IMG/VR virus record: IMGVR_UViG_3300036800_000125
Span: 1 to 60,506 of that record
Origin: a virus
DNA: 60,506 nucleotides
Reading direction: 5' to 3' (one strand)
Part shown: positions 1-60,506 of the stretch, piece after piece
Numbering within the stretch: the stretch's first letter is position 1
How the letters are laid out: each line of letters starts with the position of its first letter
The notes under the pieces: model-generated
The model's database searches: none
What the model was told of the DNA's origin: nothing
The model's input: only the letters and a program-made list of their open reading frames with translations
Position numbers and translations under genes: made by a program

Positions 1-228
1 CGCTAACGAGCAATTCCCAGTAATCACCCCGGTACGCCCATGGGCGTTCGATGTGTGGCATAACCAATCCTCTTGATCATCCCGGTTAAGGCGCATTAGC
101 CGATGGTCGGGACATGTGCAGGTGTCGTCTTCGTCTTCGTGCGGGGCTGGGTATTCGCCCCAGTCTTCACCGAGCAGCGCAGAAATCATCCGAGCCCCGG
201 CAGGGCTGGCATGGATTGAGTTATCCAA
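1..228 (-). CDS. Small acidic Cys/His protein, cut by the window edge
   Basis: The frame is open from a TTG at 228 to base 1 (76 codons, no stop), so the C-terminus is missing. The TTG has a good ribosome site (GGGAGGT, 6 bases away); an in-frame ATG at 189 is the alternative start. An acidic run (EDEDD) is followed by a CxCxxH motif and another Cys, which suggests but does not prove metal binding. It overlaps the upstream gene by 8 bases, as an operon member. Function unknown. Confidence 0.6.
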   Translation of the reverse strand, partial: MDNSIHASPAGARMISALLGEDWGEYPAPHEDEDDTCTCPDHRLMRLNRDDQEDWLCHTSNAHGRTGVITGNCSLA

Positions 229-397
229 GGTTCCACCTCCCGGTCACATAGTTCCATGCAACGAGAAGCATCTTGCGTGCCACCATCGCTGCGCACCAGG
301 CAACAACGAATGCAGGTGCTCCAGGGTAATGGATGTCCATGGCGATCTGTGCTGACCATACAGCCGTAGCAGATATGAAATCCATCAGAGGGTTCAT
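221..397 (-). CDS. Small hydrophobic protein, probably membrane
   Basis: 58 residues. The ATG at 397 overlaps the stop of the preceding gene as ATGA. Most of the protein is apolar (positions about 5-20 and 30-52), compatible with one or two membrane segments, with basic residues between them. No family recognised. Its place is in a leftward operon of tiny genes behind the replication protein. Confidence 0.55.
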   Translation of the reverse strand: MNPLMDFISATAVWSAQIAMDIHYPGAPAFVVAWCAAMVARKMLLVAWNYVTGRWNLG

Positions 398-555
398 ATT
401 TGACTGCCATTCCTGGATAGCCATTCCCAGAACGAACGCTGACCCTCATTTGAGTTGATCCAGGTACGGAACACATCTGCGACAAATCTGTTGGGCAATG
501 TTACTGTGACCTGGAAGTCCTGTGGTGCATCTCCTGTCGTGATTGGTTCATTCAC
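394..555 (-). CDS. Hypothetical 53-residue protein
   Basis: A GTG start at 555 is chosen because GAGGAC lies about 9 bases upstream and it overlaps the end of the preceding gene by 8 bases. An earlier ATG at 585 in the same frame lies deep inside the upstream gene. The product is soluble and Trp-rich at the C-terminus (FWEWLSRNG). No family recognised. Confidence 0.55.
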   Translation of the reverse strand: MNEPITTGDAPQDFQVTVTLPNRFVADVFRTWINSNEGQRSFWEWLSRNGSQI

Positions 556-772
556 GAATCGAGTCCTCGCAGTGAGTCCAGCCAAGGTCGTAGCCGCGCC
601 GTTCGGCTACGCCTGAGCAGGAGATTACTCGTTGAATTGCCTTCTCCAGAGCGATGCCGCCCGCCTGGATTCCGAATATAGTCAGAATGTCGGTGACAGC
701 GGCTTGAGCCTCCTCGCGCTCGGGGGTATTGGAAAAGTCGCTGTCCGCCCACATAATTGATGCGCTAGCCAT
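548..772 (-). CDS. Hypothetical 74-residue protein
   Basis: The ATG at 772 is preceded by AAGGAGGGTGACG, a very strong ribosome site; a GTG two codons earlier falls directly against the SD and is rejected. The protein has an acidic N-terminal half and a helical middle. It overlaps both neighbours by a few bases, so it is a middle gene of the operon that starts with the prim-pol gene. Function unknown. Confidence 0.65.
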   Translation of the reverse strand: MASASIMWADSDFSNTPEREEAQAAVTDILTIFGIQAGGIALEKAIQRVISCSGVAERRGYDLGWTHCEDSIRE

Positions 773-1004
773 CGTCACCCTCCTTTCTGGCCATCGGGTC
801 GAATATAGCCCAGAGCCCGCATCCTTTGCACTGTCGCTGGATATGGGTCTTAAGCATATCGTGTATCCACTGTAGCTTAACTGCCTGGTTGCCTATTGCT
901 CCTATCGGCTCGGGTGTATGTGGTTCGCATTCTTCCGGGAATAGAGGGGTGAAGTGACCCTCGACGATCTTGATGCGCTGAGGCACTTCTTGGCCAGGCA
1001 TCAT
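765..1004 (-). CDS. Hypothetical 79-residue protein with one CxxC
   Basis: It starts at an ATGATG whose first ATG overlaps the stop of the prim-pol gene (4 bases). The open frame extends upstream, but that extension is an Arg-rich shadow of the prim-pol gene and was left out. The protein ends with a CKGCG motif followed by a charged tail, a half zinc-knuckle at most. No family recognised. Translational coupling to the replication protein is likely. Confidence 0.65.
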   Translation of the reverse strand: MMPGQEVPQRIKIVEGHFTPLFPEECEPHTPEPIGAIGNQAVKLQWIHDMLKTHIQRQCKGCGLWAIFDPMARKEGDDG

Positions 1005-3013
1005 TCGTCGTCCCCTACCCTTGCCTTCTCTGTGGTCCAGTTCCATCCTCGGACGCCTGGCTTCCCCTTCTCGCGAACCGGGATCGAGCGAACGCCGAGG
1101 TGTTCTTTCGCCTTGTTGATATCGTCCTTGCGTGTTGACGCTCCGGCCTGCCGAAGGGCATCGATCACGTCGGCAGAGGGCCATGTGTTCCTTTCGCCGA
1201 ATAGTTCGAGCATGATCTCCTCCACCTCCTTCAGCCGTGTCGGCCCTCTGCCTCCACGCATTGCACCTTCGCCATCTGCCAGAACATCCGCTGTCACTCC
1301 GACCGCTAGATCGCCCCAATCTACCCTGCCGTGATAGGTTCCCTGGCGGTCACCTGTGAGGATCTCACTGTCAACGATATTATACCCCCAAACCCCGCCG
1401 ATACCCTCCTTCGACGTTAGGTTCGTATCGATGATGGCGATACCGAACTTGTCTTGGTGCCCTTCGGGCAGTTCTCCGGTAATCAGATGGACACGCGCCC
1501 GATTTTGGAATGCAGTACTGCCGCTTCCCCGATTCGCTGCTCCGGAGCCGCGTGCTTTGTTCAGGTGACGTATTGCTAGGCCAGCACAGCCCGTGTCATT
1601 AAGCACCACAGCAAGCGGACGGAGCGCCTGACGGACACTTGCATCATTGTGAGTCTGTACATCCTCGCCCAGCATGTCGGTGATCGGGTCGAAGATGGCC
1701 ATGCGTGCCTCGCACTCGATAATGGCACTCTTGATATGCTTGGCACCTTCGGGCAGACCCCAGTTGCGACGAACCGCGGCCGGACTTACTCGTGCTACTC
1801 GCTTGAGGTCTGCCCCGGCCGCCCGGAGGCGCGGCCGGATCGTCGTGTCCCATCCACCCTCATCTGTGAACAGCAACACGGTGATCGGATCGGTCTCGGC
1901 CGTGTCCTGATCCGGCATAGGGAATCCGCGCGTCGCCCTTGCAATTAGGTCATAGGTTATGAATGACTTCCCCTTGCCCTTGGCGCCGTCCATTAGCGAC
2001 ATCTCGCCGAACGCGAGCCGACCATACCAGAGCCATGCGAGGCTCCGCTCAGCGATGTCATCAACCCACTGAATCAGACCACGCCGTGTCGGACGGATGC
2101 TCGCTAGCTCGCGTTCTTCTTCTTCGGTTCCGTCTGGCAGCACCGTACCGCTACGGTGAAGGAGGCCGCGTAGATGCCAGTCGGGTCGAGAACGCCGTGC
2201 TGCCGGATACCAGGGGTCTTGGGTATTGTAAACCGGCATCTCACGAACGAGGAGGACGAGGTTGGCTACGATGGACACCTCGTCATGACCCATCCGCTCT
2301 AGCTCGTGGACGTACTTAAGGAGCGCTTGTCGCTGCTCTCCTCCCTCGGCAACGATGCAGTCCTTGCGGAGCGCATCCACCGGAGTCCGCCCTGAGCTAT
2401 AGACTCGATCTGCTGGGGATCCAAGTGATTCCAGTATGTAATCACGGAGGAGGGCGCATCCGATATCGGTGGCAGATTGTAGAGGTTGAACCGGATCATC
2501 TTTGGATCGGTAGTGGAGAACCTCTCCGGTGACCTTAGATGGTCGTACTGTCGGAGGAATGAATACAAATCCTCGTCCGGTACCATCGTCCTTGCCTCCC
2601 TGGAGGTCGAGTCCCTTGAGGAAGCCAGTATGCTTCCCTATGTTCAGCCCAGCGATATAGAGGTGGCGTCCACCGCTCGGCGTCGCCACCTCCCAGTAGA
2701 CTTCGGGTCCGTCTTCTCCGAGTTCCTTGCTGAGGCGCTTGAAGCTAAGAAGACCGCCATTTCGTGGATCGATATCTAGAACGTCAAATGTAGTGCCGGT
2801 CACGGCACACAGGGCCTCGCCTGGCCTCCAGCGGTCAACCTCGTCGTGGGATGGCTCCCTTTTCTGCCAGTTTCTCCAGCGACGATCGTTCTCGTCCGGG
2901 TTCCCATCAACCTTGAGGCGGCCACGGAATACAGCTATTCCGTAGTCGACAAGAAGGTGGGCGCGATTTAGGGCTTTCTCCGTCGCGGGGGTCGTACCTT
3001 CCGGTAGGATCAT
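1001..3013 (-). CDS. Bifunctional primase-polymerase / RepA-like ATPase
   Basis: 670 residues with a two-part architecture. The N-terminal part (about 15-200) is a prim-pol (AEP-type primase) domain: the metal-binding DID is at 80-82 followed by PRNGG, and the second motif TPSGGRH is at 111-117. The C-terminal part (about 310-560) is a RecA-fold helicase-like ATPase of the RepA/AAA_25 type with Walker A GAKGKGKS at 343-350. The last 80 residues look like a winged-helix tail (LKEVEEIMLELFG). By family knowledge such proteins start DNA synthesis and unwind at the phage origin. ATG at 3013 with GAGGG 10 bases upstream. It heads a leftward operon of small genes. Confidence 0.88.
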   Translation of the reverse strand: MILPEGTTPATEKALNRAHLLVDYGIAVFRGRLKVDGNPDENDRRWRNWQKREPSHDEVDRWRPGEALCAVTGTTFDVLDIDPRNGGLLSFKRLSKELGEDGPEVYWEVATPSGGRHLYIAGLNIGKHTGFLKGLDLQGGKDDGTGRGFVFIPPTVRPSKVTGEVLHYRSKDDPVQPLQSATDIGCALLRDYILESLGSPADRVYSSGRTPVDALRKDCIVAEGGEQRQALLKYVHELERMGHDEVSIVANLVLLVREMPVYNTQDPWYPAARRSRPDWHLRGLLHRSGTVLPDGTEEEERELASIRPTRRGLIQWVDDIAERSLAWLWYGRLAFGEMSLMDGAKGKGKSFITYDLIARATRGFPMPDQDTAETDPITVLLFTDEGGWDTTIRPRLRAAGADLKRVARVSPAAVRRNWGLPEGAKHIKSAIIECEARMAIFDPITDMLGEDVQTHNDASVRQALRPLAVVLNDTGCAGLAIRHLNKARGSGAANRGSGSTAFQNRARVHLITGELPEGHQDKFGIAIIDTNLTSKEGIGGVWGYNIVDSEILTGDRQGTYHGRVDWGDLAVGVTADVLADGEGAMRGGRGPTRLKEVEEIMLELFGERNTWPSADVIDALRQAGASTRKDDINKAKEHLGVRSIPVREKGKPGVRGWNWTTEKARVGDDE

Positions 3014-3126
3014 AAGCGCGTTACCCTCTTCGCTAGCGTCGGCCGGAAACCTCGCTAGCTTACCCTACGCGGCCCCGGAGCGCTCGGCGTTCCGGGGTTC
3101 TGCGTTTCGCTCCTCGGAGGACCCGA
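3014..3126. promoter_or_regulatory. Divergent promoter region with GC hairpin
   Basis: This 113-base gap separates the leftward prim-pol operon from the rightward zinc-ribbon/RuvC pair. It holds two copies of CGCTAGC and an inverted repeat (CCCCGGA at 3073-3079, TCCGGGG at 3091-3097). No convincing -10/-35 pair was found by eye. Both flanking genes need a start signal here. Confidence 0.4.
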
Positions 3127-3330
3127 ATGACCCTGAAGTGCCCTGTTCACCACCTTCCCCTACTGGCCGTTCGCCATGGTAAATTCTGGTGCCCTGACGG
3201 ACATGAATGCGGCAAGGTTGATCTGGACGAGGTATATATTGAATGCATCAGAGTTCTGGCTGGACCTCACGGATCAGGTCGCTTCGCTGGGAGCGCAGAT
3301 CAGTATACCGAGGGTGAATATGCCTCCTAA
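3127..3330 (+). CDS. Small zinc-ribbon protein
   Basis: 67 residues. N-terminal CPVHH, then CPDGHEC, give a CxxHH...CxxxxxC arrangement typical of short phage zinc ribbons. ATG with GGAGG 7 bases upstream. It overlaps the RuvC-like gene by 11 bases, so the two are probably translated together, and a nucleic-acid partner role is possible. The pair is the only rightward coding unit within the first 18 kb. Confidence 0.7.
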   Translation: MTLKCPVHHLPLLAVRHGKFWCPDGHECGKVDLDEVYIECIRVLAGPHGSGRFAGSADQYTEGEYAS

Positions 3331-3865
3331 AGAGATACATGTCCTGGCTATCGATCCTGGAGTCACGACCGGCTGGGCACGATTTACCGTTCCTCGGCTG
3401 AGCATCTGGGGTAATGAGCCGAGCACAATACTCCGGTGGGAAACGGGCCAGCTACGCGGCCGAATCAGCGACCAGGTATGGGAAACATGCCGGCTTATCC
3501 GTGGGATCCAATCTCTTACCTACAAGATCGGGCCTGCGGTTGTCTGCGAAGACTTTGACTTCGGACGCCCGTTGAAGGATCCGGAAGTCTACACCCCCGT
3601 CTACTTCGCACAGCAGCTACGTTTCTGCTTCGAGAAGACGAACCTAACGAACGACTCTCTGCTATTTATGCAGGGCAGAGATATAGCAAAGTCTAGCTTT
3701 ACGGATGACCGGCTCGACGCGGCGGGGGTATGGGTCACGCGCGACCAGTCGGACCACGAGCGGGACGCCCTCCGCCACGGCCTGACCGCGCTCCGGCGAG
3801 CCAAGCGAAGCTTCAAGGTTCGGTGCAAGCTTTGGGATGCAAAGTATGTAGTCTACGGAGAATAG
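3320..3865 (+). CDS. RuvC-like Holliday junction resolvase family nuclease
   Basis: 181 residues. The RNase H-fold signature is present: first acidic strand LAIDPGVTTGWA (about 9-20), a second acid in VVCEDFDFG (about 76-84), and the C-terminal DHERDALRHGL (about 141-151) that supplies the last metal ligands. This is the motif set of phage RuvC-type enzymes that resolve branched DNA before packaging. The ATG at 3320 follows CCGAGGGTGAAT; a longer in-frame ATG at 3176 would run through the zinc-ribbon gene and is rejected. Terminator just downstream. Confidence 0.8.
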   Translation: MPPKEIHVLAIDPGVTTGWARFTVPRLSIWGNEPSTILRWETGQLRGRISDQVWETCRLIRGIQSLTYKIGPAVVCEDFDFGRPLKDPEVYTPVYFAQQLRFCFEKTNLTNDSLLFMQGRDIAKSSFTDDRLDAAGVWVTRDQSDHERDALRHGLTALRRAKRSFKVRCKLWDAKYVVYGE

Positions 3866-3880
3866 CGAAAGGCGATGCAG

Positions 3881-3915
3881 GAGCCCGGCTCCGGAGAAGT
3901 GAAGGAGCCGGGCTC
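3881..3915. terminator. Bidirectional terminator
   Basis: A perfect 12-base-pair stem (GAGCCCGGCTCC / GGAGCCGGGCTC) with an 11-base loop sits between two convergent genes ending at 3865 and 3922. There is no U-tract, which is usual for actinobacterial hairpin terminators. Confidence 0.8.
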
Positions 3916-3921
3916 ATGCGT

Positions 3922-4491
3922 CTATGAGAGATCAAGTCGTCGGAGGGCGTCGGATGTGTTCATTACCGCTTCGGCCATTTCATGCAAATCCTTCGACGCA
4001 CGGGTGATCATGACCTTGTTCTCTGCGGCGATCGCCACCTCGCTCGCAACGGTTAGCGCGTGCAACAGCCAGCGTGTGTCCTCGCTGTCCCGGCCCAGGC
4101 CGCCCACGCCGATCAGGATACGCGCGCTGGCCTCAATGCCAGCATGATGCATGTCCCAATCGTAAGGACTTACGTTCAGATCCAGGCCATGAATCGGTTC
4201 CCAGCCGTCCCATACGTTAAACATGGTAGATCTGCCCGGAATCACTTCGTGGAGAACCAGGTGTCCGACGGCGATCGTCAGGTTGCCGCGGCCTCGGCGG
4301 CGCTTGAGGCGCTGGTTTCCATCCAGCGCAAAGTAAGCTTCCCTACTTTCTTTGCTCATGACCTTGACGACGATGTGTTCTGGCATGAGCCCGGTCGCCA
4401 GGTAACTAGCTGCCTCAGAGGCAGTCATCTGGTTTTCTGGCTTGTCCTTGTAGATGCGGACGCTCCGCTTGTCATGGTCAACGGGGGCCAT
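3922..4491 (-). CDS. Hypothetical protein, 189 residues
   Basis: Soluble, mixed alpha/beta in appearance, with a basic patch LKRRRGRGN near residue 65 and an acidic C-terminal helix. Start ATG overlaps the upstream stop as TAATG. It is the last gene of the leftward operon running down from about 10.7 kb, and the terminator at 3881 follows. No family recognised. Confidence 0.7.
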   Translation of the reverse strand: MAPVDHDKRSVRIYKDKPENQMTASEAASYLATGLMPEHIVVKVMSKESREAYFALDGNQRLKRRRGRGNLTIAVGHLVLHEVIPGRSTMFNVWDGWEPIHGLDLNVSPYDWDMHHAGIEASARILIGVGGLGRDSEDTRWLLHALTVASEVAIAAENKVMITRASKDLHEMAEAVMNTSDALRRLDLS

Positions 4492-4823
4492 TACCTCTCC
4501 TGCTCTCGGGGTGGATACTTGTCCAGGAAGGCCATGTACTCGTCGGCGTTGCCAATGGTCTCGGCCAGGAACTCGTAGGCGATGGCACGCCGGGCGATGA
4601 AGCTTACGATCTGCTGGGCGAACGGGGCGAACATCACGTCACGGTCGTCAATCTCGAATCCCTTGACAGCCTTGCTGCGAATCCGTTCCGCCTGGCCCTC
4701 GATGCCGTTCGTCGCGGTGTAGATGTACCGCTCGGCGCGGTTGATCTCCCTGGCCGTGTATCGAACAGCCGGGTAGAGGTGGTGAGCCGTTACCTCGGGC
4801 GGGAATCGTACGTTAATCATCAT
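4491..4823 (-). CDS. Hypothetical protein, 110 residues
   Basis: Starts at an ATGATG pair behind AGGAGGCACG; the second ATG (4820) has the better SD spacing. The sequence is mostly helical and charged and ends PPREQER. It overlaps both the 46-residue gene upstream and the gene downstream. No family recognised. Confidence 0.65.
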   Translation of the reverse strand: MMINVRFPPEVTAHHLYPAVRYTAREINRAERYIYTATNGIEGQAERIRSKAVKGFEIDDRDVMFAPFAQQIVSFIARRAIAYEFLAETIGNADEYMAFLDKYPPREQER

Positions 4824-4953
4824 CGTGCCTCCTGTAGTCTCTTGCTACCCATCGCGCGATCCTGCGTGCGCGGATCGCCCCTTCCTTATCGCCAGCGGCC
4901 AAGCGACGTTTAGCAATCATATACCAGCCGTCCCTCTGCTCTCTGGCGGTCAT
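4813..4953 (-). CDS. 46-residue basic protein
   Basis: ATG at 4953 behind GGAGGACTTGG. The product is Arg/Lys-rich and predicted to be a helical hairpin (MTAREQRDGW start, RRIARWVARDYRR end), ending in DDD. Its stop overlaps the next gene start by 11 bases. The even ribosome-site spacing and tight packing make it a likely real microprotein; binding nucleic acid is only a guess. Confidence 0.6.
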   Translation of the reverse strand: MTAREQRDGWYMIAKRRLAAGDKEGAIRARRIARWVARDYRRHDDD

Positions 4954-4967
4954 CCAAGTCCTCCGAA

Positions 4968-5261
4968 TCACCGCTCCTTGAGCCGATCACGGATCATGGC
5001 GATGATCTCGGCGTCCGTCAGGTTGATCTGAAGCCTGGTCATCATGTCCTTGGTCGAGAAGCGCCGGAACACCTCGTCCATGAGAGCCCGGTCGTCCAGG
5101 GCCTCGATGCCGTCAAATTCCTCGATCCTGAACACCGCGAACGGAGCCCGAGAATTCTGGCTGCTAGAGGTTCCCAGGGTTCCCAGGTCACCATCGTTCT
5201 TGATAGTCGCTTTGATGCTGCCTTGATCATTCACCCGTAGGTGCAGATACATGAATGGCAT
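4968..5261 (-). CDS. Hypothetical protein, 97 residues
   Basis: The ATG at 5261 follows AAGGGGCTATA and overlaps the upstream stop as TAATG, so it is preferred over an ATG five codons earlier. N-terminal beta strands are followed by a helical acidic C-terminus (TDAEIIAMIRDRLKER). No family recognised. Confidence 0.65.
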   Translation of the reverse strand: MPFMYLHLRVNDQGSIKATIKNDGDLGTLGTSSSQNSRAPFAVFRIEEFDGIEALDDRALMDEVFRRFSTKDMMTRLQINLTDAEIIAMIRDRLKER

Positions 5262-5557
5262 TATAGCCCCTTGCATATCGGGCAGATGCGTGCAGCACCG
5301 CCTTGGTTGTGGAGCTGGCGCTCCCTGTTCTTATCGCCCGGCAGCGTCCGAGCCACCTGCCATCCGATCCCCAGGCTCACAGCAATCGCTGGCAGCCGTC
5401 CCCCAGTCCCGGCCGCATGGTGCTGAAGGCGGGCCTCGAGATTCAGGGCCCATCCCCAGCAGTGGCGGGCGTGGCGTACCGGCCGGTCAAAGTGTAGCAG
5501 GTAGACCGTGCCCATGACGCCCGTGTTCGGGGGTGCGGAGAGCGGATGGTAGTTCAT
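5261..5557 (-). CDS. GIY-YIG-like predicted nuclease
   Basis: 98 residues. The core VYLLHFDRPVRHARH...GWALNLEARLQHH matches a compact actinobacterial and actinophage family related to GIY-YIG endonucleases: VYLL stands for GIY, the GW strand for YIG, an Arg lies in EARLQHH, and a Glu in the helix before the C-terminal CPIC. The first 14 residues may be an extension, since the core starts at MGTVYLL. Role (repair, recombination or mobility) cannot be told from the sequence. Confidence 0.65.
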   Translation of the reverse strand: MNYHPLSAPPNTGVMGTVYLLHFDRPVRHARHCWGWALNLEARLQHHAAGTGGRLPAIAVSLGIGWQVARTLPGDKNRERQLHNQGGAARICPICKGL

Positions 5558-5763
5558 CAGAGTCCGGCTGCCTCCCTTTTCTGCTCGTACTCGGCTCGGA
5601 TCTTCTCTGTCTCCTCGAAGTACCGGTCCATGTCGATCTTGCCGGTTTCCATCAGCTTCTGCAAGGCCAGCTTCTTCCTATCGAGCAGGAGCGCGGTCCG
5701 TTCCGTGTCGCGGAACGCTCCGATGGCCATGTCCGTCGTAATCTTGTTCCAGTCTGTTTCCAT
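5557..5763 (-). CDS. 68-residue coiled-coil protein
   Basis: ATG at 5763 with AGGA 10 bases upstream; the longer frame upstream is a Ser/Arg-rich shadow. Almost the whole product is a charged amphipathic helix (LLLDRKKLALQKL, EETEKIRAEYEQKRE), typical of short coiled coils. It overlaps the GIY-YIG-like gene by one base. Function unknown. Confidence 0.65.
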   Translation of the reverse strand: METDWNKITTDMAIGAFRDTERTALLLDRKKLALQKLMETGKIDMDRYFEETEKIRAEYEQKREAAGL

Positions 5764-5764
5764 G

Positions 5765-6280
5765 TCAGTGGTCCTGGTAGGTGTGGGCCTGCTCGACGAA
5801 CCAGCGAGCGACGGTAACGATATCGCCGACCGGAAAGCCGAGGCCGATCTCCTCGACGACGAAGGGGCCCTCGTCCGGGAGGGTCTCCCAGCGGAAGTAC
5901 CAGGCCTCGCCATCCTGGTTTACCTGAATCTCACCTCGGCCGGAAAGCAGGCAGACGTACGGCTCCCCGTCGGCCGGTTGATGATACGTCCCGTCCGATA
6001 TGACGGCTATACCGGCTAGGTCGGATTGGGAGAACCGTCGCGACGGGGAGACGCCTACCCTTCCGGGTTCGTAAGGGATATCGAGCTGAGCACGCGCAGC
6101 ATCGAGCAGCATCTGCTGATTCGGCGTTGGCTTGATCTCCTCCATGTCGTCGATCGCCTGGTTAATGAAGCGGAGGGATGTCTGGTTGGGGAGGAGCCAG
6201 GTAAGGCGCTGGAGGACGTCCTGGGCGACCTCAGGCCGGAGCAGGCCGATACGGTCGCGTAGCTGGACCAGCTTGTTCAT
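5765..6280 (-). CDS. Hypothetical protein, 171 residues
   Basis: ATG at 6280 behind GAGGGTGGCAAT, overlapping the upstream stop as ATGA. Residues about 48-62 contain EIKPTPNQQMLLD, a segment also found in the ATPase encoded at 7134-8342. The second half is beta-rich and acidic. No family recognised. Confidence 0.7.
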   Translation of the reverse strand: MNKLVQLRDRIGLLRPEVAQDVLQRLTWLLPNQTSLRFINQAIDDMEEIKPTPNQQMLLDAARAQLDIPYEPGRVGVSPSRRFSQSDLAGIAVISDGTYHQPADGEPYVCLLSGRGEIQVNQDGEAWYFRWETLPDEGPFVVEEIGLGFPVGDIVTVARWFVEQAHTYQDH

Positions 6281-6648
6281 ATTGCCACCCTCAGGTCGCT
6301 GGTGCGAACCCAGTAGAATCCTTCGCTGTCGTAGGAGGCGCTGCCACGCGCCAGCGCCGGATCGAGTACCCACCGTGGCTCGGCCTCGCGGACACACTTC
6401 ATGGTGTCCTGCGGGTTTACATCATCGTGAGCGATGAGGTGGATCTCGTACTCGGTCGGTGTGAGCCGATAGGTTTTGTCTTGTTCTCGCCGGTCCGGAT
6501 TGCGATTGATGATATGCCTTACGAACCCGTCGGTCGCCCCGCACAGGAAAGCCTTGCTGGCCGAAGAGTCAAATTCCTCGTCGTAGAACCAGTCCTGATC
6601 GGTCTTGTTCTTGTCAGGAATCTCGGCGATCGTGATGTGGTACCTCAC
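6277..6648 (-). CDS. Hypothetical protein, 123 residues
   Basis: GTG start at 6648 overlaps the upstream stop as GTGA and follows GGAGGAG. Beta-strand-rich, with many Asp, Tyr and Arg residues (RYHITIAE at the start, YEIHLIAHDD in the middle). The in-frame extension upstream is a shadow of the neighbouring gene. No family recognised. Confidence 0.7.
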   Translation of the reverse strand: MRYHITIAEIPDKNKTDQDWFYDEEFDSSASKAFLCGATDGFVRHIINRNPDRREQDKTYRLTPTEYEIHLIAHDDVNPQDTMKCVREAEPRWVLDPALARGSASYDSEGFYWVRTSDLRVAI

Positions 6649-7001
6649 GCCTCCTCCGCAGTGTGATAGCGGAGGATGTCGCCGAGCTTCTCCCAGAACG
6701 CAGCGGTGGCCCCGGCCTCCCAGGCCTCGGCACACACCTCGAGCATGTCGCTCTCCCCGTCGAGGCCGAGTGCGTCGCACAAGGTCTCCTGGGTGGTGTC
6801 GTCGGGCTGGTCGCCGTTCAGGTCGGGGACGTGGTACAGGTCCATCACCTGCGGGTCGCCGTCCTCGATGCCGGCGATCAGGCCGAGCATCTGTTCCTTG
6901 CTCAGGCGGTCAGGGGCGATGGCCCACTCCGCCGCGTTCGCGCCGGTTTCCCGGCCCCACTTCTCAGCGAGCACCTCTTGGGTGCTTCGGTCATCGTTCA
7001 T
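6645..7001 (-). CDS. Hypothetical acidic protein, 118 residues
   Basis: ATG at 7001 overlaps the upstream stop as ATGA, with GAGGG 9 bases away. The product is acidic and helical with many Asp, Glu, Trp and Ala residues. Acidic phage proteins of this size sometimes mimic DNA or bind host proteins, but nothing specific is visible. No family recognised. Confidence 0.68.
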   Translation of the reverse strand: MNDDRSTQEVLAEKWGRETGANAAEWAIAPDRLSKEQMLGLIAGIEDGDPQVMDLYHVPDLNGDQPDDTTQETLCDALGLDGESDMLEVCAEAWEAGATAAFWEKLGDILRYHTAEEA

Positions 7002-7132
7002 GTCAGGGCCCTCGCTTCCTCGTCGAGCGGGCAGCTGTTAAGATGCCCGTGGTTCTTCACACTACACTCCGGGCACCGGCCGGTAACCAGCCAGCGCAGC
7101 ATCCGGTAGTGCAACGATATTGCCGCCTTCAT
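6998..7132 (-). CDS. 44-residue zinc-knuckle-like microprotein
   Basis: ATG at 7132 lies one base after the stop of the ATPase gene and its own stop overlaps the next start as ATGA. It contains CPEC, then HGH and a further Cys 12 residues on, a possible CxxC-HxH-C metal site after a basic N-terminal helix. The coupling argues for translation. Function unknown. Confidence 0.6.
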   Translation of the reverse strand: MKAAISLHYRMLRWLVTGRCPECSVKNHGHLNSCPLDEEARALT

Positions 7133-7133
7133 G

Positions 7134-8342
7134 CTACACCACCTCGAATTCTAGCTCGGCGTCGGGCTCGTCGGGCTCGTCGGCGGCGGCGGCCTCCGTG
7201 GTCCGGAGCCGCGCGCTTAGGGCGTCCGCGCGGGCGAGGATAGGCGCGGCTACCCGGCCCCGTCCGGCCCCGTAGTCGCCCGCGAGGTTCTGCCCGGATA
7301 TGGTAGCGCTGGGCCCGATTGCTCGAACGGCCGTCGCGAGCAGGTAGTTCGAGGAGGAGGATATGTAGGGACGATCCTCCATCTCTTGTAGCTCGTCGAC
7401 CAAGTCGACGTTGAAGATGACCTCGGCCTCGTAGCGGCGCAGGATGGTAGCGACGTCGAGTAGCATCTGCTGGTTCGGCGTCGGCTTGATCTCCGTGGAT
7501 TCGTTCATGGCCAGGCGCAGGAACGCATCCATGATGAGCGCGGGCCAGCGACCCCCGGCCGCCCAGGCGGTCGAGAACATCAGGCCCCACGTCTGCTTCT
7601 TCCGGCTGCTGAGCGCGGGATGCAGCTTACGGACCTCGTTCTTGTTGTGCTCCTTGATCTCCTGCATGTGGCCGGTGAGCCAGTCACGGAGCGTGTCCTG
7701 GTAGGCGTGGCCCATCGCCTCGACATCTTCGTCGGCTGTGTCATCCTTGTGAATGTGCTTCGGCTTCGGGCTCATCCGGATCGGGATACAGCGGCTAAGG
7801 ATGTCACCGGGGACGCTGGTGTGGAGGCCGGACATCCACTGGACGCCGTAGCTGCTCGCTTCGTACAGGGTTCTGGATACGCTGTAGCTCAGCGTCGCGT
7901 TGCGCCGGTAGCTTTCACACTGGAACTTGTACAGGGGATTGGTCTTCCCCATGTCCCCGTTCTCGCCGTAGATCTTGCCGATCTCATCCAGGCCGAGGGT
8001 GTGGTGGCCCTTCCGGTTGTAGAACGCCTTGATCCCCGGCCAGGTACTGTCGGACATCCAGCCGCCATCGCTCAGCATCATAGCGGTGTCGAGGACGGTC
8101 GTCTTGCCCGCCTGCTCCTCGTGTGCCGTAACCAGGAAGTAGGGCAGCGTCGAGCTGGCCTCCGGGATGTAGCTCGCAGCGCAGCCCAGGACGATTGCCG
8201 TCATCTGCCATGGCTGCACATAGAGCAGCGTCTCGGCAAACTCGGCAACCTCATCCAGAATCTCGTCGCCCGGCCGCCCGGCGTTGGCCTTGGCCCGGCG
8301 TCGCGCTTTGAAGACTTCGTTGCGCTCGCGTACGGTAACCAT
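7134..8342 (-). CDS. DUF3631-like P-loop ATPase
   Basis: 402 residues. A degenerate P-loop (EEQAGKTT, about 74-81) is followed by a Walker-B-like LGLDEIGKIY (about 115-124), then GVQWMSGL and SRCIPIRM (about 165-188), the arrangement seen in DUF3631-type helicase-like proteins of actinobacteria. Near residue 282 it carries EIKPTPNQQMLLD, shared with the 5765-6280 product. The C-terminal 60 residues are acidic and low in complexity. Probably a second replication or recombination ATPase beside the prim-pol protein. ATG behind GAGGAGTACCCGT. Confidence 0.65.
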   Translation of the reverse strand: MVTVRERNEVFKARRRAKANAGRPGDEILDEVAEFAETLLYVQPWQMTAIVLGCAASYIPEASSTLPYFLVTAHEEQAGKTTVLDTAMMLSDGGWMSDSTWPGIKAFYNRKGHHTLGLDEIGKIYGENGDMGKTNPLYKFQCESYRRNATLSYSVSRTLYEASSYGVQWMSGLHTSVPGDILSRCIPIRMSPKPKHIHKDDTADEDVEAMGHAYQDTLRDWLTGHMQEIKEHNKNEVRKLHPALSSRKKQTWGLMFSTAWAAGGRWPALIMDAFLRLAMNESTEIKPTPNQQMLLDVATILRRYEAEVIFNVDLVDELQEMEDRPYISSSSNYLLATAVRAIGPSATISGQNLAGDYGAGRGRVAAPILARADALSARLRTTEAAAADEPDEPDAELEFEVV

Positions 8343-8366
8343 ACGGGTACTCCTCTCGCTGATACC

Positions 8367-8402
8367 ATTATACCCCCGACCGGGCGCGGCCGGTAGGGGG
8401 TA
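8367..8402 (-). promoter_or_regulatory. Promoter -10 with adjoining inverted repeat
   Basis: On the minus strand a perfect TATAAT (8367-8372) lies 25 bases before the ATPase start codon. Immediately upstream is an inverted repeat TACCCCC...GGGGGTA (8371-8402) with a nested CCGG/CCGG stem, which could end the transcript of the preceding gene or bind a regulator. The G-run resembles the -35-like box described at 10797-10830. Confidence 0.5.
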
Positions 8403-8414
8403 CGTGGGTGGAGT

Positions 8415-8855
8415 TTATCCTAGGGGGTCGACGGTCCGGCGACCGAGGTCGGTTTCCCTGGCGAACGGCGCATCTCGAGGGAGCTCCTCGCGCCTGGGGA
8501 TGCCGTCGGCGTGGGACCATTCGCCCCGCGCGGTCAGGTAGGCGATGGCGTCGCGAGCGAGGTCACGCAGTTCGGCGTGGCTCAGGCTCATGATGCTGAC
8601 CATCGGGCCATCGGGATTGAAGCGCAGTTCGACCCCGGCTTCCTTGTGGTCATGCATCCAGACCTCGGCCGAAGCAAGCTCGACCGGGTGGTCGTACACC
8701 CGTGTCCGCTTCCAGTCTGTCTCGGCCTGCTGCCTGGCCCACATCGCGATGGCACGCTCGGGGATGTCTGCTCCCCCATGCTCCGTAACGATAGCAACCT
8801 TGTGGCGCTCGGTTGCGCGGGCGATGAATGACTCGCGGCCTTCGGAACTGTTCAT
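8415..8855 (-). CDS. Hypothetical protein, 146 residues (paralogue of the 28055 product)
   Basis: ATG overlaps the upstream stop as ATGA. Residues about 50-112 (RVYDHPVELA, then F..DGPMVSIMSLSHAELRDL) align by eye with the protein at 28055-28372 (RVYDRTEIIF..., VTSITLTAVEFRELV): an RVYD start, a beta segment, and a final [ST]..E.R.L helix. Function unknown. Confidence 0.7.
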   Translation of the reverse strand: MNSSEGRESFIARATERHKVAIVTEHGGADIPERAIAMWARQQAETDWKRTRVYDHPVELASAEVWMHDHKEAGVELRFNPDGPMVSIMSLSHAELRDLARDAIAYLTARGEWSHADGIPRREELPRDAPFARETDLGRRTVDPLG

Positions 8856-9112
8856 TTGTTGTAGAGCTCCGTAATCGGTGTGGTGGTTCGGGAGACGAGC
8901 ATGAAGGCGTTCCGGGCGTGGCGATTGGTAACGCCCTCCAGTCCGCCTGCCTCGGGGGAGCGGGCGTCGGGAGCGAGGTCGCTCGTCCGCCGCAGGTAGT
9001 TCTTCACCTCGCTGGCGAGACGAACCGGGGTGCGTCCTGGGTTACGCATCGTATGCAACTCGAGGATCGCCCGGTAGTGGATGTTACTGCTTGTGATAAT
9101 GTTGCTGGCCAT
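8852..9112 (-). CDS. Hypothetical helical protein, 86 residues
   Basis: ATG behind GGAAGGAGCGGCC. The pattern ILELHTMRNP...YLRR...GLEGVT is repeated in the protein at 12823-13179 (ILRLHMTQNP...YLRR...HLEGVT), so the two are paralogues about 4 kb apart. No family recognised. Its start lies 29 bases inside the upstream gene. Confidence 0.68.
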   Translation of the reverse strand: MASNIITSSNIHYRAILELHTMRNPGRTPVRLASEVKNYLRRTSDLAPDARSPEAGGLEGVTNRHARNAFMLVSRTTTPITELYNK

Positions 9113-9311
9113 GGCCGCTCCTTCCTCTTTTCTGAACTGTTGCGCTTCTGCTGCCGCATATGTAGCAGTACCAGCCGTCTCCGGCAGGGATGTAGTAGGG
9201 CCAGTGCCGGTGGGGCATGAATGCCATAATGCCGTAGGTGTCGTAGCGACGCTTCTGGCCTGCCAGCCAGTTACGCCAGTAGAACGTGTAGTACCAGTAG
9301 CTGCCTCTCAT
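9084..9311 (-). CDS. 75-residue aromatic, Cys/His-rich protein
   Basis: ATG overlaps the stop of the 43-residue gene upstream as ATGA. Very rich in Tyr and Trp, with WYCYICGSR then a His-rich end (HGQQHYHK), a possible CxxC/HxxxH metal site. The next gene begins inside its last 10 codons. Unusual composition; function unknown. Confidence 0.55.
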   Translation of the reverse strand: MRGSYWYYTFYWRNWLAGQKRRYDTYGIMAFMPHRHWPYYIPAGDGWYCYICGSRSATVQKRGRSGHGQQHYHKQ

Positions 9312-9439
9312 CGCATCCTTTCCAGCACTTGGGCAATGTGCTCGGACGCTCGTTCTTTCTGCTCGTTACTGCCGAGCAGAAACATCAGAGCCCATCCGTA
9401 GACCAGGTCAGGGACGATCCCGATGAGCGGCGGTATCAT
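9308..9439 (-). CDS. 43-residue membrane microprotein
   Basis: ATG at 9439, coupled as ATGA at both ends. The first 24 residues are apolar (IPPLIGIVPDLVYGWALMFLL), one membrane segment, and the rest is a charged helix EQKERASEHIAQVLERMR. No family recognised. Confidence 0.6.
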   Translation of the reverse strand: MIPPLIGIVPDLVYGWALMFLLGSNEQKERASEHIAQVLERMR

Positions 9440-9501
9440 CGCGGCCTCTGCTCAACCAGGGCCAGCAGGAGATCCCGCTTGGTCATGACACGACATGCCA
9501 T
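9436..9501 (-). CDS. Possible 21-residue leader or microprotein
   Basis: ATG at 9501 has an excellent ribosome site (AAGGAGGAATA) and the stop overlaps the next start as ATGA. The product is MACRVMTKRDLLLALVEQRPR. It may mainly deliver ribosomes to the membrane microprotein downstream. Being so short it remains uncertain. Confidence 0.45.
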   Translation of the reverse strand: MACRVMTKRDLLLALVEQRPR

Positions 9502-9534
9502 TATTCCTCCTTAGAGCTGGTAACTCCTCGCCCT

Positions 9535-9556
9535 GGCCGGGGTGCGGGCCCCGGCC
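9535..9556 (-). terminator. GC hairpin between genes
   Basis: A perfect 8-base-pair stem (GGCCGGGG/CCCCGGCC) with a 6-base loop lies in the 73-base gap after the gene ending at 9575, followed by the strong ribosome site at about 9505. It may terminate part of the transcript or protect the RNA. Confidence 0.5.
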
Positions 9557-9574
9557 TGAGCGACACGCGGCTAG

Positions 9575-9763
9575 CTAGAGGATTGGCATCGGGTCGGCGA
9601 GGGTGGTGTACTCGTAGACGATGCCGTCTTTTGTTACGCCAGTCCGGCCGCGATACCACCACAGCATAGCGTCGCCACCGGGGGTAGGCCATACATGGAG
9701 GTCCTGCTTGTTGAAGGGGATGTCGCCAACAGCCAGGGCGATGGCGGTGGCCTCGTAGTCCAT
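9575..9763 (-). CDS. Hypothetical protein, 62 residues
   Basis: ATG overlaps the stop of the DUF2786 gene as TGATG. The core LWWYRGRTG...VYEYT reappears in the protein at 15929-16177 (LWWYRGATG...VYEHT), marking a small paralogous family within this genome. Beta-rich and short. Function unknown. Confidence 0.68.
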   Translation of the reverse strand: MDYEATAIALAVGDIPFNKQDLHVWPTPGGDAMLWWYRGRTGVTKDGIVYEYTTLADPMPIL

Positions 9764-10764
9764 CAGCCTTCCCCTACCGCTCGGCTGCCCTGGTTCCCAA
9801 CACGGCTTGTGTTGTTAAGATCGGCGGTATTGGCCACATGGACGCCGCGCTCGAAGGCGGCCGGGTTGACAGGCTTGTAGCGATACTTGGGCCTGTTCTT
9901 GGATTCCGCCTTCAGCTCCTCGTCCGTAAGCTTACGGAACATGTCCGGGTTGTCCTTGCGGAACAGGGCGTCTAGGTCGTCAATGCGGGTTCGGAGGATA
10001 AGCTCGCTCCCGCCCGCGCGTCCGCTGGCCACCTCGCGCAACCGACGCGCTAGCTGGGATACGTAGCCGGAGGCGGACGACTTCCGGTGCGATTCGTTAC
10101 GGTCTCGCGCGGCACGCTGGTACGCGCGCTTGTAGTGGGAGCCGACCTGCGTCGCTGGCTGGATACGGCCGTCCTTGTGACGGTAGGGGATCTTCATCTC
10201 CTGCTGCGGCTGGCGCTCCCAGCTGGCTACCTTGTTCCAGCCATCGATGGCGGCGATCTCGAGCCAGTTGTACCCGGCCATGTGGAGGTTGTAGCAGTTC
10301 TCCTCGAGGGACTTGTGGGTCTCGAACCGGGGGATGAGCGCGCCGACCATGTGGAGGCGGAGTGTGGTGTACAGCAGCTCGAAGTAGCGGACGTCGCTCT
10401 CAAAGCCGTACACCTTCGCGAACCAGGAGCCATCGTGCCAGTCGGCGTACGTGCGTACCTTGCAGCGGCAGTGCTCTGCAACGGTCTCGCAGAGCGATCC
10501 GATGTACCCGAGGATGTCGCTGTATCCGCCGACCTCGACGGAGATGATGACCGGCTTGGATTGCTCTTGTCTTGGCCGGGCAGCGTCCGCCTGGGCTGCG
10601 TTAATGCTGTACTTAAGCATGAGCGCGTCCGCCATCTGGGCCGCCAGTGCGGCCTCGTGCGGCGGGGTGCTCTCGTGCTCGGCCTTGGCGATCAGGCCGC
10701 GCACCCTGGACAGGATCTTGTCCAGGTTAATCTCTGGATTCTGGTCCTGTGGCTGTGCTTCCAA
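9763..10764 (-). CDS. DUF2786 domain protein
   Basis: 333 residues. The N-terminal stretch (about 15-60: ILSRVRGLIAKAEHES...EAALAAQMADALMLKYSI) is the DUF2786 helical motif common in actinobacteria and their phages. The central 120 residues, with several Cys, His and Trp, resemble the partner domain that usually follows DUF2786. The C-terminus is basic. Some relatives are annotated near recombination or single-strand DNA genes, but the molecular role is not known. ATG behind a weak GAGG; the promoter lies at 10797-10830. Confidence 0.75.
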   Translation of the reverse strand: MEAQPQDQNPEINLDKILSRVRGLIAKAEHESTPPHEAALAAQMADALMLKYSINAAQADAARPRQEQSKPVIISVEVGGYSDILGYIGSLCETVAEHCRCKVRTYADWHDGSWFAKVYGFESDVRYFELLYTTLRLHMVGALIPRFETHKSLEENCYNLHMAGYNWLEIAAIDGWNKVASWERQPQQEMKIPYRHKDGRIQPATQVGSHYKRAYQRAARDRNESHRKSSASGYVSQLARRLREVASGRAGGSELILRTRIDDLDALFRKDNPDMFRKLTDEELKAESKNRPKYRYKPVNPAAFERGVHVANTADLNNTSRVGNQGSRAVGEG

Positions 10765-10796
10765 CGGGGCCTCCTCGGGTAAGGGGTATGGGTAGA

Positions 10797-10830
10797 AGTA
10801 TACCGTAGATGACGTCGGTAAGGCTACCCC
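10797..10830 (-). promoter_or_regulatory. Phage promoter, GGGGTAGC box plus TATACT
   Basis: Minus strand: GGGGTAGCCTTAC (10818-10830), then 15 bases, then TATACT (10797-10802), 33 bases before the DUF2786 start codon. The same box and spacing recur upstream of at least six other leftward genes, so this is read as the phage's own early promoter type. Confidence 0.6.
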
Positions 10831-10832
10831 TA

Positions 10833-10859
10833 CGGCTACGCGGTTTAGCCGCGTAGCCG
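10833..10859 (-). terminator. Terminator hairpin
   Basis: Perfect 11-base-pair stem (CGGCTACGCGG/CCGCGTAGCCG) with loop TTTAG, 19 bases after the stop of the gene at 10878. It directly precedes the promoter of the next gene, insulating the two units. Confidence 0.7.
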
Positions 10860-10877
10860 GACGGGTAGCGTGGCTGG

Positions 10878-11165
10878 TTAGTCTGCCAGGGGGTGCCGGG
10901 CACGGGTGGTTACGGTGGTGCCAGGTGCGTACGGGTAGGTAATGCCGGCGGCGACTAGGGAGGTGTTCACGTGCCGCCGACCGGCCGCGTCCTGGCCGTC
11001 CTGGGCACGGTAGGTAATCAGGAGCCAGCGCAGCTCTAGGGTCGGTGCAGTAGCGAGTTGTGCGGCGGTCCGTGCGCCGTATGTATGGGCATGGTACCTG
11101 GTTACCTCGGACAGCAGCTGCTCACGGGGGAGGGATTTCACTTCGGTTAGTAGCTGGTCGTACAT
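10878..11165 (-). CDS. Hypothetical protein, 95 residues
   Basis: ATG behind GGAGGTAAA, a strong ribosome site. Helical N-terminal half (MYDQLLTEVKSLPREQLLSEV) and a Thr-rich C-terminus. It stands alone between its own promoter (11194-11227) and terminator (10833). No family recognised. Confidence 0.7.
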   Translation of the reverse strand: MYDQLLTEVKSLPREQLLSEVTRYHAHTYGARTAAQLATAPTLELRWLLITYRAQDGQDAAGRRHVNTSLVAAGITYPYAPGTTVTTRARHPLAD

Positions 11166-11193
11166 TTTACCTCCTACGGTTGGCGTTACCTCA

Positions 11194-11227
11194 ATTATAG
11201 CGTAACTGGACCAGTAGCGCTACCCCC
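11194..11227 (-). promoter_or_regulatory. Phage promoter, GGGGGTAGC box plus TATAAT
   Basis: Minus strand: GGGGGTAGCGCTAC (11214-11227), 14 bases, perfect TATAAT (11194-11199), about 29 bases before the ATG at 11165. Same layout as 10797-10830. A GTTAC/GTAAC inverted repeat flanks the -10. Confidence 0.65.
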
Positions 11228-11234
11228 TCGGCCC

Positions 11235-11252
11235 CTAGCTTTTTACAGCTAG
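11235..11252 (-). terminator. Short hairpin after gene 11265
   Basis: CTAGCT/AGCTAG stem with a 6-base A/T-containing loop, 13 bases after the stop codon at 11265, placed just before the next promoter box. Weak as a terminator but placed like the others in this gene island. Confidence 0.5.
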
Positions 11253-11264
11253 TGCGGGGGTAAG

Positions 11265-11504
11265 CTACTCGTCGTCGTCGCCGGAGCGGAACGTGGCGGT
11301 GCTAATGTCCTCGTACGGGGAGATCCGGCCGAACCGAGCTCCGTACGTCTGGCCGTTGTCCGTAACCACTTCGGCGTCCTCGCCGAAGGACGTAATCGCT
11401 CGGGTAATCAGGGATCGGAGATCGGCCAGGGTCATCGGGTTGTCGATCTGGTATGCGCCGTAACCGAGGTTGTCCTCGATAGGCAGCACTACACGGTCTG
11501 CCAC
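11265..11504 (-). CDS. Hypothetical acidic protein, 79 residues
   Basis: GTG start at 11504 behind GGAGGTACA. The sequence has a beta pattern (VVTDNGQTYGARFGRISPYEDIS) and an acidic tail DDDE. It follows the 97-residue gene by 10 bases. No family recognised. Confidence 0.68.
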   Translation of the reverse strand: MADRVVLPIEDNLGYGAYQIDNPMTLADLRSLITRAITSFGEDAEVVTDNGQTYGARFGRISPYEDISTATFRSGDDDE

Positions 11505-11514
11505 TGTACCTCCG

Positions 11515-11808
11515 TTACATTCTTCCGGTGTTCTGTACCAGCCATCCGCTGGCGTCGCGCGGGTTGTCGAGGAGCTTCTCGGCCTCCCGCTGCGCCTCGT
11601 TCTTGTGCCTGCAGTTGTAGACCGGGTCGCCGTACAGCACGACGTCCCATCCGCCGGTGGCTGCTGGACGTACCTCGATGTGGTCGATGGTGCTGTATCT
11701 GTTCTGGGTGCTGCCCTCGCGCTCCATCTTGTACGCGAGCGTGCCGTAGGCGATGTAGTACGAGGTCCAAACTGTTCCTCGGCCGTTTACCTTGGCGATT
11801 GTGGCCAC
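11515..11808 (-). CDS. Hypothetical protein, 97 residues
   Basis: Of a longer open frame only the part from GTG 11808 looks protein-like; upstream is an Arg-rich shadow. GAGAGG lies about 12 bases before the GTG, a loose ribosome site. Beta-rich with a Cys/His pair (YNCRHKNEAQREAEKLL). No family recognised. Confidence 0.6.
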   Translation of the reverse strand: MATIAKVNGRGTVWTSYYIAYGTLAYKMEREGSTQNRYSTIDHIEVRPAATGGWDVVLYGDPVYNCRHKNEAQREAEKLLDNPRDASGWLVQNTGRM

Positions 11809-11849
11809 GGTGTTTGCTGTCCTCTCTGGCAGGGTACTGCTAGCCCTAA

Positions 11850-11876
11850 GACCGAGTGGTACGTGGCCACTCGGTC
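11850..11876 (-). terminator. Terminator hairpin after gene 11889
   Basis: Perfect 10-base-pair stem (GACCGAGTGG/CCACTCGGTC), 7-base loop, starting 12 bases past the TAG stop. An outer TAGCC...GGGCTA pairing is possible, giving the same nested design as the four elements at 14291-17801. Confidence 0.7.
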
Positions 11877-11888
11877 CCAGGCTACGCA

Positions 11889-12677
11889 CTACTCGCCGGT
11901 GTCGGTCGTGTCGGCTTCGGTGGTCTCGGCGGCGGCTTCGGTGGCCGGTGCTTCCTCCGCGCTGTTGGCGGCGTCGTTCTCCTCGCGCCAGTCGCTGCGG
12001 TCCGGGCGGGGGAGCACGGCGAGGAAGCGCTTGCGGTCGGTGGGCATCCCGTGCAGCCACTGGGCGACGCACTGGCGGATCTCGTCGTCACCCTTGTACC
12101 CGGCGTGGATGAGCACGGCGGCGGCGCTGTCGGGGTCCGCGAGGTTGGCGTCGAGGATGTCCTGGACGACTCGTCCAGCAGCTTCAGCCACGAGCGTGGC
12201 GAGCTCGGTCTTGGCCGCCTTGCGGGCGCTGGCCGCGGTGGCGCTGGCGGTGCCTGTGGCTGCTCCCTTGGCGATTGCTGGCAGTCCTGCCAGACAAGTG
12301 TGGAACTGGACGCTCTGGGTGTAGTTATGCTTGTTTAGCCAGGACATGGGGGCCTCCGCCTCGTCGGCGGCGGTCTTGCCCTTGGGGGTGTCGTCCTGGT
12401 ATGTCTCGTGGATCTGGTCGGACCAGACCTCCATGATGACCTCGCGCTGGTTGCGGACGCCCTCGATGGTGTAGTCATCGAGGCCAGCGTAGCTGGAGCG
12501 CTTCTTTGCGGCCGCGTACTGCTTGCAGCCTTGCAGGTGGATGACCCAGTCGTAGTCGCCCTTGCCCATGAGCAGGGCGTTGACGGTGACTGGCGTCTTG
12601 AGGGTCGCTGCCTTGGCCTGTGGTGCCGGGGCGGCAACCGCAACGGCGGGTCTTGCCTGTCCTGCCTTGGTAGTCAT
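11889..12677 (-). CDS. Hypothetical Ala-rich protein, 262 residues
   Basis: ATG behind AAAGGAACGAACA. N-terminal 25 residues are a Pro/Ala linker; residues about 30-130 form a mixed alpha/beta domain (VNALLMGKGDYDWVIHLQG), followed by a helical Ala-rich region and an acidic Glu/Thr/Ala tail of about 35 residues. RPDRSDWR near residue 228 recurs as the C-terminus of the 17425-17733 product. Largest gene of the small-gene island. No family recognised. Confidence 0.7.
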   Translation of the reverse strand: MTTKAGQARPAVAVAAPAPQAKAATLKTPVTVNALLMGKGDYDWVIHLQGCKQYAAAKKRSSYAGLDDYTIEGVRNQREVIMEVWSDQIHETYQDDTPKGKTAADEAEAPMSWLNKHNYTQSVQFHTCLAGLPAIAKGAATGTASATAASARKAAKTELATLVAEAAGRVVQDILDANLADPDSAAAVLIHAGYKGDDEIRQCVAQWLHGMPTDRKRFLAVLPRPDRSDWREENDAANSAEEAPATEAAAETTEADTTDTGE

Positions 12678-12769
12678 TGTTCGTTCCTTTCTTGCTGTCT
12701 CCTGGCCCCTCGGGGCCCTTTACCGGGGGTACCGGGGCCCTTGCTCCCCGCGTCGCTCCCACTAACCCC

Positions 12770-12802
12770 ATTATACGCTACGCGCTGTAACCGCGCTACC
12801 CC
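12770..12802 (-). promoter_or_regulatory. Phage promoter, GGGGTAGC box plus TATAAT, long GC-rich leader
   Basis: Minus strand: GGGGTAGCGCGGTTAC (12787-12802), 11 bases, TATAAT (12770-12775). The leader to the ATG at 12677 is about 90 bases and contains GGGGCCC/GGGCCCC-type pairings (about 12700-12755), which could fold into a strong hairpin that controls translation. Confidence 0.6.
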
Positions 12803-12822
12803 TTACCATAGATTACCGCTGG

Positions 12823-13179
12823 TTATTTTCGGTTATTTTTATTTTTCCGATAGGCTTCGCTGCGACGATTCCGGGCAGCCTCACGGTGGGAAAGGTAGCC
12901 AGTGTCGCGCTGCGCGCGGTGGAGTATGTTCGCAACGGTAATGTGGTCGTAGGTGCGTATGTCTCCATTCAATTCGTACGATATTTCCGCTGCATATCTG
13001 GACAGTAGTGCTATTTCCGGTGTAACTCCTTCCAGATGAGGGCCCTGGGGGAGCTGGGCTACACGGCGGAGATAGGCGGTAACATCGTCCATCGCCTGTC
13101 CGAATGATAGTTCTGGGTTCTGTGTCATGTGAAGGCGGAGGATTACAGTGATGGCTGCATTGGTAGTTCTCTTGTCCAT
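12823..13179 (-). CDS. Hypothetical helical protein, 118 residues
   Basis: Paralogue of the 8852-9112 product over residues about 5-70 (LHMTQNP, YLRR, LEGVT), with an added basic C-terminus (HREAARNRRSEAYRKNKNNRK) that could bind DNA. ATG at 13179 has only a weak upstream AAGGG. It lies next to the repeat-rich non-coding stretch, so an origin or regulatory role is possible but unproven. Confidence 0.65.
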   Translation of the reverse strand: MDKRTTNAAITVILRLHMTQNPELSFGQAMDDVTAYLRRVAQLPQGPHLEGVTPEIALLSRYAAEISYELNGDIRTYDHITVANILHRAQRDTGYLSHREAARNRRSEAYRKNKNNRK

Positions 13180-13221
13180 GATGAATAGTATATACCCTTC
13201 GTATAAGTGATGGCTACGGTA

Positions 13222-13252
13222 AGTATACTATATTCTCCGCCGTACCTACCCC
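13222..13252 (-). promoter_or_regulatory. Phage promoter, GGGGTAGG box plus TATACT
   Basis: Minus strand: GGGGTAGGTAC (13242-13252), 14 bases, TATACT (13222-13227), about 43 bases before the ATG at 13179. One base of the GGGGTAGC box differs. Fits the spacing of the other copies. Confidence 0.55.
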
Positions 13253-13551
13253 GGGGGGTCCCTAAACTATAAGGGTATTTGCCATGGTCAATGCCATGTT
13301 TTTTGAATTTAGGGGGAGGTCCCTAAACCCCTTGTGCAATTGTGGCTAGAGGGTGTTCGTGTGTGAAGTTTTCAATGAGGGTACAGGAGAGTATGAACGG
13401 CTGGAAACCATGGCTGCAGTGCTGTTAAGCTTGATTTCCTATTATTCTAGTATTATTTATTATATACATATGGAGAAAGTAAGGAGGTTAGGGACCTAGG
13501 TCGGGCACACGGGCCTAACGTTTCCGCTTCTAAACTATTTGCATGAAATGG

Positions 13552-13614
13552 CCATTTTTCAACCAACTTTCGGCCATTTTTCTACCATTTTCTAGCCATT
13601 TTCTCCATTTTCTA
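13552..13614. repeat. Tandem CCATTTT repeats
   Basis: Five units of CCATTTT(T)C with TA or related joints: two begin GGCCATTTTTC and three are spaced 10-12 bases apart, about one helical turn. Read on the minus strand the unit is TAGAAAATGG. The regular spacing suggests an iteron-type protein-binding array. Confidence 0.6.
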
Positions 13615-13832
13615 TGACTCGCCCGGGATTCCTGGTGTCGACTTCTAACGTCGGCTTTACCTATTAGGGACGAAACCGGGCGTGCAAACTACGCTCAGTA
13701 ACCGGAATCTCCAGCGAATTACATCGCCACAGGTACCTAAACGGTCGATCAGATCTACCCCCCCTGTCTCCGAGCTTCGAAGCGTTACTGGCGACTACGA
13801 TTGCTTTGTCACTGCAACTACGTAGCGTAACC

Positions 13833-13848
13833 ATTTCCTGCAGGAAAT
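13833..13848. repeat. 16-base perfect palindrome
   Basis: ATTTCCTG/CAGGAAAT with no spacer, in the non-coding region. Perfect palindromes of this length fit a dimeric DNA-binding protein site. Confidence 0.65.
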
Positions 13849-13860
13849 TGGCAACAGGAA

Positions 13861-13878
13861 AATTAAAACGTTTTAATT
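13861..13878. repeat. 18-base perfect AT-rich palindrome
   Basis: AATTAAAAC/GTTTTAATT without spacer, 12 bases from the previous palindrome. Its low GC stands out strongly against the genome. Operator or origin element. Confidence 0.65.
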
Positions 13879-14055
13879 CCGAAATTCTAAACTACTCCAA
13901 ATTCCCACCGTTTACTGCCTTTTCACCATAAGTTACTGGTGAGTACGGTTTCCATATGGAACGGTACTCAGTACCCTTCCATATGGCGTTCGAATGGCCG
14001 TAGCGTGGAGTAAATCGGCCCTAGTGATACCACTATTCGGCCGTATCCAGCCACT

Positions 14056-14092
14056 AAAAACGACCCCACCCCGAAGGGCAGGGCCGTCTTTC
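14056..14092 (-). terminator. Rho-independent terminator
   Basis: GC stem interrupted by small bulges (CCC, CCC pairing with GGG, GGG around a CGAA loop) flanked by A5 on one side and T3 on the other. Placed about 45 bases after the stop of the 39-residue gene at 14137. Confidence 0.65.
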
Positions 14093-14136
14093 TGGCGTTC
14101 TCCTACGCTTTTCCGCCGCCGCTCGTGTAGTTTTGC

Positions 14137-14256
14137 CTAGAACTCCTCTCTGGACGTGCGAATCTGGAGGACGAGGCACCAGTAGGCGAGGGATGCGTTG
14201 AACAGCATCTTGGCTGCACGCGTGTAGTAATACAGCGTGGCTTCGTAGATGGTCAT
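14137..14256 (-). CDS. 39-residue microprotein
   Basis: ATG at 14256 behind GGAGGCTCA. The sequence is MTIYEATLYYYTRAAKMLFN followed by 19 more residues with an apolar helix and a basic end; a peripheral or single-span membrane protein is possible. It is a one-gene unit between a structured element (14291-14349) and a terminator. Confidence 0.6.
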   Translation of the reverse strand: MTIYEATLYYYTRAAKMLFNASLAYWCLVLQIRTSREEF

Positions 14257-14290
14257 TGAGCCTCCATGAGGCTAGGTGTGGATTCGTGGG

Positions 14291-14349
14291 GCTAGGTTGC
14301 CCGGCCAGCCCTGGAACGATACTGAGTACCGTTCCAGGACCAGCCTAGC
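14291..14349 (-). ncRNA. Nested intergenic hairpin element, copy 1
   Basis: Minus strand, beginning 4 bases after a TAG stop: outer stem CTAGG...CCTAG, inner stem CCTGGAACG/CGTTCCAGG (9 pairs) and a conserved right flank CCGGGC then CCTAGCC. Three more copies (16194, 16899, 17756) keep the outer sequence but change the inner stem on both sides. Could be a terminator, processing site or 5' leader structure. Confidence 0.6.
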
Positions 14350-14352
14350 GGA

Positions 14353-14529
14353 CTATCCTTCGTTGGTGACGACGATCAGGATGGAATTGCCGTATCGAGA
14401 CCAGGTTCCTGCATAGCTCAGGCCTCGACTTTTTTCGCAGTCGGCAGTCCAGGTACCATTTTCGTCTGGGAACACTCGGGCGGTGGGGTCCTTGACCTCG
14501 TCCTGAACAGCCTTGATGATGTCTTCCAT
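14353..14529 (-). CDS. Hypothetical protein, 58 residues
   Basis: ATG at 14529, one base after the stop of the upstream gene, so translation is probably coupled. N-terminal helix MEDIIKAVQDEVKD, then a beta region (TWTADCEKSRG, ILIVVTNEG). Its TAG stop is followed at once by structured element copy 1. No family recognised. Confidence 0.65.
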   Translation of the reverse strand: MEDIIKAVQDEVKDPTARVFPDENGTWTADCEKSRGLSYAGTWSRYGNSILIVVTNEG

Positions 14530-14530
14530 C

Positions 14531-14881
14531 TCAGGCCATGTGGATGGTGATCGGGCTCATGTCCTCGGCGCAGTCCTCGGTGCGGATGGCGGCCGCCAGG
14601 GTCTCGAGCGCCAGAGCGACGTCTTCGCGGTCCAGGCCATCGCCTAGTGCGGTCCGCGCCGCCAGTTCCGAGTAGCGCTGGAGCATCAGGAAGGCCTCGC
14701 TGGCCGTTACGGAGGTCGGGCCCTCCATCCGGCCGCCGTGCGTTTCGTACTGGAACGCGCTGTCCTGGTGGGCGTTGTAGGCGTCGGCCGCATTGGTGTT
14801 GTCGTACGGGCCAAGACCGAGCTCCTGGTTCATGCGCTCGCCATCGGCCTCGTAGTCGGATTGGTCAAGGTCTTTGGGCAT
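14531..14881 (-). CDS. Hypothetical acidic protein, 116 residues
   Basis: ATG behind AAGGAGTAGCG. Disordered, Asp/Asn-rich first half, then a helical segment (ASEAFLMLQRYSELAARTALGD). Followed by a coupled 58-residue gene. No family recognised. Confidence 0.68.
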   Translation of the reverse strand: MPKDLDQSDYEADGERMNQELGLGPYDNTNAADAYNAHQDSAFQYETHGGRMEGPTSVTASEAFLMLQRYSELAARTALGDGLDREDVALALETLAAAIRTEDCAEDMSPITIHMA

Positions 14882-14883
14882 CG

Positions 14884-15216
14884 CTACTCCTTGAAGGGTA
14901 CGGACTGGTATGTGACGCCGACGTCTGGGAAGTGCTGGGCGTTGGCTATGCCGCCGACGTCGTCGATGAGCGAGCAGACGGCCATCATGTCATCGCCGAG
15001 GTCGACATCCACGCCGTTGAGCAGGATGCGGCCGGTGTCGTTGAACTCGATGGTGATTGCGCTTCTTCCGTGGTCGCCGTCATCCTCGCAATCGATGGAG
15101 GAGACGTGTTCGCACAGGTAGATCGACTTCACAGTGTCGGCGTTGTGGTAGACCAGCGTTACATCCACTGGTTCTTCCAGCACCCAGGCGGGCAGATGGT
15201 TGATCATTTCGGGCAT
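14884..15216 (-). CDS. Hypothetical protein, 110 residues
   Basis: ATG behind GGAGTAAAAC. Beta-rich and acidic (VDVTLVYHNADTVKSIYL, AITIEFNDTGRILLNGVDVDLG), with two Cys residues. No family recognised. Second gene of a four-gene unit whose promoter lies at 15413. Confidence 0.7.
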   Translation of the reverse strand: MPEMINHLPAWVLEEPVDVTLVYHNADTVKSIYLCEHVSSIDCEDDGDHGRSAITIEFNDTGRILLNGVDVDLGDDMMAVCSLIDDVGGIANAQHFPDVGVTYQSVPFKE

Positions 15217-15219
15217 GTT

Positions 15220-15381
15220 TTACTCCTCCACTACCAGGGTGGGCTCGCCGTTGTGGTCGGTCACATCGAGCACGGTCTCGCAGTAGGGGACGCGCTCGGC
15301 CTTGGCGATGGCCTCATCGACGTCGGCGGCCTCGATGTCGCTGCCGTAGATGCCGTTGATGGTCATGGTTCGGAATTTCAC
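15220..15381 (-). CDS. Hypothetical protein, 53 residues
   Basis: GTG at 15381 behind AAAGGGGCGAGAT; an ATG five codons on lacks an SD. Acidic, alpha/beta (TINGIYGSDIEAADVDEAI). First gene behind the promoter at 15413-15445. Function unknown. Confidence 0.62.
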   Translation of the reverse strand: MKFRTMTINGIYGSDIEAADVDEAIAKAERVPYCETVLDVTDHNGEPTLVVEE

Positions 15382-15412
15382 ATCTCGCCCCTTTCCTTTT
15401 GGTTATAGCTCA

Positions 15413-15445
15413 AGTATAGCGTATACCGGCTGGTAACGCTAGCCC
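15413..15445 (-). promoter_or_regulatory. Phage promoter, GGGCTAGC box plus TATACT
   Basis: Minus strand: GGGCTAGCGTTAC (15433-15445), 14 bases, TATACT (15413-15418), 32 bases before the GTG at 15381. Confidence 0.62.
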
Positions 15446-15446
15446 T

Positions 15447-15475
15447 AGCGTAGAAAATTTGCAACTTTCTACGCT
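15447..15475 (-). terminator. Terminator hairpin
   Basis: Perfect 10-base-pair stem AGCGTAGAAA/TTTCTACGCT with a 9-base loop, 14 bases after the stop of the gene at 15490 and immediately before the next promoter box. Confidence 0.72.
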
Positions 15476-15489
15476 GGGCTACGCGCGGC

Positions 15490-15648
15490 CTAGCTGAAGA
15501 CGAATCCGTAGGCGTCGAAGGTGAGCGTTGCCTGGAACATGGTAAGTTCTTCGTAGGTCCTGCCCCACATGTATATGGACAGGTAATCGATGTTCATCGG
15601 TGCCAGCCCGTCGCGGGCACACCCTGCCTTGTACTCGTCGAGGGTCAT
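15490..15648 (-). CDS. Hypothetical protein, 52 residues
   Basis: ATG at 15648 behind GGGAGGAAGA, overlapping the upstream stop as ATGA; the longer frame is a shadow. Aromatic, alpha/beta (IDYLSIYMWGRTYEELTMF). No family recognised. Confidence 0.65.
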   Translation of the reverse strand: MTLDEYKAGCARDGLAPMNIDYLSIYMWGRTYEELTMFQATLTFDAYGFVFS

Positions 15649-15932
15649 TCTTCCTCCCAGTCGTAGATGCCGAGTGAGGCGATGTGGTCGGTGAGGTACT
15701 GCGGGGCAAGTTGCACCCCGAGTGGTCGCCACTGGAAGGTGAACTTGAGGTGGGCGCAGTTCCGGTGGGCCTTGAGGGTGCGCAGGCCGACGCGGGCGGA
15801 GGGCAGGTCGTAGATCGGACGGCCGCCGTACTCCGTGCCGAAGTACACGACCGGCGTGTGGTTGGATTGCGTGAGCCAGCAGACCCCGGGATTGCGGATC
15901 GCACGCTGGCTGCGTGGCTTGCGGTAGATCAT
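15645..15932 (-). CDS. Hypothetical basic protein, 95 residues
   Basis: ATG overlaps the upstream stop as ATGA with GAGGACG upstream. Basic N-terminus (MIYRKPRSQRAIRNPG) and an acidic end (DWEEE). Three genes (15929, 15645, 15490) form a coupled run. No family recognised. Confidence 0.68.
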   Translation of the reverse strand: MIYRKPRSQRAIRNPGVCWLTQSNHTPVVYFGTEYGGRPIYDLPSARVGLRTLKAHRNCAHLKFTFQWRPLGVQLAPQYLTDHIASLGIYDWEEE

Positions 15933-16177
15933 GGTTGCTCGTCCTCCGGTGGGGTCATGAGCCGGTCAGGCGTGTGCTCGTACACCTCGTCGTCTACCAT
16001 GTTGTAGTAGCCGGTAGCACCTCGGTACCACCAGAGCACGACGGAGCTGTCCTCTGGGTGCTCGTCGATTGTGAGGTCTTCTGGTGTGAAGTCGCGCTGC
16101 CCCGGGCGTCGGAGGTCTTCCTCCAGCGCGTTGGAGATCGCCATCCATGCCTTGAAGCTGCTGGCGTTCGCTTCCAT
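15929..16177 (-). CDS. Hypothetical protein, 82 residues
   Basis: ATG behind AGAGGAGGAGTACC. Residues about 47-68 (VVLWWYRGATG...VYEHT) match the 9575-9763 product, so the two are paralogues. An acidic disordered tail follows. It is led by structured element copy 2. Function unknown. Confidence 0.7.
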   Translation of the reverse strand: MEANASSFKAWMAISNALEEDLRRPGQRDFTPEDLTIDEHPEDSSVVLWWYRGATGYYNMVDDEVYEHTPDRLMTPPEDEQP

Positions 16178-16193
16178 GGTACTCCTCCTCTTT

Positions 16194-16243
16194 GGGCTAG
16201 GCAGCCCGGCCGGAGCTCCGTGGCAGCGGAGCGCCAGCCTAGT
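16194..16243 (-). ncRNA. Nested intergenic hairpin element, copy 2
   Basis: Minus strand, beginning 4 bases after a TAG stop: outer CTAGGC...GCCTAG, inner CTCCG/CGGAG with a 6-base loop, conserved CCGGGC before the right outer arm, then the SD of the next gene about 15 bases on. Confidence 0.6.
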
Positions 16244-16246
16244 GGC

Positions 16247-16507
16247 CTAGCGGATGAGGCTGGTGGCGGGGCACCAGTAGGTGCCATCCTTCTTGGCCTT
16301 GACGGTGCAGAAGATGGATCCGTCGAAACTGCCGTACATGATCCACTTGCCGACACCGAACTGCGGTTCTTCGTAGATGTTGTTGTCGTCGTCCTTGATG
16401 TAGTACTCTGCGTTGGCCGGGTCGGCGTAGGCCGGGTCAACCGTGGCCCACCGGCGACGGAAGTGGTCAGCGGCGGCCGCACGGGCGGTGGGGAAGTTCG
16501 TTTCCAT
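16247..16507 (-). CDS. Hypothetical protein, 86 residues
   Basis: ATG at 16507. Helical N-terminus (ARAAAADHFRRRW), then beta strands rich in Tyr, Trp and Gly with two Cys (SIFCTVKAKKDGTYWCP). The leader GGAGGTAGAATAAGGCTATG is almost identical to that of the 16945-17343 gene. No family recognised. Confidence 0.7.
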   Translation of the reverse strand: METNFPTARAAAADHFRRRWATVDPAYADPANAEYYIKDDDNNIYEEPQFGVGKWIMYGSFDGSIFCTVKAKKDGTYWCPATSLIR

Positions 16508-16513
16508 AGCCTT

Positions 16514-16548
16514 ATTCTACCTCCATGCTGACTAGTAAGGCTAGCCCC
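16514..16548 (-). promoter_or_regulatory. Phage promoter very close to the start codon
   Basis: Minus strand: GGGGCTAGCCTTAC (16535-16548), 15 bases, TAGAAT (16514-16519), only 6 bases before the ATG at 16507. If this is the -10 the mRNA would be leaderless; otherwise the GGAGG inside the promoter is a distant SD. Confidence 0.55.
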
Positions 16549-16580
16549 TAGCCGGAAAATTTTCTGCAATTCTCCGGCTA
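16549..16580 (-). terminator. Terminator hairpin
   Basis: TAGCCGGA/TCCGGCTA stem (8 pairs) with a 16-base A/T-rich loop, 14 bases after the stop of the 22-residue gene and adjoining the next promoter box. Confidence 0.62.
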
Positions 16581-16593
16581 CGGGCGAACCCGG

Positions 16594-16662
16594 CTAGCGA
16601 CGAGGTGTTGCGAAGAATGCGGTGAACAGGATGATGACGCCGATCAGGGCAAGGCCGAACAT
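16594..16662 (-). CDS. 22-residue single-span membrane microprotein
   Basis: ATG at 16662, four bases after the stop of the upstream gene, with GGAG about 10 bases upstream. The product (MFGLALIGVIILFTAFFATP then RR) is one hydrophobic helix with a basic end, the positive-inside pattern. Too short for family assignment; coupling and hydrophobicity support it. Confidence 0.5.
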   Translation of the reverse strand: MFGLALIGVIILFTAFFATPRR

Positions 16663-16666
16663 GCGG

Positions 16667-16867
16667 CTAGGCTCCGATGGGCTGGGCGTCTTGCAGGAAG
16701 CGGGCCCAGCCACCGGCGTAGTGGCGGCTGATGCCCCGGATGACTTGCTCGTCGGTCAGGGAGCCGAGGCTGCCCTCACCCCAGGAGCAGTCGGCGATCC
16801 AGTCGCGCGCGGCCTTGATGTCAGCCGGGGTGAGGGTTGACGTTGTTAGCGGGTAGCGCTTGGCCAT
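16667..16867 (-). CDS. Hypothetical protein, 66 residues
   Basis: ATG behind GGAGGCTTACC. Helical, with LTPADIKAARDWIADCSW and TDEQVIRGISRHY, looking like a small helix bundle. Led by structured element copy 3 and followed by the membrane microprotein. No family recognised. Confidence 0.68.
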   Translation of the reverse strand: MAKRYPLTTSTLTPADIKAARDWIADCSWGEGSLGSLTDEQVIRGISRHYAGGWARFLQDAQPIGA

Positions 16868-16898
16868 GGTAAGCCTCCGTGAGGCTGGTAGGGAGCTG

Positions 16899-16941
16899 GG
16901 CTAGGTCGCCCGGGCAGTGCCCCGTAGGGCACCACCCTAGC
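16899..16941 (-). ncRNA. Nested intergenic hairpin element, copy 3
   Basis: Minus strand, 4 bases after a TAG stop: outer GCTAGG...CCTAGC, inner GTGCCC/GGGCAC (6 pairs, loop TACG), conserved CCCGGGCGACCTAGCCC right side. Nearly the same outer sequence as copy 4, different inner stem. Confidence 0.65.
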
Positions 16942-16944
16942 GCG

Positions 16945-17343
16945 CTAGAGCTCCTGGCGGGGCACATCCCGCCCGCAGTGGTAGCAGTGCTCACTTGCGT
17001 TATCCGGGTTAGCGAACACCCCGGGATGGATACAGTCGCGCGTCACGGATTCGCCGTAGTTCAGGTTCAGGGTTGCGGCCTCGTCAGCCGCCCCCAGCAC
17101 GACGGGCAGGTCATCGCCGAAGTCACGGATCAGATCAGAGCAGCCGCCCCACTCAGCCCAGACCACGGCGAGCGGGCGGAGGTCGTCAAAGACGAGCAGG
17201 ACGGCCGGGAACAGGCCGACCGTACCGGCGGGCTGGTAGGTAAAGCCGCCGGGGGAGATGGTACCGCGCGTTATCGTCACGGGCGAGCCGTCACGGAACC
17301 AAAGCGGCAGTTCAGCCGGGGGAACCGGCAGGTTTTCATTCAT
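16945..17343 (-). CDS. Hypothetical protein with C-terminal zinc-ribbon
   Basis: 132 residues. The first 95 residues are beta-rich and apolar (GLFPAVLLVFDDLRPLAVVW). The end has CIHP about 20 residues before HCYHCG, a C/H-CxxC zinc site. ATG at 17343 with the same promoter and leader as the 16247 gene. No family recognised. Confidence 0.7.
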   Translation of the reverse strand: MNENLPVPPAELPLWFRDGSPVTITRGTISPGGFTYQPAGTVGLFPAVLLVFDDLRPLAVVWAEWGGCSDLIRDFGDDLPVVLGAADEAATLNLNYGESVTRDCIHPGVFANPDNASEHCYHCGRDVPRQEL

Positions 17344-17349
17344 AGCCTT

Positions 17350-17383
17350 ATCGTACCTCCTATTGGCTAGTAAGGCTACCCCC
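17350..17383 (-). promoter_or_regulatory. Phage promoter very close to the start codon
   Basis: Minus strand: GGGGGTAGCCTTAC (17370-17383), 14 bases, TACGAT (17350-17355), 6 bases before the ATG at 17343. Same geometry as 16514-16548. Confidence 0.52.
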
Positions 17384-17387
17384 TAGA

Positions 17388-17408
17388 CTGGTAACGTTGC
17401 GTTACCAG
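17388..17408 (-). terminator. Terminator hairpin
   Basis: Perfect 9-base-pair stem CTGGTAACG/CGTTACCAG with a 3-base loop, 17 bases after the stop of the gene at 17425 and just before the next promoter box. Confidence 0.65.
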
Positions 17409-17424
17409 CCCGAGGGAAGCACGG

Positions 17425-17733
17425 CTAGCGCCAGTCAGAGCGGTCAGGAACGGGCAGGTCAGCGGTAGGCCAGCCGAGCGCGGGGGAGGACAGGTGGTGA
17501 AGCTGGTTCGAGATGAGCTTGGCGACTTCGGCCTGAAGCTCAGCGGGCACCAGTTCGGTGACCAGGGTACCGGCGGCCAGGATGATCGCCAGGTCGACGT
17601 CACGCCGCCAGTCGGTCGCCGTACGCGGCTTGACCGTTACGGTCCGCGCGGGGTGAGCCTTGGCGAAGGCCTGCGGGTCCCGCTGCGCCAGTTCGAAGGC
17701 GGACCGGAGCGCGAGGAGCGATGAAGTTGTCAT
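17425..17733 (-). CDS. Hypothetical helical protein, 102 residues
   Basis: ATG with AAAGG about 8 bases upstream. Mostly helical with an apolar stretch (LAIILAAGTLVTELVPAEL). It ends LPVPDRSDWR, the same motif as RPDRSDWR in the 11889-12677 product, perhaps a docking tail. Led by structured element copy 4. No family recognised. Confidence 0.68.
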   Translation of the reverse strand: MTTSSLLALRSAFELAQRDPQAFAKAHPARTVTVKPRTATDWRRDVDLAIILAAGTLVTELVPAELQAEVAKLISNQLHHLSSPALGWPTADLPVPDRSDWR

Positions 17734-17755
17734 GGTAGTGCCTTTCTCGGTTTTG

Positions 17756-17801
17756 GGCTAGGTCGCCCGGGCGGTACCCCCGGAGGGGGTATCACCCTAG
17801 C
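17756..17801 (-). ncRNA. Nested intergenic hairpin element, copy 4
   Basis: Minus strand, 4 bases after a TAG stop: outer GCTAGG...CCTAGC, inner TACCCCC/GGGGGTA (7 pairs, loop TCC), conserved CCCGGGCGACCTAGCCC right side. The inner stem shares no sequence with copies 1-3. Confidence 0.65.
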
Positions 17802-17804
17802 GCG

Positions 17805-18095
17805 CTAGGCAAAGTCACCGAGGCACCCGGAGCAGGTACCGTTAGCCGACCGCGTTACGAAGTGACGGTCACAGATATTAGACTGGCCCTTACGCGGGCC
17901 CCGTAGGACTACGGGGCGGTAGCCGCCGCTTAGCGCGCGGTCAGCTAGCGCGTCAAGTACGTAGGCCGGGGGCATCGCGCTACCGGGATCGCACTCACAT
18001 TTTTCGTAGTTCATTAGCTGGGTAGGCGTATAGGGCCTACGGTTAGCGGCTAGTAGCTTCAGTTTTTGGGGACTAGGCCCCTTACGCCCGCTCAC
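17805..18095 (-). CDS. Small protein with zinc-ribbon Cys pairs
   Basis: 96 residues, GTG start behind GGGGTAAAAA. KCECDP in the middle and CDRH...CSGC at the end could bind one or two zinc ions. Basic N-terminus (GRKGPSPQKLKLLAANRR). First gene of the leftward island next to the switch region. Function unknown; a DNA-binding regulator is possible. Confidence 0.62.
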   Translation of the reverse strand: MSGRKGPSPQKLKLLAANRRPYTPTQLMNYEKCECDPGSAMPPAYVLDALADRALSGGYRPVVLRGPRKGQSNICDRHFVTRSANGTCSGCLGDFA

Positions 18096-18405
18096 TTTTT
18101 ACCCCTACCCCTTACGTACGCGGGCCCTAGCGGGCCCTACCCGCGCGGTACGCGGGCCCGGGGGCCCCGCCCGCTACCTTTTTAGCTATTACCTAAAGGT
18201 TACCCCCTACCTAGGCAAAAAGCTACCTTTTGCGGTAACGAAATGGTAACGTTAGCTAGTACCTTAGGACCTACCCCCTACCGGGCCCTACCCCGAAATT
18301 GCCCCTACCCGGCCTGGAGCGGGCCCCTAAGTGGACTTCTACCTACCCCCGTCCTACCCGCCCGGTCGGCGTCCCGGGCCCGTAAAATGCCATCGTTCGG
18401 TCCTT

Positions 18406-18511
18406 CGTACGACCTAACGACTGGAATTCGTACGGTCGTACGTATGACCTGGACCGGTCGTACGGTCGTTCGTATCATTCGAGTTAGAACCGCCGGTCGT
18501 TCGGTCGTTCG
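18406..18511. repeat. GGTCGTWCG repeat cluster
   Basis: Direct copies at 18434, 18456, 18464, 18495 and 18503 and one inverted copy at 18406-18414. Some units overlap by one base to make GGTCGTACGGTCGTTCG. The density and mixed orientation are typical of a multi-site operator. Confidence 0.65.
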
Positions 18512-18579
18512 TACGTTCAGTCCCGCAAGTTGGCGAAAAATCTGAACAGTCATGGTTATACCCTGGAATAGTTCGAAAA

Positions 18580-18623
18580 TCCCAAAAAGTGCAAAACGAT
18601 CGCAATTTCCCAAAAAGTGCAAA
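18580..18623. repeat. Direct repeat pair TCCCAAAAAGTGCAAA
   Basis: Two exact 16-base copies at 18580-18595 and 18608-18623, start-to-start distance 28 bases, about 80-120 bases before the first rightward gene. Likely protein-binding sites or promoter duplicates. Confidence 0.6.
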
Positions 18624-18704
18624 CACAATTTCCAAATTGTACTTCATGCAACCGGTTGACCAGCGGATTAGGCGAAACCCCCGTTAGGGGGTAACCTACT
18701 ATCT

Positions 18705-18902
18705 ATGGGTCGGCACATAGGGTATGTAATCCCGCAAGAAGAGAAGGATAAGATCGCTGCGACGCAGCGTCGCACCTGGGCGCTCAAACGCCGTCCATGG
18801 ACCGATGCTTCCCGCATGATCCTCGCCGCCATTAGCGACGGTGACCAGGCCCTGGCCCACGAGATCCTCGATGCTTACATGAACACAGAACAGGAGGGGT
18901 AA
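18705..18902 (+). CDS. Hypothetical basic protein, 65 residues
   Basis: First rightward gene. ATG at 18705 has no close SD; the TACTAT 6 bases upstream could be a -10, giving a nearly leaderless mRNA. Basic helical N-terminus (EEKDKIAATQRRTWALKRR) then an apolar helix. Overlaps the next start as TAATG. A regulator is conceivable; no family recognised. Confidence 0.62.
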   Translation: MGRHIGYVIPQEEKDKIAATQRRTWALKRRPWTDASRMILAAISDGDQALAHEILDAYMNTEQEG

Positions 18903-19495
18903 TGGAAGCAGCAGAAGCAGCACAAAGCCTTCTTAGAGATGTTCTCGAGTCGCTCTGTCGGCGAGACGGCCTTCCGCTGGACAGCATCGTCGAGCCTGGT
19001 AAGCCAGCCAGGAACTACGAGCTTGCCGAACGCCTTGGTATCGGTCATGTTTTCGGCATCGGCCCCTGTTCTCCCGAAGAGCAGGTTGATGATCTTCGAA
19101 GGAAGGAGGAATGGTTCCAGGACAACGTAGGCGATCCAGATCTCTATGGAGGCTTCTCCCCGCTCGAGCAGGCCAGCCTCGGTCTCGGTAAACTGACATT
19201 CGAGTACCGTCCTGGCGATCACAAGGACGCCAACGGCAACTGGCGTGGCCCGGAAACGGTCGTACGAGGACAGGGCAGCAGCATGCTCGATCCGGACGAT
19301 ATCATCATCGATCGCCTCCATCGTTACTACGGCGGCATCCGCCCGATCTCGACGAAACCCGGCCAGCAGTATCCGGCCACGCCGAACTACGATTGGACAT
19401 GGAACCTCACCCGGGACCAGGTCGAAGACGCCCTCGATATTACGCTCAACGGGAACGCCAGCAAAGAGGAGAGCGACGACAGCGATGGAAATTAA
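18902..19495 (+). CDS. Hypothetical protein, 197 residues
   Basis: ATG behind AGGAGGGGTA. Acidic, with a helical N-terminus, a GPCSPEEQVDDLRRKEEWFQDN segment of the repeating charged type, and a Ser/Asp-rich end. No family recognised. Confidence 0.7.
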   Translation: MEAAEAAQSLLRDVLESLCRRDGLPLDSIVEPGKPARNYELAERLGIGHVFGIGPCSPEEQVDDLRRKEEWFQDNVGDPDLYGGFSPLEQASLGLGKLTFEYRPGDHKDANGNWRGPETVVRGQGSSMLDPDDIIIDRLHRYYGGIRPISTKPGQQYPATPNYDWTWNLTRDQVEDALDITLNGNASKEESDDSDGN

Positions 19496-20057
19496 CGAAT
19501 CTGTCTGGGTGGTTACGGCTCCTGGGATGTTGGTCGGGGCCCGTATCCTGGGCAAGGCATATGACAGAGGAGCCAAAGGCCACAGCGGAAAGACCTGGCT
19601 CGATGTATGTATCCTTGGGCAGCATCTTCCACAGATGTACAGCAACGGCGATATCCGGATCCTCACAAGCGAGAATTGTCCTGCGCTTGGGCTCTGCCCG
19701 GAGTGCTTCGGCTTCGGGGACATGGACGACCCGCCCGCAGACAATTTTCTCTCGCTCGCGCGTTCGATTGACCAGATGGCGAACCTTTGCACTACATGCG
19801 GTGGAAGCGGACGTCCGGCAATTCGGGTGAGCGTACATCGGGAACCCAACGCCACCGAATATGTTCCGCCGACCGGCACGATAACCACTGTTCCGCATGC
19901 ATACATTCCGCCGTTGTCCGACGAGCTGCTCGGTTTCTATGCTGAACCCGAGATGAGGACGCTGTTCGGGTCAAATCCCGACGACTGCCTCGCCTGCGGC
20001 CTCCCTCCAGGCGACGAGAAGCACGCGCGCGGCACTTTCGCGAACATCCATAATTAA
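19485..20057 (+). CDS. Protein with DnaJ-type zinc motifs
   Basis: 190 residues. CPECFGFG (about 72-79) and CTTCGGSG (about 101-108) are CxxCxGxG units like those of the DnaJ Cys-rich domain, and a further CLAC lies near residue 172. The N-terminal 60 residues are beta-rich. The ATG at 19485 has GAGGAG 16 bases upstream and overlaps the preceding gene by 11. Such proteins often bind nucleic acid or unfolded protein; the role here is unknown. Confidence 0.68.
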   Translation: MEINESVWVVTAPGMLVGARILGKAYDRGAKGHSGKTWLDVCILGQHLPQMYSNGDIRILTSENCPALGLCPECFGFGDMDDPPADNFLSLARSIDQMANLCTTCGGSGRPAIRVSVHREPNATEYVPPTGTITTVPHAYIPPLSDELLGFYAEPEMRTLFGSNPDDCLACGLPPGDEKHARGTFANIHN

Positions 20058-20064
20058 GGCCATC

Positions 20065-20208
20065 ATGATAGCGAGCAGCATAACCAAGAACGCGAGCGAT
20101 GCGGTTATCATCCTCGTGATCGTCCTCGGCGCGCTCGTGACGATTATCGCCATGGTCATTGCGATGGCTATCGGTTCGGCCATCCGTGTGCTCCGGCGCG
20201 GGTGGTAA
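20065..20208 (+). CDS. 47-residue membrane protein
   Basis: ATG at 20065 with AAGG 6 bases upstream. One long hydrophobic helix (AVIILVIVLGALVTIIAMVI) with basic residues after it (RVLRRGW), giving a single span with an inside C-terminus. Directly followed by another membrane protein gene. Confidence 0.6.
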   Translation: MIASSITKNASDAVIILVIVLGALVTIIAMVIAMAIGSAIRVLRRGW

Positions 20209-20210
20209 CG

Positions 20211-20489
20211 ATGGCAGGAAAACAGAAGTCCATGAAGCTTGCGCTGTGCCTATCTGCTCTGGCTCCCGGTCTTGGGGCCTGGTACGCGCAGGCACCGATC
20301 ATGGGCATCTTTGCCGCGTCTGCCTCGGCGGGGTCTTGGTTTGCGGTGTTCGTCTGGTCCGTTCCATGGTTCGGATGTGTCTCGTTCTTTTGTTCTACCT
20401 TTATCAGCCTCCAGGTAACAGCAGATTCCGTGAACACCTACAATAACAGACACAACAGCAGAAGGAATACCAGCCATGCCCGAGATTGA
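20211..20489 (+). CDS. Membrane protein, 92 residues
   Basis: ATG at 20211 just after the preceding stop. Two hydrophobic stretches (about 8-35 and 38-66) then a polar Asn/Arg-rich tail. Basic N-terminus MAGKQKSMK. Overlaps the next gene by 14 bases. No family recognised. Confidence 0.62.
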   Translation: MAGKQKSMKLALCLSALAPGLGAWYAQAPIMGIFAASASAGSWFAVFVWSVPWFGCVSFFCSTFISLQVTADSVNTYNNRHNSRRNTSHARD

Positions 20490-21024
20490 GCAGACGATCC
20501 CCAAGCCCTGGGACCACCGGATCCTCGTCCGTCCGCAGACCGAGGACGCACCGGAAGGGGCGCTGATCGCCTACTGTACCTGTGGCGAGTACACTCGCCA
20601 GTACTCAACGAACATGGACGCGCTCATTGCGGTGAAGGATTCGACGGATCACCTGACGTCTCATCCGCTCAAGCCGCTGTCTATAGTCCAGGTGGGGGAA
20701 GATGGGTCCAATGGCGATGTCCTGCTCGTGATGGGCGTGCCGGGGATGGGAGGAGAGGAGACCGTCCACATGACGGTTGCCGTTTCCGCCGACATATACG
20801 ACGACAACGTGGCCCTGGCGAAGTGGCTCGGCCCCATCGGCAGCCCTGTCCACTACGGTGCCGAGCAGCAGCGTCGCTTCGAGCAGGAGCACAGAGGCCA
20901 GGTTAAGATTATCGGCGACGCCCAGGAGATTCCGGGCGGCCTGCAGGGTCTGCTCGGCTTCTTGCAGGGGCTTCCGCAGCAAGGGCAGCAAGAGGGTGAC
21001 AACGATGACACACACAGCCACTAG
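20476..21024 (+). CDS. Hypothetical protein, 182 residues
   Basis: ATG behind AAGGAATACCAGCC. CTCGEYTRQY near residue 35 and H residues near 58-62 could form a zinc site. The second half is acidic and ends in a Gln/Gly-rich tail. No family recognised. Confidence 0.68.
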   Translation: MPEIEQTIPKPWDHRILVRPQTEDAPEGALIAYCTCGEYTRQYSTNMDALIAVKDSTDHLTSHPLKPLSIVQVGEDGSNGDVLLVMGVPGMGGEETVHMTVAVSADIYDDNVALAKWLGPIGSPVHYGAEQQRRFEQEHRGQVKIIGDAQEIPGGLQGLLGFLQGLPQQGQQEGDNDDTHSH

Positions 21025-21301
21025 CGTCGCTATCTGGATGTTCCTGGTCGGCTTCCCCTTCCTCGCGGCCTGGGGCGTGCTCTATCAGACCGCCCGAAAG
21101 AAGAAGGGCCTCGGCCCGGTGACGCCGCGCTACCACGGTCCGTTGGCCTCCAGCCATGACAAGCGCACCGGACAGCGTGCCCTCGTCGCCGAGGCGGAAC
21201 AGCGCGCGAAGTACGCAGTCGACACGGACCAGCCTGCCTATGTGCAGCGCTACGAGGAAGCCCGGCATCGTCGCCTAGCACGTCGCTATGGAAATTCGTG
21301 A
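21005..21301 (+). CDS. Membrane-anchored small protein, 98 residues
   Basis: ATG at 21005 behind GAGGGTGACAACG. One N-terminal membrane helix (VAIWMFLVGFPFLAAWGVLY), then a basic cytoplasmic part (KKKGLGPVTPRYHG..., EEARHRRLARRYG). Overlaps both neighbours. No family recognised. Confidence 0.65.
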   Translation: MTHTATSVAIWMFLVGFPFLAAWGVLYQTARKKKGLGPVTPRYHGPLASSHDKRTGQRALVAEAEQRAKYAVDTDQPAYVQRYEEARHRRLARRYGNS

Positions 21302-21585
21302 AACGCGACCAAATTGCCACAGGCATATACTGGATCGGCCTCGGCCTCCTTATCGATGTGCTGCTAATCGCAGCAACCAGTTCGCACCCGAGCGCGATGA
21401 ATCATAACGCAAGGGACTGGATCGTTATTGCTTGTGGCCTGATCTCGTTCACGACCGGCGGACTCTTGCATTTCTTCGACTGGGGCAAGAGGGCGGGGAG
21501 AAGCAGCCGAGATGGAACCCGCTCGTTACGAGATCGTTACCAGCAATATTCCCGAAACTCCCCGCGCGCCGCGCGGGTAGGCTAG
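21298..21585 (+). CDS. Membrane protein, 95 residues
   Basis: GTG overlaps the upstream stop as GTGA. Two hydrophobic segments (about 8-27 and 41-62) and a basic Arg/Ser-rich tail. Last of a run of four small membrane-protein genes; hairpins at 21561-21597 follow. Confidence 0.65.
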   Translation: MKRDQIATGIYWIGLGLLIDVLLIAATSSHPSAMNHNARDWIVIACGLISFTTGGLLHFFDWGKRAGRSSRDGTRSLRDRYQQYSRNSPRAARVG

Positions 21586-21597
21586 CGTATCGCTAGC
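21561..21597 (+). terminator. Double hairpin at gene end
   Basis: CCCGCGCG/CGCGCGGG inside the last codons, then GCTAGCG/CGCTAGC directly after the TAG stop, with a small CTGG/CCAG pair following. The second uses the same stop-then-GCTAG layout seen in the leftward island. Confidence 0.55.
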
Positions 21598-21639
21598 GAC
21601 TGGAAAACCAGCCGCGACCATTAACAGGAGGCATCCTTA

Positions 21640-22461
21640 ATGCGAGCAGTAAAGAGATTGGCAGCGATCGCCGGGGCGGTGTTCCTGCTCGGGACACTCG
21701 GCTTCGGTACCGCGCAGATGGCGCACGCTGCGCCCCTGCCGGCCAACATTGTTACGACCGACCTCGGTGGCGTCGCCAGCGTTCCGACCGGCGGCCCGTT
21801 CAACACGAACAAGACCCTCGTCGGCACCGTGGACCTGACGGCCGGGACCTACACGGTGAGCGTGAACGCCAAGGCGACGCCGAACGCGGTGACCACCGGG
21901 GCGGTGTTCCCGCAGTTCTTCGTGTACAACGGTGCGGCCCTGCCCACCTGGACGAACGATCTGTTCAACGTTGGCAACGGCTCGCTGGAGCAGTTCACCA
22001 CGAGTCCGCTTCCGTCCAACCTGATCGACTCCTACTACAGCGGGTCGGGCGTGGTCACGGTTCCGGCTGCCGGGGAGACGCTGGACGTGTACGCCTTCGG
22101 GTACGACAGTGGTGGCGGCCTCGGCAGCTACAAGCTCGACGACCTGACCGTGACCGCCACCAAGGCGTACACCCACACCGTGCACCCGTACATCTACGGC
22201 GGGCACATCGTCTCGGTCAACAGGAATGATGTGGTGCTCGGCTGGAAGTTCGGTGGCGGCGCGCAGTACGCCTGCACCCGGACCTTCGGGTACAAGATGA
22301 GCGTTAACGGCAGTCCGCACCTCGGGCTGTCCGGCGGCGACGAGGGCTTCTGGTCGGGGCTGGCTCCGGGGCACACGTACGACATGGAGATCTACCCCTG
22401 CACATACCAGCGCGTCCAGACCGGCCCGGTCGGCTGGATCAACCTGGTGACCACCAACTAA
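21640..22461 (+). CDS. Secreted protein with signal peptide
   Basis: 273 residues. MRAVKRLAAIAGAVFLLGTL begins a clear signal peptide with a probable cut after AHA at position 30. The mature part is beta-rich: an N-terminal domain with Gly/Thr/Val strands (about 35-175) and a C-terminal fibronectin-like domain (about 180-273) with two Cys. ATG behind AACAGGAGGCATCCTTA. It lies ahead of the packaging genes, outside the lysis block. A secreted phage protein of this type could modify the host surface or bind to it. Function unknown. Confidence 0.72.
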   Translation: MRAVKRLAAIAGAVFLLGTLGFGTAQMAHAAPLPANIVTTDLGGVASVPTGGPFNTNKTLVGTVDLTAGTYTVSVNAKATPNAVTTGAVFPQFFVYNGAALPTWTNDLFNVGNGSLEQFTTSPLPSNLIDSYYSGSGVVTVPAAGETLDVYAFGYDSGGGLGSYKLDDLTVTATKAYTHTVHPYIYGGHIVSVNRNDVVLGWKFGGGAQYACTRTFGYKMSVNGSPHLGLSGGDEGFWSGLAPGHTYDMEIYPCTYQRVQTGPVGWINLVTTN

Positions 22462-22482
22462 CAACCGCCACCCCGAGAGGCA

Positions 22483-22911
22483 ATGATGTACAGCCACCGC
22501 CCAGAGCGTCCTAGACAGTCGTTCGGCCATGCCGACACCGAGACGCTCTGGGCGGTCGGTTCTCCCCCGGCCACATCGGTACCCTGGAGAGGGCATATGG
22601 GACCACCTGGACAGGATCCATACCAGAAGCCGCCGAACAGGGGCCCTGGACAGGATCCCCGCCAGCCGCCGACCCTACTTGGCCACATTCAGCCGCCGGA
22701 TCCAAGGCAGCAGACGCAGCCGCAACAGCAGCCGGTCTTCGTCCCGGTGTCCAGCGAGCTACAGATCGCCTACACGCGCCAGATGGCCAAGGATATCCAC
22801 ACGATCCGTACCCTGGCGCTCTGGGCCTTCTTCCTATCCCTCGTTTTTGCCGTGGTCATGATAGCCATCGGCACGGACATCTCGTCCACCCTGAGCAACA
22901 TCCATCTGTAG
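22483..22911 (+). CDS. Pro/Gln-rich membrane protein, 142 residues
   Basis: ATG of an ATGATG pair behind GAGAGGCA. The first 90 residues are Pro, Gln and Gly-rich and disordered, followed by a short amphipathic helix and one membrane span near 113-133 (ALWAFFLSLVFAVVMIAIG). A type II membrane protein with a long cytoplasmic tail. No family recognised. Confidence 0.65.
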   Translation: MMYSHRPERPRQSFGHADTETLWAVGSPPATSVPWRGHMGPPGQDPYQKPPNRGPGQDPRQPPTLLGHIQPPDPRQQTQPQQQPVFVPVSSELQIAYTRQMAKDIHTIRTLALWAFFLSLVFAVVMIAIGTDISSTLSNIHL

Positions 22912-22925
22912 GAAGGTAACCCGAA

Positions 22926-23708
22926 ATGCCTAGCGAGACCCTTAGCGGAAACCAGATCCAGAACATCGTCGAGACCCCCGTGACCGGCCTGAAGGGGCGG
23001 ACCCCAAGGCAGCAGATTCTCGAGGAGAAGCCCGACAACGGCGGGCGCGAGAAGGAGCCGGTGTTCATTATCGACCGCTCACGCTCGAACCTCGAGCCCG
23101 TCGACCCCGAGGGCACGATGACCAAGGCGGAGTTCCTCCAGCAGGCGATCCCGCTGGCGGCCAAGCTCCTCGCCGGCACCGACTCCCAGGCCGCTCACGA
23201 GGTCGGTACCGACAAGGGCGGCGTCCGGTCGTTCGCGTTTAACGAGCCGGGCGAGTTTCAGGGGTGGGATCCGGAGGAGCACGAGTTTAGCGACCCGCGC
23301 GACCTCGGCGACCTCCACGAGGGCAACGTCGTCGAGGTGCTGGGCAACGAGGACGACTGGAACGGGCGCACCTACCCGATGCCCGCCGTGCGGGCGAGCG
23401 AGAAGGCGTTCCAGGGCGAATTCGGCAGCCGTCCGATGCGCAGCCGTCCGACCCAGATGGTCGTCTACTGGGGCGACGGTCAGATTACCACCCAGGAGGA
23501 AGAGGAGGCGTTCGAGAACTGGGTGAGCCAGGCGGACGAGTTCCTGGTCATCGCCATCGTCCTAATCGGCTTCGGGCCGGGGCACGACGCGGCCGTGAAG
23601 GCGTTCCGCCGCATCGCCGAGAAGAACGCCTACGTGTCGGTGCTCGCGCTGACCGGCGTGGCCTCCGCCAACGAGGCCGCGCTCGACGTCCAGCTCATGG
23701 CGGCGTAG
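22926..23708 (+). CDS. VWA-like protein
   Basis: 260 residues. VFIIDRSRS (46-54) has the metal-binding DxSxS motif of von Willebrand A domains at the end of a buried strand, and the C-terminal part (FLVIAIVLIGFGPGHDAAVKAF...YVSVLALTGVA) has the alternating strands and helices that close such a fold. The middle is acidic. ATG behind AGGAAGGTAACCCGAA. VWA proteins usually bind protein partners through a metal ion; the partner is unknown. Confidence 0.55.
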   Translation: MPSETLSGNQIQNIVETPVTGLKGRTPRQQILEEKPDNGGREKEPVFIIDRSRSNLEPVDPEGTMTKAEFLQQAIPLAAKLLAGTDSQAAHEVGTDKGGVRSFAFNEPGEFQGWDPEEHEFSDPRDLGDLHEGNVVEVLGNEDDWNGRTYPMPAVRASEKAFQGEFGSRPMRSRPTQMVVYWGDGQITTQEEEEAFENWVSQADEFLVIAIVLIGFGPGHDAAVKAFRRIAEKNAYVSVLALTGVASANEAALDVQLMAA

Positions 23709-23723
23709 ACGGTACCTAAGACC

Positions 23724-23774
23724 CCCGCCCGGTAGCCAGCGGGTGGTGCGACCTGTGATATTCTACCGGGCGGG
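23724..23774 (+). terminator. Terminator hairpin
   Basis: CCCGCCCGGTA (23724-23734) pairs with TACCGGGCGGG (23764-23774), 11 pairs, around a 29-base loop, 15 bases after the VWA-like gene stop. Confidence 0.65.
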
Positions 23775-23780
23775 CCAACC

Positions 23781-23816
23781 CTCCACCCAGACCCCGGCGA
23801 GGAGGTCTGGGTGGAG
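23781..23816 (+). terminator. Second, stronger hairpin
   Basis: CTCCACCCAGACC pairs perfectly with GGTCTGGGTGGAG (13 pairs, 10-base loop), directly after the previous hairpin and 15 bases before the next ATG. Together they separate the early rightward block from the next gene, or form its 5' leader. Confidence 0.65.
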
Positions 23817-23831
23817 CCATTTAGAGGAGCG

Positions 23832-24140
23832 ATGATGAGACATCCCATTTACCTGGACGGACCTTGGAAGGGAACTGATCACCCTATCGGGGAAGGGTTT
23901 GACCACGTGGTCGTCCCAGTAATCCCGCCAATCGAAGGGATGCTCTCCGGTGATTCCGGTCCGTACCAGATCGTCTATCGACTACGACAATTCCATATAT
24001 TCTCTGGTGGATCACAGTTCTCTCTGTGGTTCGCCTACCGGGGCCCATATGAGCCTTCGGTCGAGCTTCTGGTTGATGCTATTTTCAAGCCAGAAGTAAT
24101 AGCAATGGGCGAGCTTGAATTGCCCCCGATAACCGAATAA
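23832..24140 (+). CDS. Hypothetical protein, 102 residues
   Basis: First ATG of an ATGATG pair behind TTAGAGGAGCG; a GTG at 23811 lies in the hairpin and is rejected. Beta-rich (VVVPVIPPIEG, YQIVYRLRQFHIFSGGSQFSLWFAY). Single gene between strong hairpins. No family recognised. Confidence 0.66.
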   Translation: MMRHPIYLDGPWKGTDHPIGEGFDHVVVPVIPPIEGMLSGDSGPYQIVYRLRQFHIFSGGSQFSLWFAYRGPYEPSVELLVDAIFKPEVIAMGELELPPITE

Positions 24141-24153
24141 AGGTACTAAAAAG

Positions 24154-24197
24154 ATAGCCCTCCCTGCGGAGTAGCGGTAAATGGCAGGGAGGGCTAT
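24154..24197. terminator. Strong terminator before the structural genes
   Basis: ATAGCCCTCCCTGC pairs perfectly with GCAGGGAGGGCTAT (14 pairs, 16-base loop), preceded by an A-run. The right arm overlaps a TATAGT that could be the -10 for the terminase gene 8 bases on. Confidence 0.75.
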
Positions 24198-24206
24198 AGT
24201 TGTGTT

Positions 24207-24782
24207 GTGGCCCAGCGCAGAATTCGCACCGATGTCGATACCCCCGCCGGTGTGCGGAAGGCCGCCCGGACATCGGTTGGTGCGACGCCGGTCACGATTC
24301 TCAACCGCGGTCGTCTGCGTCTAGAACTCATCCGCGACCTTGCTATGGGTGAGTGGTCCCATGCGAGTATTGCGAAGCGGCTTGGTGTTGACACCGCCGA
24401 TATTACAGACTTTGCAGAGAAGTATGTCCAGGATATTAGCGAGGTACGTTCCGCGCTCGCTGGGCAGCTAGCCATTGAGGCCGCTGGCCTCTGGATCTCG
24501 AAGAAGCAGAATCGCATTGCCGAACTGCAGGCAGACTTCGACGAGCTGAACGATGTCTTGGTTTCGATGAGGGCAGGAACATATCGCCCGACTGACAATG
24601 ATGGCACAAACCTCGGTTCACGGCGACACCGAGGCATTCTTAAGTCCAAGATGGACCTGCTTCGCGCGGTGGCCGATGAACTGAGCCCGCGCGGTGCGGG
24701 CGCAACGGCAGGCTCGCCTGACGATCCGAACATCGTCCACTACATTATCGAAGCGGGCGATGTAACGGAGGCGCTTCGGTGA
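24207..24782 (+). CDS. Terminase small subunit
   Basis: 191 residues. An HTH-like segment (SHASIAKRLGVDTADITDFAEKY, about 52-74) is followed by a long helical region, the layout of phage terminase small subunits that recognise packaging sites. It sits 1.3 kb before the large subunit, as usual. The start is a GTG at 24207 with no SD, close behind a TATAGT, so a leaderless or nearly leaderless message is possible. Confidence 0.7.
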   Translation: MAQRRIRTDVDTPAGVRKAARTSVGATPVTILNRGRLRLELIRDLAMGEWSHASIAKRLGVDTADITDFAEKYVQDISEVRSALAGQLAIEAAGLWISKKQNRIAELQADFDELNDVLVSMRAGTYRPTDNDGTNLGSRRHRGILKSKMDLLRAVADELSPRGAGATAGSPDDPNIVHYIIEAGDVTEALR

Positions 24783-25009
24783 TAAAAGCAGCAGACAACT
24801 GGACAGAAGCCCAGATCGACGAGTTTGCTGAGCAATGGAGGAAGAAGGCGAGTCGGGGCAAGGTCAAGGTCATCCCGCCGCTCCCGCTCCGTACCCGCGT
24901 CCGCCTTGCAGCGGAGTCCGTGATCCATACGATCGCCTATCGGCTGTCCAAGAACCACTGGCGCATGGCCGTGTACCTCTACAAGGCATGTGGGATGTGG
25001 TCGTTATGA
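24779..25009 (+). CDS. Hypothetical basic protein, 76 residues
   Basis: GTG overlaps the upstream stop as GTGA. Basic and helical (EQWRKKASRGKVKVIPPLPLRTRVRL), ending CGMWSL. First of six small coupled genes between the terminase subunits. No family recognised. Confidence 0.65.
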   Translation: MIKAADNWTEAQIDEFAEQWRKKASRGKVKVIPPLPLRTRVRLAAESVIHTIAYRLSKNHWRMAVYLYKACGMWSL

Positions 25010-25263
25010 CACAGCCATCCCACACCCCTCCCCCAACCAGCCCGCCCATGAAGTGGCGGGTGGTCGTGGCTAATTCTGCAGACGAAGCGCGATCCGGTAC
25101 CGCCTATGTAATCGCGTTGACATCCCTCATCGTCTGGCTTGTCCAGTACTACGGCTTCCACGGAAACATGCCGGGCGCGGTCAGCGCGGCTCTCTACGTG
25201 GTCATCCCGACGACGTTCGGTTACCTCGCGTCCCACGTCGCCTTCAAGAAGGTGACGCTGTGA
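25006..25263 (+). CDS. Membrane protein, 85 residues
   Basis: ATG overlaps the upstream stop as ATGA. A Pro/Thr-rich start is followed by two hydrophobic helices (about 33-48 and 57-76). Possible holin-like size and topology, but its position within the packaging genes argues for another role. Confidence 0.65.
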   Translation: MTQPSHTPPPTSPPMKWRVVVANSADEARSGTAYVIALTSLIVWLVQYYGFHGNMPGAVSAALYVVIPTTFGYLASHVAFKKVTL

Positions 25264-25448
25264 GCACAGACGCTATCCGTTGGCTGACACCGATCCGTAC
25301 ATCCGGCATGAATGTTCGCTGGTCCTGCAAAGCGGCAAACTCGATCCTTGAACACTCTCGCTCGGTCATCCTTCCGAATGGCACTAGGATCCCGAGGGAG
25401 ACCGCGCTTGATACATGGACGCGGCTGACGGACGGGTACACGCTATGA
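25260..25448 (+). CDS. Hypothetical protein, 62 residues
   Basis: GTG overlaps the preceding stop as GTGA, and its own end overlaps the next ATG. Basic, mixed structure (ILEHSRSVILPNGTRIPRE). No family recognised. Confidence 0.6.
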   Translation: MSTDAIRWLTPIRTSGMNVRWSCKAANSILEHSRSVILPNGTRIPRETALDTWTRLTDGYTL

Positions 25449-25861
25449 AGCCGCAGACGCTCGATGAGCGCGCAGCACTGTGTTACTTCTCCCGTTTCGA
25501 TACCTGCAGCGATACGGCTTCGGTAAGCGTGTTGTGCAAGGTTGAGGGAACCGAGTTTCACGCCTGTGCACGACACTGGAGTGAGTGGACCCGGAGTGCG
25601 GTCAACGATAGCCTCCTTTCCGCGCACTGTCCCCGGTGTGCGCCCGCATACATCGCCCGGCGCGAGTCTCAGGCCAGTAATACGGCGGTCACCGTCGCCG
25701 ACGAGCCGATTACCGGGCCCCTAGCCGACGCCATCGACAATGCGATGCATGCAGAGGGCGTCCTCGCTCCAGAGCGGGCACGGATCCTCCGGCGGCTCGC
25801 CGCGAACACCGACGCCTATGTAGCCGCGGTCATGTCCAGGCAGAATGGGGCGATCGAGTGA
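25445..25861 (+). CDS. Cys/His protein, 138 residues
   Basis: ATG overlaps the upstream stop as ATGA. CYFS...CSD, CARHWSEW and HCPRCAP give four or more possible zinc ligands in the first 70 residues; the rest is helical. A small zinc-binding phage protein of unknown role. Confidence 0.65.
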   Translation: MKPQTLDERAALCYFSRFDTCSDTASVSVLCKVEGTEFHACARHWSEWTRSAVNDSLLSAHCPRCAPAYIARRESQASNTAVTVADEPITGPLADAIDNAMHAEGVLAPERARILRRLAANTDAYVAAVMSRQNGAIE

Positions 25862-26061
25862 GCACCCTGGGCAACAACCCGCGAGCGAATCCTGGCGATG
25901 CCGACTGCCTCGCCGCTGGCAACTGCCTTGCTACCGAGCCGAGAGAGATCCGTCTCTGCGACCAGTACATGATGTGCATCATTGACTACAAGGCACGCAC
26001 AGGAATGCTTCCTCAGGCTCCGCATGCACGGGATGACCCGGAGAGGAGGAGCGTTGCCTAA
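25858..26061 (+). CDS. Small Cys-containing protein, 67 residues
   Basis: GTG overlaps the preceding stop as GTGA. Four Cys within residues 17-40 (DCLAAGNCLA, LCDQYMMC) may form a metal or disulfide site. Its last codons hold the SD of the large terminase gene. Confidence 0.58.
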   Translation: MSTLGNNPRANPGDADCLAAGNCLATEPREIRLCDQYMMCIIDYKARTGMLPQAPHARDDPERRSVA

Positions 26062-27415
26062 AGTTGAGCATCGTTTCGCCCCCCGGGGCGCTTGCAAGGA
26101 CCTCTTCTCCTGCCGCGACCCTGAGGTCCTTGTTGCTGGTCCGGCCGGGACTGGAAAGAGCCGTGCATGTCTAGAGAAACTCCACCTCATGTGCCTGATG
26201 AATCCAGGGATGCGCGGCCTAATCTGCCGCAAGACGGCGACCTCACTCTCGTCTACAGCACTTGTTACCTGGCGGAAGTTTGTCGTCGCGGAAGCACTGA
26301 ACTCCGGCGATGTGAACTACTATGGCGGCTCCGCCCAGGAACCGGCCTCCTATCGCTATCGGAACGGCTCGACTGTCGTTATCGGCGGCCTGGACAAGAT
26401 CGAGAAGATCATGTCATCGGAATACGACCTGGTGTATGTCCAGGAAGCGACGGACCTGACCGAGAACGACTGGGAAAGCATCACGACCCGGCTTCGTAAC
26501 TGGCAGGTCTCGTTCCAGCAGCTACTTGGTGACTGTAACCCGTCGCATCCGACGCACTGGCTCAAGAATCGCTGCGATCTGGGCCAGACGACGATGTTCC
26601 ACTCAACTCACGAGGACAACCCGATCCTGTTCGCGGACGGCCAGATGACCGAGCGGGGCCGCGCCTATCTTTCCAAATTGGACCGGCTAACCGGCGTCCG
26701 GCACAAGCGACTGCGCCTGGGCCTTTGGGTGGCTGCCGAGGGTGTCATCTATGAGGAATTCTCCGGCGAACATATGCTTGATGGCATCCCGGAGGAATGG
26801 CGAAAAGGTGAAGCGCTTGACCACGCAGGAATCCCAATCTCATGGCGACGGTACTGGGCCGTCGACTTCGGGTTCACCAACCCATTCACATGCCAGTGGT
26901 GGACCGAGGACCACGACGGACGTCTCTACATGTATCGCGAACTCTACCATACACGTCGGACTGTTGACCAGCATGCAAAGACTATCATGGCAGCGGTGGC
27001 TCCTGACGGGCGGTGGCTTGAGCCGCAGCCCACTGTCATTACGTGTGACCACGACGCAGAAGGACGGGTCGTTCTCGAGCGCGAAACCGGCCTTAGTACC
27101 TCCCCGGCTCATAAGGCCGTGACCGAGGGAATTCAAGCCGTTCAGGTACGGCTCCGGGACACGGGAGATGGCCGCCGCCGAATCTATCTCCTTCGTGATG
27201 CGCTGATCGAGAAAGATCCAGAGCTCGAGGACGCAAGTAAGCCAACCTGCCTGTACGACGAGATTCCTGGCTATGTCTGGTCGCGCAAGAAGAGCTCTGG
27301 CGAGCCAAAAGAGCAGGATGAGCCGAAGAAGGAAGATGACCACGGGGCCGATGCGATGCGCTACGTAGTCGCCGAGCGTGATTTTGGTATCCGAGCCTTG
27401 TTTAGGAGCGTGTGA
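26054..27415 (+). CDS. Terminase large subunit
   Basis: 453 residues from a TTG at 26054, chosen for the GGAGGAG site 4 bases upstream; ATGs at 26033 and 25982 lie inside the preceding gene. ATPase domain: Walker A GPAGTGKS at 29-36 and Walker B VYVQEATD at 128-134 with the catalytic Glu. Nuclease domain: YWAVDFGF (first acid, about 264), DHDAEGR, and DHGADAMRY near the end. The motor that cuts and pumps DNA into the prohead. Length is typical. Confidence 0.92.
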   Translation: MPKVEHRFAPRGACKDLFSCRDPEVLVAGPAGTGKSRACLEKLHLMCLMNPGMRGLICRKTATSLSSTALVTWRKFVVAEALNSGDVNYYGGSAQEPASYRYRNGSTVVIGGLDKIEKIMSSEYDLVYVQEATDLTENDWESITTRLRNWQVSFQQLLGDCNPSHPTHWLKNRCDLGQTTMFHSTHEDNPILFADGQMTERGRAYLSKLDRLTGVRHKRLRLGLWVAAEGVIYEEFSGEHMLDGIPEEWRKGEALDHAGIPISWRRYWAVDFGFTNPFTCQWWTEDHDGRLYMYRELYHTRRTVDQHAKTIMAAVAPDGRWLEPQPTVITCDHDAEGRVVLERETGLSTSPAHKAVTEGIQAVQVRLRDTGDGRRRIYLLRDALIEKDPELEDASKPTCLYDEIPGYVWSRKKSSGEPKEQDEPKKEDDHGADAMRYVVAERDFGIRALFRSV

Positions 27416-27416
27416 C

Positions 27417-27575
27417 ATGTTCTCTATCCTCGCCGGGATCTTCCTGGTCATCCTCGCTTGTGTTCTGTGGTTCGGTCACATATCCCTGGAACATTCCATG
27501 GCCATCGTGATCGGCATCATCGGCGTGATTATCGCCCTGTATGGCGTTGTGCCGGACAGTTGGAGGCATCTGTAA
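27417..27575 (+). CDS. 52-residue membrane protein
   Basis: ATG at 27417 behind AGGAGCGTGTGAC. Two hydrophobic helices (IFLVILACVLWFG and MAIVIGIIGVIIALYGVV) joined by a short polar turn. Very short two-span protein between packaging genes; function unknown. Confidence 0.62.
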   Translation: MFSILAGIFLVILACVLWFGHISLEHSMAIVIGIIGVIIALYGVVPDSWRHL

Positions 27576-27889
27576 TGGCAGACAAAGAGAGCATCGAAGA
27601 GTTCGCCAAGAAGATCGGCGAAGCGGCTCAGAGCGAGATCAAGACGGGCGTCGTCCGTCCGGGCGATACCATCATCGTTGGGTTCAGTCGGCGGATCAGC
27701 GAGCAAGAGAATCACGAGATTCAGGACCGTCTGCATTTCTTTCTTCCGGATGTTCGTCTCGTGGTATTCCCCGAGGTCGAGGGGATCCGGGTCTACCGGC
27801 CGGACGGGGAAGGCATGTTATGTCTGTTATTGGGGAAAGCAGAAGCAGGCATGTTGTCCAGGTGGAAACTGAATATGCCGGTTTCGTAG
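27575..27889 (+). CDS. Hypothetical protein, 104 residues, tandem paralogue A
   Basis: ATG overlaps the upstream stop as TAATG. Residues about 26-80 (VVRPGDTIIVGFSRRISEQENHEI...VRLVVFPEV...IRVYRPDG) match the next gene's product. The last 24 residues are read in a frame that overlaps the start of that gene by 70 bases. No family recognised. Confidence 0.68.
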   Translation: MADKESIEEFAKKIGEAAQSEIKTGVVRPGDTIIVGFSRRISEQENHEIQDRLHFFLPDVRLVVFPEVEGIRVYRPDGEGMLCLLLGKAEAGMLSRWKLNMPVS

Positions 27890-28062
27890 TCCGGCCGGGC
27901 GACAAACTGATCATCGCCCTTGCTCGTGATATCAGCACGGAAGAGCGCAACGAGATCGAGATGGGGATCGGAGCGAAGCTGCCCGGCATCCAGGTGATCG
28001 CTGTTGACGGAGCGATCGGGATGGCCGTCTACCGCTCGGAAGGGAATAATCGTCGTGGCTGA
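27820..28062 (+). CDS. Hypothetical protein, 80 residues, tandem paralogue B
   Basis: ATG behind GGGGAAGGCATGTT. Residues 22-75 (FVVRPGDKLIIALARDISTEERNEI...IQVIAVDG...MAVYRSEG) repeat paralogue A. A duplicated small alpha/beta fold; the shared VRPGD..II motif could be the functional site. Confidence 0.68.
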   Translation: MSVIGESRSRHVVQVETEYAGFVVRPGDKLIIALARDISTEERNEIEMGIGAKLPGIQVIAVDGAIGMAVYRSEGNNRRG

Positions 28063-28372
28063 TAGCCTGGAGCAGTACCTAGACGATGTGCGAAAGAGCA
28101 TGTCTGATCTGCACCCGAACATCGCTAAGTACCCAGACATCGCCGCTATGGTCGTCCAGGAGACGGCGTACGGCATGTGGCGCAAGCATCGCGTGTACGA
28201 CCGAACCGAGATCATCTTTGGCGCACTCACACCGGATGGCAAGGCTGGATACACGATCGCCTTCCACGACCAGCGCCAGGCGGGCCGCGTCACATCGATT
28301 ACGCTCACGGCGGTTGAGTTCCGTGAGCTGGTCGAAAAGGGCGAGAAGATGCTTGCAGAGGACGGAGGCTGA
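28055..28372 (+). CDS. Hypothetical protein, 105 residues (paralogue of the 8415 product)
   Basis: GTG at 28055 overlaps the upstream gene; AAGGG lies 11 bases before it. Residues about 42-98 (RVYDRTEIIF..., SITLTAVEFRELVEKG) align with the protein at 8415-8855 on the other strand. No family recognised. Confidence 0.66.
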   Translation: MADSLEQYLDDVRKSMSDLHPNIAKYPDIAAMVVQETAYGMWRKHRVYDRTEIIFGALTPDGKAGYTIAFHDQRQAGRVTSITLTAVEFRELVEKGEKMLAEDGG

Positions 28373-28635
28373 TGGCACAGCATGCGCTCCATGCGCTTCC
28401 TCCGGTAGAGACCAGGCGGACTCGCTCACTCCAGTCCGTCCGGAAGAGGCTGGCCGCTCTTGGTGCGGTCTTCGAGCGGCCAGCCTCGATAGCTGTCGGT
28501 CACCTCAAGGAACACGGCTACTTCTTCCTCGCTGCCGGGTTTGCTGATGCTGCCGGGTTTGATCACTCGATGTTTACCGGCCTCATCGTGACGGCTGCAT
28601 CGTTCCTGGCTGTTGAGTGGAGGGTGAGCCGGTAA
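28372..28635 (+). CDS. Small protein with C-terminal apolar region, 87 residues
   Basis: ATG overlaps the preceding stop as TGATG. Basic N-terminal half and an apolar C-terminal part (YFFLAAGFADAAGF, LIVTAASFLAVEW) that may span the membrane twice. Ends as TAATG into the portal gene. Function unknown. Confidence 0.62.
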   Translation: MAQHALHALPPVETRRTRSLQSVRKRLAALGAVFERPASIAVGHLKEHGYFFLAAGFADAAGFDHSMFTGLIVTAASFLAVEWRVSR

Positions 28636-30059
28636 TGCCAAGAACTTCAGCGCTCGGCGAACTGGGTCGTTCTCTTCGCAATCTTGCTGCGAACAGTCCA
28701 GTTCCCTTTGCTGACCGCTGGAGCGGAACTGGCAATGGCCTGTATGGGAGCGGCATACAGGACCGGAATACCATGATGCACGCGATGGACGGACAGAGCA
28801 CTCTGTACGCCATCGTTCAGCTTCTGTCCACCGGCAGCCAGGCGTACGGCGGCTGGAAAATGTACAAAACCGATCAGGATGGCCGCGTCCGCTATGCAAG
28901 GACGGACAAGGGGAGCGACCAGCGAATTGAGGTTCTGCGGCACCAGGCACTCAAGCTATGGAAGCGACCGAACCCGTTCATGACGGGCGAGCACTTCCGA
29001 GAGATTGGCTGGCAGCACATGGAGCTGGTCGGCGAGTGGTACTGGGTGATCAACCGGGGTCCTACCGGCCTGGGGATCCCCCTGGAGATTTGGCCGGTCA
29101 GCCCGGCGCGGATGGAACCGATCCCGGACAGGGAGAAATTCCTGGCTGGATGGGTCTACACCGGCCCTTCCGGCGAGCAGGTGCCGCTGAGCACTGATGA
29201 GGTTATCCAGGTCAAGTATCCGTGCCCCTCTGACATCTACCGGGGCATGAGTGCTGTTCAGTCCCTGCTCGCGGATATCGACTCGACTAAGTACAGTGCC
29301 CAGTGGTCTCGCAACTTCTTCCTCAACTCGGCGGTGCCCGGTGGAATCGTCACCTTTGCCAAGCGGCTCACAGACACAGAGTTCAACGAGTTCACGGCCC
29401 GCTGGCGTGAACAGCATCAGGGCGTGGCTCGCGGACATCGCGTGGGTATTCTTGAGCAAGGTGCTACCTGGGAGCCCAATACCTATACCGTCCGTGACAT
29501 GCAGTTCTACGAGCTGCGAACTCTGGGGCGGGACATCATCCGAGAAGCCTATCGTGTGCACCAAGCAATGCTGGGCCAGTCAACGGACGTCAACCGTGCG
29601 AACGCTGAGACTGCAGAAGAAGTCCATATTGCCTGGCACGAGATCCCGAGGCTGAATCGTCTCAGGACCATCGTCAACGAGTTCTACCTTCCAATGTTCG
29701 GACCGACAGGATCCGAGCGGGAGATGGACTACGATGACCCGAGGCCGTCAAGCGCTAATGACGCCAATGATGAACTGACGGCTAAGTCCAATGCCGTGTC
29801 TGTCTTGGTTTCTGCCGGGTATGATGCTCAGGATGCGGCTGAGGTGGTTGGGCTTCCTCCGATGAGATGGAATCCTCCGGCTATTACCACCGGGGCCAAG
29901 CCTCACGCCGACTCTGACGGGGTTGACAATCCTCCGAATCCGAAGAATGCGTCCAGATTGTCGCATCCGGAAAATCATGACAATTACGACCTAGAGCGGA
30001 ATGTCGCCACCTGGGTGAAGGAAGTCTGCGATTACGGGAGAGTGAAGGAACTGGTATGA
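28635..30059 (+). CDS. Portal protein (HK97 type)
   Basis: 474 residues. Signature stretches: IVQLLSTGSQA near 60, the clip and wing region with ELVGEWYWVINRG (about 130) and MSAVQSLLADI (about 206), and the stem region ...QAMLGQSTDVNRANAETAEE (about 310) typical of HK97-family portals. Forms the dodecameric ring for DNA entry and tail joining. Start ATG in TAATG. Placed between terminase and protease as expected. Confidence 0.9.
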   Translation: MPRTSALGELGRSLRNLAANSPVPFADRWSGTGNGLYGSGIQDRNTMMHAMDGQSTLYAIVQLLSTGSQAYGGWKMYKTDQDGRVRYARTDKGSDQRIEVLRHQALKLWKRPNPFMTGEHFREIGWQHMELVGEWYWVINRGPTGLGIPLEIWPVSPARMEPIPDREKFLAGWVYTGPSGEQVPLSTDEVIQVKYPCPSDIYRGMSAVQSLLADIDSTKYSAQWSRNFFLNSAVPGGIVTFAKRLTDTEFNEFTARWREQHQGVARGHRVGILEQGATWEPNTYTVRDMQFYELRTLGRDIIREAYRVHQAMLGQSTDVNRANAETAEEVHIAWHEIPRLNRLRTIVNEFYLPMFGPTGSEREMDYDDPRPSSANDANDELTAKSNAVSVLVSAGYDAQDAAEVVGLPPMRWNPPAITTGAKPHADSDGVDNPPNPKNASRLSHPENHDNYDLERNVATWVKEVCDYGRVKELV

Positions 30060-31522
30060 ACCGTAACACGCCCTGGCGGACGACCAGGGGAAGCCGCATC
30101 GTGGCCCTCGCTCAGGGACACAATGACTGGTACAAGATCAAGAACTCCAACGACGGCCCGGCTCAGCTGAGCATCTATGACGAGATTGGGTTCTTCGGGA
30201 TCACCGCCCACGACCTGATTTCTGATCTTGCCAGCATCACCGGCCCGATCGATGTCCATCTCAACTCGCCTGGCGGCGAGGTCTGGGATGGCCTGGCCAT
30301 CTACAACTGTCTCATGGCACGCGATGCCGTGACCATCTATGTTGACGGTATCGCTGCATCGATTGCCTCGGTGATCGCGATGGCCGGGGACAAGATCTGC
30401 ATTGCCCCGACCGCCCAGATGATGGTGCATAATGCTTTCTCGATGGCGATCGGCGATGCCAAGGATCTGCGGGAGATGGCCGACCGGCTCGAGGAGAACA
30501 CGGCGAACATTTCCACCATCTACGCGGCGCGGACCGGCCTCACGGCTGACCACTGGCTCGGCGTCATGGAGAAGGAGGGGTGGTACCGGGGCCAGGAAGC
30601 AGTCGATGCCGGGCTGGCGGACGAGCTGACGGAGCTCAAGGTCAAGGGCAAGGCCGCGGTCGCCGCCTCTGCAGCCAACTTCGATATGTCGGTGTACCAG
30701 CGTCAGCCAACGGCCAACGTGAGCTATGCCAAGGGTGGCATCCTTCCCAAGGGTGCGGACACGGTCACGGGTGGTGAGGACGAGGGTGTGGTCCAGGATG
30801 CTGCACACCACCCATACCATGGTCGCTTCGATGTCCATCACGAGCCGACGACCGGGAGCCACAGTCATAACCATGCCGATTTCGGGTTCGGTGATGGCGA
30901 CGATGGCATTCATGCTCATTCGCACACTCACGACAACGATGCCGTGCACATTCACAAGCACATGAGCCATGACCACAACCATGGTCACGAGGAGCCACAC
31001 AGCCACGCTCACGAGGAGGGACAGGAGAACTGGGGCCCTCATGACCACCCGCACACGCATCACGTGACTGATCCGGATCATGATGGCGACAACGATTCTT
31101 CGGCCTCGGGCGACACTGACCACGACTACGTGCTTCCTGATGGCTCGCCTGGACCGGCTGCCATGTCGAATGCGGCCTACGACAGTACCAGCTGGGATGG
31201 TAGCGCGGCGATGAGCTCGTGCCATAGCGCTTCCGACTTCCGTTCCATCTGTGCCGGCCAGCACAGCGCGGGCGAGCCGGACCAGCGACAGCACTGGGCC
31301 CTTCCCCACCACAAGCATCCCGGCTCACCGCCGAACAAGGCCGGGGTTACAGCGGCCCTGGGTCGATTGAACCAGACCCAGGACCTTACCAACAAGTCGG
31401 CCGCTGAGTCGCACCTGAAGGCGCACCAGCGGGCATGGGCTTCGGACACCAGCGACGAGGCCGACACGGTGATCTACTCCGACGCGGATGCAGCAGCGCT
31501 GCTGAGCGCACTGAAGGGATAA
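30056..31522 (+). CDS. Prohead protease, ClpP-like, with His-rich insert
   Basis: 488 residues, overlapping the portal stop as ATGA. N-terminal ClpP-like domain (about 35-210): oxyanion GGEV at 73-76, nucleophile Ser102 in GIAASIAS, His125 in MVHNAF, and a likely Asp near 195. Residues about 249-337 are an unusual His/Asp/Glu-rich stretch with many HxH units. The C-terminus (YDSTSWDGSAA near 382, then LPHH and a helical end) matches the scaffold-like tail of actinophage prohead proteases. It processes the capsid and probably acts as scaffold. Confidence 0.85.
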   Translation: MNRNTPWRTTRGSRIVALAQGHNDWYKIKNSNDGPAQLSIYDEIGFFGITAHDLISDLASITGPIDVHLNSPGGEVWDGLAIYNCLMARDAVTIYVDGIAASIASVIAMAGDKICIAPTAQMMVHNAFSMAIGDAKDLREMADRLEENTANISTIYAARTGLTADHWLGVMEKEGWYRGQEAVDAGLADELTELKVKGKAAVAASAANFDMSVYQRQPTANVSYAKGGILPKGADTVTGGEDEGVVQDAAHHPYHGRFDVHHEPTTGSHSHNHADFGFGDGDDGIHAHSHTHDNDAVHIHKHMSHDHNHGHEEPHSHAHEEGQENWGPHDHPHTHHVTDPDHDGDNDSSASGDTDHDYVLPDGSPGPAAMSNAAYDSTSWDGSAAMSSCHSASDFRSICAGQHSAGEPDQRQHWALPHHKHPGSPPNKAGVTAALGRLNQTQDLTNKSAAESHLKAHQRAWASDTSDEADTVIYSDADAAALLSALKG

Positions 31523-31525
31523 CTA

Positions 31526-32932
31526 ATGGCACCAACCATCACGCTGCCCACCCGCATGGAGGAGCTGGAGGAGATGCTCTCCAATCCTCAGCAGGTGCGG
31601 GACATGATGAACACGCCCGGCCAGTTCAAGGAGTTCATCGGGCTCTACGCCAAGAAGCAGTGGGAGAAGGACAACGATCTACAGAAGCAGATCCAGGAGC
31701 AGGTCCAGATGGCGATGGCGGAGTTCGCCACGCAGAACGGCATGGGCGGCTCTCGGCTGAACTTCTCCAATGCGCTTCCGGCTGAACTCGGTGGCGCCGC
31801 CAAGGCCGTGTCCCACGGCAAGGGCGCGGCCTATAACAAGGGTTCCTGGGGTGCGAAGCTCGAGACAGAGATGGGCGAGGCGCAGTTCGAGAACTCCGCC
31901 GAGTTCTTCCAAACCATTTGGCCCCGGTATGAGACGCTGCGTAACTCCCAGGCGCTGGGGGCGAAGCGCTCGAAGCTTCTCCAGGTTCAGAACTCCTTCG
32001 GTTCCGAGGTGCCGGCCGACGGTGGCTTCCTGATCCCGGAACGGCTCCGCTCGGAGATCCTGCAGGTGGCGTTGGAGAGCGCGATCGTTCGGCCGCGCGC
32101 TCAGGTCATACCGATGGACTCGCTGCGCGTGCCGATCCCCATGATCGACGTGACCAGCAACGTTTCGTCCGTGTTCGGCGGGATCGTCTGCTACTGGACC
32201 GAGGAAGCGGCGCAGCTAACGGAGAGCCAGGCGAGCTTCGGCCGTGTCGTGCTCGACGCCAAGAAGCTGACCGCCTACGCCGAGGTGCCTAACGAGTTGC
32301 TGGCGGACGCGCCCGCGTTCTCCTCCTTCTTCGACACCATCTTCCCGCGCGCGATCGCCTGGTTCGAGGACATCGCCTTCATGACCGGCACGGGCGTCGG
32401 CGAGCCGCTCGGCTTCATTAACTGCCCCGCATCGGTGAACGTGGCGGCGGAGGCAGGCCAGGCCACCCACACCATCGTCTGGGAGAACGTCATCAAGATG
32501 TTCGCCCGGATGCTGCCGACCGCCCTCTCCCGTGCAATCTGGATCTGCTCCATCGATACCTTCCCCGAACTGGCGACGATGGCTCTGTCCGTCGGCACCG
32601 GCGGTGGCCCGGTCTGGATGGGCAACTACACCAACCCTGGCGCGGCGACCCCGCCCGTCACTATCCTCGGCCGCCCGGTGTACTTCACGGAGAAGACTTC
32701 CGCGCTGGGCACTGCCGGTGACATCAACTTCGTGGACCTGGGGTACTACCTCGTCGGTGACCGCCAGATGATGCAGTCGATGTCGTCCGAGCACTACAAG
32801 TTCCAGAACGACAAGACGGCGTTCCGTGTCATCGAGCGCCTCGACGGTCGGCCCTGGATCCAGTCGGCGATCACCCCGCACAACAACTCGACCAACACCC
32901 TGACCCCGTTCGTCCAGCTCGCGGGTCGTTAG
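31526..32932 (+). CDS. Major capsid protein (HK97 fold)
   Basis: 468 residues. An N-terminal helical delta region (about 1-130, MEELEEMLSNPQQVRDMM..., LQKQIQEQVQMAMAEF) is usually cut by the protease. Then come the E-loop and P-domain strands (VPADGGFLIPERLRSEIL, about 170) and the A-domain (GEPLGFINCP, WICSIDTFPELA, GRPVYFTEKT). ATG behind AAGGGATAACTA. Shell-forming subunit. Confidence 0.9.
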   Translation: MAPTITLPTRMEELEEMLSNPQQVRDMMNTPGQFKEFIGLYAKKQWEKDNDLQKQIQEQVQMAMAEFATQNGMGGSRLNFSNALPAELGGAAKAVSHGKGAAYNKGSWGAKLETEMGEAQFENSAEFFQTIWPRYETLRNSQALGAKRSKLLQVQNSFGSEVPADGGFLIPERLRSEILQVALESAIVRPRAQVIPMDSLRVPIPMIDVTSNVSSVFGGIVCYWTEEAAQLTESQASFGRVVLDAKKLTAYAEVPNELLADAPAFSSFFDTIFPRAIAWFEDIAFMTGTGVGEPLGFINCPASVNVAAEAGQATHTIVWENVIKMFARMLPTALSRAIWICSIDTFPELATMALSVGTGGGPVWMGNYTNPGAATPPVTILGRPVYFTEKTSALGTAGDINFVDLGYYLVGDRQMMQSMSSEHYKFQNDKTAFRVIERLDGRPWIQSAITPHNNSTNTLTPFVQLAGR

Positions 32933-32934
32933 CA

Positions 32935-33071
32935 AGCTCCCTGCCGGGCAGGCAACGCTAGCCTGAAAGAGCGCTGGGCCGTCGGCTCGGCAGGGGTCGG
33001 GTAGGATTTTGGAAGACAAATCCGAATTAGCAGTAGTGCATTAACGCCCACTACCAAGAGAAGAGTTTCAA
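32935..33071 (+). promoter_or_regulatory. Gap after the capsid gene
   Basis: 137 bases without a gene. It has a small CCTGCC/GGCAGG repeat and GC-rich pairings (about 32938-32995), then an AT-richer part leading to AAGAGAAGAGTTTCAA before the next ATG. Likely a partial terminator plus leader; no clear promoter was seen. Confidence 0.4.
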
Positions 33072-33581
33072 ATGGCAGGAATGGAAGCCCTCGGTCGCCT
33101 CTTCAATGTGATCCCGGCCGCCTCGGCCAAGCCCATCAAGATGCGCGGTGCATCTGGCGTCGCACTCCTCGCGTGGAATGCAACCGCGAGTGTTACGACC
33201 ACGCTGACGCTGACCCAGGACTCCACATTTGGTGGCAGCTTCTCCAATGGTGCGTTCGCCATTAAGAACGTGTACTGGACGAGTGCCCTCGACGGTACCG
33301 CCGCCTGGAACAAGGCGACATACAACCCCGGTACTGCTCCGTGGACCGGTACTTCGGCGAACAACGTGAGCGGACCGGCCAACGCGATCACGTTCAACAA
33401 TACCGCCCAGAACTTCGCAACGGCGGCGTGCATCCTCGTGCACGTTTTCACATCCGAACTGTCCGATCCGTACGACTACATCAAGGCCACGATGACGGGC
33501 TCGGGTGGTTTGTGCGTTGCCATCCTGAACGACCTCGTCGTTCAGCGTGGCCCGGCCAATCTTGAGATCCTGGGTGCCTAG
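33072..33581 (+). CDS. Probable capsid decoration or head-associated protein
   Basis: 169 residues, beta-rich, Ala/Thr/Ser-rich (SVTTTLTLTQDSTFGGSF..., FNNTAQNFATAACILVHVF). Position directly after the major capsid gene and composition suggest a surface-bound head protein. No specific family recognised. Confidence 0.5.
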   Translation: MAGMEALGRLFNVIPAASAKPIKMRGASGVALLAWNATASVTTTLTLTQDSTFGGSFSNGAFAIKNVYWTSALDGTAAWNKATYNPGTAPWTGTSANNVSGPANAITFNNTAQNFATAACILVHVFTSELSDPYDYIKATMTGSGGLCVAILNDLVVQRGPANLEILGA

Positions 33582-33584
33582 CCC

Positions 33585-34067
33585 ATGAGCTCGCTGACCG
33601 GCTACTCCATCAAGCAGCTGATGCCCTACAAGGGCGTCGGGGCTGCACCTAACATCGCTGTCCAGCCGGGCAAGATTCTGCCGGCGACGGCGACCGGGAC
33701 GATCTTCACGGTGACCGGATCCGTCGTGGTTCTTGGTCTGGTGGCTGTCGTCTCTACTGTGTTCGCGGCCACGGCTGTGAATATCTCCGTTGGCATCACC
33801 GGAGCGAATGCAGCGATCGCTGCTAATCCGGCGGCCGCATTCAACGCGACGGCAGCCGGTGGGGTAATCCAGATGCCGGCTGTGCTCGGCGGGGTCCTTC
33901 CAGCCGCTGTAGCGGCGAAGGGCTCGGCTGCCAGCCTGGATGCGTTCGTTCTCAAGGGGACGAACGTGACCATCACCACCGACGCCACCAACACCGGCGC
34001 GCTTACCTGGGCTCTGCTCTGGGTCCCGCTTGCGCGTAAGACGCCCGGTTCGGTTACGGCTCCCTAG
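33585..34067 (+). CDS. Beta-rich head-associated protein A
   Basis: 160 residues. PATATGTIFTVTGSVVVLGL and GALTWALLWVPL correspond to PASTTGHIFTVSGGRVIVTT and GAIQWSVTYVPY of the next gene, so the two are paralogues. Very Ala/Val/Thr-rich. Probably decorates the capsid. ATG four bases after the preceding stop, weak SD. Confidence 0.55.
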   Translation: MSSLTGYSIKQLMPYKGVGAAPNIAVQPGKILPATATGTIFTVTGSVVVLGLVAVVSTVFAATAVNISVGITGANAAIAANPAAAFNATAAGGVIQMPAVLGGVLPAAVAAKGSAASLDAFVLKGTNVTITTDATNTGALTWALLWVPLARKTPGSVTAP

Positions 34068-34076
34068 GAGGATCTG

Positions 34077-34583
34077 GTGTCCGCCCTTCCGCGCCCGGCC
34101 GAACTGTTCGGTGCGTACTACGGCATGCTGGTTACGGGCGGACCGAAGACGCTGCCCGCCTCGACCACCGGACACATTTTCACGGTGTCCGGTGGCCGGG
34201 TAATCGTGACCACCCTGACCGGTGTTGTCACGACAAACATCCAGTCACAGACGACGACGCTATCCGTCGGCAATACGCCGACTGGTGGCTCGGCCTCGAC
34301 CACATCATTCTGCACCGCGCTGGACCTGACCGGGAAGGCGGCCGGGGTTTCCCTGGCCGTCCCCCAGGCCAAGACCAGCGCCCTGCTCGCGAGTGGCGCC
34401 GACGGTACGCTTCTGTGGAGCACATCAGCTGGTGCGCAGGGCATCCTAATTTCAAATGGCGGCCTCCTGCTCGTACCAGCCGGAACTATCGATGTGACCA
34501 CCGCGGCCACTAGTACCGGAGCTATTCAGTGGTCCGTCACCTATGTCCCGTATGATGCGGGCGCAACCATCACCGCACTGTAG
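34077..34583 (+). CDS. Beta-rich head-associated protein B
   Basis: 168 residues, GTG behind TAGGAGGATCTG. Paralogue of the preceding product across its full length, with a longer Gly/Ser/Thr middle. Such duplicates can form heteromeric decoration. Confidence 0.55.
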   Translation: MSALPRPAELFGAYYGMLVTGGPKTLPASTTGHIFTVSGGRVIVTTLTGVVTTNIQSQTTTLSVGNTPTGGSASTTSFCTALDLTGKAAGVSLAVPQAKTSALLASGADGTLLWSTSAGAQGILISNGGLLLVPAGTIDVTTAATSTGAIQWSVTYVPYDAGATITAL

Positions 34584-34594
34584 GAGATGAGACG

Positions 34595-34720
34595 ATGCCC
34601 CGTATTACAACGGCGGATGTAAGCAATTCCGACGCTCAGAAAGAAACAACCGAGCTAGTCCGTCAAGGCAAGCTTTGGATCACTATGTACTGGCCGCCGC
34701 TCGCGAGGCCAAGTAAGTAG
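34595..34720 (+). CDS. 41-residue protein
   Basis: ATG behind GTAGGAGATGAGACG. Short acidic helix then LWITMYWPPLARPSK; the ending is reminiscent of the final strands of the two preceding proteins. Between head genes. Function unknown. Confidence 0.58.
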   Translation: MPRITTADVSNSDAQKETTELVRQGKLWITMYWPPLARPSK

Positions 34721-34728
34721 GAGGCAAC

Positions 34729-34956
34729 GTGTGGGACTGTGATCATTGCGGCTGCCAGGCGATCGCGGGCACGATCACCGTGTGCCCGATGTGCGGAACC
34801 CCACGAGAAGAGGTCGTGCCTGCGGAGTCGTCTGCATCGGATGCCTCCTCGCCCGCGATCGCCGTCGTGGACGACCGAGAGACGCCGCAGGCACCAGGTT
34901 CAGAAGAGACAGACGAAGAAGACTGGGGGTCGGCCAAGAATGGCAAGGTCAACTAG
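34729..34956 (+). CDS. Zinc-ribbon protein with acidic tail, 75 residues
   Basis: GTG behind GTAGGAGGCAAC. CDHCGC and CPMCG, 10 residues apart, form a four-Cys ribbon at the N-terminus; the rest is an acidic, disordered tail. Head-region zinc proteins of this kind are common in actinophages; role unknown. Confidence 0.66.
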   Translation: MWDCDHCGCQAIAGTITVCPMCGTPREEVVPAESSASDASSPAIAVVDDRETPQAPGSEETDEEDWGSAKNGKVN

Positions 34957-35554
34957 TGCGGGGTCGAGCAACAACCCCCTTGAAAGGTGGGATGCGCTAC
35001 GTCGTGGTACCAGCTCCTCGACATCCGAAAGTGGGCTCGACAAGAGTGGCACTTCTGGAACGACCGACCGCCCATCGCCTGCCCCAACTGTGGAGAACCC
35101 CTCCTCACCGGCCCAAGTTCCCAGCCCAGCACCACTCTCTACTGCCGATTCGACGGATGGCAGTGGCCAAGAGACTACATCCAGCCCAGCGAGCCCGTCG
35201 GGCTCTTCGGAGGACTCAGCAGCGCTGAAGGAAGCTACCCCGGACCAGGTCCTGGAGGCTGATCTTGACGTTCCTGAGCCAGAGCCAGCCGTTGAGCCGT
35301 ACGCCGGCATCAGCGGCTTCGAGGCGATGGAACTAGCCCGAGACGAATACGCAAAAGGCAACCTTGACGAGTCCGAGCGACTTCTTGCGATAGCCGAAAA
35401 GCGGGGCGAGAACGCTTCGGCCGTCGCTAGGGCGCGCGGCTATATCGCCGGGGCCCGCGCGCGAGCCGTAGGGGCCGCTCCGTCCGAAAACGGGGCCTCC
35501 GGGGCCGGTCCGGGCGAGGCGGATCCGTCGACGGGCGGGTTCCTCGTCCCGTAA
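34940..35554 (+). CDS. Helical protein, start uncertain; overlaps a second frame
   Basis: From ATG 34940 (GGGGG 11 bases upstream) the frame runs 204 codons. Residues about 1-100 are Ser/Thr/Pro-rich and look like the shadow of the nested gene at 34987. Residues about 105-204 (LEADLDVPEPEP..., GFEAMELARDEYAKGNLDESERLLAIAEKR) look like a real acidic, TPR-like helical protein. No in-frame ATG or GTG precedes that part, so it either uses the early ATG or a rare start near 35229. Confidence 0.5.
   Translation: MARSTSAGSSNNPLERWDALRRGTSSSTSESGLDKSGTSGTTDRPSPAPTVENPSSPAQVPSPAPLSTADSTDGSGQETTSSPASPSGSSEDSAALKEATPDQVLEADLDVPEPEPAVEPYAGISGFEAMELARDEYAKGNLDESERLLAIAEKRGENASAVARARGYIAGARARAVGAAPSENGASGAGPGEADPSTGGFLVP
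34987..35262 (+). CDS. Conserved phage zinc-binding protein (CPNCGEPL)
   Basis: 91 residues, in a different frame from the surrounding open frame. WARQEWHFWNDRPPIACPNCG followed by EPL, and later LYCRFDGWQWP, are hallmarks of a small protein found beside head genes in many actinophages. Third codon positions are strongly GC here. The frame opens after a TGA at 34981, so the GTG at 34987 is the only early start, with a poor SD; a frameshift from the 34940 frame is an alternative. Confidence 0.65.
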   Translation: MGCATSWYQLLDIRKWARQEWHFWNDRPPIACPNCGEPLLTGPSSQPSTTLYCRFDGWQWPRDYIQPSEPVGLFGGLSSAEGSYPGPGPGG

Positions 35555-35628
35555 GCTACGCTTAACCCACAACCGCAGAGACGGCCAGCCTACCCGCGAG
35601 GGTTCTCAGCAAGAAAGCAAGGCAACGG

Positions 35629-36744
35629 ATGGCTATTACGAGAGCCTGCTACGCTACCCGCGAGCAGGCGAGACGAGCGCTAGACGTACAGCAGTCGGCG
35701 TACAGCGATTCAGTCATCGATCGCAAAATTCAATCCGCCTCGGGAGCGGTTGACCGTCTCTGCATGCGGAAATTCTTCCCCATCCTGACGACGTACAGAT
35801 GGGACTGGCCTAACTACCAGTATGCGTACCCCTGGCGGCTATGGCTTGACCAGAAGGAGCTCGCAGGGGATCCGGCGAACGCACCGGGTGGACAGATTGT
35901 TAGCGGGACATTCCTTCCGTCGCCTATTGTGATCCCGGTTGGCCAGTACATCCTCGGGCCAGTGGACGGAGCACCGTATACCGAACTTCAGTTGCGGCGC
36001 GATACCAATGCGACTTTCGGGAACAATACTACGCCACAGTTGGATATCGGTATTACCGGCTATTTCGGATACTGGATACAGACTCAGGTTGTTTCGTCGC
36101 TTGCCGCGGCGATCACGTCGACGACGCAGTCATCGGTCCAGGTCGGACCGAACAGCGGGGCGGACGCCGGTAGCACGCTGGTAATCGATAGCGAGCGCCT
36201 GCTCGTGACGGACAGTCAGTACATAAACACCAGCATCAGCCCTTCGTTTGGGTGTACTACCGCCTCAGCTGCTGACAATACGATGACAGTTGCTGATGGG
36301 ACGAAGTTTGCCACTGGCGAGGTTATTCTGCTCGACAGCGAGTGGATGCTTATCCAGTACATCCTCGGGAACAACATGATCGTCAAGCGTTCGTATAGCG
36401 GCTCCGTGCTCGCGACGCATAGTTCGCCGCCTATCTGGGCTAAGCGCCAGCTTACGGTGACACGCGGGTTCCTGGGCACCACGGCCGTCACGCATTTGAA
36501 TAATGCATCGGTATCTGTTGATGTATATCCAGATCTCGTGACCGATCTGACGGTGGCCGAGTTTGCTGTCGGTTCGATTCAGGAGCCGCAGGGCTATGCC
36601 AACCAGCAGCAGTCGAATTATTACGGACAGTCGCAGCGAGGCCAGGGACAGCAACGGGAATCATTCCCCGGTCCGGGCATCCAAGATCTTAGGAACAACT
36701 GTTTCGAAGCATACGGACGCAAGGCCAGAAGTCGGGTGGTTTGA
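35629..36744 (+). CDS. Head-to-tail connector
   Basis: 371 residues. The N-terminal 55 residues (YATREQARRALDVQQSAYSDSVIDRKIQSASGAVD) form the helical bundle of gp6-like adaptor proteins; a long beta-rich middle and a Gln-rich C-terminus follow. Longer than the classical adaptor, as in many actinophages. ATG behind AAGGCAACGG. Confidence 0.65.
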   Translation: MAITRACYATREQARRALDVQQSAYSDSVIDRKIQSASGAVDRLCMRKFFPILTTYRWDWPNYQYAYPWRLWLDQKELAGDPANAPGGQIVSGTFLPSPIVIPVGQYILGPVDGAPYTELQLRRDTNATFGNNTTPQLDIGITGYFGYWIQTQVVSSLAAAITSTTQSSVQVGPNSGADAGSTLVIDSERLLVTDSQYINTSISPSFGCTTASAADNTMTVADGTKFATGEVILLDSEWMLIQYILGNNMIVKRSYSGSVLATHSSPPIWAKRQLTVTRGFLGTTAVTHLNNASVSVDVYPDLVTDLTVAEFAVGSIQEPQGYANQQQSNYYGQSQRGQGQQRESFPGPGIQDLRNNCFEAYGRKARSRVV

Positions 36745-37229
36745 TGGGATTTATCATCGTCGTCGATGTGGGTGATCAGGGGCCGGTATTTGACGGTCGC
36801 TGGGAGGGCATCATGTCCGCCTACGATCGTCATGTTGAGGATCACATCGGGGACATTGCGGTCCATAGGATTCGTACCTACCTGCCGACGCAGTACATGT
36901 ACCTTGGGTTCAATGGTGGCGATCCGGTTCACAACCCCGTCCCAAAGGATGCCGGGTATCTAGTTGCCCATGTTGTATCTCACCGGGACACCACGGACGC
37001 CGTCTTGGTGACGGATGGCGGATACCCCGGGATGATCTATGGTCCTTGGATCGAGGGTGTTGGCCCGGGCAACTTGTACTTCGGTATGGCAGGAAGAGCA
37101 GCGCGCGGTCTTTCCCCGCGCTTCCCTGGCTACCATGCTTTCCAGAAGATCAGCTTTGAGCTGAATATGGAGGCGGCCGACCTCGCCCAGGAAGAACTAC
37201 CACCGTACCTGGCGGCGCTCAATGAATAA
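36744..37229 (+). CDS. Minor capsid / head-tail joining protein
   Basis: 161 residues, overlapping the connector stop as TGATG. A small alpha/beta protein with an insert IYGPWIEG, as in actinophage minor capsid proteins that follow the connector, and a helical acidic end. Assigned by position and weak motif likeness. Confidence 0.55.
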   Translation: MGFIIVVDVGDQGPVFDGRWEGIMSAYDRHVEDHIGDIAVHRIRTYLPTQYMYLGFNGGDPVHNPVPKDAGYLVAHVVSHRDTTDAVLVTDGGYPGMIYGPWIEGVGPGNLYFGMAGRAARGLSPRFPGYHAFQKISFELNMEAADLAQEELPPYLAALNE

Positions 37230-37240
37230 CGAGGCTCCAT

Positions 37241-37660
37241 ATGGCACAGCATGAGGTCAAGCTCTCTGAGGACTCGATCGCCGAGATCCGAAAATTGCGA
37301 GCCGAGGTCAGGGCAATGCGAACCGTTGTGACGGCACGGAGGATGCCTCACGGATGGCTTCGGATCGTGATCAAGGATTTGGAGACCAACCCGCACACGC
37401 AGTACAAGGTGCACTATTACGGAATGCTGTACTGGCTGGTTAACTTCCCTGCCGTGGCGCTATTGTTCTTCTTTGCACCGAGCGTCTGGCTCAAGTGGGG
37501 AATTTTCATTACGCTGTTTTACAGCATCTATGCGAACTTCGCGACGGACTACGGCGCGATGTCTTCAGCGATGGCCGCCTTCGGGCAGGATCCATTGCCG
37601 GAGATCCCATCATCGGCTCATGTGGAGGCAAAGAGCGATGGACAGCCTGAAGTGTCTTGA
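37241..37660 (+). CDS. Membrane protein within the head-tail genes
   Basis: 139 residues. A charged helical start (AEIRKLRAEVRAMRTVVTARR) leads to two hydrophobic helices near 68-80 and 86-98 (VNFPAVALLFFFAPSVW, GIFITLFYSIYAN). ATG behind CGAGGCTCCAT. An unusual place for a membrane protein; function unknown. Confidence 0.62.
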   Translation: MAQHEVKLSEDSIAEIRKLRAEVRAMRTVVTARRMPHGWLRIVIKDLETNPHTQYKVHYYGMLYWLVNFPAVALLFFFAPSVWLKWGIFITLFYSIYANFATDYGAMSSAMAAFGQDPLPEIPSSAHVEAKSDGQPEVS

Positions 37661-37910
37661 GTGTGTTACCGAGTACCTCCTTCGCGTGGCTACGCTCGAG
37701 GAGGGCACGCTAGAGCCAGGAGAGCCGCATTACTCATGGTCTGAGGTCGAGGACGCCGAAACGATGGTTCCGTCATGGCAGCAGAACATAGTCGGGCCCG
37801 GACAGATGGTAGTCGCCTGCGTTGCCGTTCCCGCCTGCCTCAAGCACATCAAGATACAGAAGCCGACGCCGCAGCAGATGGCCAGCCGTAACGGGCTGAT
37901 CGTTTCCTAG
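37638..37910 (+). CDS. Hypothetical protein, 90 residues
   Basis: ATG behind GGAGGCAAAGAGCG, 23 bases inside the preceding gene. CLEC at the start and further Cys (VVACVAVPACLKH) could bind metal. Position suggests a head-tail or tail completion role, not shown by sequence. Confidence 0.6.
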   Translation: MDSLKCLECVTEYLLRVATLEEGTLEPGEPHYSWSEVEDAETMVPSWQQNIVGPGQMVVACVAVPACLKHIKIQKPTPQQMASRNGLIVS

Positions 37911-37923
37911 GAAGGAGCCGACA

Positions 37924-38400
37924 TTGCCTGCAGTCTTTAACGATGCGGCGATCAACGAGGTGATCGATAAGATCATCAGCTATGCGTTGGCCAGCGGCCG
38001 GTTTGACAGCGTTAACGGTCACGAACCAAAATCGGCTCCGGGCAACAATGTCACGTTCGCATTGTGGGTGCAGTCAATAAACCCGGCACGACTGAGTGGC
38101 CAGGCTGCGACGTCGATTGTTGTGCTGTTCCAGGGCAGAGTCTACATCCCGTTCACACAGATGCCGTATGACATGATCGATCCACAGGTACTGGCTGCGG
38201 TGACTGACCTGATGGGAACGTTCAGCGGCGACTTCGACTTCGGAGGGGTAGCGGATGTACGGGAGGTAGACTTGCTCGGAGCGAACGGTACAAAACTCTC
38301 TGCTAACGCCGGGTATGTAGAGATAGATCGGAGGATGTACCGTATCATGACAATCAACATCCCTATCGTTATCAACGATGCATTTGTGCAGGTGGCGTGA
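37924..38400 (+). CDS. Probable tail terminator protein
   Basis: 158 residues, TTG start behind AAGGAGC. N-terminal helix INEVIDKIISYALASG followed by an alpha/beta body (VTFALWVQSINPAR, TSIVVLFQGRVYI), the pattern of phage tail-terminator/joining proteins. Directly precedes the tail tube gene, as expected. Confidence 0.55.
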   Translation: MPAVFNDAAINEVIDKIISYALASGRFDSVNGHEPKSAPGNNVTFALWVQSINPARLSGQAATSIVVLFQGRVYIPFTQMPYDMIDPQVLAAVTDLMGTFSGDFDFGGVADVREVDLLGANGTKLSANAGYVEIDRRMYRIMTINIPIVINDAFVQVA

Positions 38401-39356
38401 TGGCAAAGCAATCGGGCCTCGGAGACAACATCTACGTTGGCGGCTATGACCTGTCCGGCGACGTCACCTCGATCGACAAGATCAGCGGCCCAACGGCGCT
38501 CCTCGAGGCGACGACCATTAAGCAGCTCGCTGAGTCTAGGCTCCCGGGCAAGCGTGATGGCAACATGCAGTTCACTACGTTGTTCGATAACACCGGGACC
38601 ACGAATACACCGTCCGTTCCGGCGACCACCGTGGTGCAGCTCAATACCAATACCTGGCCCGTGTTCGTGACGATTACTGGCGGCGCACTCACGTTCGTCT
38701 TCGTCAACGGAGTCCAGGTTGGTACGACAGCAGGTACCTATGTAGTTCCGGCCGGTCAGGGGATATCGATCACCTACTCCTCGGCTCCAACCTGGGCCTG
38801 GTCTGGGGTACTAGCCGAGCACAATGCGTTGTCGGTGCTTCCCCGGACAGATGTGGTAGCCAGCTATCTACGCGGAAATGCGCTGGGGAATCCGGCAGCT
38901 TGCTGCAACGGTGTCCAGCTGAACTACGATGGCACAAGAGACAACACTGGTCAGCTGACGATGCAAACCGAAATTGATGCTGATGGGTTCGGAGTCGAGT
39001 GGGGGTATCAGCTAACGGCTGGCCTCCGGGCTGACACCGCGGCTACGGTGGGTGCAGCCTACGATGACACGAGCGGGTCTGGCGGTACCGCCTTCGGAGC
39101 CCAGGCATACCTCCAACTCGTGGCGCTGGTCGGTACGAACGTGGATGTGTCCATTACCCATGCGACCACCTCGGGTGGCAGCTACACCCCGCTCATCGAC
39201 TTCGGCAGCAAGACAACGCGCGGCTCGTTCCGCGGATCGGTTAGCAATATTACGGCCGTCAATGAGTTTCTCAAGGTGGTAACGACTGGAACTTTCACCT
39301 ACGCACAGTTCGCCGTGGTGTTTGTACGTAACCTAGCGGCGGGGAAGGTGTTCTAG
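38400..39356 (+). CDS. Major tail (tube) protein
   Basis: 318 residues. AKQSGLGDNIYVGGYDLSGD at the start, with the SGDV..I and later beta-strand pattern, is typical of actinophage major tail proteins. The middle (about 65-130) carries an inserted Ig-like domain (VFVTITGGALTFVFVNGVQVG). ATG in TGATG; a GTG one codon earlier is an alternative. Confidence 0.75.
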   Translation: MAKQSGLGDNIYVGGYDLSGDVTSIDKISGPTALLEATTIKQLAESRLPGKRDGNMQFTTLFDNTGTTNTPSVPATTVVQLNTNTWPVFVTITGGALTFVFVNGVQVGTTAGTYVVPAGQGISITYSSAPTWAWSGVLAEHNALSVLPRTDVVASYLRGNALGNPAACCNGVQLNYDGTRDNTGQLTMQTEIDADGFGVEWGYQLTAGLRADTAATVGAAYDDTSGSGGTAFGAQAYLQLVALVGTNVDVSITHATTSGGSYTPLIDFGSKTTRGSFRGSVSNITAVNEFLKVVTTGTFTYAQFAVVFVRNLAAGKVF

Positions 39357-39842
39357 ATGTCGCACATGGTTCAGGTACCGTTCGGTCGGGCGATGGTCAG
39401 CCGTCTCGCTCCGGATGCCGGTCCCGAGCATTTCAAGACATTCACATGGTCCGCTCCGGTTCGGACACACTGGCGTCCCGCTACATGCGAGGAGTACAAG
39501 TGTGACGGCATCGTCCATGGGTTCGTAACCACAGTCGACACGAGCACGGACCGAGGAAGGAAGCAGTATCACTTCCTAACGCACGACAAGGAGCGAACGC
39601 ACAGCATGCAGCGGGTCGGTCCAACACTGTTCAAGTTCATTTACAAGCCGGGGAATCCATGCTTCAACCGAGAAGGTCATCGCGTGCCGATTGGTCGTCC
39701 GCCGTTCTATCTGGTGAGCGGTGGCGACTGGCGCGGTAACCCGCGTAGAATCCAAACGCTCTACCATCGCCGACCAGAGGACTGGGTCGACCAGTTCGCC
39801 AACCACCAGAATGATATAGCAGAAGCCTTCCGGAGAGGATAA
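39357..39842 (+). CDS. Conserved tail-region protein, 161 residues
   Basis: ATG directly after the tail tube stop. CEEYKCDGIVHGF, GRKQYHFLTHDKERTH and a late RVPIGRPPFYLVSGGDWRG are recurrent features of an actinophage tail-region protein family without assigned role. Basic and aromatic. Confidence 0.6.
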   Translation: MSHMVQVPFGRAMVSRLAPDAGPEHFKTFTWSAPVRTHWRPATCEEYKCDGIVHGFVTTVDTSTDRGRKQYHFLTHDKERTHSMQRVGPTLFKFIYKPGNPCFNREGHRVPIGRPPFYLVSGGDWRGNPRRIQTLYHRRPEDWVDQFANHQNDIAEAFRRG

Positions 39843-39846
39843 TACC

Positions 39847-40275
39847 ATGGCAAAGACTAGCGGCCTTGGCGGCGTCATCATCGTTCAGGATGCCGTTCCG
39901 ACCGCGAGGACCATCACCAACGACATCACAAACTACTCGTTCACCACACCTCGCAACACCCAGGACACCACCGGCGTCGACAAGTTCGCCAACGAGCGCC
40001 TGCTCCTGCTCGCGGACTATACCGTGACGCTGAACGGCGTGTTCAACACCGCGGCCAACCAGTCGCACGACGTGTTCAAGACGGTCACCTCAACGTCGGT
40101 CACGCGCAGCGTGGAGATCGACCCGATCGGCGCGAGCTCCGGGATGCCGACCCTGGTCAACAATTGTCTGCTCACCGATTACCAGATCACCCGTGCCAAC
40201 ACGGGCGAGCTCACCTTCCAGGTTCCCGGCTCGCTCGCGGACGGTACCGTTCCGGCCTGGGCAACTCACGCATAA
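39847..40275 (+). CDS. Second tail-tube-like protein
   Basis: 142 residues. Starts MAKTSGLGGVIIV, echoing the major tail protein, and the body (LLLLADYTVTLNGVFNTAANQSHDVF...LTDYQITRANTGELTFQV) has the tube-protein strand pattern. ATG behind GGAGAGGATAATACC. One of the two is the main tube; the other may cap it or make a mixed tube. Confidence 0.6.
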   Translation: MAKTSGLGGVIIVQDAVPTARTITNDITNYSFTTPRNTQDTTGVDKFANERLLLLADYTVTLNGVFNTAANQSHDVFKTVTSTSVTRSVEIDPIGASSGMPTLVNNCLLTDYQITRANTGELTFQVPGSLADGTVPAWATHA

Positions 40276-40302
40276 CCGACTCTTTCTGTAACGGAGGCTA
40301 CA

Positions 40303-40737
40303 GTGGGATTCACACCGGAACCGACGATCCTCAAGATCGTCTTTGACGAGGACACTCCGTTGCACGGCTTGGTGATCCGTGCCAGGCCTTGCACGATTGG
40401 CGAGTGGAACCAGCTTCTCTCGGGAGCGGACGATGAAATCAAGACGGGAAAGGAACGTGTAGAGAACGAGGACAAGCTGGCCAGCGTCTTCCTAGAACAC
40501 GCTGTAAGCTGGGACCTGGAGATCCCTCCGGGGACTCCGGTTCCGCTGACTCTTGATGGGTGGCATACCCTGGAAAGAAGCTGGGGCAATCTGATCATCA
40601 CGGCATGGCAGTTCGCCATGGTCGGCATCCCAAAAACCTCAGAGAACGGCTCGAGCTCTGGCGTACCTTTGGAGGAAGCATCACTCGGGCTGGCGAGCAT
40701 ATCGGAAAGCCTTCCGAACTGGGAAGGGCCGAACTAG
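40303..40737 (+). CDS. Tail assembly chaperone, short form (gpG-like)
   Basis: 144 residues from GTG behind GGAGGCTACA. Position just before the tape measure gene and the internal slip site identify it as the first tail chaperone. Mixed alpha/beta N-terminal domain; the C-terminal 34 residues lie after the slip site. Confidence 0.78.
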   Translation: MGFTPEPTILKIVFDEDTPLHGLVIRARPCTIGEWNQLLSGADDEIKTGKERVENEDKLASVFLEHAVSWDLEIPPGTPVPLTLDGWHTLERSWGNLIITAWQFAMVGIPKTSENGSSSGVPLEEASLGLASISESLPNWEGPN

Positions 40738-40874
40738 TCGTCGGTCTCTGTGAGAAGTTTGGGACGCTTCCTCGGGCCGGAGGCATCCTGGACCAGCCAG
40801 CAGACTTCATCAGGATGATGCAGATTGTAAGTCTTGGACGGAGAGAGGAGGGGGTAGAGGACTATGGCGAATGA
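40303..40874 (+). CDS. Tail assembly chaperone, frameshifted long form (gpGT-like)
   Basis: A -1 shift at CCCAAAA (40629-40635) joins the first 111 codons to the overlapping frame 40635-40874, giving about 190 residues. The second frame (NLRERLELWRTFGGSITRAG..., DFIRMMQIVSLG) has no good start of its own, which supports the fusion. By family knowledge the long form helps tape measure assembly. Confidence 0.75.
40629..40635 (+). promoter_or_regulatory. Programmed -1 ribosomal frameshift site
   Basis: Heptamer C CCA AAA in the zero frame of the chaperone gene (codons at 40630 and 40633), a classical X XXY YYZ slippery sequence. The -1 frame is open to 40874. Confidence 0.75.
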
Positions 40875-43800
40875 AGTGGAAATTCGCATCACCGCGAACG
40901 ACATGACTGGACCTGCATTTGCAGGTGCGATGGGTCGCCTGTCCGCACTCAAGAAGGCGGCGGATGATGTCGCTGGTGACAGGCAAATGCAGTTCAATAT
41001 CGGTGATGCGATGGCCAAGCTCGCCGCGCTGAAGGCGCTTGCTAGCGGAATCAGCCTGGGTAAGGTGGATAGTAGCGCGCTCGGGGCCTCGCTCACCGCT
41101 CTCCGCTCCAAGATTCAATCGCTGGGTATCGCCGACCTAGCTGACGTTAATGTTCAGCCAGGTCGGCTGATGACTCAGCTGCAGCTAATCAAGCGACTGA
41201 TCACCCAGGCAGGAATTTCCGATGTCCTCGACTTTAACCTGACGCCTGCTGACCTGACTTCTCAGCTGGAAAAGCTTGGCCACATGCAGTATGAGGTCCC
41301 GGTCAAGTTTGATGTATCTCACATGCCTAATCTAGGCGATATCGGATCAGAGCAGTTTACGATTCCGATCAAGTTTGATGTATCAAAGATCCCGGTCTTC
41401 GGACAGACCGGGACGGTTATCAACATACTGCAGCATGGCCAAACCATGCCGATCCTCGATATCCCGGCCAACATTGATATCAAGAACATTCCGGTTGTTG
41501 GCGCGACACAGAACATCAACAAGGGGAATAGTGCCAGCAATATCCTCCAGGTCGTCGCAGCAGAGAAGGCGCTTCAAGCCGCGAACGAGGCGGTCGCCCA
41601 TTCGGCTTCGGATGCGGATGTTCAGCTGAGTCCTCTGATGCAGAGGATGCTTGCCCTGGCGGCCGATGTTGACTCCGGAACCAAGTACATGGGCGGCTTC
41701 GGAGATGCGCTTGTTTCCCTTCTCCCGTATCTTGGCATGCTTTCAACGGTGATACTTGCTAACTCTTCCGGCCTCCGTGGCTGGGGTAGTGCAATAACTA
41801 CGGTAGCAACAAATATCGGATCAGGGCTTCTAGTAAGTACAATAGCTGCCGGCAATGCGATCAAGAACCTTGACGACAATATATCTCTTGGCATACCGAT
41901 GTGGCAGTCGGCCGGTAATCTATGGTTTGGTCTTGGCGGCCATATCCAGTTGTTCGCCGGTGCACTAACCCATGTTGGCATTCCGGCCTTTATCTCGACT
42001 GCTTCTGGCCTTCATCTGCTTACCGATGGTATCATCGAAGTTGGTGCAACTCTGATCCCGGCCATCATTGGTCTTGGTGCGTTTGCTGCTGCAGCTGTTG
42101 ATACCACCAATGTAATTCAGAACCATTTCAAGAATATGAATATTGCAATCGATGCGACCGGTAAGACTGTTTACCCGTTGACCGGATCGTTTTCTGCAAT
42201 GAACAAGGCAGCCCAGCCCGAGGTATACGTCTTGCTTGGCGAAGGGCTGCAAGTTGTAAACAAGAATGCAGGAATACTGCAGACAATCGCCCTCGCGGCC
42301 GGTAAATCTCTTGACGATCTCGGTGCACGTTTCACCTACGCGATGACGAGCGGCGGTGGGTTCGGTACTTTCATGAAGAATTCGGCTACCGACCTTTCTG
42401 GCTGGGGTACCCTGATCGGGAACATCGGCGGGATCATCGGAAACTTCCTCAAGGTGATGCCTGGGTATGCCGAGATCATCCTGAATGTCGCGAACGCGGT
42501 GACACACCTAGCAGAGAACATTACCGGCTCTGGGCTAGGCCAGGGAATCCTTTCCGTCGCCCTGGCGATGCATGGTTTTATCCTGTACGCGGGTCTTATT
42601 GGCACCGGCGCAGCTGTCCTGATTTCCCGGACGCTCCCCGCGCTCGCGCTTGGAATTTACAAAGTTGGAGCGGCATTCGATGTCATGGGTGCAAGTTCTG
42701 TAGCTGGTGCACTCAAGGGGTTCGCTGTGCAGGCAGAGGATGCCGCTACACTCCCATGGGGATGGATAACGCTTGCGGCAGCTGGTATTGGGGTATTGGT
42801 TTATCAATTCCTTAATGCAAAGAGCGCAGCCCAGCAGTTCGCTGATGCAGCCCAGAAGACTATCGAGCAGACTAAGCTATCTAGTCTTGGCAATACGTTG
42901 TCATACAGCATGATGGGTTATGCAGCAGCTCTTGGCCAGGCTACGGCGCAGACGACGAAACTTCAGGCAGCTACCGCTCACACTCAGCTGGTTGATGTTG
43001 GGAAAAGCGTTCAGCAAGTTACGGTTTACTCAGCAGCTACATATACGGCTATGCAAAACGTTTCCGACTACGCAGCTGCTCTTAATGTTGCCAGGCAGGA
43101 CCAAGCTACATACAATTCAAATCTAGCGATGGCTGCGAAAGTATTCGGTAGCAATCAGGCTGCTCTTGCCGCCCTAACGAATGCCGGCATCACCAGCACT
43201 CAGATGCTCACGACGAGCAAGCAGCAAATGGCCGAGAATATCATCGAGGCTCAAGCGTACAATGATGCTCTTCGGGCACTCACCAATGGAACCGGTGAGT
43301 ATGGTGCGATGATAAATGCGTTGTCTGGTCCGGAACAGTATCTTGGCGATTTCCTAAAGAACATACAGACGGCCACTGCAGCTCAGGACGCCGCAATGGC
43401 GATCGTTACTGCAGGCGTCACGGCATTCGATACATACGGCCAGGGGCTTCATACTATTGGCGTCAACGCCGCCGTTGCGGGTGCATCAATCGGCGGTCTG
43501 AACGATCAGAGTTTTGCACTGAATGCTTCGTTTTATGCCGAGGAGACGAATGCACAGAAGGTCATCGATGCCCTAGAGCAGCAAGAAACATCGGCTAAGA
43601 ACATGACTGCGGCAACAGCGACCATGGCTAGTGAGCTGCTTTTTAATGCAGGCAGCAATAATACGGCACGGGCTTCAATTGTTGCCATGATTAATAACGC
43701 TCTCGGGCCCGGTACCGTCAGCCTTCAGACGCTGAATACCTGGGTTGGCAAGAACAGTACATCGTTTCAAGGGCTTAGCACTATTATCGATCAGGCATCC

Positions 43801-45111
43801 GTGAAAGCAGGAACACTAGCCAACATTCTGCAGACTCAGCTGAATGCTCAGTTCCAGGCAGACTTGCTTCAGTCTTCCGGCGCAACGACCGCGATGAAGA
43901 ACTTCACGGATGCGATCGTCAATAGCGGCAATAATAGCAATGCAACAAAAAACGCACGAGCGACATTGATCGGCGATCTTGAGAAAACCGGGATGTCTGC
44001 TACGGATGCCAAGAACTATGTGAATAATTTGCAGACACAGATCGATAGTCTGCATGGCAAGTCGGTTTCCGTCACCACGCCAAATGCTCCAAATGCCAAG
44101 CAGCAAGTGCTTGACTTGAACAACAGCATTCTACATCTGCAGAATCACACATCCATCGTACGTGTTGTGGGCCAAGGGTCGGGTGCGATTACCGCGACGG
44201 AAAACATCTTCGGGATGAAAACCCAGAAACTGGGAAGCCTGACATTCGTTGCAGGGGGCGGCCCGATCAAGGGCCAGGGAGGCCCTAAGCAGGACAACCT
44301 GCCCGTTATGGCTTCCGCTGGTGAGTGGATGATGCAGGCTAGCGCCGTCGACAAGTACGGCACTGGGTTCATGGCCGCTGTCAATGCTGGCAAGTATGCC
44401 AACGGTGGCCTGATAAATACTAACCAGTTCGCTGGTGCATCGACCTGGATGGGCAACGATGGGTCGGCGTTCATCAAGGGCGCGGCTAACGCCGGGGCGC
44501 CAGCGCTGATGAGCGCGTTCCTGGCAGCAGCGGCCAAACAAGCAGCAGCAATGGCTGCCGCTTCAGTTCCGACGATCGCAACGGCAGGAAGCAGCGGCGG
44601 GATTATCGCTACCATGATGAGGAACATGGCCGCCGCTCGTGGATGGACTGGTACACAGTGGAGTGCGCTATACGACGTGGAAATGCGCGAGGCCGGGTTC
44701 AACATGACTGCGACCAACCCGACGTCCGGTGCCTATGGCCTCGCTCAGTTCATCAATGGCCCAAGCGAGTATGCACAGTATGGCGGAAACAGCACGACGG
44801 CAACCGGCCAGATTACCGGCATGCTCAACTACATCGCTCAGCGATACGGCAATCCAATAAATGCCTGGGCTCACGAGCAGGCGTATAACTGGTATGACCA
44901 TGGCGGCATCCTCAAGCCGGGTGCGACCATGGCCTACAACGGGACCGGCCAGAACGAGTACGTGGTCGGTCCCCAGGGTCTTACCGTCGGGCTTCAGGTC
45001 GCGAGCGGCGGAAGCTCAGCCTTTGAGTCGTTCATGCTCGAGATGATAAGGAACTTTGTCCGTATCAAGGGCGGCGGAAACGTCCAGACAGCATTCGGAA
45101 GGAATAAGTAA
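40864..45111 (+). CDS. Tape measure protein with lysozyme-like domain
   Basis: 1415 residues, the length that sets the tail. N-terminal coiled and beta-repeat region (IPIKFDVSKIP-like repeats near 140-215), hydrophobic helices (about 285-420 and 540-640), a long Ala/Gln/Asn-rich helical body, and near 1240-1350 a transglycosylase-type domain (WSALYDVEMREAG with the catalytic Glu about 1272, SGAYGLAQFI). The latter could open peptidoglycan at infection. It overlaps the chaperone end by 11 bases. Confidence 0.92.
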   Translation: MANEVEIRITANDMTGPAFAGAMGRLSALKKAADDVAGDRQMQFNIGDAMAKLAALKALASGISLGKVDSSALGASLTALRSKIQSLGIADLADVNVQPGRLMTQLQLIKRLITQAGISDVLDFNLTPADLTSQLEKLGHMQYEVPVKFDVSHMPNLGDIGSEQFTIPIKFDVSKIPVFGQTGTVINILQHGQTMPILDIPANIDIKNIPVVGATQNINKGNSASNILQVVAAEKALQAANEAVAHSASDADVQLSPLMQRMLALAADVDSGTKYMGGFGDALVSLLPYLGMLSTVILANSSGLRGWGSAITTVATNIGSGLLVSTIAAGNAIKNLDDNISLGIPMWQSAGNLWFGLGGHIQLFAGALTHVGIPAFISTASGLHLLTDGIIEVGATLIPAIIGLGAFAAAAVDTTNVIQNHFKNMNIAIDATGKTVYPLTGSFSAMNKAAQPEVYVLLGEGLQVVNKNAGILQTIALAAGKSLDDLGARFTYAMTSGGGFGTFMKNSATDLSGWGTLIGNIGGIIGNFLKVMPGYAEIILNVANAVTHLAENITGSGLGQGILSVALAMHGFILYAGLIGTGAAVLISRTLPALALGIYKVGAAFDVMGASSVAGALKGFAVQAEDAATLPWGWITLAAAGIGVLVYQFLNAKSAAQQFADAAQKTIEQTKLSSLGNTLSYSMMGYAAALGQATAQTTKLQAATAHTQLVDVGKSVQQVTVYSAATYTAMQNVSDYAAALNVARQDQATYNSNLAMAAKVFGSNQAALAALTNAGITSTQMLTTSKQQMAENIIEAQAYNDALRALTNGTGEYGAMINALSGPEQYLGDFLKNIQTATAAQDAAMAIVTAGVTAFDTYGQGLHTIGVNAAVAGASIGGLNDQSFALNASFYAEETNAQKVIDALEQQETSAKNMTAATATMASELLFNAGSNNTARASIVAMINNALGPGTVSLQTLNTWVGKNSTSFQGLSTIIDQASVKAGTLANILQTQLNAQFQADLLQSSGATTAMKNFTDAIVNSGNNSNATKNARATLIGDLEKTGMSATDAKNYVNNLQTQIDSLHGKSVSVTTPNAPNAKQQVLDLNNSILHLQNHTSIVRVVGQGSGAITATENIFGMKTQKLGSLTFVAGGGPIKGQGGPKQDNLPVMASAGEWMMQASAVDKYGTGFMAAVNAGKYANGGLINTNQFAGASTWMGNDGSAFIKGAANAGAPALMSAFLAAAAKQAAAMAAASVPTIATAGSSGGIIATMMRNMAAARGWTGTQWSALYDVEMREAGFNMTATNPTSGAYGLAQFINGPSEYAQYGGNSTTATGQITGMLNYIAQRYGNPINAWAHEQAYNWYDHGGILKPGATMAYNGTGQNEYVVGPQGLTVGLQVASGGSSAFESFMLEMIRNFVRIKGGGNVQTAFGRNK

Positions 45112-45311
45112 TGCATCCAGCAGTAGAGCAGATCCTGCGGCACTTCGAGTACGATCACCTACCTGAGCGATTGCAGTGGGTATCCAAGCCATTTCGTCGT
45201 CTGGCTCATGATCTGGCTGATCAGCTCGAAGGGCCCGAGCTTATCGTAGGGCTTCGCAAGCTTCTCGAGGCCAAAGACTGCATGGTTCGTGCAGCTCTAG
45301 ATAAGGAGTAG
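45111..45311 (+). CDS. Acb2-like compact helical protein
   Basis: 66 residues, ATG overlapping the tape measure stop. The pattern F.Y.HLP..LQ.VSKPF..LA..L...L.GPE...GLRKLLEAKD..VRAAL describes two helices in a hairpin, close in length and layout to Acb2/Tad1-type sponges that bind cyclic nucleotides and block CBASS or Thoeris defence. It is common in actinophages and conserved as a unit. The assignment is by pattern only; a virion or tail role is the alternative given its position. Confidence 0.5.
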   Translation: MHPAVEQILRHFEYDHLPERLQWVSKPFRRLAHDLADQLEGPELIVGLRKLLEAKDCMVRAALDKE

Positions 45312-45314
45312 GAA

Positions 45315-45794
45315 ATGGCCGTTACCTCGCACGTCTATCCCAAGGCACAGGACGCGATCAACAAGAAGACCATCAGTCTGACTGGAGACACGTTCAAGGT
45401 TGGCCTTTGCACCGGAGATGCATCGGCATGGACGAGTACGCAGCAGGCTTACCAGTACATCTCCGATATCACCGGGGCTTACACCGAGGTTGTTACCGGC
45501 GGCGGTTACACATCTGGTTATTCTGGACGCGTGACGCTATCTACCCTAACGCTAACGATCACCGGGAACAAGGAGGTATGGACCTGTACTAGCCCGGCTC
45601 CGATCAGTTTCGGGTCATCAACAACGATTTCAGCTCGGTGTATGTTCGTGGCTGACTACACCATCGGATCAACCGATGCGAACACCCCGGTTGTCGCAAT
45701 AATCGACTTCGGTGGTACTGTAGCATCGACCGCTGGAGCATATACATACACCGTTGATGCCGTAAACGGCCTTGCATACTGGAATGCCGTCTAA
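45315..45794 (+). CDS. Minor tail protein, beta-rich, 159 residues
   Basis: ATG behind AAGGAGTAGGAA. Follows the pattern of a widespread phage tail-tip/fibre-associated family: Y...A...I..KTISLTGDTFKVGL, GGYTSGYSGRVTLSTLTLTI, ARCMFVADYT, VAIIDFGG. Role in the tail tip is inferred from position. Confidence 0.6.
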   Translation: MAVTSHVYPKAQDAINKKTISLTGDTFKVGLCTGDASAWTSTQQAYQYISDITGAYTEVVTGGGYTSGYSGRVTLSTLTLTITGNKEVWTCTSPAPISFGSSTTISARCMFVADYTIGSTDANTPVVAIIDFGGTVASTAGAYTYTVDAVNGLAYWNAV

Positions 45795-45842
45795 TTCCCT
45801 GCAAGAGAATGAAGCCATAGCCATAGCCCAGTTTGGATCCTG

Positions 45843-48800
45843 ATGGTTGCTCTTGCACAATCGGTGGTCACCGGCTCGGGTACTACCGGCACGACGCTGA
45901 CGCTTACCCTCGGCAGCGCAACAACAGCGGGTAACTGCCTGGTCGTGTGCATCAGCTCTCATACCGGCGCAACTAACAACCCCACCATCAATGGTGTCAC
46001 GCTCGGTGGGTCGGCGGACAACTTTGCGTCCATCCTCTCAACCGGCGGCCTGACTGACGAGTCCTTCTCGGCTATATGGGCGGACCCACTCTGCGCGGGC
46101 GGGCAGACATCGGTCGTCATCACCTTTGGCAGCGGAACGAGCCCGCGTTACCTAGCGTCCGTATATGAGTTCTCCGGACTAGCCATCACCATCGCCGCAC
46201 TACCAGACAAGAGCGCGGCAGCAGCCACAGGGTCAAATGGTACGTCTTGGTCTTCGGGTTCGACGGCCACTACGTCGCAGGCTGTCGAATTGTGGATTGG
46301 TCTGGTCACCAGTGACAGCACTACAATCACCGGCCCGGCTAGTCCGTGGGTCAACACCGCCGAGATCATCCCGTCCGGTGCCGCGAGCGACTTCATGTCC
46401 GGCTATCAGATCCGCAGCAGCACGGGGGCGGCGGCTTATGCGGGTACATTTAGTCCGCTCGGTTACTACAATGCTGCTGTTGTAGCTCTGTACTCTGCAA
46501 CGAATGTTATGGGTGTCGCTGCGCAGGTAACTGTGACGGCTGGGGTCGGCACCTTTGCCGGTGGGGCGAATATATCTGGTGTCGCCGCCCAAGTGACTGT
46601 CACGGCTGGGGTCGGAACATTCCATGCCGGTGCCGGTGTAACCGGAATTGCTGCGCAGGTTACTGTCACGGCTGGGATTGGAACTTACTCCATCAACGTC
46701 GGCGTATCTGGCGTTGCTGCGCAGGTGACGGTCACGGCTGGCATTGGAACAATTTCTTCCGGCTCGCCAAATGCTGCCATCATAGGTACAGCAGCACAAA
46801 TCAATGTGACTGCGGGGATAGGATCCGCTGTCGCGGTTGCTGCAGGATCTGGCGTAGCGGCCAATGTCACTGTTACGGCTGGCATTGGTATTTTTGCAGC
46901 AGCTGGTGGCATTACCGGAATTGCATCGCATGTTACCGTTACAGCCGGAATCGGAACAATTTCTGCAGGCGGTATGGTCAATGGATCTGCCGCCCAGGTC
47001 ACCGTGACGGCCGGGATCGGGTCGTTTGATTTCAGCGCTGCTATCGTCGGCGTTGCCGCCCAGGTCACCGTGACGGCCGGGATCGGGCTTCCTGCAGGAA
47101 CTCCAATATTCCCCAAGTCTCCGCTCGGAACAAAGATCGAGCTGAATATCAATGGTACATGGAGGGATATCACCACCTATGTGTACCTCAGAGACAATAT
47201 TAACATATCGGATATCGGGCGTCCGAATGAGTCATCGACCATCCAGCCTGGCCAGTGTACCCTAACGCTAAATAATCGGGACGGTCGGTTTTCTCCGAAG
47301 TATTCGCCTGGTGCCTACTATCCGTACATCCAGCGTAATACCCAGCTACGAGTTTCTGTACTTGCTGCTTCATCAACGGGATTTGCCTACAGCGGTTACC
47401 GATTCTACGGTGAGGTTTCCGAATGGCCTCCGGTATCGGACATCACAGGGAATGATATCTATGTTCAGATTACCGCATCTGGAATATGGCGTCGTCTTTC
47501 TCGGGCCAGCGCTAACATCGGTTCGGCTTATACCCGGTACAACAATACGCTAAATGGTTTGGCCGGATACTGGCCGATGGAGGATGGTTCCGGATCGCTC
47601 GACTTCTCGCCAGGGGTTCTTGGCGGCTCGGTAATGGCATTCACATCAGGTACGCCGAATCTGGCCGCGACCGCGGCATTCCCCGGCTCGAACGCCATCC
47701 CAGCGCTTAATGGTGCGGTACTCACCGGGCCTATTTCCACCTCTGGTTCTCACACGATTAACCGTTTTCGATTCCTCGTTTTTGTTCCTTCGGGTGGAGA
47801 CAGTGGCATCCCGGCGAACAGTGTCCTCGCGTCATTGCACACTAACGGTACCGTCAATCGTGTCGATATCCTCCTGGGTGCAGCTGGTGGCGGACCGTTT
47901 GTTATCAAAGGGTATAACTCCGGCGGAACGAACACATTCACCGGAACGACCGGATCTGTTAATGTATTCGGGATCGTTATCCTTGCCGAGATAAGCCTTT
48001 CTAATTCAGGATCAAATGTCGCCTGGGCCCTTACACTGTACCTGCCGGGAACAAGCAGTCCGTACGGGAGCGCGAGCGGGACTCTGTCCTCTGCATCTGT
48101 TGGGAATGCGACATCGATAGTCTTTAATAGCGGTGCAGCGTATAAAGGCACAGCAGTGGGCCAGGGGATCGTGCTATACGATACCAGTCCATCGCTCGTT
48201 ACGGCTGCCGATGCCCTCCAGGGACACCAGGGAGAGACAGCGCTTGCCCGATTCGTTCGGATCTGTACCGAACAGGGCATAGCTACTGAGACTATTGGAT
48301 CAAGCTCGGTACAGATGGGTCCACAGTACGACGGAACATTCGCGGCTGTATTGCAGACAATCGAAAATAGCGACCAGGGACTACTCTACGAGACACGAGA
48401 TCAACTTGGCCTCGGCTACCGTGCATACAACTCGATGGTTGATCAGTCGCCTGCCGTCACGATCGACTACTCAGCTCACATGCTCTCGGCTGTACCGACC
48501 ACGACCTATGACGATCAGGGTGTCGTCAATGATGTCACGCTGAATAACTATGACGGCTACTCGTATCGGTTGCAGCTAGCTTCCGGTGCGATGTCTATTA
48601 ATCCCCCTCCGAATGGCGTTGGTGACTATCCAGGGCAGCCTCTTGGTGTCAATCTGTATGCGACTGGCGAAGCTGCAGCCATAGCCCAGGTTGCCAAGCG
48701 AGTCTTGAATCCCGGTGTCGTTGATGAGCTGAGGATACCCAACCTCGCAGTCAATCTTGCTAGATCTGCCGTTGCTTCTCTATTCGGTACTATCCCCGCC

Positions 48801-50042
48801 TTGTTCGTGGGCGATTACGTCGCTCTCTCAAATCCTCCTTCTTGGCTGTCCAGTACCAATCCGTCCAAGCAAATTGTCGTCGGGTATGCAGAGACGCTAA
48901 GCAACTATGAGTGGACTATCGTATACAATACGATACCAGAGGTTGGCTATGAGTCCGCGTTCAATCCGGGGACGACGGTTGGCGGCCGTACTTCGGGGTC
49001 CCCCGTCACAGGTGGCCAGGCCGGGAGCGTTAGCGGCGCGGATATTGGCGGCGGTGCTATTACTACCGGTGGCCTCGCCGGGTACGTCACATCAGCGAGT
49101 ATCGGCGGTATTACCTCCTCTGTTGGGACAATTGCTCCGATCGACCCAAACACGGGCGACATATGGATCGATGCTGCCAATGGCTACCAGATCAAACGGT
49201 TCGATGGATCCAACTGGATTCCGATCACATTTACCGCCTCCAGTGTACTTGCGGCAGGCTCGATTACGGCCGCCCAGATTGCAGTCGGAACGATCACCGC
49301 TTCGTTGCTCGCGGCGGGAATCGTTGTTGCGGGCATCGTCAATGCGACGACCATCACCGGAGCGAGCATTGTTGCGTATGGTTCTACCGGGGAACTGCTT
49401 GCATACTCCGGAATACCAGCAACCGGAAACCTTCTCATGTCGGCTTCTGCCGCCGCAGGGACGGACGGCAATGCCAACAACTATCTGGCTGGTTTTACAA
49501 TATACGGTTCGAACGGCAGCAAGATACACATTTACACGAGCGGTACTGCGGCGGTCATGGAGCTGCCATCCGGCGGCGCTAGCGAGGCATCACCGTCTCA
49601 GATGAAGATGACCGTTTTCAATCAGGGTGCCGGAAACGAGCATGTTGAACTGAGGATTGGCGGGCCGGTATCTTCATACGATAACAACTCGGTTAATGTA
49701 GTGATGGACTCTTCGGCTGCCGATGGGTCTTCTACCTATAACGGCGTTCTGGAAGTCGGTGGCAGTTCGGCGGCTGGCTGGGGACCGGGCACGCTCGGCA
49801 CGCAACTTACCGTCACACACCAGCTGCTGATCGGTGGTGCAACAGGTGGCGCCCAGGTTGAGACATCGGGTAATGTTCACGTTGGCGGAAGTATCATTAT
49901 CGGCGCTGGTTCATTCCCTGTAGCTGCACCGAGTGCCGCAGGAGCGCCTAGCAGTACATATAACTCAGCTTGGGCATCATCTGTCACGAATGTAGTCAAT
50001 AATCTTCGTACACAGCTGATACTCGCCGGCATAATTTTCTAA
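45843..50042 (+). CDS. Large minor tail protein with tandem repeats and LamG-like domain
   Basis: 1399 residues, no strong SD (GGATCCTG before ATG). Residues 1-220: beta-rich domain. 223-416: nine repeats with VTVTAG(I/V)G core. About 420-560: baseplate-type domain (KIELNINGTWRDITTYV..., TLTLNNRDGRFSP). About 570-770: concanavalin/LamG-like fold (LAGYWPMEDGSGS). About 900-1130: tail hub-like part. Around 1100-1170: a short hydrophobic repeat (AGSITAAQIAVGTITASLLAAG) found before fibre tips. The end is Ser/Gly-rich, probably receptor-binding. Confidence 0.8.
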   Translation: MVALAQSVVTGSGTTGTTLTLTLGSATTAGNCLVVCISSHTGATNNPTINGVTLGGSADNFASILSTGGLTDESFSAIWADPLCAGGQTSVVITFGSGTSPRYLASVYEFSGLAITIAALPDKSAAAATGSNGTSWSSGSTATTSQAVELWIGLVTSDSTTITGPASPWVNTAEIIPSGAASDFMSGYQIRSSTGAAAYAGTFSPLGYYNAAVVALYSATNVMGVAAQVTVTAGVGTFAGGANISGVAAQVTVTAGVGTFHAGAGVTGIAAQVTVTAGIGTYSINVGVSGVAAQVTVTAGIGTISSGSPNAAIIGTAAQINVTAGIGSAVAVAAGSGVAANVTVTAGIGIFAAAGGITGIASHVTVTAGIGTISAGGMVNGSAAQVTVTAGIGSFDFSAAIVGVAAQVTVTAGIGLPAGTPIFPKSPLGTKIELNINGTWRDITTYVYLRDNINISDIGRPNESSTIQPGQCTLTLNNRDGRFSPKYSPGAYYPYIQRNTQLRVSVLAASSTGFAYSGYRFYGEVSEWPPVSDITGNDIYVQITASGIWRRLSRASANIGSAYTRYNNTLNGLAGYWPMEDGSGSLDFSPGVLGGSVMAFTSGTPNLAATAAFPGSNAIPALNGAVLTGPISTSGSHTINRFRFLVFVPSGGDSGIPANSVLASLHTNGTVNRVDILLGAAGGGPFVIKGYNSGGTNTFTGTTGSVNVFGIVILAEISLSNSGSNVAWALTLYLPGTSSPYGSASGTLSSASVGNATSIVFNSGAAYKGTAVGQGIVLYDTSPSLVTAADALQGHQGETALARFVRICTEQGIATETIGSSSVQMGPQYDGTFAAVLQTIENSDQGLLYETRDQLGLGYRAYNSMVDQSPAVTIDYSAHMLSAVPTTTYDDQGVVNDVTLNNYDGYSYRLQLASGAMSINPPPNGVGDYPGQPLGVNLYATGEAAAIAQVAKRVLNPGVVDELRIPNLAVNLARSAVASLFGTIPALFVGDYVALSNPPSWLSSTNPSKQIVVGYAETLSNYEWTIVYNTIPEVGYESAFNPGTTVGGRTSGSPVTGGQAGSVSGADIGGGAITTGGLAGYVTSASIGGITSSVGTIAPIDPNTGDIWIDAANGYQIKRFDGSNWIPITFTASSVLAAGSITAAQIAVGTITASLLAAGIVVAGIVNATTITGASIVAYGSTGELLAYSGIPATGNLLMSASAAAGTDGNANNYLAGFTIYGSNGSKIHIYTSGTAAVMELPSGGASEASPSQMKMTVFNQGAGNEHVELRIGGPVSSYDNNSVNVVMDSSAADGSSTYNGVLEVGGSSAAGWGPGTLGTQLTVTHQLLIGGATGGAQVETSGNVHVGGSIIIGAGSFPVAAPSAAGAPSSTYNSAWASSVTNVVNNLRTQLILAGIIF
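46509..47090 (+). repeat. Nine coding repeats of about 22 residues
   Basis: Units begin G(V/I/T/S)AAQVTVTAG(I/V)G and are separated by 7-11 variable residues. At the DNA level the last two units share a long identical run, while the first ones have drifted, which suggests recent copying at the 3' end. One unit reads IASHV and one AQINV. Confidence 0.85.
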
Positions 50043-50051
50043 GGAGAATCG

Positions 50052-50261
50052 ATGGCCCAAATGTTGCATGTAGATGCTAATAAGGTTGTTAGTGTTCTCA
50101 AAGAGCAGCTTTCCGAAGCTCATATGCAGAATGCTATCCTACAGGTTGCTCTGGCCGATGCACAAGAGAAGGCGGCAGATCTCATGAAAGAGATTGCTAT
50201 GGACAGAGCCAAAGAGGGGAATCCTCCGGAAGATGATTCCACGAACGAGCAAGAGGAATAG
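50052..50261 (+). CDS. Small coiled-coil protein, 69 residues
   Basis: ATG behind AAGGAGAATCG. A single long amphipathic helix (VVSVLKEQLSEAHMQNAILQVALADAQEKAADLMKEIA) then an acidic tail. Typical small gene after the tail fibre; function unknown. Confidence 0.66.
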   Translation: MAQMLHVDANKVVSVLKEQLSEAHMQNAILQVALADAQEKAADLMKEIAMDRAKEGNPPEDDSTNEQEE

Positions 50262-50299
50262 GGCGACTACAAGTCTCCCGCGAATCAAAATGAGATGAA

Positions 50300-50557
50300 G
50301 TGTCAGCAACTGAGATCATCACCCTTCTAGGTGGTTCTAGTGGCGCCGTAGCCATTTTGATGCTTGCTCTTTTCATTACGGGACAGATAGTTCCGAGGAG
50401 TAGGATAGACGAGGTGAGGAGGGAGGTGAGGGAAGCAAAAGAGGAGCGAGATGAATGGAAGAAGATAGCAGAGAACGAAAGGCTACGGGCTGATGCCGGT
50501 GTAGCGGCCGGCCAGGTCGTTAGGGACGTTATGATGGCTCTCCGTAAGGAGCTTTAG
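50300..50557 (+). CDS. Small membrane protein with cytoplasmic coiled coil, holin candidate
   Basis: 85 residues, GTG start. One membrane helix near 10-29 (GGSSGAVAILMLALFITGQI) then a highly charged helix (EVRREVREAKEERDEWKKIAENERLRA). The location just ahead of the endolysin fits a holin or antiholin, but a single span plus coiled coil is not diagnostic. Confidence 0.58.
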   Translation: MSATEIITLLGGSSGAVAILMLALFITGQIVPRSRIDEVRREVREAKEERDEWKKIAENERLRADAGVAAGQVVRDVMMALRKEL

Positions 50558-50559
50558 TA

Positions 50560-50805
50560 ATGTGGCCATTCAGGAAGAGAGGGAAGTTGCCCAGTGGGGG
50601 GATAGACGGGGGAATAGAGCACGCCCGGCGTATGCGTATCGAGTCGGAAGAGAGACTAGAGCATGCCAACCGGACGGTGATAAGGCCGCTCAGAGAGATG
50701 CACGATGAGAACCATGTATCGGAGCTACTCGATGAGCTAATATACCGAGCAAGGGAACGAGGAAGTAGGAATGACCCAGGCCCATCTGATAATAAACATC
50801 TTTAA
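50560..50805 (+). CDS. Conserved small phage protein (MWPFRKR start), 81 residues
   Basis: ATG behind AAGGAGCTTTAGTA. MWPFRKRGK followed by a charged helix (EHARRMRIESEERLEHA) and N-HVSELLDELI is the layout of a small protein common near actinophage lysis genes. Role not known. Confidence 0.6.
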   Translation: MWPFRKRGKLPSGGIDGGIEHARRMRIESEERLEHANRTVIRPLREMHDENHVSELLDELIYRARERGSRNDPGPSDNKHL

Positions 50806-51142
50806 CGATGGCGTGTTCACTGCGTTTATCGTTTGCCTAGCATTTCCGGCAGTGGGGCTGCCGAAGATAGGGTTCTGGCCTTGGTACAAAAGTGAGTGGG
50901 GGTGGAATATAGTCTCGCTGGAGGAGGCCATCACCCTGGCGTTGCTTCCTGTATGGATACGCCGATTCATCCATCTCGATGTGTCACCGTTGATATGGGG
51001 CTGGATTGACGCCGTATCGATATGGATGATACCCGTCATCGTCCTATGGCGTGTATATATCATATGGAAAACACAGAGGTACAACAAGAAGGACGCCAAG
51101 GACAACGGAAACCAGGAAGAAGTACAGGAGATTTCAAAGTGA
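50771..51142 (+). CDS. Holin-like membrane protein, 123 residues
   Basis: ATG behind GAGGAAGTAGG, 35 bases inside the preceding gene. Membrane helices near 11-32, 51-62 and 73-98 (FTAFIVCLAFPAVGL, LIWGWIDAVSIWMIPVIVLW) and a basic/acidic C-tail. Directly followed by the endolysin (GTGA overlap), the usual holin position. Confidence 0.62.
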   Translation: MTQAHLIINIFNDGVFTAFIVCLAFPAVGLPKIGFWPWYKSEWGWNIVSLEEAITLALLPVWIRRFIHLDVSPLIWGWIDAVSIWMIPVIVLWRVYIIWKTQRYNKKDAKDNGNQEEVQEISK

Positions 51143-51969
51143 GCACAATCATCGACTTCAGCACATCACGGCCGACTATCTCCCAGCTCAAGACGGCGAA
51201 CGTCACGTCGGTCGGGCGCTACATCGGATGGGACGGTGTCAGCGGCTACCCGAACACCGGAAAGAACCTCACCAAGGCAGAGGCGGCTATTTATGCTGCT
51301 AGTGGAATATCCATGTTCCTCGCCTTCGAGTATTACGCGAACGCGCCCGCCCTGGGGGCTGAACAGGGACGTAATGATGGCGAGCTTGCTACCGAGCAGC
51401 TCACTCAGATCAATGCTCCAACAACGGCAGGGGTGTACTTCGCCGTCGACTACGACATCCCTGACTACGAGCCCGGCACACCGAACGACCCCGCGCACGC
51501 CCGCGCTAAGCTGGGCCCGATTGGCGATTACTTCGCCGCAATCAAGGCGCTGAAGCCGCTCTACCGGATCGGTGTGTACGGCGGCTACTGGGCGGTGAAG
51601 CGGCTGTTCGATGCGGGCCTTGTGACCCTCGGCTGGCAGACGGTGGCCTGGTCCGGCGGTAACGTCGACAGCCGGATTAGCCTGCTCCAGACCACGGCCA
51701 AGTCACCGATCTCCTACGCCGACATCAACGTTCACGAGTCGAAGAACGCCGACTGGGGACAGTGGCCTGAGCCGACCAAGCCTCCGGCTCCCGGCTTCAT
51801 CGTCGTCCCTGATGTTCGTAAGATGGACGCATATCTCGCCACGGTCGCGCTCGAGAAGGCCGGACTTCACCCGCACGGTAACCCGCTCCCGGTCGTCACG
51901 ACGCAATCTCCCGCTCCGGGCACTCACGTTGCGGCTGGAACGACCGTCAGCCTTACCTACAACCAGTGA
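51139..51969 (+). CDS. Endolysin: DUF1906/Rv2525c-like hydrolase plus PASTA
   Basis: 276 residues, GTG overlapping the holin-like stop. Residues about 1-210 have the fold signs of DUF1906 glycoside hydrolase-like proteins: IIDFSTSRPT, SVGRYIGW, FLAFEYYA, GVYFAVDYD with the acidic pair, YRIGVYGGYWAVK, TVAWSGG. Residues about 218-276 are a PASTA domain (VPDVRKM...AL.KAGL...SPAPGTHVAAGTTVSLTY) for binding cell-wall stem peptides. No signal peptide, so it needs a holin. Degrades host peptidoglycan at lysis. Confidence 0.85.
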   Translation: MSTIIDFSTSRPTISQLKTANVTSVGRYIGWDGVSGYPNTGKNLTKAEAAIYAASGISMFLAFEYYANAPALGAEQGRNDGELATEQLTQINAPTTAGVYFAVDYDIPDYEPGTPNDPAHARAKLGPIGDYFAAIKALKPLYRIGVYGGYWAVKRLFDAGLVTLGWQTVAWSGGNVDSRISLLQTTAKSPISYADINVHESKNADWGQWPEPTKPPAPGFIVVPDVRKMDAYLATVALEKAGLHPHGNPLPVVTTQSPAPGTHVAAGTTVSLTYNQ

Positions 51970-51989
51970 TTGATAAGGAGCAGGGTGAC

Positions 51990-52430
51990 ATGGTAGAGAT
52001 GCGACAGGAAGCACCGTACCCGCATGCGCTCGCTGATCTGGTCGATCGTCTTGACTACAAAGGGTGGCGGGTGTATCTTGCAGACATAGACCGAGGGCAG
52101 GGGTCTAAGGGCCTCACTCTAGTCATCACCCGTGAGGGGTCCGACACCTATCACCCCGAGAAGACCATCAAGGTCAATCACTACATGCCGGTACCGCCTG
52201 CTGCGTTCAATTCGAAGTCATGGCAGCGATGGCTATTCGAACAGTTCCTGCTCGTGGAAAGGCACGAGTGCGCCGAGTTCTTCGTGATTGATGGGGAACG
52301 CCCCTACGCCCCGAACCATGGCTACGGCGAGGATCCATACGTCATCCACGACCCAACAACTGACGAGGCTCGACGGACGTCGTTCCGGAATGTTATCGAC
52401 GACGACGGCACCGGACGTAGCAGGTCGTAG
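51990..52430 (+). CDS. Conserved hypothetical protein, 146 residues
   Basis: ATG at 51990 behind AAGGAGCAGGGTGAC; a GTG at 51966 overlapping the endolysin stop is the alternative. Alpha/beta with a central HECAEFFVIDGERPYAPNHG. Last gene of the rightward block. Function unknown. Confidence 0.66.
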   Translation: MVEMRQEAPYPHALADLVDRLDYKGWRVYLADIDRGQGSKGLTLVITREGSDTYHPEKTIKVNHYMPVPPAAFNSKSWQRWLFEQFLLVERHECAEFFVIDGERPYAPNHGYGEDPYVIHDPTTDEARRTSFRNVIDDDGTGRSRS

Positions 52431-52437
52431 ACGTGAA

Positions 52438-52467
52438 GCAGCCCCGGTCGGGGCGGACCGGGGCTGC
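52438..52467. terminator. Bidirectional terminator between convergent blocks
   Basis: GCAGCCCCGGTC pairs perfectly with GACCGGGGCTGC (12 pairs, 6-base loop), between the rightward stop at 52430 and the leftward stop at 52471. Confidence 0.82.
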
Positions 52468-52470
52468 GGT

Positions 52471-52572
52471 CTAGAGGACGATAGCGATGATGATGGCGGC
52501 CAAGAGCGTAGCCGCCGCGGTTATGCCGATCTGAAGGATGCCGTGCCGGGCGAGCTCCTTAACGAGCGTCAC
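52471..52572 (-). CDS. 33-residue membrane microprotein in the lysis operon
   Basis: GTG at 52572 overlaps the NlpC/P60 stop as GTGA. MTLVKELARHGILQIGITAA continues into a strongly hydrophobic end (TLLAAIIIAIVL): a single membrane span. Coupling to secreted wall enzymes suggests a lysis accessory, such as a tiny holin or pinholin-like protein; not proven. Confidence 0.55.
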   Translation of the reverse strand: MTLVKELARHGILQIGITAAATLLAAIIIAIVL

Positions 52573-53033
52573 AGTCGCACCACCCGGTAGTACATGGTCG
52601 GATGCCAGTAGGCGTTCCAGTGATGAGCTTCAACGCGGGTGCCCGGCTCAAGCGCGCCGAGCGTTACGTCGTGACCACCGTCAACCAGCTCGACGTGGCC
52701 GCTGCCGTAGAAGGCGAGATCTCCGGCGCGCGGGAGCCACGTCCGTACGAGGATGCTGCTAGCCAGCATCCCGTAGGTGGTCCGGGGCATGTTGACGCCG
52801 GTCTGGTGTGATGACCAGTAGACCAGGCCAGAGCAGTCGAACGTTCCCGGTCCCGCTGATCCGTAGACATACCAGTCACCGATACGGGTCTGCGCCACAG
52901 CGAGAATACGACTGCCCAGCGTCCCGCTGCTCGCGTACGCTTGCGTAGCGAAGAGGCCACACATGCAAGATAGCGAGAGCAGGACGGCCAGGACCGGAGC
53001 CGCAAGGCGACGTGAGATCTTAGCAACCGTCAT
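52569..53033 (-). CDS. Secreted NlpC/P60 peptidase
   Basis: 154 residues. ATG at 53033 behind CTGGAGTCCTT, 14 bases inside the preceding gene. A signal peptide (LAAPVLAVLLSLSCMCGLFA, cut near ATQAYA) precedes a compact NlpC/P60 domain: catalytic Cys in TFDCSGLVYW, His in GHVELVDG, third polar residue His in EAHHWNAYW. Cuts D-glutamyl bonds of peptidoglycan stem peptides. Exported by the host Sec route, so it acts without a holin. Confidence 0.82.
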   Translation of the reverse strand: MTVAKISRRLAAPVLAVLLSLSCMCGLFATQAYASSGTLGSRILAVAQTRIGDWYVYGSAGPGTFDCSGLVYWSSHQTGVNMPRTTYGMLASSILVRTWLPRAGDLAFYGSGHVELVDGGHDVTLGALEPGTRVEAHHWNAYWHPTMYYRVVRL

Positions 53034-53886
53034 AAGGACTCCAGTTGTTAGCTCCACCGGCGGTCGCCATGGCGTTCGCGAATACCTGGTTCTGCTCGGC
53101 CACCGAGGCATTGCCGAAGCTGGACGCACCACCTCCGTACGCGATCCAGGTCGAGTAGCTGAACTGGTAGAGCCCGTAGTGTCCGCTCGCGTTCATGACC
53201 TGGGAGTTACCACCGGACTCGGCCGCGATCACACATGACTGGAAGCTGCTGCTTCCGGTGTACGAGATGGTAGGAGCCGAAGTTGTCGGAGCTGAAGTTG
53301 AAGCCGAGCGATGAAGTTCAGAGCAGGGGATGTCGTACCCGTCTCCGTCGCCATCTCCGCACTGGTAGGTCTGCGACTGCACGCCAGAGCGTCCCACCGA
53401 AGTGGTAGCGGACACCGTGTGAGCGGGCCGTTGCGGCTGAGGAGGCGAAACAGGAGACATAGCGCTCGGTGCGGCCAGAACGCGAGGGACAGTCGGTATG
53501 ACCAGAGTCTGGCCGACGTAGATGATGTTGGCGTACTTGATGATCTTCTTGTTGGCCCAGTAGATGGTCGTCCAGTACTTGGACGAACCGTAGATCTGAG
53601 CAGAGATGGAGCTGAGGGTGTCTCCGGTGTTAACCTGGTACAGGCTTGTTTCGGACACCGCCTTCCCGGCAACGGTAGCTGGCTTTACGACGGTGGGGGT
53701 TAGCCTGACCGGCTGAAGCCGAACAGGCTGTATCCTGACTGCCACGGTTGCCGCGCTAGCTCCGGGCATTGGGCCGCCCGCTGCGAAGTAGGGGATACCG
53801 CACACCACGAGGGTCAGGCACAGTGCTACAATAACGCACCGGCCGACGTCAGACCATCCTATCAGTTCACGATTGAGCATTATCAT
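53020..53886 (-). CDS. Secreted LysM plus Rpf-like transglycosylase
   Basis: 288 residues. N-terminal signal or anchor (VIVALCLTLVVCGIPYFAAG, possible cut after ASA), a LysM domain near 83-131 (YQVNTGDTLSSISAQIYGS...IIYVGQTLVIP), a linker with CGDGDGDGYDIPC (an Excalibur-like calcium motif), and a C-terminal lysozyme-like domain (SCVIAAESGGNSQVMN with the catalytic Glu, GHYGLYQFSYSTW) like Rpf and transglycosylases. First gene of the leftward wall-enzyme operon; ATG behind AGGATCGG. Confidence 0.82.
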   Translation of the reverse strand: MIMLNRELIGWSDVGRCVIVALCLTLVVCGIPYFAAGGPMPGASAATVAVRIQPVRLQPVRLTPTVVKPATVAGKAVSETSLYQVNTGDTLSSISAQIYGSSKYWTTIYWANKKIIKYANIIYVGQTLVIPTVPRVLAAPSAMSPVSPPQPQRPAHTVSATTSVGRSGVQSQTYQCGDGDGDGYDIPCSELHRSASTSAPTTSAPTISYTGSSSFQSCVIAAESGGNSQVMNASGHYGLYQFSYSTWIAYGGGASSFGNASVAEQNQVFANAMATAGGANNWSPYDGC

Positions 53887-54175
53887 CCGATCCTAACAGG
53901 GACCCGCCATATACTGCAGCGGGACTGGTGAAGGATGACGCTACTCTCCGGTAGCCTGGCCATAACGGCCGAATTACGATTCCGTTACGAACCCGTTATG
54001 AACCGGAACGTCAGCCTCGCTTGGGTCGGTAGGGCCGGTATAGGCGGCGACGGGCCCGTCGGGCGCGTGGCGGGGCGGTGGCTACGGCTAGAGAAAAGGG
54101 GGTCCGTCGGCTACCGGGTAGGGGGCGCGGCGGCCGAGCCTTTAGGGCGAGGCTCCGGGATTCTTGCCTAGACGT
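53887..54175 (-). promoter_or_regulatory. Upstream region of the leftward lysis operon
   Basis: About 290 bases with no gene supported. Near the gene there is CCCGC/GCGGG around TGCAGTATATG (about 53912-53932), with TATATG as a possible -10. Short repeats of CCGTTAYGAA (about 53980-54005) could be operators. The remainder is GC-rich and ends at the terminator at 54176. Confidence 0.4.
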
Positions 54176-54224
54176 GAAGACAGGCTCCGGCGGCTATTCG
54201 CAAGAGTAGCCGGAGCCTGTCTTC
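54176..54224 (-). terminator. Strong terminator hairpin
   Basis: GAAGACAGGCTCCGG pairs perfectly with CCGGAGCCTGTCTTC (15 pairs); an alternative inner pairing GGCTA/TAGCC extends it. It ends leftward transcription coming from 54.3-60.5 kb and isolates the lysis operon. Confidence 0.82.
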
Positions 54225-54337
54225 GGGGAGATCAGCAATGATGCTGCGCGCGGAGAGTTGCACGGGAGGTTACATGGGGCTCCTTCCTCCGGGGACAGGG
54301 ACATCGTCCTAGTAACCAGTATACGCTAGCTAGTATA
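54176..54337 (-). ncRNA. Candidate small RNA unit with start-stop element
   Basis: Minus strand: two TATACT -10 copies (54332-54337 and 54318-54323), then a very strong SD GGAGGAAGGAG (54280-54290), ATG at 54275 immediately followed by TAA, then the strong hairpin at 54176-54224. No credible protein is encoded. An RNA of roughly 130 bases is predicted; its role is unknown. Confidence 0.4.
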
Positions 54338-54367
54338 CGCCGCGTCCGGGCGGGTGGCTAGGGGTTA

Positions 54368-54787
54368 TCAAAATTGCCTTTCGTGCCCGACATGCTCGCC
54401 GTCTGACTGCCAGACTACACGAGCGATGCCTACTGACTTGGCAACCCGATAGCACATGAAGCAGGGCTCGCTGTTGACGTACAGCGTGGCGCCTCCGCAT
54501 AGGGCCGAACCGGCCATGAGCATGGCCGCCATCTCCGCATGAACGGTGATGCAATCGCTGTAGTCTGGTTGTCCCTGGCCGGGTGGCAGGGTGCCGCGTG
54601 GGCATCCGCCTTCGATACAGGTCGGCTTGTCCTTCGGCCCTCGGTTATAACCATGACCAACGATACGGACGTTACCGTGGTACTCGATAGCGATGATCGC
54701 ACCGACGTCGCGATGGGTGCAGCGGGCGAGCGACGCGAGCGACCGACAGACCATAATCATGGCGCGGTCATGGGATACTGATCTCAT
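54368..54787 (-). CDS. dCMP deaminase family protein
   Basis: 139 residues, ATG overlapping the upstream stop as ATGA. Zinc-dependent deaminase signature: VHAEMAAML (His and catalytic Glu, about 82-90) and SEPCFMCYRVAK (CxxC, about 106-117), plus a long insert with two more Cys (CIEGGCPRG). Converts dCMP to dUMP for thymidylate synthesis during phage DNA replication. Confidence 0.88.
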   Translation of the reverse strand: MRSVSHDRAMIMVCRSLASLARCTHRDVGAIIAIEYHGNVRIVGHGYNRGPKDKPTCIEGGCPRGTLPPGQGQPDYSDCITVHAEMAAMLMAGSALCGGATLYVNSEPCFMCYRVAKSVGIARVVWQSDGEHVGHERQF

Positions 54788-55002
54788 GGCTCTCCGTGTT
54801 CATGCTCGAGGTCGATACGCCAGCGATGTAGATGCCCATGGAACAGGCGCCAGAGGCGTACGAGGTGGTGATCGCTCAGGACATTCTGCATACCCATGAG
54901 ATACCCGAGCGAATCGGAGTGACGATTCTCCATGTGCTTGGCGAAGTTCTTGTCGGTCATGTTCTCGGTTGCGGTAACGAGCACGCGCTCTAGAATGGCC
55001 AC
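54784..55002 (-). CDS. Hypothetical protein, 72 residues
   Basis: GTG at 55002 behind GAGGAGCATATTCGG. His-rich helical sequence (SDHHLVRLWRLFHGHLHRW). Overlaps both neighbours. No family recognised. Confidence 0.62.
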   Translation of the reverse strand: MAILERVLVTATENMTDKNFAKHMENRHSDSLGYLMGMQNVLSDHHLVRLWRLFHGHLHRWRIDLEHEHGEP

Positions 55003-55286
55003 CCGAATATGCTCCTCAGGATGATCCCGGTGATGGGTCCGAATGTCATCTCTAGCACAATGATGACGAGGACAATCAAGATGAATTCAAAGCGGCTAGT
55101 CTTTGGCGGCACATCGATTCGAAACCAGTACCACCAAGGTTTCGGATCGCCGCTATCCCCGAGATTATTAAGTTCTTGTTCCAGCCGAGCGATCTCTTCC
55201 TGGCGTTCTTCCCCGGTAACCTCACCATCCTCGACTGCCTTCATTCTTTTGTTGATCTCGTCCATTTTCTGCTCAGTCGGGGTCAA
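54990..55286 (-). CDS. Membrane protein with coiled coil, 98 residues
   Basis: A TTG at 55286 (GAGAGG 12 bases upstream) or the ATG at 55265 may be the start. Charged helix (KMDEINKRMKAVEDGEVTGEERQEEIARLEQELNN), a WWYW turn, then one or two membrane helices (FILIVLVIIVLEMTFG). No family recognised. Confidence 0.6.
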   Translation of the reverse strand: MTPTEQKMDEINKRMKAVEDGEVTGEERQEEIARLEQELNNLGDSGDPKPWWYWFRIDVPPKTSRFEFILIVLVIIVLEMTFGPITGIILRSIFGWPF

Positions 55287-57573
55287 TGACGTAGATCCTC
55301 TCTGCCATTAGCGGGGTACCGAACCCGGCGATTCTATTGCCTACACACACCACGACATCATGGTTTACCGCGATCGTTTCTATCGTACGCTTTAGCGCTG
55401 GAAATCTAAAGCGGTTCACCCGAAGATATACTTCTTCGTCAGTCGTGTCAAAGCACCGTATAGAGCAGTAGGCGAGCAGGTCCGGACGCTTGAGGGTCTT
55501 GAGAATCGTCTCGACCTCCTCGCCGGTTCGCGAGCGGCGGTTCTCTACGGCATCCTGGTAGTTGATCTCTCGGACCATCCCCATGTAGACAACGCGCGGA
55601 CCCTTCCCGTAGGCAGCCTTGGCGTTCGCCCCGTAATTCTGCTCTACCTGGATCTCAGCCGTTTGCGTCCCGTCATGCGTTGGCCTTGGCACTTCGAAAT
55701 GACGGGCGGAACGTCCGCGTTCCTTGGTTATCCAGGCGAGAGCTTTAGCCAGAGACTTCTTGGTTCGGTTCAGCTCGAAAGGATCTTCGGCTGTTGCGAA
55801 CTCATGCATCTTCAGGACGGTCTTCGGGCCGATGCCCGGTACGATCTGCATATCTGACCAGTTCTGCCAGCCGCCTTCCGGCCGGTGCTCCTCGATCTTC
55901 TCGCTGGTCTTTGCTGCGATGCCGGTGATCTGTTCCCATCCGGCTACAAGCATCGGTTTGCCGGTCTCGCCCTCGTAGGCTCCGATCCAGCTACGGCTGC
56001 TCATTGATAGTCGGGGTGGACTGATCGCTATCCCGTGGTTCTGGGCGTCCTTCATCAGCTTGAAGCGGCTCTCTGCGTCTCCCTCCTTTGCGAGGGAGGC
56101 TGCATAGAACTCCAGCGGGTAGTGGGCCTTCAACCATGCACACCATAGCCCCAGGATTGAGTAGGAAACCGAATGGGCATAGACAAAAGCATATGTGCCC
56201 GAAGTAACAAGTCTCTTCCAAATTCTCTGGGCTGTCTTCTCGTCGATTCCATGTAGCCGGAATGCTCCCTCCACAAAGTTGCCCATTGAAACATTGAAAG
56301 CCGCTTCGCCGATCTTCTTGGCGATGATTCGTCGGATCTCGTTCGCGTTCGTCCAATCGAATCCGCCTACCTCTCGAACGATTTGGAGGATCTGCTCCTG
56401 GTATATGATTTGGCCGCGCGTGTGAGCTGTGATGCGATCTGTGATCGGATGAAAGCGCTCTGGCTTCCTTCGTCCGTGCTTGACATCGCAGTACTCCGCT
56501 GTCGTACCAGAGAACAGTGGCCCCGGACGAGATAGCGCATTGATGTCAATGACTTCTCCAAAGTTGTCTGGAGATACATCACGGTTGACAAGGCGGGTAG
56601 CTCGACCCTCAAACTGAAAGATGCCCGTGACATCACCCCGTTTGAATACCGCGAGTGCGTCGGGATCATCGTCAGGTATCGCATACAAATCCTCCAGGGT
56701 AAGGTTAGCTAGCTCAAGGCAGTTGGCTATGATTCCCATCGTACTCAGACCAAGCAGGTCCATCTTGATCATGCCGGCGTACTCAACGTCATACTTATCG
56801 ATGCTCAGGACGGAACGGCCGTCCCGGTCGTACACGCTACATACATCGGTCAACGGGGTATTAGAGACGATCAGCCCAGCCGCGTGAATACTCATTCCGC
56901 GGACGTTACCCTCAAGCCGGGTCGCCTGCATGATCTTCGGGAACTGATCAGCGATCGCCTGAGCGGCCGGGAACATTTCGAACGTGTCTTGCAGGCTAGC
57001 GCTGAAGCGGGAGTCACCGCCCGAGCGCTCGATAACCCGTTTGCTTACTTCGGTCTTGGCCCAATGCGGGATCCCGTAGACTCGGCAGGTGTCGTCGAGC
57101 GAGTTCTTTCCACGGTATCGTACAAAGTTTGCAACAGTTCCGACACATTCAGGTCCATACCGAGCGGCCATGTAATCGCGAACTTCGTACCTCCGTTCAT
57201 CCGATATGTCAAGGTCAATGTCCGGCGGGTCGGTTCGGGTGACATCGATAAACCTCTCGAACAGGAGATGTGGGTAGCGGATAGGATCCACCTCGGTGAT
57301 GCGAAGGAGCCAGCTCACCACGGAGGCGGCGACAGAGCCGCGCCCCGGACCCATCGGGATGCCGGAGTCCTTTGCACGACGGACCATGTCGCTCGTGGCG
57401 AGGAAGAAGTCGATATAATCCTTGTCGGTGATCAGGCCCATCTCATACTTGACGCGCCCGGCATACCAGTCCTGATCCTTCTGCGGTCGCTGACTGATCT
57501 TCCGATACTTCCAGCCAAATCTAAGCCACTGCCATATGAGTTCTTCAGAGCTGACCGTAACGTTCGTCTGCAT
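55273..57573 (-). CDS. dnaE: DNA polymerase III alpha subunit, C-terminal part (palm to OB fold)
   Basis: 766 residues. It begins just where the PHP-containing half at 58791-59787 ends. GPGRGS at 75-80, catalytic acids PDIDLD at 117-122, and KMDLLGLSTM (third Asp, near 275) define the C-family polymerase palm. Fingers follow (IIYQEQILQI, FVYAHSVSYSILGLW), then a helix-hairpin-helix (VPGIGPKTVLKM, about 590) and a C-terminal OB-like region. The ATG at 57573 with GAGGAGGCGATTG is chosen; upstream is shadow. All polymerase active-site residues are in this piece. Confidence 0.85.
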   Translation of the reverse strand: MQTNVTVSSEELIWQWLRFGWKYRKISQRPQKDQDWYAGRVKYEMGLITDKDYIDFFLATSDMVRRAKDSGIPMGPGRGSVAASVVSWLLRITEVDPIRYPHLLFERFIDVTRTDPPDIDLDISDERRYEVRDYMAARYGPECVGTVANFVRYRGKNSLDDTCRVYGIPHWAKTEVSKRVIERSGGDSRFSASLQDTFEMFPAAQAIADQFPKIMQATRLEGNVRGMSIHAAGLIVSNTPLTDVCSVYDRDGRSVLSIDKYDVEYAGMIKMDLLGLSTMGIIANCLELANLTLEDLYAIPDDDPDALAVFKRGDVTGIFQFEGRATRLVNRDVSPDNFGEVIDINALSRPGPLFSGTTAEYCDVKHGRRKPERFHPITDRITAHTRGQIIYQEQILQIVREVGGFDWTNANEIRRIIAKKIGEAAFNVSMGNFVEGAFRLHGIDEKTAQRIWKRLVTSGTYAFVYAHSVSYSILGLWCAWLKAHYPLEFYAASLAKEGDAESRFKLMKDAQNHGIAISPPRLSMSSRSWIGAYEGETGKPMLVAGWEQITGIAAKTSEKIEEHRPEGGWQNWSDMQIVPGIGPKTVLKMHEFATAEDPFELNRTKKSLAKALAWITKERGRSARHFEVPRPTHDGTQTAEIQVEQNYGANAKAAYGKGPRVVYMGMVREINYQDAVENRRSRTGEEVETILKTLKRPDLLAYCSIRCFDTTDEEVYLRVNRFRFPALKRTIETIAVNHDVVVCVGNRIAGFGTPLMAERIYVIDPD

Positions 57574-57913
57574 CAATCGCCTCCTCGCCAGCCGCGATCT
57601 CCGCTTTGATCGCCTCAACATGATCGCCGTGATTGTAGCAGACTAGCTGAGTGCTGCCATCTTCATTCGTGACCAGATGGAACATATCACCCTGGCACTC
57701 AACGCACCTAATCATCATCAACTTAATCGCCTCTCCATCTTCTAGCTTACCATACACCCCGAGTTCCTTGAGTTGCCCTGATGTCACGGCAATGACCTTC
57801 AAGACGACCAGGGCGGCGAGGTCGATAGTCGGGCGGCCGAGCGGCCAATCCCTGATAACTTCCCAGGCGGCATCGAGCTGCGGCTTGAGTTCGTCAAGGA
57901 GAGCGAGGTTCAT
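57545..57913 (-). CDS. Zinc-site protein, 122 residues
   Basis: The ATG at 57913 lies 5 bases after the preceding stop, though the SD AGAGGAG abuts it; a longer TTG start at 58042 would run over the membrane gene. Helical N-terminal half; CVECQGDMFHLVTNEDGS then CYNHGDH form a CxxC...CxxH site. Overlaps the polymerase start by 29 bases. Function unknown. Confidence 0.6.
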   Translation of the reverse strand: MNLALLDELKPQLDAAWEVIRDWPLGRPTIDLAALVVLKVIAVTSGQLKELGVYGKLEDGEAIKLMMIRCVECQGDMFHLVTNEDGSTQLVCYNHGDHVEAIKAEIAAGEEAIDADERYGQL

Positions 57914-57918
57914 CTCCT

Positions 57919-58092
57919 CTACCAGTTTACGTGACCGTACACGACGAGCTGCAGGAGTATCTCTATTGCCGATCCGACCGCCAGTATGACCACGGCGATC
58001 TTTAGCTGCTCCCATATCCCCCACCCGATGTAGGTTAGCCAAGCTGATATTTTTCGGGCACGCGCTCGCGTAGGCTTACCAGTTTGTCCCAT
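57919..58092 (-). CDS. 57-residue membrane protein
   Basis: ATG at 58092, overlapping the MazG-like gene by 58 bases, with weak SD. Basic start (MGQTGKPTRARARK), then one or two apolar helices (WLTYIGWGIWEQLKIAVVIL, ILLQLVVYG). Third positions are GC-rich in this frame, supporting coding. Function unknown. Confidence 0.55.
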   Translation of the reverse strand: MGQTGKPTRARARKISAWLTYIGWGIWEQLKIAVVILAVGSAIEILLQLVVYGHVNW

Positions 58093-58400
58093 AGAACTCG
58101 CTCCGTTTCGTTCCAGTCTCCGGTGAAGTGCTGGATGGCCAGAACACCGCAAGCAACGACATCGGCCAATTCGCCGAGAAGTTCTTCCCTGTGTTCCCAG
58201 AACCCCAAGTCACTCTCCTTGCGAGGATTCTGTCCAGTCATCAATATGAATGCCTCGACTACCTCGCCAGCTTCTTCTGTGATCTTTGCTATTCTTGCCC
58301 AATCCTGGGCTAGCGATGGGCGCTGGTATTCTATAGGAACGTCACTATCGATCCAGTTGTTGACCTCGGTAACGGCCTTGCCGACTTCGCTCATGTCCAT
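58035..58400 (-). CDS. MazG-like nucleotide pyrophosphohydrolase
   Basis: 121 residues from ATG 58400 (a second ATG two codons on). The helical core IAKITEEAGEVVEAFIL (EExxE) and ELLGELADVVACGVLAI (ExxD) are the metal-binding helices of the MazG/all-alpha NTP pyrophosphohydrolase superfamily. It may clean the nucleotide pool or lower ppGpp during infection. The upstream frame extension belongs to the HNH region and is rejected. Confidence 0.75.
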   Translation of the reverse strand: MDMSEVGKAVTEVNNWIDSDVPIEYQRPSLAQDWARIAKITEEAGEVVEAFILMTGQNPRKESDLGFWEHREELLGELADVVACGVLAIQHFTGDWNETERVLWDKLVSLRERVPEKYQLG

Positions 58401-58404
58401 GACT

Positions 58405-58812
58405 CTATGCTCTCTTCCTGTGTCTTCCGCATACACATCCAGGATCGCATTTCTTCCCGGGCTTCGTGTGCTTTCCGCATTTGCAACCTTCGGCACATTC
58501 CCCTGTCGTATGCGGATTCGAGATACCCTTCTTGGCGGCTGATATTTTCTCCCTGGTCTCTTCCGTGTGTTTACGTCCTTTGTTGTCGTATCGCATATGG
58601 CACAGGGTACATCTTGGCTCGTAGTTTTGTACATCGAGCCTGTCGGTATCGTGAATACTTGACCAGTCTTCTGCTATACAACCGCAATCTACGCAATTGT
58701 GTTCGTCGGCATCTCCGCGAACTCTTCTGACTCTTTTATGCATCCCATTGCGACCTACTTTGTCCCCAACCCATCTAGGACTTTCCGAACCTATCTGCCC
58801 CTTGCGTCCCAC
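58405..58812 (-). CDS. HNH endonuclease with Cys-rich tail
   Basis: 135 residues. GTG at 58812 with AAGGAT 9 bases upstream, 22 bases inside the end of the PHP half of the polymerase gene. HNH fold: CVDCG (about 39-43), SSIHDTD (the central His), YEPRCTLCHMRYD. A NUMOD3-like basic helix follows (RKHTEETREKISAAKKG), then two units of C..GC.CG.H near 108-132. This is the make-up of free-standing homing endonucleases that sit at split or intron-bearing genes. Confidence 0.8.
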   Translation of the reverse strand: MGRKGQIGSESPRWVGDKVGRNGMHKRVRRVRGDADEHNCVDCGCIAEDWSSIHDTDRLDVQNYEPRCTLCHMRYDNKGRKHTEETREKISAAKKGISNPHTTGECAEGCKCGKHTKPGKKCDPGCVCGRHRKRA

Positions 58813-59666
58813 GGTTCCATATCCTTCGGGGTGATCGGATAACGCAATTTCTCTGCTTTCGGAAGAACAACATTGCATCGGTCTGCGATAATGACCGTAT
58901 TCTCGATCGCCTCTATTGCTTGTTTATTGCCAATTCCGGTTTTTAGCAACCTACTCCTCAGTTCCGTGTCTGAATCTGGCAGGCACAAAGGCACCGAGTA
59001 ATTCCATTCGCGCATGGCATCGTCAACGCTCGCCTTACCGCGATGAACCGCATGAAGGACTGCTTGCATCTCCGAGTCTTCCATGCGCGGGTAGTGAACA
59101 TCGAATGTTACCACGAGCGGGACATCCCACCGTTTACTCAGCTGGGCATAGGCGGTATTGATAGCGCAGGTGCGGGGGAGTTCGTAGAACGGCTGGATCT
59201 CTAGGAAGTATCGGTCTCCGAAGAGCCTGGAGAATCGCTCGATGATCCTTCCGGCAGCTTCAAAGTCAGGGTCGTCGTTATGCTCAGGATTTCCCTTTCC
59301 TCCAAGGAGGGAGCAGGCGAGGAGACTTCCAGAGCATCCAGAAAGAGCGACAATGTCTCCGGAAAGTTCCGCAAGGTTACCCCCGGATACTGTAGGGTGG
59401 TAATAGTAATCTCGATACGATCGTTCGACGATTTGATTGAGGTTTCGATAGCCACGGGCGGTGGCAGCGAGTAGCGTGAGGTGGTGCTTGTAGGCGGATC
59501 GGACGGGGAGGAGCTCGACTTCTCCTCTTCGCTGAACGAGCCGTCGTTCGTCATTTTCTTCCAGTACCGATCCACAGTATACCTCACATCCAAATATAGG
59601 TTTGACTCCTATTTCCACAGCAGCCTTTTCGAACTGGAAATGACTGGACACGTTGCCATAATCCAT
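58791..59666 (-). CDS. dnaE: DNA polymerase III alpha subunit, PHP part, downstream of frameshift
   Basis: The frame opens at or near ATG 59666 and encodes 291 residues: NVSSHFQFEKAAVEIGVKPI, GCEVYCG, HHLTLLAATARGYRNL, LSGCSGSLLA, and VPLVVTFDVHYP, all standard PHP and linker motifs of DnaE. It stops at 58791 after LPKAEKLRYPITPKD, which is where the palm-containing half takes over. The first PHP motif is in another frame (59584-59787). Confidence 0.72.
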   Translation of the reverse strand: MDYGNVSSHFQFEKAAVEIGVKPIFGCEVYCGSVLEENDERRLVQRRGEVELLPVRSAYKHHLTLLAATARGYRNLNQIVERSYRDYYYHPTVSGGNLAELSGDIVALSGCSGSLLACSLLGGKGNPEHNDDPDFEAAGRIIERFSRLFGDRYFLEIQPFYELPRTCAINTAYAQLSKRWDVPLVVTFDVHYPRMEDSEMQAVLHAVHRGKASVDDAMREWNYSVPLCLPDSDTELRSRLLKTGIGNKQAIEAIENTVIIADRCNVVLPKAEKLRYPITPKDMEPWDARGR

Positions 59667-59787
59667 GTTCAGTCAGGGCCATGGCTGAATAGCCTAGTTC
59701 TGCTGCCCGCTGAACATGCTGCGCCGGGGTACCAAAACCGTCACCAAAGCTGAACGTGGAGTGGTGGTGTAGTGAAACTGGCATCAT
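59584..59787 (-). CDS. dnaE: DNA polymerase III alpha subunit, PHP start, upstream of frameshift
   Basis: From ATG 59787, behind the near-perfect SD AAGGAGGTGATG: MMPVSLHHHSTFSFGDGFG is PHP motif I (HxH) and ALTEHG (about 36-41) is motif II. Beyond that the frame reads unrelated residues and stops at 59584, whereas the next PHP residues (NVSSH...) continue in the +1 frame. A 7-base excess at about 59655-59665, where ATGG is repeated, would explain the shift. Confidence 0.65.
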   Translation of the reverse strand: MMPVSLHHHSTFSFGDGFGTPAQHVQRAAELGYSAMALTEHGLWQRVQSFPVRKGCCGNRSQTYIWM

Positions 59788-59810
59788 CCGGCATCACCTC
59801 CTTCCATACG

Positions 59811-59996
59811 CTATCGATCTTCCTCGACTACTATTTCCATAACATTGCTCGTATACGGAATCTGATGCTTGTCTGTGGTGTAAGGGTACACCTGCTTTTT
59901 GGGTAGCGTTACCAGGGTGTAAGCGACCGTTCGCTCAACGTGACTGGCTTCATAGGTTGTCACGCTTCCATCAGACCAGTGAATGTGAACCTTCAC
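59811..59996 (-). CDS. Hypothetical protein, 61 residues
   Basis: GTG at 59996 overlaps the preceding stop as GTGA, behind AGAGAGGTTCACTG. Beta-rich (VKVHIHWSDGSVTTYEAS, MEIVVEEDR). Directly ahead of the polymerase gene. No family recognised. Confidence 0.62.
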   Translation of the reverse strand: MKVHIHWSDGSVTTYEASHVERTVAYTLVTLPKKQVYPYTTDKHQIPYTSNVMEIVVEEDR

Positions 59997-60349
59997 CAGT
60001 GAACCTCTCTTGGGCCGAAGTCCTGCTCTACGTCTGCGGGGACGCCGCGCCGCGTACTGATCAGGCCGCTCCCGGTACAAGTACTGCAGCTACGGATGTT
60101 CGCCTGGCGCGGGCCGAGCGTCATCCTGCCGGCGATGACCATGCGGACGTTTACCGGGATTGGCCCCCAGCCGGTATCGTGGTGAAGATACTGGACACCC
60201 ACGGTACAGTGCGGGCACTTCTTCTCATAGTAGGCGGGGTTGGCGTAGCGACGGATGACGAGACGGCTCCGGCGATTTGCAATACAGAACACCAGGTAAC
60301 CGATCATGGCCAGTGTGAAGAACCCGAGCCAGAGTATTATCCAGAACAT
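59993..60349 (-). CDS. Membrane-anchored zinc-ribbon protein, 118 residues
   Basis: ATG at 60349 behind AAGGAGTGAA. Membrane helix at 1-24 (MFWIILWLGFFTLAMIGYLV), basic stretch, then CPHC (about 45) and CSTCTGSG (about 88), a split four-Cys zinc site of DnaJ-like look. Function unknown. Confidence 0.66.
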   Translation of the reverse strand: MFWIILWLGFFTLAMIGYLVFCIANRRSRLVIRRYANPAYYEKKCPHCTVGVQYLHHDTGWGPIPVNVRMVIAGRMTLGPRQANIRSCSTCTGSGLISTRRGVPADVEQDFGPREVHW

Positions 60350-60350
60350 T

Positions 60351-60422
60351 TCACTCCTTGACGGCCGGGTTCCCCCACTCACCCCAGCCGTTGTCTTCCG
60401 AGCGGAGATAGAAGCCGATCAT
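60351..60422 (-). CDS. Possible 23-residue microprotein
   Basis: ATG at 60422 overlaps the preceding stop as ATGA; stop one base before the next ATG. The product is MIGFYLRSEDNGWGEWGNPA followed by VKE. The SD is weak (AAAGAG). Kept because of the tight coupling on both sides. Confidence 0.42.
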   Translation of the reverse strand: MIGFYLRSEDNGWGEWGNPAVKE

Positions 60423-60506
60423 GATGATTCGCTCTTTCGTCGAATAGCATTTTTCATTGCAGATATCCTATTCGCCTCGTGTTCCGGCGTTCTATTCAAT
60501 GCTGCC
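60419..60506 (-). CDS. C-terminal end of a gene cut by the window edge
   Basis: The last 29 codons of a frame entering from the right edge: basic and helical (TPEHEANRISAMKNAIRRKS), ending TGA that overlaps the next start as ATGA. Too little to identify. Confidence 0.45.
   Translation of the reverse strand, partial: AALNRTPEHEANRISAMKNAIRRKSESS

Follow-up and report, generated by a model that had tools for sequence, protein, structure and literature searches.

The genome studied here, that of a soil actinomycete virus (the window, meaning the whole stretch of 60,506 nt that was analysed), carries a recurrent intergenic element whose supported fold, as modelled, is two abutting hairpins, HP1 and then HP2. 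Comparison of its copies supports selection for base pairing while the sequence itself changes. On the sense transcript, the element is found between the stop codon of a small gene and the Shine-Dalgarno sequence of the next, within the accessory operons of this phage and a related actinomycete phage.

Copies in two phages

We found all four copies that a preliminary description had placed on the minus strand of the window. The flank pattern GGGCTAGGN{25,55}CCTAGCG gave exactly four matches, against 0.00 expected from dinucleotide shuffles. In copy D (17755..17802), between genes 18095-17805 and 17733-17425, HP1 is GGGUGAUACCCCC-UCC-GGGGGUACCGCCC; in copy C (16898..16942), between genes 17343-16945 and 16867-16667, it is GGGUGGUGCCC-UACG-GGGCACUGCCC; in copy B (16194..16245), between genes 16507-16247 and 16177-15929, it is GGCUGGCGCUCCG-loop-CGGAGCUCCGGCC, with a C.U mismatch at pair 7; and copy A (14289..14350), which precedes a microprotein gene (14256-14137), has a 20-bp HP1, GGCUGGUCCUGGAACGGUAC-UCA-GUAUCGUUCCAGGGCUGGCC. 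In the window HP2 is a short 4-bp hairpin, GGGC-loop-GCCC: GGGC-GACCUA-GCCC in D and C, GGGC-UGCCUA-GCCC in B and GGGC-AACCUA-GCCC in A. The inner stems (CCTGGAACG, CTCCG, GTGCCC and TACCCCC) had been described as unrelated and each perfectly paired; every one is indeed fully paired, and the actual helices extend further, to 20 bp in A, 11 bp in C, and 12 pairs plus one mismatch in each of B and D. The folding z-scores of the four copies were -7.3, -3.2, -3.2 and -3.1. Over-representation of CTAG was rejected, the observed and expected values being equal.

A covariance model built on the four copies had been proposed as a check. A first alignment including A misplaced that copy's long tip; trained on B, C and D, the model picked up copy A, which had been held out, with 45.4 bits (E=2.9e-8); no fifth copy came to light in the window. 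A second model (R2) likewise recovered A as a held-out copy, at 36 bits. A terminase relative, IMGVR_UViG_3300025912_000033 (G009), carries six further copies, g1 to g6, which upheld HP1 pairing; g6 (35.5 bits) and g1 (25.7 bits) were recovered by models from beyond their training sets. The stems of the G009 copies reach 13-15, as against mostly 6-9 and at most 12 in chance flank matches, in which the helix is missing. GTAG stands before the stem in g1 to g5 and CTAG in the window copies; neither precedes g6.

Searches elsewhere returned no further copies. The exact flank pattern matched 19 stretches across IMG/VR, none with an inner helix, and a pattern search of 397 actinomycete genomes gave no element. 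The region's DNA and proteins matched no named phage, similarity to polymerase relatives stopped short of the element region, and a 343-aa orphan used as query had no matches. L034 and L035 share 30 residues with gene 17343-16945, and hold no element there. No convincing element turned up in a further 24 relatives by terminase or polymerase, or in 15 cellular contigs that carry a terminase; many of these are fragments, and the model search of whole genomes is a weak one, which scores 150 candidates per genome. Against Rfam 15, no family reached its gathering threshold, the only matches being chance miRNA hits far below theirs.

Covariation and the supported fold

HP1 consists of GG[C/G]UGG, a variable stem and CCG[G/C]CC, with the upper stem varying freely. 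Over seven copies from the two phages, 6 of its 14 pairs showed double changes and 97.8% of cells were paired, a result matched in 0 of 500 shuffles; slid controls gave at most one double-change pair. HP2 changes from GGGC/GCCC in the window to mostly GGCC-loop-GGCC in G009, which amounts to a compensatory change of its third pair. In 9 of 10 copies the best partner of the 5' arm was its own 3' arm. What is conserved across the phages is the base of HP1 and the shape of HP2; loops and upper stem are not. The covariation rests on ten copies in two phages, possibly of recent common ancestry. These data bear out the original proposal that conserved pairing with changing sequence reflects selection on structure.

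The preliminary description had left open whether this structure acts as RNA or as a cruciform. Juxtaposed HP1 positions over the ten copies comprised 118 Watson-Crick pairs, 20 G.U and 2 A.C, with U.G at pair 4 in all ten; 16 of the 20 G.U pairs sit in two conserved columns, so that the strand bias does not represent 20 independent events. The sense strand was predicted to be the more stable in 11 of 13 elements (Wilcoxon p 0.002). Given the 20 to 2 excess of G.U over A.C and the better folding of the sense strand in these 11 elements, RNA is favoured over a cruciform, and the structure very probably acts as sense-strand RNA.

One part of the original proposal is probably wrong. CTAGG and CCTAG had been taken as the arms of an outer stem, which would make the element a nested single hairpin with a basal stem and an asymmetric internal loop, perhaps an alternative state adopted with a ribosome at the stop codon. 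Both sequences are present and invariant among the window copies, and CTAGG begins 4 nt past a TAG stop in all four; in G009 the spacing is about 4-10 nt, so this register is local to the window phage. Invariant arms, however, give no covariation, and the outer stem competes with HP1 and HP2: forcing it cost about 6-8 kcal/mol, and its pair probability was at most 0.009. The G009 counterparts of the arms (GTAGG and CCAGG-type) no longer pair, whereas HP2 is kept. We thus regard the nested form as barely credible.

Operon context and candidate functions

All ten copies have the same orientation relative to transcription and lie between the stop of one gene and the start of the next. Across the two operons, each of the 12 junctions that span 69 nt or more carries either this element or a hairpin of a second type; at the remaining seven the genes overlap or are no more than 4 nt apart. 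The element sits at gene boundaries that lack translational coupling. The second type, Family II, is represented on the minus strand of the window by hairpin G (CUGGUAACG-CAA-CGUUACCAG; 17373..17430, z -3.8), which separates gene 17733-17425 from gene 17343-16945, and by hairpin F (UAGCCGGAGAAUU-loop-AAUUUUCCGGCUA; 16538..16599, z -5.6), before gene 16507-16247. A Family II-like hairpin on the same strand, E (15435..15495, z -5.0), is followed by a TATACT -10-like box and precedes gene 15381-15220.

Homologous genes occur in swapped order in the two phages, with elements still at the gene boundaries. This shuffling would suit a DNA-level element, that is, a cassette boundary or mobile palindrome (a PeSL-like recombination point or a REP-like repeat) whose hairpin arose by palindrome-templated mutation and not by selection on RNA. 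The REP-like GTAG before the stem in g1 to g5 fits such an origin, as does a 17-nt stretch that copy A shares with a palindrome 350 bp away, of the kind template switching might give. The single orientation of 10 of 10 copies argues against it, as do the lack of a Y1 transposase in either phage and of the element in the actinomycete genomes searched by pattern; moreover, palindrome correction should erase the persistent T.G mismatches. A DNA-level origin accounts for spread better than for pairing maintained through sequence change, and although it may hold additionally, we consider it quite improbable as the explanation.

That the element is not an ordinary terminator was upheld. We found no U-tract directly 3' of the hairpin in any copy, in the window or in G009, and a promoter scan picked out nothing promoter-like at the copies in the window; the only promoter it predicted in the G009 region lies upstream of the operon. 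Both operons close with a hairpin followed by a U-run, in the window at 14052..14092 on the minus strand (MFE -26.7, z -5.6), which is likely a real terminator, in contrast to copies A to D. Because 9 of 10 copies lack a following promoter and U-run hairpins stand at the operon ends, the copies are probably not efficient terminators. They might still be partial or conditional terminators, or attenuators, if GC-rich hairpins lacking U-tracts paused or released some polymerases and so graded expression along the operon. The hairpins are strong, GC-rich and directly after stops, actinobacteria have been proposed to have terminators that lack a U-tract, and a -10-like box was seen by eye after g1 and after E only. 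The same scan, however, found no promoter-like site behind the G009 copies, the operon ends show normal terminators in use, and a simple terminator would need neither a conserved HP2 nor U.G pairs. We judge this role unlikely.

A further alternative is a binding or processing site, at which a phage or host protein would recognise the base of HP1 and its U.G pairs together with the HP2 that abuts it; the protein might regulate translation, or be an RNase cleaving the polycistronic message. The cross-phage conservation of just these parts (U.G at pair 4 in every copy, and HP2 shape) is what recognition would predict, and the RNase III sites of T7 are likewise intercistronic hairpins. Yet we found no candidate protein, HP1 is just 11-15 bp in most copies, and the T7 design of lower stem, internal loop and upper stem is missing from the likely fold because the outer stem is unsupported. 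This explanation, too, seems improbable to us.

We tentatively prefer a post-transcriptional boundary element, an mRNA stabiliser or translational insulator that would travel with shuffled gene cassettes. RNA polymerase presumably reads through the element, since no new promoter lies behind 9 of 10 copies and a U-run terminator closes the operon. HP1 would then act as a cap that protects the upstream cistron at its 3' end, and would keep ribosomes that have terminated from running on; HP2 and the spacer would leave the next cistron its own start region, such that each small gene could become a unit that is independent and portable. Its variable upper stem may ensure that a hairpin folds with itself and not with other copies carried by one message. 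The specific job of stabiliser or insulator is a possible but uncertain assignment, as sequence cannot separate it from other mRNA-level roles.

Two observations count against this reading. The conserved HP1 base and HP2 suggest that a factor recognises them, something a simple barrier could do without, and the -10-like boxes mean that some junctions may hold terminator-promoter units. It is conceivable, if doubtful, that the element represents a new class of RNA, in which a conserved base with its invariant U.G and a companion hairpin would be recognised by a factor of the phage or its host, private upper stems would let many copies share one message, and the whole would serve as a plug-in cassette end for small genes.

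Phages gain and shuffle their small accessory genes at a high rate, yet each such gene needs to be expressed in its new neighbourhood. If the boundary-element reading is true, an element that makes each gene independent within a single message would explain how a dropped-in gene still works. Being short, with ten variants found in nature and predicted pairs that are clear, the element is directly testable with reporters; an insulator part for actinomycete genetics is a possible use.

Relation to known systems

The SAS of cluster K mycobacteriophages is GGGATAGGAGCCC, placed within a few nt of starts, and the ESAS holds SigA-like promoters; departures among ESAS give no support to pairing as RNA (PMC3203893, PMC11373665). 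Like SAS/ESAS, the element described here is a repeated intergenic motif of actinophages that combines inverted repeats with a variable spacer and lies in large gaps upstream of non-structural gene starts. It differs in that RNA pairing is supported and no promoter is seen; no SigA-like promoter was found inside the inverted-repeat element at the window copies. Identity with SAS was rejected, as GGGATAGGAGCCC gave 2 matches with 2 mismatches against 2.19 expected, which is no excess.

The T7 RNase III sites resemble the element as intercistronic hairpins of conserved shape within one polycistronic early message. Their secondary structure is different, however: here there are two separate hairpins and no stem split by an internal loop. 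The put RNA of HK022 also consists of two abutting stem-loops in phage RNA; it occurs once per operon near the promoter and suppresses termination, whereas the copies here lie between cistrons and have no Rfam match.

REP/BIME sequences share with the element the form of intercistronic palindromes after stops, and some REPs protect mRNA 3' ends. The GTAG that stands 5' of an imperfect palindrome in a REP is present before the stem in 5 of 6 G009 copies, but not in g6 or in the window copies, which have CTAG. REP/BIME sequences differ in that the copies here have a single orientation and a different upper stem each; a REP/RAYT origin was rejected on finding no Y1 (RAYT) transposase in either phage. 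Finally, the PeSL elements of T4-type phages, reportedly described by Comeau, Arbiol and Krisch in 2014, are alike in being short intergenic stem-loop motifs that separate small accessory genes, and relatives have these genes in shuffled order. A PeSL, however, is a composite of promoter and terminator, while 9 of 10 copies here have no following promoter and none has a U-tract, and the present element is distinguished by its two-hairpin form with a covarying stem.

Fold of the repeated element

The 60.5-kb record is a virus of the actinomycete phage type, an assignment based on its DnaE-like polymerase (48% identity to cluster D mycobacteriophage enzymes) and on the occurrence of relatives of its terminase in Streptomyces, Amycolatopsis, Lentzea and Nonomuraea contigs. 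Small orphan genes form a leftward operon between 18.1 and 14.06 kb, which contains four copies of the family I element, all in its sense direction: A (14289..14350), B (16194..16245), C (16898..16942) and D (17755..17802; all minus strand). Each is preceded by a TAG stop and followed by the Shine-Dalgarno sequence and ATG of the next gene. These copies occur where the preliminary description had placed them, and the flank pattern matched four times in the window versus 0.00 times in shuffles. A covariance model built from B, C and D recovered the held-out copy A (45.4 bits) and found no copy beyond A-D in the window genome. A 21-nt CGTACGGTCGTACGTA-like repeat occurs in four spaced copies upstream of the operon (18389-18513), marking a possible operator or origin region.

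The element had been described as a single nested hairpin with a CTAGG/CCTAG outer stem. We found instead that the minimum-energy folds of the window copies form two abutting hairpins: HP1, with a conserved base (GG[C/G]UGG and CCG[G/C]CC) and an upper stem that differs in every copy, and the short HP2 (GGGC-6 nt-GCCC). Forcing the outer stem cost 5.9, 8.3, 6.6 and 6.6 kcal/mol, and its pair probability was at most 0.009. Because its arms are invariant across the window copies, they provide no independent evidence for pairing.

Copies in a second phage and covariation

A covariance model run over terminase relatives returned a single record, G009 (IMGVR_UViG_3300025912_000033), with three significant matches. 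Reading of the corresponding operon, ~9 kb upstream of the terminase, gave five copies, and a second model, trained without it, identified a sixth outside the operon (27,830-27,880; 35.5 bits). When IMG/VR was scanned with the operon's best conserved gene, G009 was again the only record returned; the sample is two phages and ten copies. The G009 copies read UAGGCUGGU-stem-GCCGGCC, followed in most by GGCC-GACCA-GGCC. HP2 is maintained, with its third pair altered on both sides, whereas the equivalents of the CTAGG/CCTAG arms cannot pair with each other. Copy A and the G009 copy g6 look orthologous, since each precedes a microprotein starting M(L)TIYE; by eye, no similarity is left between their upper stems.

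The earlier proposal that pairing is kept under sequence change held for HP1: among seven alignable copies, six pairs showed changes on both sides and 97.8% of cells were paired. This level was reached by 0 of 500 shuffles, and slid controls gave at most one such double-change pair. Across all ten, the HP1 arms comprised 118 Watson-Crick, 20 G.U and 2 A.C juxtapositions, plus 1 of another kind. U.G occupies pair 4 in every copy and pair 7 in six of ten; 16 of the 20 G.U cells are confined to these two conserved columns and hence are non-independent, leaving four G.U versus one A.C elsewhere. For 11 of the 13 elements, folding was better on the sense strand (p=0.002). Selection had been attributed to RNA or cruciform structure; neither a DNA palindrome nor an antisense RNA would be expected to show more G.U than A.C when read on the sense strand, and this excess, together with sense-strand folding, favors sense RNA over the palindrome. 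As background, 86 flank-plus-HP2 matches in viral contigs, true copies included, fell into two groups, with stems of 6-12 pairs in the chance group versus 14-15 in true copies; g1, a G009 copy found separately from this set, has 13.

Gene junctions and neighboring hairpins

The window and G009 operons contain 19 gene junctions. All 12 with gaps of at least 69 nt contain either a family I element (nine) or a family II post-stop hairpin (three, on the minus strand of the window: E, 15435-15495; F, 16538-16599; G, 17373-17430). The other seven are overlaps or gaps of at most 4 nt, and the genes there are probably translationally coupled. In the window the order is D(I), G(II), C(I), F(II), B(I), E(II), A(I), a strict alternation of the two families. 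Homologous genes differ in order between the phages: window 18095-17805 and 17733-17425 correspond to G009 33448-33209 and 33866-33555, a reversed pair. The same gene may differ in boundary type (I or II) between the phages, and thus the two types look interchangeable.

Several other structures were observed. GGGGNUAGCCUUACUAG follows the hairpin in both F and G. After G and F (17343-17396 and 16507-16560, minus), a stem made of UAGCCUUA and UAAGGCUA surrounds the Shine-Dalgarno sequence and extends to the start codon; AAGG near the start has a predicted unpaired chance of 0.01-0.04, and the stem is a possible translational switch. Downstream of A (14256-14278) and C (16867-16890; both minus), the Shine-Dalgarno sequence lies inside a near-identical small hairpin, GCCUCAYGGAGGC. 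The stem of copy A has at its tip a perfect 17-nt match, TACTGAGTACCGTTCCA, to a long intergenic palindrome (14312-14336 and 13952-13986, respectively), which suggests an origin of the tip by copying or template switching. The other leftward operon has further post-stop hairpins at 10833-10859, 11225-11265 and 11850-11876 (minus); TATAAT/TATACT-like boxes follow the first two, resembling terminator-promoter units. Just upstream of the first G009 operon gene is a hairpin, GCGCUAGG-loop-CCUAGCGC (L067 13903-13935; G009 ~33,930, minus).

Predicted role and comparison with known elements

Promoter-like sites were not found at the window copies, nor downstream of those in G009, the exceptions by eye being -10-like boxes after g1 and E. 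In both phages the operon ends in a hairpin plus U-run (window 14,092-14,052; G009 ~31,380). If the elements terminated transcription efficiently, the genes downstream would be silent; most likely, therefore, polymerase passes through them and they act at the level of the mRNA. The upper stems are different enough between copies that its own 3' arm is the best partner of each 5' arm in nine of ten (C prefers D, at a difference within 1 kcal/mol), a preference that matches the requirement for many hairpins sharing one message. The most economical role would be that of a boundary element, which may shield the upstream cistron at its 3' end and keep its ribosomes apart from the next start.

No Rfam family matches the element. 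In evolutionary behavior it is nearest to the PeSL elements, known from T4-type phages. G009 copies g1-g5 have GTAG before the palindrome, as REP sequences do, the window copies have CTAG and g6 has neither; unlike REP, all copies share one orientation, and the REP-associated Y1 transposase is absent from the two phages. The nearest described actinophage repeats, the ESAS of cluster K phages, differ from the element in that RNA pairing is unsupported and SigA-like promoters lie inside them (PMC3203893, PMC11373665).
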